Of a stretch of DNA of 34,436 nucleotides, positions 1-34,436 are shown piece after piece. Origin of the DNA: a virus; the IMG/VR virus record IMGVR_UViG_3300006750_000037, positions 1 to 34,436 of that record. One strand, written 5' to 3'. The translations under genes and the position numbers were made by a program. The notes below the pieces were generated by a model, which searched no databases, was not told the DNA's origin, and worked only from the letters and a program-made list of their open reading frames with translations. The first letter of the stretch is position 1; each line of letters begins with the position of its first letter.

Positions 1-59
1 GTTGTAGATATGCAACCTGACGTCGGGATAGTAGGGCTTAAAAGAAAAGACCTAGAAGA
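1..59 (+). repeat. Left copy of the imperfect terminal overlap
   Basis: This stretch matches 34378-34436 at 52 of 59 positions. All 7 mismatches (positions 15, 18, 21, 27, 30, 36, 39) are third codon bases and leave the protein unchanged. It probably marks circular closure or terminal redundancy of the phage genome, with strain variation between the two ends. Confidence 0.8.
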
Positions 60-438
60 ACGCCCCGACCATCAGAACCACCATTACCGTTCTACGTTAT
101 CAATGACAGGTGGAAAGGGGATGCCGTGGGTTGTCTTGGAGGATGTGAATCATGTGATGGGTACGTGTCAGCTTTACAATTTCAAGCTACTTGATAAAAT
201 AGGCTACTTATATCAACCTGGAATCTATGGCTTCGATGATTCACTAGCCGCTATCAGAGCAAAGAAAGCGGGGTTTCGTAATTGTTTTCTACCTCATATT
301 GAGATAGACCACATCGACACGGGCGCAAGTCCTTACAGTCAGCATAAGATAGTAATGACCCGTCAGGGGGTTGATGAGTTTTATAGACTCAGACAAGGGT
401 ATCAGAACGGAACGATAAACATCTACTGCCATCCATGA
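1..438 (+). CDS. Glycosyltransferase family 2, C-terminal part (5' end cut off by window edge)
   Basis: The reading frame is open from base 1 and ends at TGA 436-438, so this is the downstream part of a longer gene. Its first 20 codons encode the same residues as the last 20 codons of the glycosyltransferase that starts at 34057. Joined across the window ends the two give a protein of about 250 residues, a usual size for a small GT2 enzyme. This part carries the acceptor side of the fold, including a PGIYGFDDSL stretch typical of the GT2 C-terminal helix region. Such enzymes transfer sugars from nucleotide sugars; in phages the target may be DNA, virion protein or host surface glycan, and the sequence does not say which. 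The stop overlaps the next start as ATGA. Confidence 0.75.
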   Translation, partial: VVDMQPDVGIVGLKRKDLEERPDHQNHHYRSTLSMTGGKGMPWVVLEDVNHVMGTCQLYNFKLLDKIGYLYQPGIYGFDDSLAAIRAKKAGFRNCFLPHIEIDHIDTGASPYSQHKIVMTRQGVDEFYRLRQGYQNGTINIYCHP

Positions 439-632
439 AAGCAACAATAGAAATAAAAGAAGGTGAATTTTCAATTGAGATAATCAGCAAGAAAACGCGC
501 TATCAGTCTAAAGGAACTATCGTACTGGATGAGGACGCTAAAGAAATGAGAGAAGATGTAGAGTTATTAGCGTTAAGAATCATACGTAAGTCAGACAACT
601 ACACTCAGTCAAAGGCTACCATTAACAAATAG
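435..632 (+). CDS. Small hypothetical protein, 65 residues
   Basis: I do not recognise this protein. It is 65 residues, charged and lysine/glutamate-rich, with an N-terminal half of alternating hydrophobic and charged residues (MKATIEIKEGEFSIEII) suggesting beta strands, and a C-terminal half likely helical. It starts within the stop of the glycosyltransferase (ATGA at 435-438), which suggests translational coupling, and is followed by a 22-base gap that holds a promoter-like A/T element before the terminase genes. It has no membrane segment or signal peptide. It could be a regulator or an accessory to packaging; no function can be assigned from sequence. Confidence 0.65.
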   Translation: MKATIEIKEGEFSIEIISKKTRYQSKGTIVLDEDAKEMREDVELLALRIIRKSDNYTQSKATINK

Positions 633-637
633 TTGGT

Positions 638-654
638 TTTTATATTTATATACG
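638..654 (+). promoter_or_regulatory. A/T-rich promoter-like element before the terminase genes
   Basis: The sequence TTTTATATTTATATACG directly abuts the ATG at 655. It shares TTTATATTTA with elements at 4892, 10799, 11503 and 13742, all in front of virion gene blocks. TATATTTA resembles the Bacteroidota -7 box TAnnTTTG with a final A. Confidence 0.45.
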
Positions 655-1089
655 ATGGCAAAACATAAATACATAGAGACACCTGAAAAGATGTGGGAGA
701 TATTCCTAGACTATGTAGATACAACTAAAAGCAACCCACGGACCAAGATTGAATACGTAGGAAGGAACGGAGATAGAGTAGAGACACCACTAGAAACACC
801 GTTAACTTATGACGGTTTCCAATGCTACGGGTATGATAACGCTTCAACGGTCCATCATTATTTCGATAATCCAGACGGAGCGTATGATGAATATCGGGAG
901 GTCTGTTCGCGTATAAAGAGACAAATACGGGCGGACCAGATTAGCGGAGGTATGGTCGGACAATACAATGCAAGCATAACACAACGCCTCAACGGGTTAA
1001 CTGAGAAGATACAGAACAACACATCAGCGTCCATTGAAATACTGAATATAGACCCTTTAGATGATTCAGGGGACAACAGCACTCCGTAA
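655..1089 (+). CDS. terS: Terminase small subunit (putative)
   Basis: This 144-residue protein probably recognises phage DNA and recruits the large terminase for packaging. The N-terminal half opens with KYIETPEKMWEIFLDYVD, a pattern I associate with small terminases of Bacteroidota phages. It is followed by residues predicted to fold as helices and a polar, acidic tail, and the gene lies immediately upstream of the large terminase and overlaps it by 29 bases. The length is normal for the family. The call rests on position plus family resemblance rather than on a catalytic motif. A promoter-like A/T element abuts the start codon. Confidence 0.7.
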   Translation: MAKHKYIETPEKMWEIFLDYVDTTKSNPRTKIEYVGRNGDRVETPLETPLTYDGFQCYGYDNASTVHHYFDNPDGAYDEYREVCSRIKRQIRADQISGGMVGQYNASITQRLNGLTEKIQNNTSASIEILNIDPLDDSGDNSTP

Positions 1090-2257
1090 GGTATCAGCCC
1101 TACGTAAGAAGATAAAGGTTATCCGAGGTGGTCAGGGTTCAGGAAAGACCATATCCATACTCATTCTACTCATTAACCACGCGGCTAGAGTTCCAGACCG
1201 TGAAGTACTAGTTATATCCGCTGAATTAACTAAGATGCGGTTGACTGTTATCAAGGACTTTGTAAAGACCATGAAGATAATGGGTATCTTTTCAGAGCAT
1301 AGATTCATAGCGGGTACATTATACCGCTTTCCTAACGGTTCTTTCATCAAGTTCTTAGGGTTAGATAAGGATGATGTAGGTAAAGGGCTTAGAAGCCATG
1401 TAGCGTACTTTAATGAGGTAAACAAATGTGATAAAGAATCATATAGACAGGTGGCTACAAGGGCGCAAAAAGTTTACATGGACTACAACCCAGACGCTCA
1501 GTTCTTTGTGGATAAGGACATCATACCCCGTGAAGATTGCGACTTCTTACAACTGACCTTTGAGGATAATGAACTACTACCTGAAACGGAACGGCTGGAG
1601 ATAATGAACTATTGCATGATGGGTTATGGTGTGGAGTACGACCGCAACAGGGTAAACTACCCCGACCCTATTAATGACCATTGGGCTAATATTTTCAGCG
1701 TCTACGGGCTTGGGAATATCGGTTCTTTACAGGGTGCTATCTATGGTAATTGGAAGCAATGCGACAAGATGCCTGAATCATGGAAATGGAAAGCCTTTGG
1801 GTTGGATTGGGGGTATAGTAACGACCCATCAGCAGCCGTTGAGGTATGCTACTTCGAGGGTGCAATCTACATGAACGAACTACTATACGAGAAGGGGTTA
1901 ACTAACCCACAACTAGCGGAACGATTACAGGGCTTTAAATCGGGTGAGTGGATAGCTGACTCATCAGAACCTAAATCAATCGCAGAGGTAAGAGGTCACG
2001 GCTTCAGGATAAGAGGATGCCCGAAAGGTGCTGATTCAATTCGGTCAGGTATTGACAAACTCAGGAGTATTCCTATCTTTGTTACATCTTCAAGCGTGAA
2101 CCTTATTAAAGAACTGAGGGGCTATGTATGGAAAACAGACAAGACAGGAGAACATATGGGAGTTCCTGTGGATAACCTGAACCACCTTCTAGATGCTGCA
2201 CGTTATGTTTGTATGGAAAAGCTAAAGAGTTCAAGTGGTAAATACGCGATACGGTGA
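1061..2257 (+). CDS. terL: Terminase large subunit (packaging ATPase and nuclease)
   Basis: This is the motor that pumps DNA into the prohead and cuts concatemers. A Walker A motif, GGQGSGKT, lies at residues 23-30. The ATPase coupling region follows (VAYFNEVNKCD, with the Walker B-type acidic residue). The C-terminal RNase H-like nuclease is marked by FGLDWGYSNDPSA and by conserved aspartates in IADSSEP and NHLLDAARYV. The length of 398 residues fits the PBSX/Terminase_3 type. The ATG at 1061 lies inside the small-subunit gene; starting here keeps the Walker A motif close to the N terminus as in relatives. The stop overlaps a GTG start (GTGA). Confidence 0.92.
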   Translation: MIQGTTALRKVSALRKKIKVIRGGQGSGKTISILILLINHAARVPDREVLVISAELTKMRLTVIKDFVKTMKIMGIFSEHRFIAGTLYRFPNGSFIKFLGLDKDDVGKGLRSHVAYFNEVNKCDKESYRQVATRAQKVYMDYNPDAQFFVDKDIIPREDCDFLQLTFEDNELLPETERLEIMNYCMMGYGVEYDRNRVNYPDPINDHWANIFSVYGLGNIGSLQGAIYGNWKQCDKMPESWKWKAFGLDWGYSNDPSAAVEVCYFEGAIYMNELLYEKGLTNPQLAERLQGFKSGEWIADSSEPKSIAEVRGHGFRIRGCPKGADSIRSGIDKLRSIPIFVTSSSVNLIKELRGYVWKTDKTGEHMGVPVDNLNHLLDAARYVCMEKLKSSSGKYAIR

Positions 2258-2382
2258 AGCTAACCAAAGCCCAACTAATAGACCGCAAGAAGAAAGCTGA
2301 GAAGCGCGTTAAATATTATCAGAAGAAGATAGACGCTATTGAACAGGAAGAAAAACGAGTAGGCTTCAAGTGGTTAAAATAG
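2254..2382 (+). CDS. Microprotein, 42 residues, coiled coil
   Basis: This is a short gene starting with GTG in a GTGA overlap with the terminase stop and ending 13 bases inside the next gene. The product is highly basic and charged (LTKAQLIDRKKKAEKRVKYY and following), with heptad-like spacing that predicts a single helix or coiled coil. The overlap at both ends is the same coupling style used throughout this genome, which argues that it is real despite its size. No function is recognised; similar-sized charged proteins between terminase and tail genes occur in other phages without known role. Confidence 0.55.
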   Translation: MKLTKAQLIDRKKKAEKRVKYYQKKIDAIEQEEKRVGFKWLK

Positions 2383-3350
2383 GCTTTATAACAACCGACT
2401 CTCAGGGGGTGGAGTACCACCGACTGATAAAGCCCTTCAGCTTATTGGAAGGATTCGATATAACCATGTGTGAGGGGGTTACGAATGAACTGCTAGATAT
2501 GGGGTTCGATGTGGTGGTGTTCTCCAGGACGTTACCGCTATTCGGTAAGCAGAACCAAAAAGAAGGGAACTACTTTAAACAACAAGCATTCATTAAGGAG
2601 TTACAGAAGCAAGGGGTTTATGTTATCTGTGATATAGATGATTATTGGATATTCGACACAAACCACATAGCAACCCACATTCAAAAGAGGGTATTCAAAG
2701 GTCAATGGATAGACGCTATTATTAACGCTGATGAAGTATGGACAACGCACGAACATCTAGGCAACTACATCGACAAGCTGAATAAGAACTGGCACGTAAT
2801 ACCCAATGCAATAGACCCGAATGAAGCGCAATGGAAATCAAGAGAAGACAAGCCACGCGGTAACCGTATAGGATGGGCGGGGGGTGTTACCCACTTCCAT
2901 GACCTGATGCTAACTGATGGGTGTTGGGGTGATGACTATCCTGTTATTTGTGGGTTTAAGGATGACCCGCAATGGATAAAACTAGCTGATAGATTCAGGG
3001 CTGATTATGTGGACGGGATGGACGTTTGGAATTATGGTCAACTATACGACTACTTTGATATAGCTATTGCTCCTTTAGTGGATAATCGGTTCAATAGATG
3101 CAAGTCGAACCTGAAGATAATAGAGGCGGGAATGAAAGGATTACCTATATTTGTCCAGAACATACATCCTTACATAGATGACGCACGAGGAATTTATAAG
3201 GTGGATGATTGGAAAGCCGCTATCCGAGAGGCTGGAAATATGGAACATGAAAGAATCTACGAAGATGGGCAAGTCCTCAGAGCGTACTGCCTTGAGAACT
3301 ACGACCTCAACAAAGTCAACGAGAAACGAAAAGAACGGCTGTGGTACTGA
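2370..3350 (+). CDS. GT-B fold glycosyltransferase (GT1/GT4-like)
   Basis: This 326-residue protein is predicted to transfer a sugar from a nucleotide sugar. It has the two-domain GT-B layout. The N-terminal Rossmann domain begins VKIGFITTDSQGVEYHR. A linker carries HVIPNAIDPNE, typical of GT4-like enzymes. The C-terminal domain starts near residue 165 with RIGWAGGVTHF and contains APLVDN and a donor-binding NLKIIEAGMKG segment near residue 245, with the glutamate expected to contact the sugar nucleotide. It starts at GTG 2370, overlapping the microprotein by 13 bases. Lying between terminase and tail genes, it is probably a virion or host-surface modification gene; the target is unknown. Confidence 0.8.
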   Translation: MVKIGFITTDSQGVEYHRLIKPFSLLEGFDITMCEGVTNELLDMGFDVVVFSRTLPLFGKQNQKEGNYFKQQAFIKELQKQGVYVICDIDDYWIFDTNHIATHIQKRVFKGQWIDAIINADEVWTTHEHLGNYIDKLNKNWHVIPNAIDPNEAQWKSREDKPRGNRIGWAGGVTHFHDLMLTDGCWGDDYPVICGFKDDPQWIKLADRFRADYVDGMDVWNYGQLYDYFDIAIAPLVDNRFNRCKSNLKIIEAGMKGLPIFVQNIHPYIDDARGIYKVDDWKAAIREAGNMEHERIYEDGQVLRAYCLENYDLNKVNEKRKERLWY

Positions 3351-3420
3351 CGTAGGAATGGCAACCGTTGCAAAAAATGCAATAGTTAATTAGGCAATAA
3401 AAAAATAGAGCAAATAAAGA

Positions 3421-4116
3421 ATGAAGATAACACTACCTACATCTTGGGGTGGAGTGACCCTTAGAGAATATCAATCCTATATCGAACTGATTGAGGAATC
3501 AAAGAAGAAACTCGAAATATCCACTAACCCAAAGGTGACGGAGTTTGAGGTAGAGTGTGCTATCATATCTTTGTTCTCAGGTCACGACATGGACGACCTT
3601 CTATTATTGAATCAAAGCAGCCATAACAACCTATGGAATAAACTAGGCTTTCTATCAGACCCGATTGAGGGTAAGATAAACACCCGAACCAAGCTGAACG
3701 GACGAAAGTACTACTTTGAGAAGAACGCCAACAAGATAAACGGGGGTCAATGGATAACGTTACAGCACTTCCTGACAGACCAGGATAAGATAGATTCTAA
3801 TCTTCATAACCTTCTGGCGTGTTTTGCGTATCGGGTCGATTGGTTCAAAAAGACCTACAATGCAAAGGAACATAACCAAGTCGCTGAAGATATGCGAGGC
3901 TTACCGATGACATTTGTAAAACCTTTAACTGATTTTTTTTTGAAGGATTGGGAGCAATCCGTAAAGAGTTCCCTACGTTATTTAGAGATGACAGCGAAGC
4001 ATCTACAACGGAAGGCGAAAAAGTTGCAACGTTCCTATCAGTCTACGGATGGCTCAACACCGTTGACAACCTCACAAACGGACGTCCCGAACTTTGGGAC
4101 TTTTACCACGACATGA
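3421..4116 (+). CDS. Tail assembly chaperone-like protein, 0-frame product
   Basis: Residues 1-172 look like a Bacteroidota phage tail protein found upstream of the tape measure, beginning MKITLPTSWGGVTLREYQSY. In the 0 frame translation then continues from 3940 to TGA 4114-4116 as a lysine/serine/threonine-rich stretch that looks like out-of-frame sequence. At 3933-3941 there is a run of nine T. Slipping back one base there leads into the open frame ending at 4196, which encodes a better-looking protein end. A short and a long form sharing the N terminus, as in lambda gpG/gpGT, is the likely arrangement. A 70-base non-coding gap precedes the gene. Confidence 0.7.
   Translation: MKITLPTSWGGVTLREYQSYIELIEESKKKLEISTNPKVTEFEVECAIISLFSGHDMDDLLLLNQSSHNNLWNKLGFLSDPIEGKINTRTKLNGRKYYFEKNANKINGGQWITLQHFLTDQDKIDSNLHNLLACFAYRVDWFKKTYNAKEHNQVAEDMRGLPMTFVKPLTDFFLKDWEQSVKSSLRYLEMTAKHLQRKAKKLQRSYQSTDGSTPLTTSQTDVPNFGTFTTT
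3933..3941 (+). other. T9 slippery run, probable -1 frameshift site
   Basis: Read in the frame of the upstream gene the run is GAT TTT TTT TTG. The sequence T TTT TTT fits the X XXY YYZ pattern for -1 slippage. The -1 frame has a TGA at 3930-3932 just before the run and then stays open to 4196, so entry must occur at or after the run. A lost T in the assembly or RNA polymerase slippage would give the same fusion. Confidence 0.65.
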
Positions 4117-4196
4117 ATATTATAGAGTTCTTAAATAGGCTATCGTTCCACAAAGCAAAGGGAATCTATGAACGTCAACAGATGAAAAGGAAATGA
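3939..4196 (+). CDS. Tail assembly chaperone-like protein, -1 frame extension
   Basis: This segment has no good start of its own (first candidate TTG 3948) and is best read as the C-terminal extension made after slippage at the T9 run, giving a fusion of about 258 residues. It encodes FFFEGLGAIRKEFPTLF, which matches the way related tail proteins continue (an aromatic FFF followed by LG and a helix), and then WLNTVDNLTNGRPELWDFYH and MNIIEFLNRLSF. These resemble the conserved end of the same family, which is why I consider this frame the genuine continuation. The stop overlaps the next start as ATGA. Confidence 0.65.
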   Translation, partial: FEGLGAIRKEFPTLFRDDSEASTTEGEKVATFLSVYGWLNTVDNLTNGRPELWDFYHDMNIIEFLNRLSFHKAKGIYERQQMKRK

Positions 4197-4372
4197 TAGC
4201 CAAACTGACCACTAATAACTTTACGGTATGGGTTGAACCTATGGACGGTCAGGACATGGTTAAGCTGATTAACAAGACAACCCAAATTTATCAGAAGCGT
4301 AATTTAGAGAACGGAATAATTCGTATCTTTGACAATGATAGGAAGGAAGAATATTACAAGGAAGCGTTATGA
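4193..4372 (+). CDS. Small tail-module protein, 59 residues
   Basis: This gene is joined on both sides by ATGA overlaps (4193-4196 with the frameshift product, 4369-4372 with the next gene), so it is firmly inside the operon. The product starts MIAKLTTNNFTVWVEPMDGQ, is soluble, and ends with a charged helix (DNDRKEEYYKEAL). No domain is recognised. Its place between a chaperone-like gene and a gp10-like gene suggests a role in tail or neck assembly, but this is inference from position only. Confidence 0.7.
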   Translation: MIAKLTTNNFTVWVEPMDGQDMVKLINKTTQIYQKRNLENGIIRIFDNDRKEEYYKEAL

Positions 4373-4875
4373 GTTTTAAGAAGGTCACAGAAGCACTAAA
4401 CGAATCGGCTACTTTGGTAGTATCGGAACTAGGTAAGAACCTAGATGAAAGCAACACCCACGCATCAGGGTCGCTTAGTAAGTCTATCAAATATAAAATG
4501 TTCACTCGTGGCAATAAGATAGGCTACGATATAACCATGAACGACTATTATGAAGCGGTTGATAAAGGACGCGGTCCAACTAAAAACAACGGCAACGGAG
4601 CTTTGAGGCGTAACATTGAGAAGTGGCTCACCTATCCTAACGTGAAAGCCAAGCTGAAAGGCGGCAACGATTCAGACTTTAAAAACCCTCAAGGATTAGC
4701 GTATGTCATAGCTCGCAAGATTCATGAAAAGGGAACAGAAGGAAACGACTTCTTTACCGATGTAGTAGACGATAGCCAGTTCATTAGGCGGTTAAATAAC
4801 GACATCCTAGACGCTGCTATGCTAGATGCTGAAGCGGTACTGGAGGAAGCGTTCTCAACTATTCAGACGGGCTAA
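4369..4875 (+). CDS. HK97 gp10-like / minor tail or neck protein
   Basis: This protein has 168 residues. The N terminus (MSFKKVTEALNESATLVV) forms a helix, followed by SGSLSKSIKYKMF and YYEAVDKGRGPTK, a layout like that of HK97 gp10-type neck or tail-completion proteins, which contain a helix followed by a twisted sheet with a VDKGRGP-like turn. The C terminus is helical. Its role would be at the head-tail joint or tail end. It begins in an ATGA overlap and is followed by a 31-base gap with a promoter-like element. The family call is moderate because these proteins diverge strongly. Confidence 0.6.
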   Translation: MSFKKVTEALNESATLVVSELGKNLDESNTHASGSLSKSIKYKMFTRGNKIGYDITMNDYYEAVDKGRGPTKNNGNGALRRNIEKWLTYPNVKAKLKGGNDSDFKNPQGLAYVIARKIHEKGTEGNDFFTDVVDDSQFIRRLNNDILDAAMLDAEAVLEEAFSTIQTG

Positions 4876-4891
4876 AAACAAAAACCTTTGC

Positions 4892-4906
4892 TTTATATTT
4901 TAAAGC
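4892..4906 (+). promoter_or_regulatory. A/T-rich promoter-like element before tail genes
   Basis: The sequence TTTATATTTTAAAGC abuts the ATG at 4907 directly. It is nearly the same as the elements at 10799, 11503 and 13742. TATATTTT fits the Bacteroidota -7 box pattern TAnnTTTG except the last base. If it is a promoter, the transcript would begin at or next to the start codon. No clear TTTG lies at the expected upstream distance. Confidence 0.5.
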
Positions 4907-6148
4907 ATGGGAATACTAGTACACTCGCAGCCCTCCGCTTATGGGTTGGCACATAACGACAACCCGTATGTGTTTCGTTCAACCAACTACACAACCACAC
5001 AACGATTCAAGGTTATGGTTCTTCCATCGACCTATCCGACCGACCCCGCTATTTCTACGGCAAGGGTTTACCCACGGCAAGGAATAGACGTAAATGGAGT
5101 AGTAACATCAGACCGCGCTTACTACGACCCTTCGAGAATCTTACAAACTCAGGTAGGTTCGGACATTGCTATCCCTGCTGCGAATCATGCAGGTATCTTT
5201 AACGCGCCTAATATGCATACGGAGTATGGTCTATTTTTGCAGGAGGAGGATTTAGTTGGGGGCGTGTATGTCGGTGGTGCTTCATTTTCTGTGAATGTTA
5301 AAAGCGTTTGGAACGGGGTTAGAAATGAGATTGATTGGCTGGACTTTGGTTATACGGATTACGATACTTCGGTGGTTGGTAAGAAGTTCCTAAGTGATGC
5401 ACCTGCTACGAGATACATCGATAGCGATCAATCAGCTTTCTTATATTTCTTATCCGTTGGTGCTGCTTCGAGTAAAGGTGTAGCAATAGTTAGTTATGAT
5501 TCGGACGGTGTACAGGTATCGACGGGCGTTATAGACGGTGCTTCAATGATAAATAACGAATATTGTTATGTAGCTTGTGGAACATACGATATAGAAAACT
5601 CTGACCCATCAGCGTGGACTTCAGGCAACCCTGCTACCATATTAGTGGGTGCTGCGAGTTATACGGTACAACTAAGGGTATCAAGTATTCTGTCTGAAAT
5701 TATCACTTTTAACATTGACCAAAAGTGTAGTAAATACACTCCTGTTCGTTTACATTGGTTAAATCGTTTAGGTGGCTACGATTCCTTTAATTTCAATCTA
5801 AAGAGCGAAGAAGAAAGCAAGGTGACAAGGGATAGTTATGTAAGTCAACCCCACACCTTCAGCGGTACGAGTTGGGACTACACCAAAGCAAGCCGAGGGC
5901 GTACGGAATACAACGTAGAGACTCAGGAAATGCTAACGATTAACACCGACTTCTTAACCGAGTCAGAAAGTACATGGATGAACGACCTATTTACTTCACC
6001 TATAATCTACCAGGAACTTAACAACGAACTGATAGCTGTCAATATAGACGGGCGGGGTATCAAGAAGCAAACATCTTTGAACGACAAGTTAATGCAATAC
6101 ACATTCGATTTAGAATACTCACTAAGGAATAAGAGACAACGTGGCTGA
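4907..6148 (+). CDS. Tail protein, Bacteroidota phage family
   Basis: This 413-residue protein is of a type that, in Bacteroidota phages, lies just before a large tail protein. The N terminus reads MGILVHSQPSAYGLAHNDNP followed by YVFRSTNYTTTQRF, which I recognise as a recurring start of these proteins. The rest is beta-rich with many aromatic and polar residues and ends with a strongly charged strand region (YTFDLEYSLRNKRQRG). There is no signal peptide or membrane segment. It overlaps the next gene by 8 bases. The role is probably structural at the distal tail or baseplate; no enzymatic motif was seen. Confidence 0.6.
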   Translation: MGILVHSQPSAYGLAHNDNPYVFRSTNYTTTQRFKVMVLPSTYPTDPAISTARVYPRQGIDVNGVVTSDRAYYDPSRILQTQVGSDIAIPAANHAGIFNAPNMHTEYGLFLQEEDLVGGVYVGGASFSVNVKSVWNGVRNEIDWLDFGYTDYDTSVVGKKFLSDAPATRYIDSDQSAFLYFLSVGAASSKGVAIVSYDSDGVQVSTGVIDGASMINNEYCYVACGTYDIENSDPSAWTSGNPATILVGAASYTVQLRVSSILSEIITFNIDQKCSKYTPVRLHWLNRLGGYDSFNFNLKSEEESKVTRDSYVSQPHTFSGTSWDYTKASRGRTEYNVETQEMLTINTDFLTESESTWMNDLFTSPIIYQELNNELIAVNIDGRGIKKQTSLNDKLMQYTFDLEYSLRNKRQRG

Positions 6149-9041
6149 AGTTCTGATTGAGGGTCGTAGGTTGGATGTAAAAGAGAAACTAGACTTCTCT
6201 TTCAATTACTCCGTGGCTGATATTCGCGACCCGTCTAAACGTAACACGGAATACAGTAAGACGATTCAATGTCCTTCAACGGCTAATAATGACAAGCTGT
6301 TCGGTCAGATATTCGATGTCAACATATCGAACCCTTATGACTCCACATCTCTTAATGTAGAGGTGAACTTCAACCCCAACAAGAAAGCAGAAGCTAGAGT
6401 TATTTCGGACGGTGTGGAGGTGTTCGCGGGGGTTGTTCAGTTACGTAAAGTAAAGATAAAGAGCAGCAACTACATCTACGAAGTTGTCTTTATCGGTCGG
6501 CTGATTAACATCTTCTCAGTATTAGAGAACAATTTGTTAAGTGACTTTGATGACGTTAACGGGGTTCGTAATTATCATATAGACTTATCTACTTACGACC
6601 ATATATATGACCGACCCACTCAGGCGGCTTCTTGGTCTTTACCCGTTGGTTCTGGATATGTTTACCCGATGATTGATTGGGGGCTGTCTGACTTTTATAC
6701 TTCGTCTAGCGAACGCATTTACGATGTAGTTGATTTTCATCCCGCTGTATATACTAAGCAGATGGTAGATAGTATCTTTAACTTTGCAGGATTCACCTAC
6801 ACAAGCACGTTCTTTAATTCTACTTTTTTTAAGCGGCTTATAATTCCACTAACCAAAGAACTAACCCTTCCTGACGTTGCCGCAAATACACGGACATTCA
6901 AAGCGGTTAAGACTGTGGAGCAGATGCTTCACCGATTGAGTACGCAATTCCCGAACACATACGGGAATGAGCAGTACTTCCTAAATACAGAGATAATGGC
7001 TAAGTTGTGTTTTGAGGATGAGGCTATACTTGGTTTTGATAATAACGACCAGTATCAGATGTTATCAACTCCTGGAAACCTATACAACATTGACGCTGAT
7101 GGAAACTATATTTTTAAATGTCAGGAGGTAGAACGAAGGGACTTATTCAGGGCGTCTGTTGACTTGAAGTTAACTGAGAACTACGCCTTTACACTAACTC
7201 ATCCCACTTATGATGGTGTTATGCAACTTGTCCATTATGACGATTCTACATCAACGCTTAATGTGGTGGAAGAAACAGCATGGTCTTGGAGCATCACAGG
7301 GGTGGTCGGTACGGTTGCCACTCAAACGGTTTACGTTGAAGGCGAAGTTACTACTCGATTGGATGATCAAGTGTATATTCGATTTGTAGCAGACGACCCC
7401 GATACGGGTTATAGAACCGACTTTAGAATAATGATAGGCGGAACGGTTAGACTTGATTTCCGCTGTACTGGAGGTTACTTTGAAAACGCACCCGTACAGA
7501 ATCATTTATACGAAGGTGACACCATGACATTAAGCGACTACCTACCTGACGTTGGTATGAAGGAGTTCTTCATGGGGTTGGTAAATATGTTCAATCTTTA
7601 CGTAACTGTTGACCCTACAAATGAAACGAACCTTTTAATAGAAACGCGGGACGACTTCTATACTGGAGGTATAACAAGAGATTGGACTAAGAAACTAGCA
7701 AGGGATAAGGATATAACCTTAGAGCCTGTTGGACTACTAACAGCGGGCGAATACATCTACACCTACTCAGAGGACGGAGACTATTACAACAAACGCTACG
7801 AAGATAATCACGGTCATGTGTATGGTCGAAGGTGTGTGAATGTGGATAACGACTTTCTAAATAACACCCACGACACGGAGATAGTATTCTCAGCTACTCC
7901 ATTAGTGAATGACAATCCATCAAATCGGATAATTCCAAAGATATACGATTCAGACATAGATGAGGGCGCAATGCCAACAGACGCAAACATAAGAATCTTA
8001 TACTATGGTGGTCTATTAACTTCCAACCCCGTATGGCATCATAAGTCTATACCTGGAGATATTCAGCGTGCAACTTACCCATACGCGGGACACCTCACAC
8101 ACCCGATTGCACCAGCCCAAGATATTAACTTCGGGTTAACCAATGAGATATACTATTCAGAAAATAGTTTCACAGGTTCGCTATTGGTAACGAATAACAA
8201 TCTTTATAACGCCTTTTATCGTAACCATGTTAATGAGATAACAAGCAAGGATTCAAAGGTGCTGACGGGTCTATTTGATTTGACTGAATGGGACATTAGT
8301 AAGCTAGATTTCAGAGATCAGATTCTAATAGATAATTCATACTGGAGACTGAACACGGTTAAAAACTACAATCCATTCAAAAGAGGGTTAACAAAGGTTG
8401 AATTAATTAAGATCTTAGAGGTGGTTTCTTTAAAAACCGAAACTTTTGCCGTAGGGTCACAAGGACACTCAACCACAACAAACGAGAAACCCCCGAAGGT
8501 AGCAACCTTACTACGTAAGAACCTGAACCAATACCCTGAGTTCCACGGAAGCGTATCAGGTAAAAGGAACAGGGTAAGAGATTCGACTACATTCTTTAAA
8601 ATAATCGGGAACGATAATTACGTAGCTGATGGGTGTAGGAATGTGACAATATTAGGTGACTCCAACAAAGTAGAAGCAGGGCTTGAAAACGTAGTTATAA
8701 TCAACTCAGACGGTCAGACGGTTACAGAAAGCAACACCACAATAATAGACGGGAAACGGCAATGGATACACGTAGATAAAGACGATGACTACACCGCTAG
8801 AGATAGAGAGTTTATTCTTTGCGATTGCACTAGCAAAGTGGTAACTATAACGCTACCTCCTGTTGCTGACAGTACAGATGTTAGGATACAAGTATTAAAG
8901 ACAGATGTAAGCGCATCGGGCGTAGTAGTAGATGGGGATGGTAGCGAAACAATCAACGGATCAACTACCTATAATTTAGGTTCTCAATATGATTTTGTAA
9001 GCATATGGTGTGACGGTGTAGAATGGTTTATAACTGAATAA
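6141..9041 (+). CDS. Large tail protein with fibre-like C-terminal domain
   Basis: At 966 residues this is the largest gene here. The N terminus (VLIEGRRLDVKEKLDFSFN, then DIRDPSKRNTEYSKTI) is characteristic of a Bacteroidota phage tail protein family thought to sit at the tail tip. Near residues 830-870 there is a stretch of short repeats (NDNYVADGCRNVTILGDSNK) like a beta-helix. The last 90 residues (from QWIHVDKDDDYTARDREFI) resemble C-terminal beta domains of tail fibres, with ITLPPVAD and DGSETING motifs. This suggests one protein combining a tail-tip part with a host-contacting end. The stop TAA shares its last base with the start of the tape measure gene. Confidence 0.7.
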   Translation: MAEVLIEGRRLDVKEKLDFSFNYSVADIRDPSKRNTEYSKTIQCPSTANNDKLFGQIFDVNISNPYDSTSLNVEVNFNPNKKAEARVISDGVEVFAGVVQLRKVKIKSSNYIYEVVFIGRLINIFSVLENNLLSDFDDVNGVRNYHIDLSTYDHIYDRPTQAASWSLPVGSGYVYPMIDWGLSDFYTSSSERIYDVVDFHPAVYTKQMVDSIFNFAGFTYTSTFFNSTFFKRLIIPLTKELTLPDVAANTRTFKAVKTVEQMLHRLSTQFPNTYGNEQYFLNTEIMAKLCFEDEAILGFDNNDQYQMLSTPGNLYNIDADGNYIFKCQEVERRDLFRASVDLKLTENYAFTLTHPTYDGVMQLVHYDDSTSTLNVVEETAWSWSITGVVGTVATQTVYVEGEVTTRLDDQVYIRFVADDPDTGYRTDFRIMIGGTVRLDFRCTGGYFENAPVQNHLYEGDTMTLSDYLPDVGMKEFFMGLVNMFNLYVTVDPTNETNLLIETRDDFYTGGITRDWTKKLARDKDITLEPVGLLTAGEYIYTYSEDGDYYNKRYEDNHGHVYGRRCVNVDNDFLNNTHDTEIVFSATPLVNDNPSNRIIPKIYDSDIDEGAMPTDANIRILYYGGLLTSNPVWHHKSIPGDIQRATYPYAGHLTHPIAPAQDINFGLTNEIYYSENSFTGSLLVTNNNLYNAFYRNHVNEITSKDSKVLTGLFDLTEWDISKLDFRDQILIDNSYWRLNTVKNYNPFKRGLTKVELIKILEVVSLKTETFAVGSQGHSTTTNEKPPKVATLLRKNLNQYPEFHGSVSGKRNRVRDSTTFFKIIGNDNYVADGCRNVTILGDSNKVEAGLENVVIINSDGQTVTESNTTIIDGKRQWIHVDKDDDYTARDREFILCDCTSKVVTITLPPVADSTDVRIQVLKTDVSASGVVVDGDGSETINGSTTYNLGSQYDFVSIWCDGVEWFITE

Positions 9042-10783
9042 TGGCAAAGAAAAAAGTAGCATTTAAGCTAGAGCTCGATACTTCCGAAGCAATGGAGGGA
9101 GTCGAAAAGACAACCGAATCAGTCGAAGACTTAGGTAAGCAAACCAAGAAAACTTCAGGCGAAATGAAAGGCGGCTTTAAAGCTGCTGAACAAGGAACTA
9201 AGAAGCTAGGTACTTCCGTTGGTGGGCTTATTAAAGCGTTGGGAATTATCGGGGTTGCTATGGCTGTCTTTAGTTTTATGAAAGACATTCTATCCAAGAA
9301 CCAGAAGATAATGGACGCGCTTTCAACGGCTACCATAGCCCTTGAGATAATCATTAATAAGCTATTCAGCGCGGTTGCGCCTTTGGGTGATGCAATGAAG
9401 TCAGCATTTGAAGACCCTAAACAATCACTTATAGAATTAAAAGACTTTATAAAAGACCGCTTTATGGTTTTCATTAAGGGGTTTGGGGATCAGTTCATAG
9501 CTTTAGGCGGTATCATAGAAAGTGCTCTTAAATTAGATTGGGATGCAGTAAAGAAAAATACGAAAGACTTAGGTGAGGCGTTAGTTCAGACATTTACGCT
9601 AACAACAAAAGAAGAGAGGTCTGCTATCGCAGAGTCAATGCGTGAATTTGCGAACGAGGTCAAAGATGCTACGCTAGCAGCAGTAGATCAAGCAGATGCT
9701 CTAACTAAACTTAGAAACGAGGTAGAACTTTTAGAGGCGGGTCAGAAAAAGATACAGATGACCTACCAAAGAGACGCAGAACTCCAGAGACAAAGGCGGG
9801 ACGATATACGGTTAACACTTGCAGAACGAATAGAAGCAAATGATAAGCTAGGAACGATACTAGAAGACCAGATAAAAGAAGAGCAAGTACTAGCAGATAA
9901 ACGCCTAGCGTTAGCTATAAGAGAAAGGGACGAACTAGGAGCTACCACAGAAAGAAAAGCCGCAGTACTAATAGCAGAAGGTGAACTCGCAGACCTTAAA
10001 GAAAGGATAAAAAGCCAAGAGTCTGAGCAGCTTACAAACCAAGCAGCACTAGAAAAAGAACTCTTCGACCTCCAACAGGAACTAAGAGTAGCCACTTTAG
10101 AGGAACGGGAAAAGGAACTCGAAGAACTTGAAATCTATTACGATAGGTTAGATGAAATTGCAAGGCTCGCAAGTGATACAAGTGTTGACCTAGTAGCCGC
10201 AAGGAATGAGGCGATAGATGAATTAAACGAGAAGCATAGAAGCGAAGATTTAGCAAAAGACAAAGCAGCCAAAGCTAAACTTAAAGCGGCTGAAAAGAAA
10301 CTAGCAGACGATAAGATTGCTGTTGCTCAGTCATTAGGTAATGTGTTAGGAGGTATAGCAGCGGCAATAGAAGGTGAAAGTAAGGCAGCGGTTGCAGCAC
10401 GTAAAGTTCTGGCGGTTGCTCAAATTGCAATAGATACCGCTACCGCAATAGTGGGCGCGATAAGTCAGGCTCAGTCAGTCCCCTATCCTGGAAACCTTGT
10501 AGCAATCGCTACGGGAGTAGCTGCGGTAGTTGCGGGAATCGCAAGCGCAACAACAACGCTTAATACCGCTAATGTTCCTGGTCCTTCAGCACCACCACCA
10601 CCACCACCACCAAGTCTTTCAGCACCTTCACCAAACTTCTCAGGAATATCAACCAACACCACCGAACTAGGCAACACCGAACAAGCGGAGTTGATGCCTA
10701 TTCAGGCGTTTGTCGTAGAGACGGGAATAACAGGAAGCCAAGAAAACGTCAACCAGATAGAAGGGCAAGCCACATTTGGATAA
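9041..10783 (+). CDS. Tail tape measure protein
   Basis: This 580-residue protein sets tail length and is threaded through the tail tube. An N-terminal part rich in GxxK/T leads into a hydrophobic segment at about residues 59-83 (LIKALGIIGVAMAVFSFM). Residues 200-430 form a long charged coiled coil. A second hydrophobic, alanine-rich segment lies at about 460-505, and a run of prolines follows near 516-525, encoded by CCA/ACC repeats. By the usual relation of about 0.15 nm per residue a tail of roughly 85-90 nm is expected. Antisense open frames across it are by-products of its codon pattern. Confidence 0.85.
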   Translation: MAKKKVAFKLELDTSEAMEGVEKTTESVEDLGKQTKKTSGEMKGGFKAAEQGTKKLGTSVGGLIKALGIIGVAMAVFSFMKDILSKNQKIMDALSTATIALEIIINKLFSAVAPLGDAMKSAFEDPKQSLIELKDFIKDRFMVFIKGFGDQFIALGGIIESALKLDWDAVKKNTKDLGEALVQTFTLTTKEERSAIAESMREFANEVKDATLAAVDQADALTKLRNEVELLEAGQKKIQMTYQRDAELQRQRRDDIRLTLAERIEANDKLGTILEDQIKEEQVLADKRLALAIRERDELGATTERKAAVLIAEGELADLKERIKSQESEQLTNQAALEKELFDLQQELRVATLEEREKELEELEIYYDRLDEIARLASDTSVDLVAARNEAIDELNEKHRSEDLAKDKAAKAKLKAAEKKLADDKIAVAQSLGNVLGGIAAAIEGESKAAVAARKVLAVAQIAIDTATAIVGAISQAQSVPYPGNLVAIATGVAAVVAGIASATTTLNTANVPGPSAPPPPPPPSLSAPSPNFSGISTNTTELGNTEQAELMPIQAFVVETGITGSQENVNQIEGQATFG

Positions 10784-10813
10784 AACAAAACTGAACACTT
10801 TATATTTTAAGAC
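10775..10813 (+). promoter_or_regulatory. Promoter before the head gene module
   Basis: TTTG at 10775-10778 is followed after 22 bases by TATATTTT at 10801-10808, matching the Bacteroidota TTTG / TAnnTTTG layout with one changed base. The downstream AAGAC runs straight into the ATG at 10814, so the message would have almost no leader. Confidence 0.55.
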
Positions 10814-11380
10814 ATGGAGCAGTTACCACTTATAAACTTAACGATAGATGAGAACGAAGAAACTGGAGTTGAATTCATCGCACTTGTAGACACCCCCGCA
10901 ATCGAAAGAGAGTGGATGGCTTTCAATAAGCCGCAAAGGTTCAAAGTTCAGGACAAGGAAAAGAGGGTAGTAAGCGGTGCAGCAATGGTTTCTAACCTTC
11001 CTATTTACAGACAGGATGAAAGCGGTAAGCCGTTCTACGTGAAGTTCTCACCTGAGACAATAGAAAAGATAGTACACAAGTTCTTTAAATCTCAGCCGTC
11101 AAGCGCGGTCAATCTGATGCACGAAGAACTGACCGAAGGCGTTTATATCTTTGAGAGTTTTATAATTGACGACCGCAAAAGAACCCCTGAAGGATTCGAT
11201 AAGATGCCCAATGGTTCGTGGTTTGTTTCCATGAAAATAGAAAACGATGATGTGTGGGAGAAAGTAAAGGACGGAACTTTTAAAGGCTTCTCAATAGAAG
11301 GAATCTTCATTGACCAAGCTACTAAGAACTTAGACAAGCAACTAATAGACGAAGTAATCCGAGTACTATCCGAAAGCTAG
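10814..11380 (+). CDS. Prohead protease, XkdF-like
   Basis: This 188-residue protein is a predicted serine protease that matures the capsid. It resembles the XkdF-like phage protease family: VDTPAIEREW near residues 26-34, SGAAMVSNLPIYR at 54-66, a candidate catalytic histidine in NLMHEE (His103) and a candidate serine in KGFSIEGIF (Ser160). The spacing of His and Ser fits the herpesvirus/HK97-type protease fold. It stands directly before the scaffold and major capsid genes, the normal place for this enzyme. It has its own promoter-like element. Confidence 0.8.
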   Translation: MEQLPLINLTIDENEETGVEFIALVDTPAIEREWMAFNKPQRFKVQDKEKRVVSGAAMVSNLPIYRQDESGKPFYVKFSPETIEKIVHKFFKSQPSSAVNLMHEELTEGVYIFESFIIDDRKRTPEGFDKMPNGSWFVSMKIENDDVWEKVKDGTFKGFSIEGIFIDQATKNLDKQLIDEVIRVLSES

Positions 11381-11464
11381 AAAAATTACCGTAGCAACAA
11401 GCGCACCACTCAGGGCGCAAGCACCGTAGACGAGTATCTGCATAGGGTCTTTATCGTTTTCCAT
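11366..11464 (-). CDS. Possible antisense membrane microprotein, 32 residues
   Basis: On the minus strand, in the 150-base gap between protease and scaffold, an ORF starts at ATG 11464 and ends at TAG 11366-11368. The product has an acidic head (MENDKDPM) and one convincing hydrophobic helix (QILVYGACALSGALVATVIF). It would be the only gene on this strand. A membrane helix of this quality by chance is possible in a 32-codon ORF, and the start has no clear upstream promoter, so the call is weak. If real it could be a superinfection or lysis-timing peptide. Confidence 0.25.
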   Translation of the reverse strand: MENDKDPMQILVYGACALSGALVATVIFLAFG

Positions 11465-11482
11465 GTAGCTAAAGTAATATTT

Positions 11483-11519
11483 TTTCAAACACCCCGACCC
11501 TTTTTATATTTAAAGACAT
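11483..11519 (+). promoter_or_regulatory. Promoter before scaffold and capsid genes
   Basis: TTTC at 11483-11486 is followed after 18 bases by TATATTTA at 11505-11512, then AAGACAT. The 17-base block TTTATATTTAAAGACAT (11503-11519) differs by one base from that at 13742-13758. Unlike the copies at 4892 and 10799 it is separated from the ATG by 11 bases. Confidence 0.6.
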
Positions 11520-11530
11520 AAGCCCTTACT

Positions 11531-12151
11531 ATGGATATTAAAGAACTCGTACAAAAGAACCTCCCTGGAATCAAAAAGCTATTGAAGTTTGAAGAGGTTG
11601 AGGAAGTAAAAGCAGAAGATGTAAAATCGGCTGACGGTACGGTGCTAAGAATTACACCTAATGTAGAAGTAGGCGCGCAGGTTGAAGTTATCGGTGAGGA
11701 TGGTGAACTAACTGCACCCGCTGATGGAAACCTAGAACTAGAAGACGGTACATTAATCACAGTTGAGGGCGGTGTTATTGTCGAAGTTCAAGCGGTTGAA
11801 GGTGAAGAGGCACCTGAGGAAATGAACGAGGTTGACGAACTAGAACCAACACCAGAAGCCCCCGCTTTTGATTTGGAGAAACTACAAAAGCAGATAATCA
11901 ATAAATTGAATGTAGCAATCACCGAGAAGATTGAGAAGCTACGATTTGCGACTGTTGAAACGGTAGACGAATTGACAAAGGAAAACAAAGAACTGAAAGA
12001 AGGACTTGCATTGGTGGTTGAGATCGTGGAGAAGTTTGCAGAGACACCAAGCGAGAAACCAAAGAAAACGCTTAATAATCCTTTCGCTAATAAGAGAACT
12101 AACGATGTCGACCTAACGGCACTCGCAAGAAAAATAATATTTAAAAAATAA
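11531..12151 (+). CDS. Capsid scaffold-like protein
   Basis: This 206-residue protein lies just upstream of the major capsid gene, where scaffolds are encoded. It is strongly acidic in the middle (EVQAVEGEEAPEEMNEVDEL) and has a beta-turn-rich repeat region (TAPADGNLELEDGTLITVEG) that recurs in scaffold-like proteins of Bacteroidota phages. A long helix with coiled-coil character lies near residues 115-170, and the C terminus is basic (KKTLNNPFANKR). Basic C termini bind the capsid protein in known scaffolds. Only 3 bases separate it from the capsid gene. Confidence 0.7.
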   Translation: MDIKELVQKNLPGIKKLLKFEEVEEVKAEDVKSADGTVLRITPNVEVGAQVEVIGEDGELTAPADGNLELEDGTLITVEGGVIVEVQAVEGEEAPEEMNEVDELEPTPEAPAFDLEKLQKQIINKLNVAITEKIEKLRFATVETVDELTKENKELKEGLALVVEIVEKFAETPSEKPKKTLNNPFANKRTNDVDLTALARKIIFKK

Positions 12152-12154
12152 AAC

Positions 12155-13129
12155 ATGGCTTTTGATGTAACAGGTTTAGATGCCTACGTAGAAGAGAATA
12201 AGCCCGACTTAGGTGCAGCGGTTGTACTAGGTGCTAAGATGATGCAGCACGCTACCGTAATGCCTGGAGTTAAGGGTGATGTAAAATTACCAAACGTTGC
12301 TAACACTATTTTCTTCCAGACGGGAGGAAGCTGCGGGTTCAACGCTTCAGGTTCATCTACTTTTTCACAGAGAACTTTATCTCCTGGAAAAGTTAAGGTA
12401 GATATGGAATGGTGTCCTAAAGACTTGGAATCAATTTACCTAAGCTCACAGATTCGGGCGGGTGCTTATTATGATTCAGTAGAACCATCTGATGTTTGGG
12501 CTATGATCCTTGAAAACGTTACTAATGAAATCGCAGCAGCGGTAGACGTTAGTATATGGCAAGGTGACACCTCAACAGGAACAGGTAACAATCAGTTCTT
12601 CAACGGATTTATTGACACAATAGGTTCGGGTGGTATTGACGCTAATACAACTTCAATCTACTCTGGTACTGCTCTAACGGACATTAACCTCCACTCTCAG
12701 GCACTTGAAGCACAACACAGACTTTATACAGCACTTTCCAATAACGGAATAAGCGGCTCTGATATTACGTCCTTCATTGGATATGATGCTTACGCGGCTT
12801 TAGTTTCAGCACTTATAAATGGTGGTTCTACTTATGGTTCTTTGATTAACTCAGGACTAGGTGGAGCAGACCCCGCAGCAGATCTTTCACAAGGACTTAC
12901 CTTTCCAGGAAACAACATGAGTGTTGTACCTGTACAGGGGTTAACTGGAACGGGTGACGCTTACGCTGGAAAGACTAGCAATATGTTCATCGGAGTTGAC
13001 GGAATTGGAGACGAGACTAACCTTAACGTCTGGTACTCGCAAGATAATGACACCGTGAGAATGAAGTGTGAATTTAAGGTAGGAACGCAAGTTCGTTTCC
13101 CTGGAGAGATTGCAAACATTATACTTTAA
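12155..13129 (+). CDS. Major capsid protein
   Basis: This 324-residue protein follows the protease and scaffold genes. It starts MAFDVTGLDAYVEENKPDLG and contains SIYLSSQIRAGAYYDSVEPS and VTNEIAAAVDVSIWQGD, a layout of N-arm, spine-helix and P-domain segments that I associate with HK97-fold capsid proteins of Bacteroidota phages. The last residues (CEFKVGTQVRFPGEIANIIL) match the conserved end of this family. Codon use is clean and no frame damage is seen. An A-rich tract (AAAATAAAAC) precedes the ATG, as is usual for efficient starts in Bacteroidota. Confidence 0.8.
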   Translation: MAFDVTGLDAYVEENKPDLGAAVVLGAKMMQHATVMPGVKGDVKLPNVANTIFFQTGGSCGFNASGSSTFSQRTLSPGKVKVDMEWCPKDLESIYLSSQIRAGAYYDSVEPSDVWAMILENVTNEIAAAVDVSIWQGDTSTGTGNNQFFNGFIDTIGSGGIDANTTSIYSGTALTDINLHSQALEAQHRLYTALSNNGISGSDITSFIGYDAYAALVSALINGGSTYGSLINSGLGGADPAADLSQGLTFPGNNMSVVPVQGLTGTGDAYAGKTSNMFIGVDGIGDETNLNVWYSQDNDTVRMKCEFKVGTQVRFPGEIANIIL

Positions 13130-13147
13130 CATTTAAAACCCTATTCG

Positions 13148-13666
13148 ATGGCGTGTGTATTAACTCAAGGTTTTTCACTCGATTGCAAAGAAGCGATTGG
13201 TGGTATTAAGTCGGTTAGGTTTGCGACCCTTGCACAATGGGACACACTAACTCCCGCTTATTCAACAGGCGCGGTAACCTTCGGAACTGCTGACACGGTA
13301 TTTTATAAGTACGAGTTGGACAAGGAGGAAAGTTCATTTAACGATGACCCGACACCTGGAAGCAACAAAGGAACTCTATACTATGTCCCCGCTATTATGT
13401 TCATCCTTTCAAAGTTGGACGTAGCCAAGCGGAACGAAATGCAACTACTTGCTAAGAATAGAGTTGTGGCAATCGTGGAAACTAGAGAAGCGACTCCGCA
13501 ATATTGGGCAATCGGAGTAACCAACGGGCTAGACCTATCAGCGGCTACCGCTGGAAGTGGCGTGGCTGCGGCTGATTTGAATGGGTACACTATGACCTTC
13601 ACAGGATTAGAACCTAACCCACATGTTAACGTTTCAAGCGGTGACCTTGCGTCAATAACGAATTAG
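13148..13666 (+). CDS. Probable major tail tube protein
   Basis: This 172-residue protein is encoded 18 bases after the capsid gene. It starts MACVLTQGFSLDCKEAIGGI and shows FYKYELDKEESSFNDDP in the middle and a C-terminal WAIGVTNGLDLSAATAGSG, followed by NGYTMTFTGLEPNPH. That order (a strand-rich core, an extended loop, then a GY-TFTG-EP motif) is typical of a virion protein family common in Bacteroidota phages and likely to form the tail tube. The tail tube call is inference from abundance-type position before a terminator and from fold-like pattern; a head decoration protein is the alternative. Confidence 0.5.
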   Translation: MACVLTQGFSLDCKEAIGGIKSVRFATLAQWDTLTPAYSTGAVTFGTADTVFYKYELDKEESSFNDDPTPGSNKGTLYYVPAIMFILSKLDVAKRNEMQLLAKNRVVAIVETREATPQYWAIGVTNGLDLSAATAGSGVAAADLNGYTMTFTGLEPNPHVNVSSGDLASITN

Positions 13667-13688
13667 AATATTTCTGTTTATCGTTCGG

Positions 13689-13724
13689 GAAGGGGGTTGC
13701 TATTTAGTGACCCCTTTCTTTTTT
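13689..13724 (+). terminator. Rho-independent terminator after the capsid block
   Basis: GAAGGGGGT (13689-13697) pairs with ACCCCTTTC (13710-13718), a 9-bp stem with one G-T wobble and a 12-base loop, followed by six T (13719-13724). It closes the protease-scaffold-capsid-tube transcription unit and lies just before the next promoter-like element. Confidence 0.75.
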
Positions 13725-13741
13725 AAAACAATTTCACGGAA

Positions 13742-13758
13742 TTTATATTTAAAGGCAT
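13742..13758 (+). promoter_or_regulatory. Promoter-like element after the terminator
   Basis: TTTATATTTAAAGGCAT differs by one base from the element at 11503-11519. TATATTTA at 13744-13751 is preceded, 18 bases upstream, by a T-rich tract that also serves the terminator. The ATG lies 12 bases downstream at 13771. Confidence 0.55.
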
Positions 13759-13770
13759 AAGATATAAAAC

Positions 13771-14220
13771 ATGGCATCAACAGTAACAGCGGCTACATTC
13801 ACTTCAACCATAACCGAGTCAATCACGTTGGCTGGTTCTGACAGGGGTTCTACTCATACCTTTACGGTATCAAGTGTTAACGAGGTCTATAATCAGATCG
13901 TAACAGTAGATACTTCTGAGGTAGATATTCTAGGCTTCGGATCAGCAACGGGACAAGGAATTTTTTTAAACACCGACCTCAGATATATTCGGATAACGAA
14001 TAAGGACGATACTAACTTCGTGACCATCGGGGTAAGTGATACGGGTTCGGATACTTTCTTCGTGAAGTTGGAAGCGGGGCAATCATATCTAATGTGTAAC
14101 GATGACCTAGAAGTTCACGCAACGGGTGGAGCTTCATCAACGTTCAGTCAGATGGACAACATCAGCGCAAAGTCTGATACCGCTGCCTGTGATTTAGAGG
14201 TGCTTGTCGCGAGTGTATGA
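13771..14220 (+). CDS. Small virion protein, beta-rich
   Basis: This 149-residue protein is rich in threonine and serine and predicted to be all-beta (VTAATFTSTITESITLAG; RYIRITNKDDTNFVTIGVSD). The segment FFVKLEAGQSYLMCNDDLEV resembles jelly-roll type small virion proteins. It is probably a capsid decoration or tail protein. It begins a new transcription unit after a terminator and promoter-like element, and its stop overlaps the next start (ATGA). No enzyme motif was seen; the virion assignment is from position and composition. Confidence 0.5.
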   Translation: MASTVTAATFTSTITESITLAGSDRGSTHTFTVSSVNEVYNQIVTVDTSEVDILGFGSATGQGIFLNTDLRYIRITNKDDTNFVTIGVSDTGSDTFFVKLEAGQSYLMCNDDLEVHATGGASSTFSQMDNISAKSDTAACDLEVLVASV

Positions 14221-14597
14221 TACGTATAACGAAGTCAACGGCTAATGATGTAACTGTAACCCTCACCGAGAAGGGTACGGCTTCACATTATCTATTTGAA
14301 TTTCAACACTTGACCACGATGGAAAAAGACTACTGCATCCAACAGGACACGAGTTCTTTTCAGGATAGATACAATCAATTCGAGATAACCGAGCAAGCAA
14401 GCCCCACGGCTGCGGATGGTGAGGTGCTATTAAAAGAAGGTGAATTGAGGTATGTTATCTTCGCTAATTCATCTTCATCTAACATTGACCCTTCAGGCTT
14501 GACCGCTTTAGAGAGTGGAATGTGTATTGTTACAGGAACGACAACAAGCCCAACAGAGTATAGTAACAACCCTGAATACGTAGTCTATGAAGGATAA
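14217..14597 (+). CDS. Conserved Bacteroidota phage protein, 126 residues
   Basis: This beta-rich protein starts MIRITKSTANDVTVTLTEKG and contains SFQDRYNQFEITE, LKEGELRYVIFAN and LTALESGMCIVTGT. This run of motifs recurs in small proteins next to portal and capsid genes of Bacteroidota phages, with no established function. It may be a virion or assembly component. It is coupled to both neighbours: an ATGA overlap before and an 11-base overlap with the portal gene after. Confidence 0.6.
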   Translation: MIRITKSTANDVTVTLTEKGTASHYLFEFQHLTTMEKDYCIQQDTSSFQDRYNQFEITEQASPTAADGEVLLKEGELRYVIFANSSSSNIDPSGLTALESGMCIVTGTTTSPTEYSNNPEYVVYEG

Positions 14598-16662
14598 GAC
14601 TTTTGTAATAAAACTGAATGACCACAAAGTCCCCGAATTTAAGGAGGAACGGTCAAAGGATTGGATTCTCTACGGCTCGAAAGGAAAGTACAAGAATCGC
14701 TACGGTGATTATCTTTTAGACCTTTTCAATTCCAGTTCAAAACATCACGCAATTGTAAACGGTAAGACTGATTACATTGTAGGAAGTGGGTTCAAAGTAA
14801 ACGAGGAAGGGCTTAACACCGAGCAGCTAGCGAATCTGAATAAATTTATCAAGTCACCTAATTCAAACGAAACATTAAACGACCTTCTCGCGAAGTGTGT
14901 GTTAGATTACGAAATCTATAACGGGTTTGCTTTAGAGATAATCTACAATCAAACAAATGAGAAGATAGCGGCTATCCATCATGCGGAATTTAAGCAATAC
15001 CGCAAAGCAAAAGAAGGTGATTTCTATTTCTATTCTGAAGATTGGAGCAAGTCAAATCCTGAGACTGAGGTGATAAGTGCTTTTGATTGGAGCAGACCCC
15101 ACGGAAAACAACTGTTATACGTTAAAGACTACCATCCACAGGCGCACGTTTACCCTTTGCCTGGGTATTTGGGTTGTATTCCTTACATCGAAGTTGATAG
15201 AGAAATAGCAAACTACCAACTTAATGAAATAAAGAACAATTTTCAAGCGGGTAAGATGATAAACTTCTTCAACGGGCAACCACCCGAAGAAGAACAAGGC
15301 GCGATTGAACGAAAGTTAAAAGCCAAATTCACAGGAACAGATAACGCGAATAGCTTTATCTTGAACTTTAACGACTCAAGGGAACAGGGCGCGGAGGTCA
15401 TTAACTTGGATGGAAACGACTTTGCAGACCGTTATCAGATACTAGAAAAGACCACTCAGCAGAATATCTTTTCAGGACATCGGGTTACTTCTGGCGAATT
15501 GTTCGGAGTAAAAGAGGAAGGTATCTTTTCAACCCGTAATCAGTTACGTGATGCCTACGAACTATTCCAGAACACCTACGTAAACAACAGACAAGACGAA
15601 GTTCTCAGGGTGTTCAATGGACTCGCAAGCGTACAAGGCTTTGAGGAACGTTTATATATTATAGACACCGAACCAATTGGAGTAGAATACTCAGAATCCA
15701 CTAAGGTCAGCGTAATGACTGAGGACGAAATCCGCGCTGACATTGGGTTGCCAGTTCAGGAGAAGGAAGACGTAGGAGAAGATAGCAAAACCAAAGACGC
15801 TCAGGCTGCATTGAAAGGCTCAGTAGGTGGTGTTAGCGGAATCATCACACTTCTTCAGAATGTTTCCACGGGAGTAGTTAATACTGAAAGCGCGATAGCG
15901 GTTCTTGTTGAGTTGTACGGATTCAGCCCTGAAGTTGCACGGGCAACAGTAACGGGTGAAGTAATACCTGAGAACGTAGCCCAAGAAATGCGAGACACGC
16001 TAGAAGCTGAAGGTGACATGTTCTCTATTTGCGAAGCCTTTGCAAGTTGCGGAGAAACCATCGACCCGAAAGATATAATTTATAGGCGACAGGTTGACTT
16101 TTCAAGCAATGAACAAGCCGATAAAAGTGAAGATATTTTAAGGCGTTTCGGATTCGGTTCGGAGTCCTTTGATATGGCTGTTCTAGAGATATTAAAAGAG
16201 AACCCCGCGCTAAGGTGGGACGCTGTTGCTGAGATGCTAGAAAGCACGGTAGATGAAGTAATGGAAGCGGTCAGGAACTTGGCAGCTTTAGACTATCTGA
16301 AGGTCGGAACTGAACAAGTAATAGACACCACTCAGAAAGTATCAGAGGTTACTTCTAAAGGAAGCAAAGCACTTGAAACGGCTGAACCATTAGAGGTCAC
16401 TTTAAAGATAAAATACAGCTACATTAAAAGAGCAGAAGCAAGCGGTTCAACTGTGATTAAAACGACCCGTGATTTTTGCAGGAATCTAGTTGGTCAAAGC
16501 AACGCGGGGAAAACGTGGACAAACGAAGAAATACAAACCATCGGAATGAAGAATAAGCGCAACGTATGGTTAAGGGGTGGGGGCTTTTGGAATCGCGGTG
16601 GTGGGGTTATTTCTCCACATTGTAGACATACTTGGGAACAGATAATAGTTAAAAATGGCTAG
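14587..16662 (+). CDS. Portal protein with MuF-like C-terminal domain
   Basis: At 691 residues this is longer than most portals. Residues 1-450 fit a portal: HAIVNGKTDYIVGSGF near the N terminus, YEIYNGFALEIIYN in the wing, a stem-like part (LNEIKNNFQAGKMINF), SGHRVTSGELFGVKEE and a long crown helix. After an alanine/glutamate-rich linker, residues of about 560 to 691 carry TRDFCRNLVGQSNAG and a final SPHCRHTWEQIIV, which resembles the MuF/head-morphogenesis domain. The fusion suggests that an internal or minor capsid function is built into the portal. Overlap with the next gene is 8 bases. Confidence 0.8.
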   Translation: MKDKTFVIKLNDHKVPEFKEERSKDWILYGSKGKYKNRYGDYLLDLFNSSSKHHAIVNGKTDYIVGSGFKVNEEGLNTEQLANLNKFIKSPNSNETLNDLLAKCVLDYEIYNGFALEIIYNQTNEKIAAIHHAEFKQYRKAKEGDFYFYSEDWSKSNPETEVISAFDWSRPHGKQLLYVKDYHPQAHVYPLPGYLGCIPYIEVDREIANYQLNEIKNNFQAGKMINFFNGQPPEEEQGAIERKLKAKFTGTDNANSFILNFNDSREQGAEVINLDGNDFADRYQILEKTTQQNIFSGHRVTSGELFGVKEEGIFSTRNQLRDAYELFQNTYVNNRQDEVLRVFNGLASVQGFEERLYIIDTEPIGVEYSESTKVSVMTEDEIRADIGLPVQEKEDVGEDSKTKDAQAALKGSVGGVSGIITLLQNVSTGVVNTESAIAVLVELYGFSPEVARATVTGEVIPENVAQEMRDTLEAEGDMFSICEAFASCGETIDPKDIIYRRQVDFSSNEQADKSEDILRRFGFGSESFDMAVLEILKENPALRWDAVAEMLESTVDEVMEAVRNLAALDYLKVGTEQVIDTTQKVSEVTSKGSKALETAEPLEVTLKIKYSYIKRAEASGSTVIKTTRDFCRNLVGQSNAGKTWTNEEIQTIGMKNKRNVWLRGGGFWNRGGGVISPHCRHTWEQIIVKNG

Positions 16663-17194
16663 TGTATTATTTATATCGGAGACATTTCTAAAGGATAACA
16701 CCCAGGTGTCTAAGAACGTGGATGTGAAATATATCCGCGAGGCTATCCTTTGGGTGCAAGATTCTGAAATACAGATAGCTTTAGGCTCAACGCTTTACAA
16801 TAAAGTAAAAGACGAGATTGAGGCTTCGACTTTGGCGGGTGTTTATAAGACCTTAGTGGATAGTTATGTTCAAGTATGTTTAAAACACTACGTAGTAGCT
16901 GAGTGTTTACCGATGGCTCACTACAAGATAACCAACAAAGGGCTTCAGACCCAAGATTCAGAACATTCACAACCTGCTTCTACATCAAGCGTTGACAGAC
17001 TTGTCGAAGATGAACGGAATAAAGCAGCCTTTTACCGTCAACGGATGATAGATTATCTATGTGAGAACGCGAGTTCTTTTGATGAGTACCAAAACCCTAG
17101 TTCGGGTCAGGATGTTATCCATCCATCGAAGGACAATTTTGTCACCTCTTTTTATTTAGGCAATAGTGAGCCACCATGTTATTATGAAGGATGA
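16655..17194 (+). CDS. Head-tail connector-like protein (DUF6712-like)
   Basis: This 179-residue, mostly helical protein is encoded directly after the portal. The start SVLFISETFLKDNTQVSKNV and the segment LVDSYVQVCLKHYVVAECLP, together with a later charged helix (VEDERNKAAFYRQRMIDYL), match the layout of DUF6712-like proteins found at this place in Bacteroidota phages. They are thought to act as the first connector ring under the portal, like gp6 of HK97, though this role is inferred. The stop overlaps an ATG at 17191 that opens only a dubious short frame. Confidence 0.6.
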   Translation: MASVLFISETFLKDNTQVSKNVDVKYIREAILWVQDSEIQIALGSTLYNKVKDEIEASTLAGVYKTLVDSYVQVCLKHYVVAECLPMAHYKITNKGLQTQDSEHSQPASTSSVDRLVEDERNKAAFYRQRMIDYLCENASSFDEYQNPSSGQDVIHPSKDNFVTSFYLGNSEPPCYYEG

Positions 17195-17227
17195 GCAAAC
17201 GAAACGAAGAAAAACTGAAACGCTACC

Positions 17228-19105
17228 TTGCTAACTCTAAACCAAATAATAGACCAGATAACCGACCTAGCCACGGCTCACAGCCAAATACAGGAAAGCG
17301 GGGTAGGAACGATAGCAGAACTCCAAGCAAAGGAACGTAACTATCCTTTACTGTGGGTGTTCCATGAGAACACGGAAATCAACGAAGGGTATCTAACTTC
17401 AAGCATTCAGATAATTGTAGCCGACCGCGTAATAACAGGCGAAGAAGGTGATGATACTGAATATTCAGAACAAGAGATACTTAGCGATACTCAGCTTATT
17501 CTACTTGATTTCATTAACTACTTCCAACAGCAACACGCGCAAGAGTACACGGTAGATAAATCAGCCTTATTAGCACCATTCACAGAAACATGGAATGACC
17601 GCGTAGCGGGTAACACCGCTGTGATGCGTTTAAATCAGTTCTATCAGCATAATAAATGTTGGATACCCGAAAGCGGTGCGGTGATTCCTCCAAGTGTTGA
17701 CGGGCTGACCCTTTACGACTTCTGCGATGCTACCGTTTTTGCAAGATTGACAGACGCGCAAGAGGCATGTCTAGTAACTCAGCTTTGTTCAGCGGCTACT
17801 ACTCAGGTTAATGGAACAAATGTGGGAACGGTTGCAAGTGGTGGCAATTGGAATCAATCGATTCATGATTCAGCGGGTGCTGACGTTGGCACGGATGCAA
17901 ACCCTTCAGTTATTTCAGATAGCACAAATGAAGTTAATGGTGTTGATATATCAGACCCCACCGTGGCGGAAGGAACGCATAACCAACAGGTACATGATTC
18001 ATCGGGTTCAAATGTTGGAACGGCTGCAAATCCTAGTGTTATAGCTGATTCAACCGTAAGAAATAACGCTACTCCAACGTGGTCAGACACAGTAGAGGCT
18101 GAGGGAACAATAACACTAGCACAAGGCAAAGCACTTGATTCCGATGGTTCAACTACATTATTAGCTAACTATATCCCTACCACTAGCGGGTTTATGTTTA
18201 CTTGCACTCCAGGCTCTACGCCAACGGTTGCGGTCACGGTTGATGATTCAACACCCTCTTATGGAGATTCGATAACAATAACCGTAACACCGACAGGGTT
18301 AACGGGTAGTTCGTTTGTTTTCTACACTCCTAATCAGGACGGTACGTATAACAGAACGGTGCAAGGGTCTAACACATTGGCGTGGACGGTTGACGTAGTT
18401 GGAAGCCTTACGGTTTACGGTGGTGCTGATGACGGTAGTGGTTCGGCTTATGACATTGACGGTGCAGCGGTTACGGCTTCATGGTCATTTGAAGAAGCTA
18501 TTGATCTGAACGGTACAACTCAATATGTCGTATGTGACAACATTAACATAATAGGGGGTGATAAGTGGATGTTTTCCGCTTGGGTCGAGGCTGATAGCCT
18601 TGCAGGTGACCCTATACTTTTTAGTTATGATTCTTTCTGGTTTGTTCAAATGAGAGCAGCCGACCTAAGAATAAGAACAAATGGTGTAGGGGTGGGTAAA
18701 ACATACGCTCAAGCATTCTCTACCTCCACACGGTATCATATCTTAGTTCAGCGCACAGCTTTAGGTGACAATATTGATGTTTATGTGAACGGGGTACAAC
18801 GAACAACAACGGTAGGAACAACGGGAAACGACATTGATGATACATCGAATTTTGATATTGGTAAATATGCTGGTGGTAGTTTTTACTTCAATGGTCAGAT
18901 AACGGATGTTGTAATCGAACGAGCCTACAACGCTTCGTCTAGCCAGATAACAAGTTACTATAATTCAGGCAATGGAAACCATCCGAGCGCGTTGGGAGTT
19001 ACCGACCCGAATACGTGGCTGAAGTTCAACAACAACACTACTAATGATGGTAGTATTCCGTACACCTTTACCGCTATTAACGCACCTACTTACGTGACTT
19101 TCTGA
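17228..19105 (+). CDS. Tail-completion-like domain fused to repeats and a LamG-like lectin domain
   Basis: This 625-residue protein has several parts. Residues 1-145 (LTLNQIIDQITDLATAHSQI, then NYPLLWVFHENTE and VIADRV-like strands) resemble the stand-alone tail-terminator or neck protein that follows the connector in Bacteroidota phages. Residues of about 192-280 hold two imperfect repeats with HDSAGADVGTDANPSVISDS and HDSSGSNVGTAANPSVIADS. Residues of about 330-420 look like an Ig/PKD-type domain. Residues of about 423-620 resemble a LamG/concanavalin-like domain (MFSAWVEADSL, IDVYVNGVQ, FNGQITDVVIE). The start is TTG 17228; no ATG lies nearby in frame. It is probably a neck appendage or adhesin that binds surface glycans. 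Confidence 0.65.
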   Translation: MLTLNQIIDQITDLATAHSQIQESGVGTIAELQAKERNYPLLWVFHENTEINEGYLTSSIQIIVADRVITGEEGDDTEYSEQEILSDTQLILLDFINYFQQQHAQEYTVDKSALLAPFTETWNDRVAGNTAVMRLNQFYQHNKCWIPESGAVIPPSVDGLTLYDFCDATVFARLTDAQEACLVTQLCSAATTQVNGTNVGTVASGGNWNQSIHDSAGADVGTDANPSVISDSTNEVNGVDISDPTVAEGTHNQQVHDSSGSNVGTAANPSVIADSTVRNNATPTWSDTVEAEGTITLAQGKALDSDGSTTLLANYIPTTSGFMFTCTPGSTPTVAVTVDDSTPSYGDSITITVTPTGLTGSSFVFYTPNQDGTYNRTVQGSNTLAWTVDVVGSLTVYGGADDGSGSAYDIDGAAVTASWSFEEAIDLNGTTQYVVCDNINIIGGDKWMFSAWVEADSLAGDPILFSYDSFWFVQMRAADLRIRTNGVGVGKTYAQAFSTSTRYHILVQRTALGDNIDVYVNGVQRTTTVGTTGNDIDDTSNFDIGKYAGGSFYFNGQITDVVIERAYNASSSQITSYYNSGNGNHPSALGVTDPNTWLKFNNNTTNDGSIPYTFTAINAPTYVTF

Positions 19106-19293
19106 TGATATACGTACACGAAGGAAATATTGAAATAGACTCAAAGCCTACCTGTTATGAGTTAATAGAAGGTGGTTCAGTAACGGTCACGGAAAAAGAA
19201 AGTGAAAACGAATTTTTTATTTCATTCGATGTGTATAGTGATTGGATAGATTGGGCAACAGATAACATTGATAATTTTAACACATTACCGTGA
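19105..19293 (+). CDS. Small hypothetical protein, 62 residues
   Basis: This is an acidic soluble protein starting MIYVHEGNIEIDSKPTCYEL and ending with a tryptophan-rich helix (YSDWIDWATDNIDNFNTLP). The ATG shares a base with the upstream stop, and its stop overlaps a GTG start (GTGA). No domain is recognised. Its place between the adhesin-like gene and the lysis genes suggests a small tail accessory or chaperone for the adhesin, but this is only inference from position. Confidence 0.6.
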   Translation: MIYVHEGNIEIDSKPTCYELIEGGSVTVTEKESENEFFISFDVYSDWIDWATDNIDNFNTLP

Positions 19294-19511
19294 GAATATT
19301 CCAAGATAAACAAAATAAACCAAGCCCCAAGCGAATAGTTGGAACTGTCGTCCTTGGGGTTGTCCTGGTTGCGTTTGTCTTTGATGGATTGGACAAATAT
19401 AATATAAATGAAAATGTAGCTTCTGCACTTATCTACGCTTCTGCGGGTATGTTAGGAATTACAGCATTTGAGAAACCACATGGAGAAGCAACTGAACGAA
19501 CTGAGGGATGA
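19290..19511 (+). CDS. Small membrane protein, candidate holin
   Basis: This 73-residue protein starts with GTG in a GTGA overlap. It has two hydrophobic segments, RIVGTVVLGVVLVAFVF (about residues 15-31) and VASALIYASAGMLGITAF (about 43-60), a basic N terminus and a charged tail. Two helices, this size and its place directly before lysis genes fit a class II-type holin, which opens the inner membrane for the endolysin. Holins have no shared motif, so this is topology and context only. It overlaps the next gene. Confidence 0.5.
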   Translation: MRIFQDKQNKPSPKRIVGTVVLGVVLVAFVFDGLDKYNINENVASALIYASAGMLGITAFEKPHGEATERTEG

Positions 19512-19701
19512 TGTACGCGAAATAAAAAGCGCGTTAATAGGGAATAATATAATGGGTCAGAAAGGACTTGTGCATAAGGTTGAATGTCACGCTAAGTACA
19601 TCGCAGAAGATAGAAAACATAAGCAGAAAGCGATAGGAATCTTCGTGGGTTTACAATTGGCTTGGGCGGGTTTCCTTGCTTGGTTTAAATTGAAAGGATG
19701 A
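19480..19701 (+). CDS. XhlA-like membrane-associated lysis accessory
   Basis: I chose ATG 19480 (73 residues) over the upstream TTG 19468. The N-terminal half is an amphipathic coiled coil (MEKQLNELRDDVREIKSALI) followed by a polar link and a C-terminal hydrophobic helix (AIGIFVGLQLAWAGFLAWF) with a short basic end. This layout resembles XhlA-type haemolysin/holin accessory proteins. With the preceding two-helix protein it may form the membrane-disrupting pair. The stop overlaps the next start (ATGA). Confidence 0.5.
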   Translation: MEKQLNELRDDVREIKSALIGNNIMGQKGLVHKVECHAKYIAEDRKHKQKAIGIFVGLQLAWAGFLAWFKLKG

Positions 19702-20132
19702 GGGCTGTTCTTTGCAGACGATACTTCAGCCAACAGACTGAGGGTGACCTTGAGATTTTCAACGAAGATACGGGTGCTTTGGAGTTTGTATGTAAGACCT
19801 TAGAACTACCGTGGCGTGATAACGAAAGGAATATTTCATGTATTCCTGAAGGTCACTATGATGTGATACCTAGATTCTCCGAGAAGTACGGTAACCATCT
19901 CCATGTTACGGATGTTATAACGAGGTCTTTAATCCTGATCCATTGGGGGAATTACGCGGGAAGTGTTAACCCAAGAACAGGACATCCCGACATCAGAGGC
20001 TGCATTTTGGTGGGGCATGGGATGACCGATTTGGACGGTGATGGGATTCGAGACATAACTTCGAGTAAGAAAACCTTTAACGCTCTGATGGATGTTGCAC
20101 CTTTGGGGTTTGTGTTGGAAGTTACGCAATGA
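19698..20132 (+). CDS. DUF5675-like protein, candidate lysis enzyme
   Basis: This 144-residue protein starts MRAVLCRRYFSQQTEGDLEI and contains ELPWRDNERNISCIPEGHYD, LIHWGNYAGSV and IRGCILVGHGM. This order is typical of DUF5675. The His in LIHWG and the Cys in RGCILVG are placed like the HxG and GC motifs of L,D-transpeptidase-type folds, which suggests action on peptidoglycan. No other endolysin (lysozyme, amidase or peptidase) is visible in the window, and the gene lies between holin-like and spanin-like genes, so it is the best candidate endolysin. There is no signal peptide. Confidence 0.6.
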   Translation: MRAVLCRRYFSQQTEGDLEIFNEDTGALEFVCKTLELPWRDNERNISCIPEGHYDVIPRFSEKYGNHLHVTDVITRSLILIHWGNYAGSVNPRTGHPDIRGCILVGHGMTDLDGDGIRDITSSKKTFNALMDVAPLGFVLEVTQ

Positions 20133-20497
20133 CAGGCGAAAGGAAAATACTACTTGGAATAATCGCTATCCTTTGCGTTCTTTGCGTGGTGCTTGGGTGG
20201 CTTTACTACGACCAAGACGACAAAGCAGGAATAGCTGAACGGGCTTTGAATGAGGTACATGAGCAAAACATTGAAACCCTGAATGATAGCATAACAACGA
20301 TTAACGAAAAAGTGGTACATTTGATTTTTGAAAATGAAAAGCTATCCCGTAAGAAAGCGCGTATTCACCAGCAGACCATTCACATTATTGATAGCGTTGA
20401 GCGTTTGCCTTTCATTGAGCAAGCAAGTTTTTTCACAGGTTCGATCGCCAGAATTGATAGTATTAGAGGGCGATACTTTCGTCACGATCACTCCTGA
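20129..20497 (+). CDS. Inner-membrane spanin-like protein
   Basis: This 122-residue protein has an N-terminal membrane anchor (ILLGIIAILCVLCVVLGWLY), then a long coiled coil (NIETLNDSITTINEKVVHLI to about residue 90). This is the layout of i-spanins such as Rz, which link inner and outer membranes in the final lysis step of Gram-negative hosts. It starts in an ATGA overlap with the DUF5675-like gene. Its last 164 bases overlap the next gene in another frame, an arrangement like Rz/Rz1. The assignment rests on topology and context. Confidence 0.55.
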   Translation: MTGERKILLGIIAILCVLCVVLGWLYYDQDDKAGIAERALNEVHEQNIETLNDSITTINEKVVHLIFENEKLSRKKARIHQQTIHIIDSVERLPFIEQASFFTGSIARIDSIRGRYFRHDHS

Positions 20498-20798
20498 GCA
20501 GTTCTCTACCATCCTCTTTTCATTTTCTTACATTAGAAGTCTTGAGAGTACTAATAACATTGCGTCTAAACAACTAACTCGGAAAGATAGTATAATCAGT
20601 TACCTCAATCTTCAAATGACCTTAGAACGCAAGAAACAAAAAGAACAAGTTGAGATAACTGACAATTTAGAGCAGATAATTACCGACTATAAGAAGCAAA
20701 AGAAAAAGGATAAACTGAAGAATGTACTAATCAACATCGGACTTGGAGCTGTTGCGGTAGGTGAAGCGGTGTTAATTGTTAATCTTTTACTGAGATGA
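20334..20798 (+). CDS. Spanin-like protein with N-terminal signal and C-terminal membrane helix
   Basis: From ATG 20334 the protein has 154 residues. The first 35 form a signal-like segment: basic residues, then FTLLIALSVCLSLSKQVFSQ, with a cysteine in a weak lipobox (LSVC). A strand-like part (LIVLEGDTFVTITPEQF) and coiled coil follow, and the last 25 residues form a membrane helix (INIGLGAVAVGEAVLIVNLL). An N-terminal export signal plus a C-terminal membrane helix is the layout of unimolecular spanins (T1 gp11 type). The start lies within the preceding gene in a different frame, so the signal is encoded in overlapping sequence. The true start could be TTG 20328. Confidence 0.5.
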   Translation: MKSYPVRKRVFTSRPFTLLIALSVCLSLSKQVFSQVRSPELIVLEGDTFVTITPEQFSTILFSFSYIRSLESTNNIASKQLTRKDSIISYLNLQMTLERKKQKEQVEITDNLEQIITDYKKQKKKDKLKNVLINIGLGAVAVGEAVLIVNLLLR

Positions 20799-21811
20799 TT
20801 AAAACGATAAAGGGCGAAATAGTCACCGAGTATCTTGAGCATCCTGAATGGGGTGAGCTTCCTTCTTTGACTCTTGCGCGGTTGATTTACAAGGATAATA
20901 AAGAAGTGTTTAAGGACGTTGAGGAAGTTCGGGGGTCGGTTCGATATTACAGAGGACAAAAAGGGACAAGGCAAAGACAACGCGCAACGCATAAGACTGA
21001 AAAGGCTGAACACGTTAAAGCATTGGGAGTTCCTAACCCTTTCGGATTACCAGATACAGACGAAGATGAATGGGATGCTTACATATTACCTAAAGCAGCT
21101 ACACGTATATTGCTTCTTTCGGATATTCACGTTCCCTATCATAACATCGAAGCGATAACAAAGGCTATTGAGTACGGTAAAGAAAAGAACGTTAACGCTA
21201 TTGTGTTCAATGGTGACACGTTGGACTGCTATGCTCTGAGCCGTTACGAAAAAGACCCAAGAAAAAGAAAGTTCGCGGAGGAATTAGAATCATGCAGACA
21301 ACTTTTACAAGTGTTTAGGGATGAGTTTCCTGGAGTACCTTTCTACTTTAAACTTGGCAACCATGAAGAACGCTATGAAGCGTATCTAAGAACCAAAGCA
21401 CCCGAACTACTAGGAACAAGTCAATTCACCTTAGACGTACTTCTGAAGATGGGTGAACTAGGTTGTGATTTCATTCAGGACAAACGGATAATAAAGGCTG
21501 GAAAGCTGAACATCTTACATGGTCACGAGTTCGGGCGGTCTGTCTTTAGTCCTGTGAATCCTGCGAGAGGTTACTACATGAGAGCCAAAGCATCTGTAAT
21601 ATGTGGACACAACCACCAGACAAGCGAACACTCTGAGAACAACTTAGAAGGAAAGGTAGTTACTACTTGGTCAACGGGTTGTCTTTGCGAGATGCACCCT
21701 CAATATATGCCTATCAATAAGTGGAACTACGGCTTTGCTTATGTCCAAGTGTTCAAAGATGGTGGCTTTGAGGTTGACAACTTGAAGATTATCAAAGGTA
21801 AAATACGGTAA
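20795..21811 (+). CDS. Calcineurin-like metallophosphoesterase
   Basis: This 338-residue protein has the full set of metallophosphatase motifs: LLLSDIHVPYH (Asp110, His112), VFNGDTLDCY (Asp141), FKLGNHEERY (Asn189, His190), LHGHEFG (His242, His244) and ICGHNHQT (His272, His274). These bind two metal ions. The N-terminal 100 residues are basic and helical and may bind nucleic acid (RGSVRYYRGQKGTRQRQRAT). Such enzymes occur in many Bacteroidota phages; substrates may be nucleic acid or nucleotides. It starts in an ATGA overlap with the lysis cluster and is the last gene before the early promoter. Confidence 0.85.
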   Translation: MIKTIKGEIVTEYLEHPEWGELPSLTLARLIYKDNKEVFKDVEEVRGSVRYYRGQKGTRQRQRATHKTEKAEHVKALGVPNPFGLPDTDEDEWDAYILPKAATRILLLSDIHVPYHNIEAITKAIEYGKEKNVNAIVFNGDTLDCYALSRYEKDPRKRKFAEELESCRQLLQVFRDEFPGVPFYFKLGNHEERYEAYLRTKAPELLGTSQFTLDVLLKMGELGCDFIQDKRIIKAGKLNILHGHEFGRSVFSPVNPARGYYMRAKASVICGHNHQTSEHSENNLEGKVVTTWSTGCLCEMHPQYMPINKWNYGFAYVQVFKDGGFEVDNLKIIKGKIR

Positions 21812-21856
21812 CCTTATTTAGAATCGTTATAAACTAGTGCTTATTTTGCATTGAAT

Positions 21857-21887
21857 ATTGTACATAAGTAAAATAGTTGTATGTTTG
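21857..21887 (+). promoter_or_regulatory. Strong Bacteroidota-type promoter of the early operon
   Basis: The -7 box TATGTTTG (21880-21887) is an exact match to TAnnTTTG. ATTG at 21857-21860, 19 bases upstream, is one base off the -33 TTTG. It lies in the 97-base gap after the metallophosphatase and reads into the early genes starting at 21909. I saw no other feature in this gap. Confidence 0.75.
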
Positions 21888-21908
21888 GTGTAACGAAAAA
21901 CGAAAGAG

Positions 21909-22082
21909 ATGAAAAACGGTATAAAATACAGAATACAAAAAGCAGACGGTAGATTTCTAAACGCAGGAACAGGCGTTGATAGTTGGTTTACTTTAGACCA
22001 GGCAAGAAAGTTAGTAAACTACAAAGCAGGGCAAAGAATAGTTGAGAGCGATGGAGTGAGAATTTTATGGGAAACACTGTAA
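21909..22082 (+). CDS. Small early protein, 57 residues
   Basis: This is the first gene behind the early promoter, with ATG 21909 and TAA 22080-22082. The product is basic (MKNGIKYRIQKADGRFLNAG), with a helix (SWFTLDQARKLVNYK) and a short strand end. It lacks membrane segments and recognisable motifs. The layout of an N-terminal strand pair with an FLNAG-type turn and a following helix resembles small DNA-mimic or anti-host proteins in general shape only. It ends in TAATG, coupled to the HTH gene. Being first in an early operon, a host takeover role is possible but unproven. Confidence 0.6.
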   Translation: MKNGIKYRIQKADGRFLNAGTGVDSWFTLDQARKLVNYKAGQRIVESDGVRILWETL

Positions 22083-22273
22083 TGACCCTACACCTAAACA
22101 CCCCCAAACCCTACGATGTACTTATGGAAATGAAGGACAAGGGGATAAAAGCCACCACTCTTATTGAAGAAACAGGGCTTAGTAGCCGAACCTTTTACAG
22201 ATTCATTAACGAGGAAGGCAGCACTCAAAGGACAATAGAAACGATAACCAACTACATAAATAAAAAGAAATGA
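22082..22273 (+). CDS. Helix-turn-helix protein, putative regulator
   Basis: I chose ATG 22082 (TAATG overlap, 63 residues) over ATG 22067. The protein is almost all a helix-turn-helix domain: MEMKDKGIKATTLIEETGLS, then RTFYRFINEEGSTQ as the recognition region, like Cro/C1-type HTH folds. Its place as second gene of the early operon fits a regulator of the early/late switch, perhaps repressing its own promoter. The stop overlaps the next ATG (ATGA). Confidence 0.65.
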   Translation: MTLHLNTPKPYDVLMEMKDKGIKATTLIEETGLSSRTFYRFINEEGSTQRTIETITNYINKKK

Positions 22274-22488
22274 GAATATTTGACACAGTAAAAACAGAAA
22301 AACACGCTCGCAAACTCCTGAAAGGTGACTTTGTGAAAGCTATTAAAAAAGGTGCCTGTCAATGTGAATGTGGCGAAACCGAAGCATTGATAGCCATTGG
22401 CAAAGATTACCTACAACTTGGTTCGATAGGTATCTGCGACTGCTGCGGAGATGATAGTAGAACTTTTGGTGAAGTATTTTACTCTTAA
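22270..22488 (+). CDS. Cysteine-rich zinc-binding-like small protein, 72 residues
   Basis: The protein has a basic helical N terminus (VKTEKHARKLLKGDFVKAIK) followed by two cysteine clusters, CQCECGE and CDCCGDD, spaced as in a zinc ribbon. It is probably a zinc-binding DNA- or protein-binding factor. It is coupled to the HTH gene by an ATGA overlap. No named family is recognised. Confidence 0.6.
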   Translation: MRIFDTVKTEKHARKLLKGDFVKAIKKGACQCECGETEALIAIGKDYLQLGSIGICDCCGDDSRTFGEVFYS

Positions 22489-22498
22489 AAATAAAGAC

Positions 22499-22786
22499 AT
22501 GAGCGAACATAGTTTTGACACGGAAATAGAAAAGGCGCAGGTGGAGGTTACTTTTGACTTTCAACCCGAAGAACCTGTGGTAATGTATTACCCCGATGGC
22601 AGCGGTGACCCGGGATGCCCTGCGAGTATTGATTACATCCAAGTGATGTGGAAGACTACTGAATGGAATAAGGAAACCCGAAAGAAAGACTCTATACTCA
22701 TAGACATTACAGATCTAATTGAAGAGTTAGGTTACGATATGGAAGATGAATGTTGGAGTCATTTAGAATCTTATAACCCAGACTAA
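22499..22786 (+). CDS. Hypothetical acidic early protein, 95 residues
   Basis: ATG 22499 is preferred because it follows an A-rich tract (AAAATAAAGAC); the frame is open further upstream but overlaps the previous gene. The product (MSEHSFDTEIEKAQVEVTFD...) is acidic, has VVMYYPDGSGDPGCPASIDY as a loop-rich segment, and ends with a helix (LIEELGYDMEDECWSHLE). No domain is known to me. It is part of the run of small early genes and ends one base before the next start. Confidence 0.6.
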   Translation: MSEHSFDTEIEKAQVEVTFDFQPEEPVVMYYPDGSGDPGCPASIDYIQVMWKTTEWNKETRKKDSILIDITDLIEELGYDMEDECWSHLESYNPD

Positions 22787-22787
22787 A

Positions 22788-23129
22788 ATGAAAGACATCT
22801 GGGAAGATATGGACAAAGGAATCAAGCAAATTTACGACACAATGGACAACGCAATTAAACAATTAAGAGAACAACAAATGAAGTATGCAATAGATAAGGT
22901 CAGCGATTGCTGCAACGCACAGCCGATAGGTGAAAGCGAAGACATGGGTATCTGCACAGACTGCAAGGAACATTGCACGTACGTGTGTGATAACTGTTTC
23001 GGTGAAGGAATAACCGAACAGAATGTTGATGGCGCAGACGTAGAAGTCATCTGTACCAATTGCGAATCTTATAAAAATCAAGATATGATGGATATTATTT
23101 CACCAATTTTTAAAGAGTTCAGAAAATGA
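22788..23129 (+). CDS. Zinc-ribbon early protein, 113 residues
   Basis: An N-terminal coiled coil (MKDIWEDMDKGIKQIYDTMD...) is followed by VSDCCNAQPIGESEDMGICT, then DCKEHCTYVCDNC and VICTNCES, giving four CxxC-type or CC pairs. These look like two zinc ribbons. The DCCNA...G...C..C signature recurs in small proteins of Bacteroidota phages with unknown role. It may bind DNA or RNA, or act on host polymerase. The stop overlaps the next ATG. Confidence 0.6.
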   Translation: MKDIWEDMDKGIKQIYDTMDNAIKQLREQQMKYAIDKVSDCCNAQPIGESEDMGICTDCKEHCTYVCDNCFGEGITEQNVDGADVEVICTNCESYKNQDMMDIISPIFKEFRK

Positions 23130-23278
23130 AACATCGAGAGCGAACTATCAGAGTTATAAAGTCATGCAAGACACGCGACCAACTACGGTCTGCAATGAAG
23201 TACATGGAACTTGCAGGACTTGGAAACGACCCGAAAACCATCGAAATATTACGGCACAAAGTAGCCACAATTGATTGA
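23126..23278 (+). CDS. Small basic protein, 50 residues
   Basis: This gene starts in an ATGA overlap at 23126 and ends at TGA 23276-23278. The product (MKHRERTIRVIKSCKTRDQL and onward) is basic and helical, with no recognised motif. The coupling and the clean 30-base gap to the next gene support it being real. It could bind nucleic acid. Confidence 0.55.
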   Translation: MKHRERTIRVIKSCKTRDQLRSAMKYMELAGLGNDPKTIEILRHKVATID

Positions 23279-23308
23279 AATTTAGTAACTTAGAAAATAA
23301 AAAGAGAG

Positions 23309-23923
23309 ATGAAAAAACTAATTGAAATACAAGCGGAGTTAAAAGCCCCGAAGAACCAAAGAAACAACTTTGGAAAGTACAACTACCGTTCTTGCGAAGA
23401 CATCCTGGAAGCGGTTAAGCCACTACTGAAAAAGCAAGCGTTAACACTTACAATCACAGACGAGGTACTTGAGGTGGGCGGCTTGGTGTTCGTGGAAGCG
23501 ATAGCCCGAATAGATGACGGTAAAGATTCTATTGAGGTCAGAGCGCAAGCAGGAATAAACCCCGATAGAAAAGGAATGGACATCGCCCAAAGTTTCGGGA
23601 GTTCTTCCAGTTACGCAAGGAAGTACGCTCTGAACGGTTTATTTTTAATAGACGATACCAAAGACGCAGACGCTACTAACGATCACGGGAAAGTTGAAAA
23701 GAAAGTACCGACAAAAGTACCGACAAAAGTACCGACAAAAGTACCGACACCAATAGGACAACGGATAATAGTAACCGATGGCGATAAGGTATTTTTAGCA
23801 ATCGTTAAGGCGGTAGTTGAGGGCAAAGGAACAATCGAGCAAGCGAAAGGAAAGTATAATATTTCTGCGGAGGTAGAGAAAGGCTTAAAAGAAACTATTG
23901 TTAATCTTCAAGAAGTAGTGTAA
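23309..23923 (+). CDS. erf: ERF-family single-strand annealing protein
   Basis: This 204-residue protein promotes annealing of complementary single strands in phage recombination. The N-terminal 130 residues match the ERF family: AELKAPKNQRNNFGKYNYRS, then EDILEAVKPLLKKQALTLTI, and IAQSFGSSSSYARKYALNGL leading to FLIDDTKDAD. A repeat linker of KVPT units lies at about residues 132-147, followed by a small C-terminal helical domain. It groups with the SSB-like, NinG and PD-(D/E)XK genes as the recombination set. The stop overlaps the next start (TAATG). Confidence 0.85.
   Translation: MKKLIEIQAELKAPKNQRNNFGKYNYRSCEDILEAVKPLLKKQALTLTITDEVLEVGGLVFVEAIARIDDGKDSIEVRAQAGINPDRKGMDIAQSFGSSSSYARKYALNGLFLIDDTKDADATNDHGKVEKKVPTKVPTKVPTKVPTPIGQRIIVTDGDKVFLAIVKAVVEGKGTIEQAKGKYNISAEVEKGLKETIVNLQEVV
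23702..23749 (+). repeat. Four perfect 12-bp tandem repeats inside erf
   Basis: The unit AAAGTACCGACA occurs four times without a mismatch and encodes KVPT four times. It lies in the linker between the annealing domain and the C-terminal domain. Perfect identity suggests recent expansion and likely length variation. Confidence 0.9.
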
Positions 23924-24123
23924 TGAAAAACGGAGAAAAACCAGCAAGCTCTCAGCACCCCGATATGATTATTAATGGTATTGGAACAGGGCTAACAAAA
24001 AGAGAACACTTCGCGGCTATGGCTTTACAGGGCTTAGCGACTAATGCGAATATGCCAATAGACATAACAGTGAAACTTGCTATAAGAATGGCAGACGACC
24101 TACTTAAAGAACTAGAGAAATGA
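23923..24123 (+). CDS. Conserved small phage protein, 66 residues
   Basis: The protein reads MKNGEKPASSQHPDMIING... and continues with GLTKREHFAAMALQGLATNA, then VKLAIRMADDLLKELEK. This form (a proline-rich start, a GLTKREH-FAAMALQG core and a final helix) is common in small phage proteins encoded near recombination genes in many hosts; its function is unknown. It is coupled by TAATG to erf and by ATGA to the HNH gene. Confidence 0.65.
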   Translation: MKNGEKPASSQHPDMIINGIGTGLTKREHFAAMALQGLATNANMPIDITVKLAIRMADDLLKELEK

Positions 24124-24650
24124 GCAAGGAAATTTGGAAAGACATAAAAGGCTACGAGGGATATTATAAAGTAAGTAATTTCGGGTTAGTGAAAAGTATA
24201 GAAAGGGTTATCGTGAGAAAGAACGGAGCGTTACTTCCCGTCAGAGAGCGAATACTAAAACAAGCTATTGGTAAACGTGGCTATGAGTTGGTAGTACTGC
24301 AAAAAAACGGTAGTAGTAGTACTAAGAAAATACACCAATTAGTTGCTACGGCTTTTTTAAATCACACGCCGTGTGGGTTCAAATTAGTCGTAGACCATAT
24401 TGACAACAACCCGTTAAATAATAACGTGTCAAATCTCCAGATTATATCACACAGAGAAAATGTTGTAAAAGGAACAAAAAGAGGGCTTAGTAATTATGTG
24501 GGAGTTCGATTACATAAAGCTTCTGGAAAATGGGCTTCTGAGATAATGTTAAATGGGAAGGCTAAATACATAGGTCTTTTTTTAACAGAAAAGGAAGCAG
24601 CACAAGCATATTCTAACACACTAAATAGACATAACAATGGGATTATCTAA
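24120..24650 (+). CDS. HNH homing endonuclease (NUMOD4-HNH-AP2)
   Basis: This 176-residue protein is a free-standing homing endonuclease. The NUMOD4 domain is at the start (EIWKDIKGYEGYYKVSNFG). The HNH core lies near residues 70-115: HQLVATAFLN, then VVDHIDNNPLNNNVSNLQ. An AP2-type DNA-binding domain follows (SNYVGVRLHKASGKWASEI, then YIGLFLTEKEAAQAYS). Such genes copy themselves into alleles lacking them. Its base composition is richer in A/T than its neighbours, as expected for an invader. It overlaps the next gene by 14 bases. Confidence 0.85.
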   Translation: MSKEIWKDIKGYEGYYKVSNFGLVKSIERVIVRKNGALLPVRERILKQAIGKRGYELVVLQKNGSSSTKKIHQLVATAFLNHTPCGFKLVVDHIDNNPLNNNVSNLQIISHRENVVKGTKRGLSNYVGVRLHKASGKWASEIMLNGKAKYIGLFLTEKEAAQAYSNTLNRHNNGII

Positions 24651-24876
24651 AATGGATTTTATGGAGGTGCGACTACGTGCCGAAATGAGCGAAGAAACAT
24701 ACATGGGTATTCCAGAACACCTCCGCGATGAGATGAAGATCAAATCAATTGAGGCTTCCAACTTCAAAGAGCTGTACAGGGCTGACCCTGATTGGAATGA
24801 ATGGAACGATGATATGATTGAAGCTATCAAGGGAAGGTCAGAACGTGAAGCACAGATAAGAGTAGAGAACCGATGA
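24637..24876 (+). CDS. Hypothetical early protein, 79 residues
   Basis: The product (MGLSKMDFMEVRLRAEMSEE...) is acidic and helical, with IPEHLRDEMKIKSIEASNFK and PDWNEWNDDMIEAIKGRSER. It could also start at ATG 24652. No domain is recognised. It starts inside the HNH gene by 14 bases, which suggests that the HNH gene inserted just before it. An ATGA overlap joins it to the next gene. Confidence 0.6.
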   Translation: MGLSKMDFMEVRLRAEMSEETYMGIPEHLRDEMKIKSIEASNFKELYRADPDWNEWNDDMIEAIKGRSEREAQIRVENR

Positions 24877-25226
24877 TAATACTAAACGCACAAGTAGAAG
24901 GACTATCCACCAGAGCAGACCGAACGGTGAAGATAGTTATCGGCACTCAGGAGAATGTTAAAGCTGCTGAGTTATTCGCTTTACAGGGGCAACTTGTATC
25001 AATAGGAATCAGCACCAATGAACTAAAGCCTGAAGAAATCGAACTGCTAAAGGATTCAAAGTTTGAGATTGACGACATACCAGACAGTAAGTCACCAAGC
25101 CAAAGACTTAGGAACGTTTTATATCGACTTTGGGAACAAGCAGACGGGGGCTATTCAGACTTCAATCTCTACTACCTGAATAAAATGGAAACAATAATTA
25201 ACCACTATAAAGACAAATTAACATGA
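24873..25226 (+). CDS. Hypothetical early protein, 117 residues
   Basis: The N-terminal half (MIILNAQVEGLSTRADRTVK, then IVIGTQENVKAAELFALQGQ) is a compact alpha/beta unit of the kind seen in small phage recombination-associated proteins. The C-terminal half is helical (SPSQRLRNVLYRLWEQ, NLYYLNKMETIINHYKDKL). No catalytic motif is visible. It lies between the HNH gene and the SSB-like gene, joined by ATGA overlaps on both sides, so a role in DNA metabolism is likely but unproven. Confidence 0.6.
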   Translation: MIILNAQVEGLSTRADRTVKIVIGTQENVKAAELFALQGQLVSIGISTNELKPEEIELLKDSKFEIDDIPDSKSPSQRLRNVLYRLWEQADGGYSDFNLYYLNKMETIINHYKDKLT

Positions 25227-25459
25227 AAAGTAAAAACGACACGAGATCGCTAAGAAAGGAAATGACAAGGCTGTTGAGTAAGTCAGAATCTTGGATTGTG
25301 ATTAGAGAAGATAACGAAGGTGTGCATATTCACACTCCTAAAGCGGATCATCTTGCATTATTAGCCGTTATTCTCAAGGGTGACCCAGAACTATTTAAAG
25401 TAATAACATCGTTGGTTAACGATGAATCACCCGAAGATTTTAATATTTCTTTAAATTAA
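25223..25459 (+). CDS. Hypothetical small protein, 78 residues
   Basis: The product (MKSKNDTRSLRKEMTRLLSK, then SESWIVIREDNEGVHIHTPK) has a basic helical start, a strand pair and a final helix (LALLAVILKGDPELFKVITS). The pattern resembles small phage proteins of unknown role near SSB genes. It starts in an ATGA overlap and is followed by a 24-base gap before the SSB-like gene. Confidence 0.55.
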   Translation: MKSKNDTRSLRKEMTRLLSKSESWIVIREDNEGVHIHTPKADHLALLAVILKGDPELFKVITSLVNDESPEDFNISLN

Positions 25460-25483
25460 ACAATCAACTAAACAATTAACGTA

Positions 25484-25822
25484 ATGGAATACAAAGTAAA
25501 CGGAACACTAAGCAAGATTCTACCAATAGAATCGGGAACATCAAAAGCGGGTGACGAATGGCAAAAGGTGTCTTTCATCGTTACCAATTCGGACGGCTAC
25601 GAAGGTAGAGAACAGAATTACTGCTTTCAGATATTCGGAATTGAGAAGGTTGAGAACTTCCAGAAGTATAATTCTGAGGGCGCAACAGTTGAAGTGAAGT
25701 TTAACATCCGAACGAACGAATGGAAAGGGAAATACTACACGGAGTTACAAGCGTATCGGGTTGAGTCTGAACAAGAAACAAAGAAGCCTGAGCCAATAGG
25801 TGAGGACGATTTACCATTCTAA
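25484..25822 (+). CDS. SSB-like protein (DUF3127-like) with acidic tip
   Basis: This 112-residue protein resembles the DUF3127 family of Bacteroidota, which has an OB-fold: VNGTLSKILPIESGTSKAGD, EWQKVSFIVTNSDGYEGREQ and GATVEVKFNIRTNEWKGKYY. The C terminus ends in GEDDLPF, nearly the same as the DDDIPF tip by which bacterial SSB binds partner proteins. That tip plus the OB-like core argue for single-strand DNA binding. It lies with ERF and NinG. The start follows an A-rich tract, and the stop is in a TAATG overlap. Confidence 0.7.
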   Translation: MEYKVNGTLSKILPIESGTSKAGDEWQKVSFIVTNSDGYEGREQNYCFQIFGIEKVENFQKYNSEGATVEVKFNIRTNEWKGKYYTELQAYRVESEQETKKPEPIGEDDLPF

Positions 25823-26208
25823 TGAAACAGCGCAAACGGTCAACAGTAGTTAAAGAACTGGATAAAGTGTTCAGTCTTTACATCAGACAGCGTGACGCTA
25901 ACCTAGACGGCTTTACTGAGTGCTTTACTTGTGGACGTTCAAACCATTGGAAGAAATTGCAATGCGGTCACTTTATGAGCCGCGCAAGATACTCTACTAG
26001 GTGGGATGAAGAAAACTGTCGACCTCAATGCTATGGTTGTAACGTCATGCAACAGGGTCAGCAATACATTTTCGCTCAGAACCTAGATAAAGAATCTCCT
26101 GGAAAGGCTGACGCTATGCACGTTGCATCTTTACAGATGGTTAAATTCTCAACGGTGGAACTCGAAGAAATGATTACTGATTACAAAGAAAAGCTAAGTG
26201 AGTTATGA
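25822..26208 (+). CDS. ninG: NinG-like recombination endonuclease
   Basis: This 128-residue protein resembles lambda NinG (Rap), a structure-specific nuclease for recombination intermediates. It has the zinc-type cysteine layout TECFTCGRSNHWKKLQCGHF (Cys34, Cys37, Cys48, His50) and then NCRPQCYGCNVMQQGQQ (Cys66, Cys70, Cys73), an HNH-like fold. It is shorter than lambda NinG (204 residues) at both ends, as is common in Bacteroidota phages. It is in the same operon as ERF and the SSB-like gene. Confidence 0.8.
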   Translation: MKQRKRSTVVKELDKVFSLYIRQRDANLDGFTECFTCGRSNHWKKLQCGHFMSRARYSTRWDEENCRPQCYGCNVMQQGQQYIFAQNLDKESPGKADAMHVASLQMVKFSTVELEEMITDYKEKLSEL

Positions 26209-26507
26209 AAGTCCTGAACAACTACGACACCATCAAGCGGCTACTGGAATCAGACCCGAAGTATCGTGATGACTACAACAAACTTGTTGCCCGTGTTTGG
26301 TGGATTGAAGTAAATAAAAACAAGCTATTGACAGCTTACGAAATGCTGAACAGGTTAGCGCGTAAAGAACTATCACACCCTGAAAGCATCATGCGAGCAA
26401 GAAGGAAAGTCCAGGAGGAACATCCGCACCTTAGAGGCACGACATACCACCAAAGGAAAACAACGGAACAGAAACAAGTACAGACAGAATTAGGTTACAT
26501 TATTTAA
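26205..26507 (+). CDS. Conserved protein after ninG, 100 residues
   Basis: The protein is helical and basic (MKVLNNYDTIKRLLESDPKY, then RDDYNKLVARVWWIEVNKNK), with LSHPESIMRARRKVQEEHPH and LRGTTYHQRK. A PES-I-R-RRK-QEE-P-LRG pattern like this recurs in proteins encoded just after ninG in flavobacterial phages; the function is not known. It may bind DNA. It is coupled by ATGA to ninG and is the last gene before the A/T-rich cargo region. Confidence 0.65.
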   Translation: MKVLNNYDTIKRLLESDPKYRDDYNKLVARVWWIEVNKNKLLTAYEMLNRLARKELSHPESIMRARRKVQEEHPHLRGTTYHQRKTTEQKQVQTELGYII

Positions 26508-26515
26508 TTCTTATT

Positions 26516-27106
26516 ATGAAACAAATTAAAACTTATACATCAATAGTTGGTGATAAAGATAGCCCAAGAGAAGATAAAATTAAATGTTTTACAGGTCAGG
26601 GGAAATTTAATGAGCCTGTAATGGAGGCTAAGATTTATAAGATTTTAGCACATCAATTTATAGAATCAGATTATTCTATCTGGATGGATGGCAATGTAGA
26701 ATTATTAATACCATCAGAGCAATTAGTAGAAGAATGGTTGGAAGATAAATATGATATGGCATTATGGAAACATCCTTACAGAAAATGCTTATATGATGAA
26801 GCAAATTTATGTAGGATATTATTTAGTAATCAAAAATTAATAATCGATGAACAGGTGAAATATTATAGAAATAAAAACTTTCCAGAATTATACGGTTTAA
26901 CAGAATGCTGCATAATAGTGAGAAAACATAGTAAGGAGATGGAAAGATTAAATAATGCCTGGTGGTCAGAAGTATGTAGATGGAGTTCTAGGGATCAGTT
27001 ATCTTTACCTTATGTATTATCTAAGTTTCCTGAATTAAAAGTTAAGTTGATAGATGGTAATGCTAGAGAACATCCTTACTTTAACTACACTAATCATTTA
27101 ATATAA
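26516..27106 (+). CDS. DUF616-like glycosyltransferase
   Basis: This 196-residue protein resembles the DUF616 (TOD1/MUCI70-type) glycosyltransferase-like family: SDYSIWMDGNVELLIPSEQL, then YDMALWKHPYRKCLYDEANL and a late SSRDQLSLPYVLSKF. In this family the D-G-N stretch and the HPYR and DQ motifs line the donor site. Its codons are markedly A/T-rich compared with ninG and erf, which suggests recent gain. It is the first gene of the cargo island. The acceptor is unknown; sugar addition to surface glycans or virion parts is plausible. Confidence 0.65.
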   Translation: MKQIKTYTSIVGDKDSPREDKIKCFTGQGKFNEPVMEAKIYKILAHQFIESDYSIWMDGNVELLIPSEQLVEEWLEDKYDMALWKHPYRKCLYDEANLCRILFSNQKLIIDEQVKYYRNKNFPELYGLTECCIIVRKHSKEMERLNNAWWSEVCRWSSRDQLSLPYVLSKFPELKVKLIDGNAREHPYFNYTNHLI

Positions 27107-27139
27107 ACAAACAGAACTAGGTTATAAGTAAATTAATAG

Positions 27140-27147
27140 TACATTTG
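27140..27147 (+). promoter_or_regulatory. Promoter box before the IbrA-like operon
   Basis: TACATTTG matches TAnnTTTG exactly. The surrounding AATTAATAGTACATTTG nearly repeats the sequence at 30588-30605. No good -33 TTTG lies upstream. Transcription would begin about 27151-27154, next to the leader ORF start. Confidence 0.6.
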
Positions 27148-27155
27148 AAAAAGCT

Positions 27156-27230
27156 ATGCAGAGCAAACCACAAAATACTAAGGCTTGGGCGAGTAGGGGC
27201 TGCATCCCTGAAAGCCTGAGCCGTTTTTAA
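27156..27230 (+). CDS. Possible leader peptide, 24 residues
   Basis: ATG 27156 opens a 24-codon frame that ends at TAA 27228-27230, two bases before the next gene's ATG. The peptide (MQSKPQNTKAWASRGCIPES and four more) has no hydrophobic segment. It covers the hairpin at 27182-27222, so translating ribosomes could melt it. It could be regulatory only, or chance. Confidence 0.35.
   Translation: MQSKPQNTKAWASRGCIPESLSRF
27182..27228 (+). terminator. Terminator-like / attenuator hairpin before the IbrA-like gene
   Basis: GGCTTGGGC (27182-27190) pairs with GCCTGAGCC (27214-27222), 9 bp with two G-T wobbles. An inner AGGG/CCCT helix (27195-27198 with 27206-27209) sits in the loop, and five T follow at 27224-27228. 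It lies between the promoter and the gene it should drive, so it could act as an attenuator or structured leader RNA. Confidence 0.5.
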
Positions 27231-27232
27231 TT

Positions 27233-28528
27233 ATGGGAAAGAAATATTTGGAGAAAAACGTTTATGACGCTTCTTTAGATCGAATAGAGTTCATATTCGA
27301 CAACTTCGAGAAAATATACTTATCATTCAGCGGAGGTAAAGATAGCGGAGTAATGCTGAACCTTGTTTTAGATTATATGCGTAAGAATGGCATAACTAAA
27401 AAAATAGGTTTAATGACCCTTGATAACGAGGCAAACTACAATCATTCATTAGATTTTATGCACTCAATAATCAGAAAGAATCTTGATTTACTTGATGTTT
27501 ATTGGTGTTGCTTACCTATTACTCTCCCATGTACAGTTAGCTCATACGCAACCGAATGGCAATGTTGGGGCGAACGTGATAAACATAGGTGGATAAGACC
27601 AATACCAACAGATGACTACATAGTAAATATTGATAATCATCAATTTGATTTCTTTTACGAAGACATGCACTATGATGAATTTTGGGACAAGTTTGGTGAT
27701 TGGTATGGTCAAGGTGAAAAAACTGCTTGTTTGATTGGTATTAGATGTGATGAGAGTCTAAATAGATTTAGGGCAATAATGAATGACCGTAAAGTAACAT
27801 TGAAAGGTCAAGCTTGGACTAAAAAAAATACTAAGATAGTTTACAATTGCTATCCGATATATGATTGGAGAACTGATGATGTATGGATTGCTAATGCTAA
27901 GTTTGAGTGGGATTATAATGAGTTATATGATATTTTCTGGAAGGCGGGGCTTAGTGTCGCGCAGATGAGGGTAGCGAGTCCGTTTATGAGTGAATCGAAA
28001 TCAAGTCTGAATTTATACAGGGTTATTGACCCTCATGTTTGGGCTACATTATGCGCCCGTGTACAAGGGGCTAACTTCATAGCAACCTACGGAAAACAAA
28101 TAAACTACAATAGCTTTAAGTTACCAGAAGGTCATACATGGAAAAGTTTCACTAAGTTTTTACTCGACACATTACCAAAAGAAGTGGGTGAAAATTTTAA
28201 GATACGCTTCATTCAATCTATAAAATATTGGTGGAGAGTGGGGCGTGGACTTGCTGAAGAAACAATTGAAGACCTTAGAAAGAATAATATTCCATTTGTT
28301 TTAGGGGATAAAACAAGGCATGGGAATAAAGATAAGACGTGTGTAAGAATGCTGCCACCTGACCATTTAGACATGCTTAGAATACATGCTTCAGAAGTTA
28401 CAAGTTGGAAAAGGTTTGCTTTAACGATATTAAAGAATGACCACACCTGTAAATATATGGGTCTTGCTCCAACACAAGGTCAAGCAAAAAGACAAAGAGA
28501 AATAATGGAAAAATATAAGAACGTATGA
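27233..28528 (+). CDS. IbrA-like PAPS reductase-family protein (DUF3440-like)
   Basis: This 431-residue protein has the PP-loop SFSGGKDSGVM (SGGKDS at residues 33-38) of adenylate-forming ATP pyrophosphatases of the PAPS reductase/DndC type. It continues with a DUF3440-like body: LMTLDNEANYNHS, ACLIGIRCDESLNRFRAI, YPIYDWRTDDVWIANAKF and VAQMRVASPF, and ends with VTSWKRFALTILKNDHTCKY. IbrA of E. coli is of this kind and works with IbrB, a ParB-like partner; such a partner is at 29544. Biochemical function in phages is not settled; nucleotide or DNA sulfur chemistry and gene regulation are both proposed for relatives. Low G+C marks it as cargo. Confidence 0.8.
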   Translation: MGKKYLEKNVYDASLDRIEFIFDNFEKIYLSFSGGKDSGVMLNLVLDYMRKNGITKKIGLMTLDNEANYNHSLDFMHSIIRKNLDLLDVYWCCLPITLPCTVSSYATEWQCWGERDKHRWIRPIPTDDYIVNIDNHQFDFFYEDMHYDEFWDKFGDWYGQGEKTACLIGIRCDESLNRFRAIMNDRKVTLKGQAWTKKNTKIVYNCYPIYDWRTDDVWIANAKFEWDYNELYDIFWKAGLSVAQMRVASPFMSESKSSLNLYRVIDPHVWATLCARVQGANFIATYGKQINYNSFKLPEGHTWKSFTKFLLDTLPKEVGENFKIRFIQSIKYWWRVGRGLAEETIEDLRKNNIPFVLGDKTRHGNKDKTCVRMLPPDHLDMLRIHASEVTSWKRFALTILKNDHTCKYMGLAPTQGQAKRQREIMEKYKNV

Positions 28529-28941
28529 AAGTTATAAGAACAAAAAGTCTTATCGGTACAAAAAGAGACATTCAAGGAAAGGGGTTTTCAAGTCTTAGAA
28601 TACTACTCGAAAGAGATAGAATGGGGTTTAGTCTTCATAAGACTATAATACCAAAGGGAGACAAAGAACATTGGCATTATAAACATCATTTAGAGGCGTG
28701 TTATTGTATTAGTGGTATGGGTGTTTTAACCAACCTGGAAACAAACGAAGAATTTAATATTACTCCAGATACAACATACGTGCTTGATAATCATGATGAC
28801 CATACTTTTCAGGCTTTAGATGATGTAGTGTTGCTTTCTATTTTCAATCCACCAGTAGTAGGTAATGAAATACATATGGATGATGGGTCATATATACCTG
28901 CAAACGAAGAAAGTGAAATTACTAACAACCATTGGGAATGA
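28525..28941 (+). CDS. Ectoine synthase-like cupin (EctC-like)
   Basis: This 138-residue protein closely follows the L-ectoine synthase pattern: RDIQGKGFSSLRILLERDRM, GFSLHKTIIPKGDKEHW, then HYKHHLEACYCISGMG, TYVLDNHDDHTF and SIFNPPVVGNEIHMDDGSY. Glu57, Tyr85 and His93 line up with the Glu/Tyr/His triad that holds the iron in EctC, so the metal site looks intact. EctC closes N-gamma-acetyl-diaminobutyrate to ectoine. No EctA or EctB is here, so substrate would have to come from the host, or the enzyme works on something else. It is joined to the IbrA-like gene (ATGA) and to the next gene. Confidence 0.8.
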   Translation: MKVIRTKSLIGTKRDIQGKGFSSLRILLERDRMGFSLHKTIIPKGDKEHWHYKHHLEACYCISGMGVLTNLETNEEFNITPDTTYVLDNHDDHTFQALDDVVLLSIFNPPVVGNEIHMDDGSYIPANEESEITNNHWE

Positions 28942-29360
28942 GAGTTTATAAACCCTATTGGGAATGGGAAGATTTTAATAACGGAATGTGGAGGAAGGTG
29001 AATAAAAAAGAAGAGCTTATTTTTTTAGAAAAAGCAATAATATTTACAGGTGACCATTTAAGATATGGTGAAGCAATGAAAGAGGTGATCGACAAATGGA
29101 CAAACACGATGCTTAATACCCTAACAAATTCAAGCGTTAATAAACGCGCTTTCTTAGGTCATTGCGCATGTTCGTTAGCATTTAATTGCCCTGAATACAT
29201 CACGAGAATGGCATGGAAGGAATTAACAAATATGCAGCGAGAATTAGCAGATGAAGTAGCACAACAACATATTGATAATTGGACAAATGAATATACATCT
29301 AACAGTACGGGATTACATAAAAACTTGGGAAAACAGATGTTACTACAATGGGGTTCCTGA
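28938..29360 (+). CDS. Conserved phage protein, 140 residues
   Basis: ATG 28938 (ATGA overlap with the cupin stop) is preferred over TTG 28932. The protein starts MRVYKPYWEWEDFNNGMWRK and continues with LEKAIIFTGDHLRYGEAM, KWTNTMLNTLTNSSVNKRAF, LGHCACSLAFNCPEY and MAWKELTNMQRELADEVA. This arrangement recurs in phage genomes, often beside IbrA/IbrB-type genes, without known role. The H and C residues in LGHCACSLAF could bind metal or form an active site. It overlaps the following ORF by 74 bases. Confidence 0.65.
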   Translation: MRVYKPYWEWEDFNNGMWRKVNKKEELIFLEKAIIFTGDHLRYGEAMKEVIDKWTNTMLNTLTNSSVNKRAFLGHCACSLAFNCPEYITRMAWKELTNMQRELADEVAQQHIDNWTNEYTSNSTGLHKNLGKQMLLQWGS

Positions 29361-29547
29361 TGAAGTACCTATTGAGATACATAAGAAAGTACCAAGCTAT
29401 AAGCGTATTGCATTAGCAATATTAAATAACGACCTAACGTTTAAAAGTTTAGGATATGAGCCGAACGTTTCAAAATATTACGTAATATTAAAACGCATAG
29501 AATTGAAAGAGAAACTAAGAACAAATCAATTAAAACTAAAATTATGA
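29287..29547 (+). CDS. Detached IbrA/DUF3440-type C-terminal module
   Basis: From ATG 29287 the protein has 86 residues. It reads YIKTWENRCYYNGVPDEVPI, then KVPSYKRIALAILNNDLTFK and SLGYEP. This is the end of DUF3440-type proteins, and it resembles the end of the IbrA-like protein upstream (VTSWKRFALTILKNDHTCKY, then MGLAPTQ). Here it stands alone without a PP-loop. It may be a remnant of a second IbrA gene or a subunit acting in trans. It starts inside the previous gene (a TTG at 29272 is an alternative) and ends in an ATGA overlap with the IbrB-like gene. Confidence 0.6.
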   Translation: MNIHLTVRDYIKTWENRCYYNGVPDEVPIEIHKKVPSYKRIALAILNNDLTFKSLGYEPNVSKYYVILKRIELKEKLRTNQLKLKL

Positions 29548-30077
29548 GCGAATACAAATCTCCAGTTTACAACGTCATTCCTGTTCCGATCGACAAGATA
29601 ACAGCTAACGATTACAACCCAAATGCCGTAGCACCTCCTGAAATGGCATTACTTGAAACATCTATTTGGGAGGATGGGTACACTCAACCAGTAGTTACGG
29701 TTTACGATGAAGAAAATGACATGTATGTCGTTGTTGATGGATTCCATAGATTCTTAACTCTGAAGAATAGTCAGCGCATAATTGACCGTGAAAAAGGCTT
29801 CTTACCATGTGTGGTGCTTGATAAGAGTATTTCAGATAGAATGGCATCGACCATACGCCACAATAGAGCAAGAGGGTCTCATAATATAGAATTAATGAGT
29901 ACGATAGTTTCAGAGCTTGTAGAAATGGGAAAGGGTGATGCTTGGATATGTAAGCATATAGGAATGTCAAAAGATGAATTACTTAGAATGAAACAGGTTA
30001 CTGGTTTAGCATCATTATTTCTTAATAAGGATTTTTCTAATAGTTGGGACGCTGAAAACGAAATGCATAATGCATAA
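29544..30077 (+). CDS. IbrB-like ParB/sulfiredoxin-fold protein
   Basis: This 177-residue protein has the ParB N-terminal fold: VIPVPIDKITANDYNPN (residues 11-27), a helix (EMALLETSIWEDGYTQPVV) and VVVDGFHRFL (DGFHR at 65-69), which forms the nucleotide- or phosphate-binding site. After that come TIRHNRARGSHNIELMSTIV and a helical C terminus (KHIGMSKDELLRMKQVTGLA), as in IbrB. IbrA and IbrB act as a pair, so this protein is the probable partner of the gene at 27233. It overlaps the nuclease gene by 8 bases. Confidence 0.8.
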   Translation: MSEYKSPVYNVIPVPIDKITANDYNPNAVAPPEMALLETSIWEDGYTQPVVTVYDEENDMYVVVDGFHRFLTLKNSQRIIDREKGFLPCVVLDKSISDRMASTIRHNRARGSHNIELMSTIVSELVEMGKGDAWICKHIGMSKDELLRMKQVTGLASLFLNKDFSNSWDAENEMHNA

Positions 30078-30597
30078 TATACCAACAGTAACTAAACTGC
30101 TAAATCTATTAGATAAACCACCTCTTATGAAGTGGGCTAATAAAATAGGGCTTGAGGGAGTGACTCTTGAAGAACACTACAAGAAGTCTAAAGCTAAAGG
30201 AAACTCATATCACAACCAGGTTGAAGGTATGATAAAGCACAATAAAGAAATAGAAGACCCTATTTTACGTGGCAACTTCCATGCTTTCTTTGATGACTCT
30301 AATATCATTGAGTCTGAAAAAGATGTAACTGGAGAGTATTGGAGAGGTAGGTATGATGTGAAGTTTGAGCGAAATGGATTGACTTACTTATGTGACTTTA
30401 AGAGCAATGCAAAGCGCGTTTATCTTGAAAATAAATTACAGCTTATTGCGTATTCTGAGATAGATAAAGTTGATCAGATAGGTATTATCAGCTTACCTGA
30501 CTTTAGATACTTTCCTGTACAGATTAAGGATAGAAAACCGTACATAGGAATCTTACGGGCGTTAAGTCATATCTTTCAATGTAAGCAATTAATTTAG
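30070..30597 (+). CDS. PD-(D/E)XK nuclease (RecB/Cas4-like)
   Basis: This 175-residue protein has the motifs of a RecB-type exonuclease: GNSYHNQVEGMI near residue 48, GRYDVKFERNGLTYLCDFKS (Asp96, Asp109, Lys111) and KLQLIAYSE (Gln124). These correspond to motifs II, III and QhXXY. It would degrade or trim DNA ends and could supply single strands to ERF. It is the last gene of the cargo operon and is directly followed by a promoter. A host-DNA degradation role is the alternative. Confidence 0.75.
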   Translation: MHNIPTVTKLLNLLDKPPLMKWANKIGLEGVTLEEHYKKSKAKGNSYHNQVEGMIKHNKEIEDPILRGNFHAFFDDSNIIESEKDVTGEYWRGRYDVKFERNGLTYLCDFKSNAKRVYLENKLQLIAYSEIDKVDQIGIISLPDFRYFPVQIKDRKPYIGILRALSHIFQCKQLI

Positions 30598-30605
30598 TAC
30601 ATTTG
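30574..30605 (+). promoter_or_regulatory. Promoter before the replication genes
   Basis: TACATTTG (30598-30605) is an exact TAnnTTTG box. TTTC at 30574-30577, 20 bases upstream, is one base off TTTG. It starts a 141-base gap (30598-30738) with a short ORF and possible hairpins before the replisome organiser. Confidence 0.7.
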
Positions 30606-30642
30606 CGTATCGGATTGACACCCGACATCTAAACTCTAAGAA

Positions 30643-30738
30643 ATGCAAGACAAAAATTATGGGGTTAAAACGAACGGACGGCTACTTAGAGGGCTGAAAG
30701 GGAGGGGCGCGTCAACGTCAACCCCTAAGACTTTATAA
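30643..30738 (+). CDS. Possible leader peptide, 31 residues
   Basis: This frame starts at ATG 30643 and its TAA ends immediately before the ATG of the next gene at 30739. The peptide (MQDKNYGVKTNGRLLRGLKG and eleven more) is basic and glycine-rich. The same stretch can form two exclusive pairings, CTTAG/CTAAG (30685 with 30725) and AGGGG/CCCCT (30703 with 30722). It may be a regulatory leader or a real basic microprotein. Confidence 0.4.
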   Translation: MQDKNYGVKTNGRLLRGLKGRGASTSTPKTL

Positions 30739-31491
30739 ATGGCTAACGGTAAGAAATCTTTTATAGCCTACTGCGATTGGATTGAAACATTCGATGAACT
30801 GGAGGACGATGAGGCGGGGCGTTTAGTTAAACACCTTTTTCGATACGTTAACGACCAAGACCCCGAAGCACCAGACCGATTGACTAAGATGTTATTTATA
30901 GACCTTAGACGGGCTTTAAAACGTGACCTGAAGAAGTATGAAGGCTACATTGAAAAGCAACGGGAAAACGGTGCAAAGGGTGGGCGACCTAAGAAAACCC
31001 AAAAAACCCAAGCCTTTATTTCAAAACCCAAAAAAGCTGATAGTGTTAATGTAACTGATAGTGTTAATGTAACTGATAGTGTTAATGATACTGTAACTGT
31101 TAATGATATTAAAGAGATAGTTTACTATCTCAATGGTGCGTTAGGATCAAAATATAAACACTCAACAGAAACAACTAAGGCATCTATTCAAGCAAGGTTT
31201 AACCAGGGATTTACAGTTGAGGACTTCAAACAAGTAATAGATATAAAAGTTAAAGACTGGGGTTCTCGTCCTGACATGGTTCAATTCTTACGTCCTCAGA
31301 CCTTATTTGGAACTAAGTTTGAAAGCTATCTGAACCAGGTAGAAGCAACAGAATCACGAGAAGAACAATTAGACGTTGAATTACTTAAACACTTAAAAAA
31401 TGTACGATCTACGAGCAACAATAGCAAGCCTTCCGTCTTTAGTAGGGTGTCAACCATTCCCGAAGTCGGAACAGGGAAAGCTACTGATTGA
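30739..31491 (+). CDS. Replisome organiser / replication initiation protein
   Basis: This 250-residue protein has two parts. Residues 1-85 (SFIAYCDWIETFDELEDDEA, then RLVKHLFRYVND and ENGAKGGRPKK) match the DUF6291-like N domain of phage replication proteins. After a lysine-rich and asparagine/valine-rich repeat linker, about residues 125-200 (EIVYYLNGALGSKYKHST, then ARFNQGFTVEDFKQVID and FLRPQTLFGTKFESYL) match the conserved phage C-terminal domain (Phg_2220_C). It probably binds the origin and recruits helicase. The last 92 bases overlap the next gene in another frame. Confidence 0.8.
   Translation: MANGKKSFIAYCDWIETFDELEDDEAGRLVKHLFRYVNDQDPEAPDRLTKMLFIDLRRALKRDLKKYEGYIEKQRENGAKGGRPKKTQKTQAFISKPKKADSVNVTDSVNVTDSVNDTVTVNDIKEIVYYLNGALGSKYKHSTETTKASIQARFNQGFTVEDFKQVIDIKVKDWGSRPDMVQFLRPQTLFGTKFESYLNQVEATESREEQLDVELLKHLKNVRSTSNNSKPSVFSRVSTIPEVGTGKATD
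31039..31087 (+). repeat. 18-bp tandem repeats in the replisome organiser linker
   Basis: The unit GATAGTGTTAATGTAACT occurs twice perfectly, plus 13 bases of a third copy. It encodes DSVNVT repeats. Such V/N/D linkers are common and variable in these proteins. Confidence 0.9.
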
Positions 31492-31939
31492 ACAAATCAA
31501 TGAGTTTGTTAACAAGAAGTTTCACATGGCAAGCCCTGAGATAATAGAGGCTTTTGAAGCTGCTGCTGCACGGGAATTGAACATCGGTAATAAACCCGTA
31601 GAGCCTGACACCTTTGGTCAGTATCTAAGCGTTGCTATCTTTGGTAAGATACTTTCAGCGTTCAGAGACTTTAAGAAACAAGAGCCTAAAGCGTACATTC
31701 AGCATTATGGCAGCGAAATAGAACGACCTCACAACCCTATAACACCTTTGGAAGCGTGGGAGTTGGTCGAGAAGTGGTACAAGGAGGATGAAAAGTTTGC
31801 TTTCATTGCTCCATACTTGGGTGCTTATGATTACCTTGTATCGACAAAGAAGATAAAACCCGTTGAGAATCCGAAGAAAGGATTTGCGGCTAATCAATCA
31901 AGCCCCCAACGTAGGGCGGTAGAAAGTTATCTAAAATGA
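31400..31939 (+). CDS. Replication-associated protein, 179 residues
   Basis: The protein starts MYDLRATIASLPSLVGCQPF and has ASPEIIEAFEAAAARELNIG, then VEPDTFGQYLSVAIFGKILS and AYDYLVSTKKIKPV. I recognise the general pattern as a gene that follows the replication initiator in Bacteroidota phages, possibly a helicase loader, but no catalytic motif is seen. The first 30 codons overlap the end of the replisome organiser in a different frame. It is joined by ATGA to the methyltransferase gene. Confidence 0.6.
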   Translation: MYDLRATIASLPSLVGCQPFPKSEQGKLLIEQINEFVNKKFHMASPEIIEAFEAAAARELNIGNKPVEPDTFGQYLSVAIFGKILSAFRDFKKQEPKAYIQHYGSEIERPHNPITPLEAWELVEKWYKEDEKFAFIAPYLGAYDYLVSTKKIKPVENPKKGFAANQSSPQRRAVESYLK

Positions 31940-32589
31940 AGATACTTAATCTATACGCCTGTCTTGGAGGCAACAGATACAAGTGGGATGAGGTGGCAAA
32001 AGTTGATGTTACAGCTGTTGAATTAGACCCTGAAGCAGCTAGATTATATCAAGAGCGTTTTCCTAATGACAAAGTAATAGTGGCTGATGCACACCAGTAT
32101 TTATTAGATCATTATCAAGAATTTGATTTTATCTGGTCTAGCCCACCTTGTCCTACACATAGCCGTTTAATAGCGGCTCAAAAAAATAAATGGGTAATGA
32201 GTTACCCAGATATGAAGTTATATCAAGAAGTTATTTTTTTAGACAATTTTTTTAACGGTAAGTATTGTGTTGAAAATGTTATACCATACTATGAGCCATT
32301 GATAACAGCAAAAAAAAGGCACAGGCATTTATACTGGACTAATTTCAATTTACCAAATATATTAACTAAAAGAAAAGTATTAATAGGTGAATCTAAAAGA
32401 GGTAAAAAAGCAGAAGAAGTTAAAAACTTATGCGAATTTCATGATTATGACTTTAATAAATACAAAGGAAAGCAATCCAAAACAAAAATAGCAAGAAACT
32501 TAGTAGACTACGAAGCAGGGCGAACCATCCTTGAAACCGCTTTAGGCATCATAAGAAAATCAAACACATCACAGACAGAATTATTTTAA
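31936..32589 (+). CDS. DNA cytosine-5 methyltransferase, compact
   Basis: This 217-residue protein methylates cytosine in DNA using S-adenosylmethionine. It carries motif I (ILNLYACLGGNRYKW), the acidic ribose-binding residue in TAVELDPEAARLY, motif IV with the catalytic cysteine (WSSPPCPTHSR, Cys72), motif VI (YCVENVIPYY, Glu113) and motif X (NLVDYEAGRTILETAL). It is much shorter than usual (300-400 residues), so the target-recognition region is small. No restriction partner is visible, so it is an orphan enzyme, probably for protection from host nucleases. The middle of the gene is A/T-rich. Confidence 0.85.
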   Translation: MKILNLYACLGGNRYKWDEVAKVDVTAVELDPEAARLYQERFPNDKVIVADAHQYLLDHYQEFDFIWSSPPCPTHSRLIAAQKNKWVMSYPDMKLYQEVIFLDNFFNGKYCVENVIPYYEPLITAKKRHRHLYWTNFNLPNILTKRKVLIGESKRGKKAEEVKNLCEFHDYDFNKYKGKQSKTKIARNLVDYEAGRTILETALGIIRKSNTSQTELF

Positions 32590-32604
32590 CTAAAAACTAG
32601 AACG

Positions 32605-33048
32605 ATGGAAACAGCAAACAAGACAGAGTTGAAACACTTAATTTCGGAAGCTATGCAAGCGGAGGTTTTAATGGTGCGTGAAGAAATCAGACGGGAGTTA
32701 ATAGGGTGCAGTCCTGAACAGGGTGTAAAAGATATTATTGAATTTCTTACAAGCAGGTTCGGAATATCAGTTGATGAGTTCGTAAGCAAGCACCGTCAAC
32801 GATACCTAGTAGAAGCAAGGCAGATATTCTGTTGGCTTGTACGTAATCAGATAATACCTAACCGACTAGCTTTATCACACATAGGTATGTTGATAGGAGG
32901 TAAAGACCACGCAACTGTATTGCATTCATGTCGAGTGATTGACAATATGAACGAAACGGATGTAGCATTTCGTGAGAATATGATGCGGATAATCAACGAA
33001 CTAGGAAAGAAAGCAGTATGGAACGGTAAAAAACTTGAAATAAAATAA
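32605..33048 (+). CDS. Stand-alone DnaA domain IV-like DNA-binding protein
   Basis: This 147-residue protein resembles the C-terminal DNA-binding domain of bacterial DnaA: VSKHRQRYLVEARQIFCWLV, then LALSHIGMLIGGKDHATVLH (GGKDHATVLH at residues 98-107, the DnaA-box reading signature) and a final helix. The AAA+ ATPase domain is missing. It may bind host-type DnaA boxes at the phage origin, or compete with host DnaA. It lies after the methyltransferase and before the sigma-like factor. The gap upstream is 15 bases. Confidence 0.8.
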   Translation: METANKTELKHLISEAMQAEVLMVREEIRRELIGCSPEQGVKDIIEFLTSRFGISVDEFVSKHRQRYLVEARQIFCWLVRNQIIPNRLALSHIGMLIGGKDHATVLHSCRVIDNMNETDVAFRENMMRIINELGKKAVWNGKKLEIK

Positions 33049-33050
33049 CC

Positions 33051-33161
33051 ATGAGCGAAAAAAAGATACTGATACTACTTGATATTGTAATGTGGTTCTT
33101 CGGGTATAAAAGGCTATATTCGCAAGGTGAAGAAGAAACTTTGCACGAGGCTAATGACTAA
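33051..33161 (+). CDS. Small protein with hydrophobic helix, 36 residues
   Basis: This short gene has ATG 33051 and TAA 33159-33161. The peptide (MSEKKILILLDIVMWFFGYK and onward) has a hydrophobic N-terminal helix and an acidic C terminus. It starts two bases after the DnaA-like gene and its stop overlaps the ATG of the sigma-like gene, so it fits the operon. The function is unknown; it may be membrane-associated. Confidence 0.5.
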   Translation: MSEKKILILLDIVMWFFGYKRLYSQGEEETLHEAND

Positions 33162-33624
33162 CGAGGGGTTCAGGTTACTCGCGCAAAGACTAACGGGCAA
33201 CCAAGCCCCCGACCTTCTCCAGGATGTCGCGGTAGTTATCTGTGAGAAGTCACCCGAAGAACTTGAAAAGCTGAATGAGTACTTTGACTTTTGGGTTTCG
33301 AGGGTGATTATGAACATGGCATCAAAGACAGGAACAACGGGCAAGATAACCAACAAAAGAAAGAAGCTGATAGTCGATTACATCGTAGAAAAAGACGTTG
33401 AGAACCTAGAAGAAACGCTTTCAGATTACAATCATAACATCGACAAACGACACAAGCAGATAGAAACGCTACTAGATGAAATGTATTGGTATGATAGGGA
33501 TATGTTCTACACCTATCTGGAGTGTGGTTCTTTGCGTAAAGTAGAAGCAGTCACTAATATTCCTTACTCATCCGTATTCAGTACCGTTAACAAAGTAAAG
33601 AAACATATTAAGGAAAAGATATGA
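33154..33624 (+). CDS. Sigma factor-like transcription regulator
   Basis: I chose ATG 33154, which overlaps the upstream stop, giving 156 residues (a GTG at 33127 would add 9). The N-terminal half (LTGNQAPDLLQDVAVVICEK and KLNEYFDFWVSRVIMNMASK) resembles region 2 of ECF-type sigma factors. The C-terminal half ends with a region 4-like HTH (KVEAVTNIPYSSVFSTVNKV). Such proteins are common near late genes in Bacteroidota phages. It is the best candidate to direct transcription from the repeated TTTATATTTAAAG-like elements; this link is inference. Confidence 0.7.
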   Translation: MTNEGFRLLAQRLTGNQAPDLLQDVAVVICEKSPEELEKLNEYFDFWVSRVIMNMASKTGTTGKITNKRKKLIVDYIVEKDVENLEETLSDYNHNIDKRHKQIETLLDEMYWYDRDMFYTYLECGSLRKVEAVTNIPYSSVFSTVNKVKKHIKEKI

Positions 33625-33854
33625 TACTAACAGCAATAGCAACGGCAGTACTAGGGTTATCAGTCCACCAATTCACAAAGCGATGGGATAGAAAACCCTT
33701 CAACTGTGAGTTATGTGTCTGCTTTTGGGTGGCTGTTATCGTCTTCTTAATTGATTGGTTGACATCGTTACCCGTTTTTAGGGGCGTGGAGTTTGTAGGC
33801 TTCACTATATTTACCAGACAAATTCTATATAGAGTATGGGCGACAATGTTCTGA
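33621..33854 (+). CDS. Small membrane protein, 77 residues
   Basis: The protein has an N-terminal hydrophobic segment (MILTAIATAVLGLSV), a basic link with RKPFNCELCVCFWVAVIVFL, and a third hydrophobic stretch towards the C terminus. A KPFNC-x2-C-x-FW motif followed by a membrane helix is found in small proteins next to the sigma-like gene in flavobacterial phages. The function is unknown; superinfection control is possible. It starts in an ATGA overlap with the sigma-like gene and overlaps the next gene by 19 bases. Confidence 0.65.
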   Translation: MILTAIATAVLGLSVHQFTKRWDRKPFNCELCVCFWVAVIVFLIDWLTSLPVFRGVEFVGFTIFTRQILYRVWATMF

Positions 33855-34060
33855 ACGATGAAGAAATGGAATGGGTAAAGGCACACGCTGATACTATCAA
33901 CCAATTCGCAGATAAAGAGTTTGCGGGACACGTACCAATGGATGACAGGGTGATGTTTGAAAGGTTGTCATGGAAAGTCAACGGTCGGTCATTCCCTATT
34001 AAGTGGACTTGTTCACCATGTATTGAGCAAATAGGACGGTTATTAAAAACAAAGCTGTGA
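33836..34060 (+). CDS. Small protein with CxxC, 74 residues
   Basis: The protein (MGDNVLNDEEMEWVKAHADT, then NQFADKEFAGHVPMDDRVMF) is soluble and helical, with a C-terminal WTCSPCIEQIGRLLKTKL that could bind metal or form a disulfide. It overlaps the membrane protein gene by 19 bases and ends in a GTGA overlap with the glycosyltransferase. No family is recognised. Confidence 0.6.
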   Translation: MGDNVLNDEEMEWVKAHADTINQFADKEFAGHVPMDDRVMFERLSWKVNGRSFPIKWTCSPCIEQIGRLLKTKL

Positions 34061-34436
34061 GTATTATCGCAATGGCGGTGTATGATACCGAAGAAAACGG
34101 ACGTACAGAATACACCCGAAAGACCTTACATTGCCTTATGCAGACTGTTAACATGGATAGGCACTCAATCCATGTGATAGATAACGCATCATGCGACCAG
34201 ACCAAACGACTATTAAAAGACTTCAGCCCATACATTACCATTCACACACTAGGTCAGAACATCGGAACAGCCAAAGCAATCAATAAAGCTATTGCACTCC
34301 GCGAAGGTGGACACGTTATCAAGATGGATAACGATGTGGTGATTCATTGCAAGAATTGGGCTGACCAATTAGAGGACGTTGTAGATATGCAGCCCGATGT
34401 CGGAATCGTAGGACTGAAAAGAAAAGACCTAGAAGA
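34057..34436 (+). CDS. Glycosyltransferase family 2, N-terminal part (3' end cut off by window edge)
   Basis: This frame starts at GTG 34057 (GTGA overlap) and runs off the window. It shows the GT2/GT-A pattern: a strand-helix start (SIIAMAVYDTEENGR), HVIDNASCDQTKRLLKDF, LGQNIGTAKAINKAI and VIKMDNDVVIH, whose DND is the DxD metal and sugar-nucleotide site. The last 20 codons encode the same residues as bases 1-60, so the gene continues at the left end of the window. Together they make an enzyme of about 250 residues. Confidence 0.8.
   Translation, partial: MSIIAMAVYDTEENGRTEYTRKTLHCLMQTVNMDRHSIHVIDNASCDQTKRLLKDFSPYITIHTLGQNIGTAKAINKAIALREGGHVIKMDNDVVIHCKNWADQLEDVVDMQPDVGIVGLKRKDLE
34378..34436 (+). 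repeat. Right copy of the imperfect terminal overlap
   Basis: This copy matches bases 1-59 at 52 of 59 positions; all differences are synonymous. It indicates that the right end of the window runs into the left end, probably by circular closure of a genome present in more than one strain. Confidence 0.8.

Follow-up and report, generated by a model that had tools for sequence, protein, structure and literature searches.

The locus raises the question of what a phage does with a gene resembling that of ectoine synthase, and specifically whether the encoded enzyme relieves osmotic stress in the infected host or has been recruited to a different cyclisation. Both possibilities were raised in an earlier note on this DNA. 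The stretch analysed here, hereafter the window, comprises 34,436 nucleotides (IMG/VR record IMGVR_UViG_3300006750_000037) and was assigned to a tailed phage because terminase, portal and Erf-like genes are present. The cupin gene lies in a group of five:

27233..28528, + strand: IbrA, 431 aa, a DUF3440/PAPS-reductase-like PP-loop ATPase (from Pfam, phrog_2302 and an AF2 model)
28525..28941, + strand: EctC-family cupin, 138 aa, with Phe21 where ectoine synthases have Trp21
28938..29360, + strand: orf5, an all-helical conserved cassette member, likely start ATG at 28938
29272..29547, + strand: orf6, small, related to the C-terminal part of DUF3440, exact start uncertain
29544..30077, + strand: IbrB, 177 aa, a ParB-fold protein (phrog_2159, 6.6e-76)

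Family identity and operon context of the window EctC

The window cupin matched the Pfam model Ectoine_synth (PF06339) with 150.7 bits (cut-off 27, E = 3.1e-44), the match spanning residues 1-125 against a model of 127 positions, and NCBIfam PRK13290 with 151.1 bits (cut-off 128). When the PDB was searched, the window protein retrieved L-ectoine synthases only (best E = 6e-26), and a profile of 72 phage relatives retrieved the same four L-ectoine synthases with E-values of about 1e-36 to 4e-36. The likeness to L-ectoine synthase over nearly the whole length, claimed in the earlier note, is thus borne out above both curated cut-offs, and by these searches the gene is a full-length EctC-family cupin and a genuine relative of ectoine synthase. 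The proposed metal-binding triad was also found in place, with Glu57, Tyr85 and His93 at those positions in the window protein; across the 72 relatives (window numbering) Glu57 and Tyr85 are invariant and His93 nearly so. The note had held that a clear placement in another cupin family would undo its reading; the sequence searches gave ectoine synthase instead, the general Cupin_2 model scoring only 25 bits. A chance match or a spurious open reading frame at 28525-28941 was rejected on the strength of the profile scores and the conservation.

The start ATG of the EctC gene overlaps the stop codon of IbrA (ATGA, 28525-28528), and its own stop codon overlaps the start of orf5 (ATGA, 28938-28941). 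As read from these overlaps, translation of the EctC gene is coupled to that of IbrA before it and of orf5 after it, and the operon is real. Just 5' of IbrA (26516-27106) the window also encodes a TOD1/MUCI70-type glycosyltransferase (PF04765, 4e-23), which was not found beside other cassettes. At 31936-32589 the window encodes a short protein resembling C5-cytosine methylases; it has an SPPC motif and aligns with the N-terminal part of the family only. Comparable short proteins lie near a few other cassettes (G028, L045).

The five-gene cassette and its distribution

Related viral loci were collected in scans with exact peptide patterns, whose E-values are relative to the candidates of each scan and which overlap in contigs. 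Among the nearest 80 viral loci of the EctC scan (the best 80 were kept, and distant members may behave differently), IbrA was present in 79, IbrB in 79, orf5 in 73 and all five genes (IbrA, EctC, IbrB, orf5 and orf6) in 73; the loci short of five genes appear to be mostly short contigs. EctC was in turn encoded in all of the nearest 80 loci of an IbrA scan. A second EctC scan with a divergent query yielded 53 newly fetched loci, some of which overlap contigs seen in the earlier scans, and all 53 carry the five genes, orf5 included. The survey of other phages that the earlier note had proposed therefore gives a plain answer: the pairing of the cupin with IbrA and IbrB recurs in three scans, and the linkage is close to absolute over all viral loci fetched.

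Gene order is permuted among the 96 non-redundant loci. IbrA-EctC-IbrB-orf5-orf6 was found in 44 and the order of the window, IbrA-EctC-orf5-orf6-IbrB, in seven, while EctC is fused to IbrB in 19, mycobacteriophage Gaia being among the fused cases. There was no sixth constant gene, and no other neighbour family exceeded 14 of the 96 loci, the commonest being an ERF-like annealing protein (14/96, named by eye from sequence); the flanks are largely made up of replication and recombination genes. Varying order, fusion and near-constant membership together point to a functional unit, and on the sequence evidence EctC is an obligate member of a five-gene cassette specific to viruses.

Fusion of orf5 to orf6 was found in two of the 96 loci. 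The two genes overlap out of frame by up to ~90 bases (29272-29360 in the window) and do so in most related cassettes; since they form one open reading frame in L051 and L082, a frameshift or internal initiation may play a part. Small open reading frames of the pattern IYKITYPNGKIYIGQD or similar are inserted between cassette genes in several loci (L078 2532-2852, L144 6278-6595, L121 1391-1666, L015 4890-5264 and L012 4510-5262). These are GIY-YIG-like by eye and perhaps encode homing endonucleases. In one cassette a DGQHR-domain protein of the DndB/DpdB kind lies between IbrA and EctC (L091 3874-4938), scoring 25 bits against TIGR03187, below the cut-off.

When 84,980 bacterial and archaeal species were scanned, each represented by one genome, 56 EctC relatives came up. 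The cassette accompanied only one of these, on a 6.7 kb contig of a Saprospiraceae assembly that is possibly a misbinned phage fragment, and most of the others lay in ectABC operons or were Ruegeria orphans. In a tree of 153 EctCs, built from few columns and with modest support, a single branch separates the phage proteins from the rest. An alignment search of viral contigs with canonical, ectABC-type EctC found no relative. Judging from these scans and the tree, the EctC branch is virus-specific. A faecal record named 'Bacteriophage sp.' (MT835761) was rejected as a cassette member and excluded from the phage EctC set: its EctC keeps Trp21, EctB lies upstream and the cassette is missing, and it looks like a piece of a bacterial-type ect operon.

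Active site, partner proteins and the proposed pathway

For a comparison of 97 cassette EctCs, residues were numbered as in P. lautus EctC (PMC6344544), in which Tyr84, His92 and Phe106 correspond to Tyr85, His93 and Phe107 of the window. Glu57 is kept in 96 of the 97, Tyr84 in all and His92 in 96; overall, Ser23, Arg25, Thr40, Tyr52, Glu57, Tyr84, His92 and Phe106 are kept in 95-97 of them. Trp21, on the other hand, is found in none of the 97, as against 40 of 41 ectABC enzymes and 13 of 15 orphans. Most cassette EctCs have Phe (51) or Gly (40) at this position, two before Ser23. Cys59 occurs in 96 of the 97 and in 12 of the 15 sampled orphans; ectABC enzymes have Val there (41/41). Trp50, His51 and Cys59 are common to phage EctCs, and position 38 varies across the set. 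In ectoine synthase Trp21 touches the carbon chain of the substrate, is conserved across 437 EctCs of ect clusters and, somewhat shifted, 145 orphan ones, and can be changed to Ala with retention of 9.7% activity (PMC6344544). This contact and the residual activity of the W21A enzyme make a changed or larger substrate plausible; replacement of Trp21 need not abolish ectoine synthesis by the phage EctCs. Phe at position 21 was also seen in a bacterial EctC beside EctA and EctB homologues, that of Exilibacterium tricleocarpae (L171), which is clustered with EctA/EctB-like and other biosynthetic genes and possibly belongs to an ectoine-like natural product pathway.

The window IbrA matched Pfam DUF3440 (1.9e-57), PAPS_reduct (2.3e-9) and phrog_2302 (1e-110). 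Its SGGKDS motif is intact and invariant in 46 relatives, which argues for IbrA as an ATP pyrophosphatase. The AF2 model (mean pLDDT 80) resembles PP-loop enzymes, namely CysH/PAPS reductases, FAD synthase, CysD/ATP sulfurylase and TilS; two phage-record loci were left out of the alignments for the structure models, which are predictions. An ordinary PAPS reductase was considered for IbrA, and the closest matches of the predicted structure include true PAPS reductases; the SGGKDS motif counts against this assignment and the model fits both kinds, leaving the choice unsettled. DndC of Dnd phosphorothioation was rejected, the scores being 21.5 bits for TIGR03183 (cut-off 290.4) and only 27 bits for the PADLOC DndC model. 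In IbrB, the motifs VDGFHR and IRHNRARG are kept in nearly all of 100 sequences, and members of the ParB fold bind CTP, ATP or GTP (PMC12704722). The window thus has a DUF3440 PP-loop IbrA near a ParB-fold IbrB, as an IbrA/IbrB locus should, with EctC, orf5 and orf6 inserted between them. The orf5 product was modelled as a confident all-helical protein (pLDDT 92.9), for which a fold search gave no PDB match, no Pfam family and one unnamed viral-protein match. Lastly, orf6 is conserved in cassette relatives and matched PF11922 (1.1e-7, positions 131-176).

As the earlier note had observed, neither EctA nor EctB was found when searched for in the window; nor was EctB found in 46 other cassette phage records, or EctA on 47 phage records, which may be fragments. 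An EctD-type gene, by contrast, lies between IbrA and EctC in three of the 96 loci (L043, L049 and L111). EctD was the best PDB match of the encoded proteins (9e-77 for L043, 4e-60 for L111), and they keep the signature WHSDFETWHxxDGMPRMR. Six residues contact 5-hydroxyectoine in S. alaskensis EctD (PMC6890836); five of these, Gln127, His144, Thr149, Trp150 and Arg280, are retained in the phage proteins, and the sixth, at the Leu284 position, is another hydrophobic residue. Their scores of 285, 173 and 189 bits do not reach the TIGR02408 equivalog cut-off of 336.5 bits. EctD patterns run against 2.9 million viral contigs picked out these three loci and no others, and a search of 50,697 phage records with the L111 protein as query found none. 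The EctCs of the three cassettes do not group together in the phage EctC tree. The simplest inference from an EctD inside the cassette is that the EctC of those phages makes something with an ectoine-like ring. Between the EctD and EctC genes of L111 there is one whose product resembles O-methyltransferases (PDB 3ssm, 3e-27).

Given a branch confined to viruses and four constant partner genes, EctC probably performs one step of a phage modification pathway not yet described, rather than protecting against salt. We propose, with a probability of roughly 0.45 for the scheme as a whole, that EctC is a cyclase within the cassette and that its ring chemistry is driven by IbrA and IbrB, most likely on nucleic acid. 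IbrA, as a PP-loop adenylating enzyme, and IbrB, as a ParB-fold NTP-binding protein, would activate and attach an amino-acid-like group. EctC would then dehydrate this group to form a ring of the ectoine type (tetrahydropyrimidine), which EctD would hydroxylate in a few phages. The target would most likely be phage DNA or a nucleotide, yielding a hypermodification that shields this target from host nucleases. The ring as the EctC product is put forward with moderate confidence. The target step is the weakest link and, taken by itself, is held more tentatively than the scheme as a whole; confidence in DNA as the target is low. Bolder still, and correspondingly more doubtful, is the full proposal of an ectoine-type cyclic amidine, in some phages hydroxylated and perhaps also bearing an O-methyl group, that IbrA/IbrB, EctC and EctD would successively install on phage DNA or nucleotides. 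The suggestion in the earlier note that the cupin was recruited for a different cyclisation, perhaps on a modified nucleotide or amino acid, hence survives as a better reading than osmoprotection, supported by the occurrence of EctD only inside the cassette, while the product itself is one that we infer.

Asparagine synthetase is related to the PP-loop enzymes. A phage AMP-forming ligase of the asparagine-synthetase type, CmoY, joins glycine to carboxymethylcytosine in DNA, and its contig often encodes a ParBc protein as well (PMC12783734). Among the cassette phages, one lineage encodes CmoA-like and C5-methylase proteins ~2.3 kb upstream of IbrA, and there orf6 is immediately followed by thymidylate synthase; CmoA-like genes were present in two of 31 records, both of which share the same 11.3 kb stretch. 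This precedent, the folds of IbrA and IbrB and the CmoA-like lineage together favour modification of a nucleic acid or nucleotide, with EctC performing ring closure. Counting against the scheme are the presence of EctD in just three of 96 loci, the inconstancy of known DNA-modifying neighbours, the activity left to ectoine synthase without Trp21 and the likeness of the IbrA model to true PAPS reductases.

A different target is the strongest alternative, although we regard it as rather unlikely: the cassette could make a diffusible ectoine-like molecule, or modify a host protein or tRNA, and thereby disarm host defence without acting on DNA. Among the structures that the IbrA model resembles are PP-loop enzymes of tRNA modification (TilS, NcsA and TtuA), consistent with a TilS/TtcA-like role, and the phage EctDs keep residues that contact a small free ligand. 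Recognised DNA-modification genes are moreover absent from most cassette phages; a C5-methylase scored above the cut-off in nine of the 31 records, and no such gene is a constant neighbour. The replication and recombination genes around the cassette and its ParB-fold partner lean instead towards nucleic acid.

That the phage enzyme acts as an auxiliary metabolic function, making free ectoine from host N-gamma-acetyl-diaminobutyrate against osmotic stress in the infected cell, is improbable. In its favour, all catalytic residues other than Trp21 are kept, as are the hydroxyectoine-contact residues of the EctDs in three cassettes. M. smegmatis has ect genes, and some hosts could supply the precursor. 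A viral ectoine synthase has been read in this way in an estuarine virome (PMC13079714). Against it stand the near-constant linkage to IbrA, IbrB, orf5 and orf6, the fusion to IbrB and the loss of Trp21 in every cassette EctC. An osmoprotective gene should have its kin in host ect operons and a pathway that can be completed; here the branch is virus-specific, EctA and EctB are on none of the phage records examined, and they were not found above the cut-off in the Saprospiraceae assembly, the lone bacterial one with the cassette. Carriage of a canonical ect operon by phages was likewise rejected, as the alignment search with ectABC-type EctC gave no viral relative. The role in host osmotic stress considered in the earlier note is accordingly not upheld.

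Least probable is a non-catalytic or regulatory cupin serving as a sensor subunit, IbrA and IbrB being, as their annotation has it, co-activators of prophage genes. That annotation, the EctC-IbrB fusions and the loss of Trp21 would suit it, but bacterial genomes, and with them prophages, are almost free of the cassette, and the near-invariance of the metal ligands and other active-site residues in 97 sequences, together with the recruitment of EctD, points to catalysis by EctC.

Significance and comparison with known systems

The searchable literature, which did not extend to subscription papers and preprints, yielded no account of the cassette, of its restriction to viruses or of its linkage to EctD; the parts belong to known families, and the fusion had been noted by one annotator. 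The cassette joins two open questions, the roles of solitary EctC proteins and of phage IbrA/IbrB loci. If the proposed pathway is correct, ring-forming amino-acid chemistry would take place on nucleic acid and IbrA/IbrB loci would gain a function. Since every complete viral locus of the EctC branch that we examined is a cassette without EctA and EctB, caution is called for before a viral 'ectoine synthase' is credited with osmoprotection in the way that the 2026 virome paper does (PMC13079714).

Compared with ectoine synthases (PF06339; P. lautus 5ONM/5ONN, S. alaskensis 5BXX), the window EctC shares the whole-length match and the metal triad and keeps Ser23, Arg25, Thr40, Tyr52 and Phe107. 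It differs in having Phe21 for Trp21, in lacking EctA and EctB and in its linkage to IbrA/IbrB; Trp50, His51 and Cys59 are typical of the phage branch and unlike ectoine synthases. Bacterial orphan EctCs (PMC5924519, PMC6344544) are likewise without ectAB and mostly have Cys59, as in the phage branch, but they mostly keep Trp21, have no IbrA/IbrB adjoining and are separate in the tree. The Ruegeria orphans (L157-L174, L199) are an example, having Cys59 and Trp21 and unrelated metabolic genes adjoining.

The CmoA/CmoX/CmoY hypermodification system (PMC12783734) resembles the cassette in combining an AMP-forming ligase with ParBc in phages and in placing an amino acid on DNA; CmoY is of the asparagine-synthetase type, unlike IbrA, and the system is without EctC. 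Streptococcal, lactobacillus and fusobacterial phages have a homologous IbrA beside a homologous IbrB, annotated as co-activators of prophage gene expression, and the window IbrA is about 40-43% identical to the streptococcal and lactobacillus proteins. EctC and a recognisable orf5 are missing from these pairs, while the locus of Pseudomonas phage Amjad_SA has orf5 and lacks EctC. Since other phage IbrA/IbrB pairs do without it, EctC marks one subtype of these loci, and we class the window locus as a variant IbrA/IbrB locus rather than a bona fide ectoine synthase. Mycobacterium phage Gaia (gp103-gp104, with EctC and IbrB fused) and Pseudoalteromonas phage XCL1123 carry the same five-gene set, known from annotation only, as an 'ectoine synthase/ParB multidomain protein' beside a 'PAPS reductase', with an EctC 46% identical to that of the window. 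Phages of distant hosts thus share the cassette. Two of them are in culture, Gaia with M. smegmatis as host and XCL1123 with Pseudoalteromonas, which makes the cassette chemistry directly accessible to mass spectrometry.
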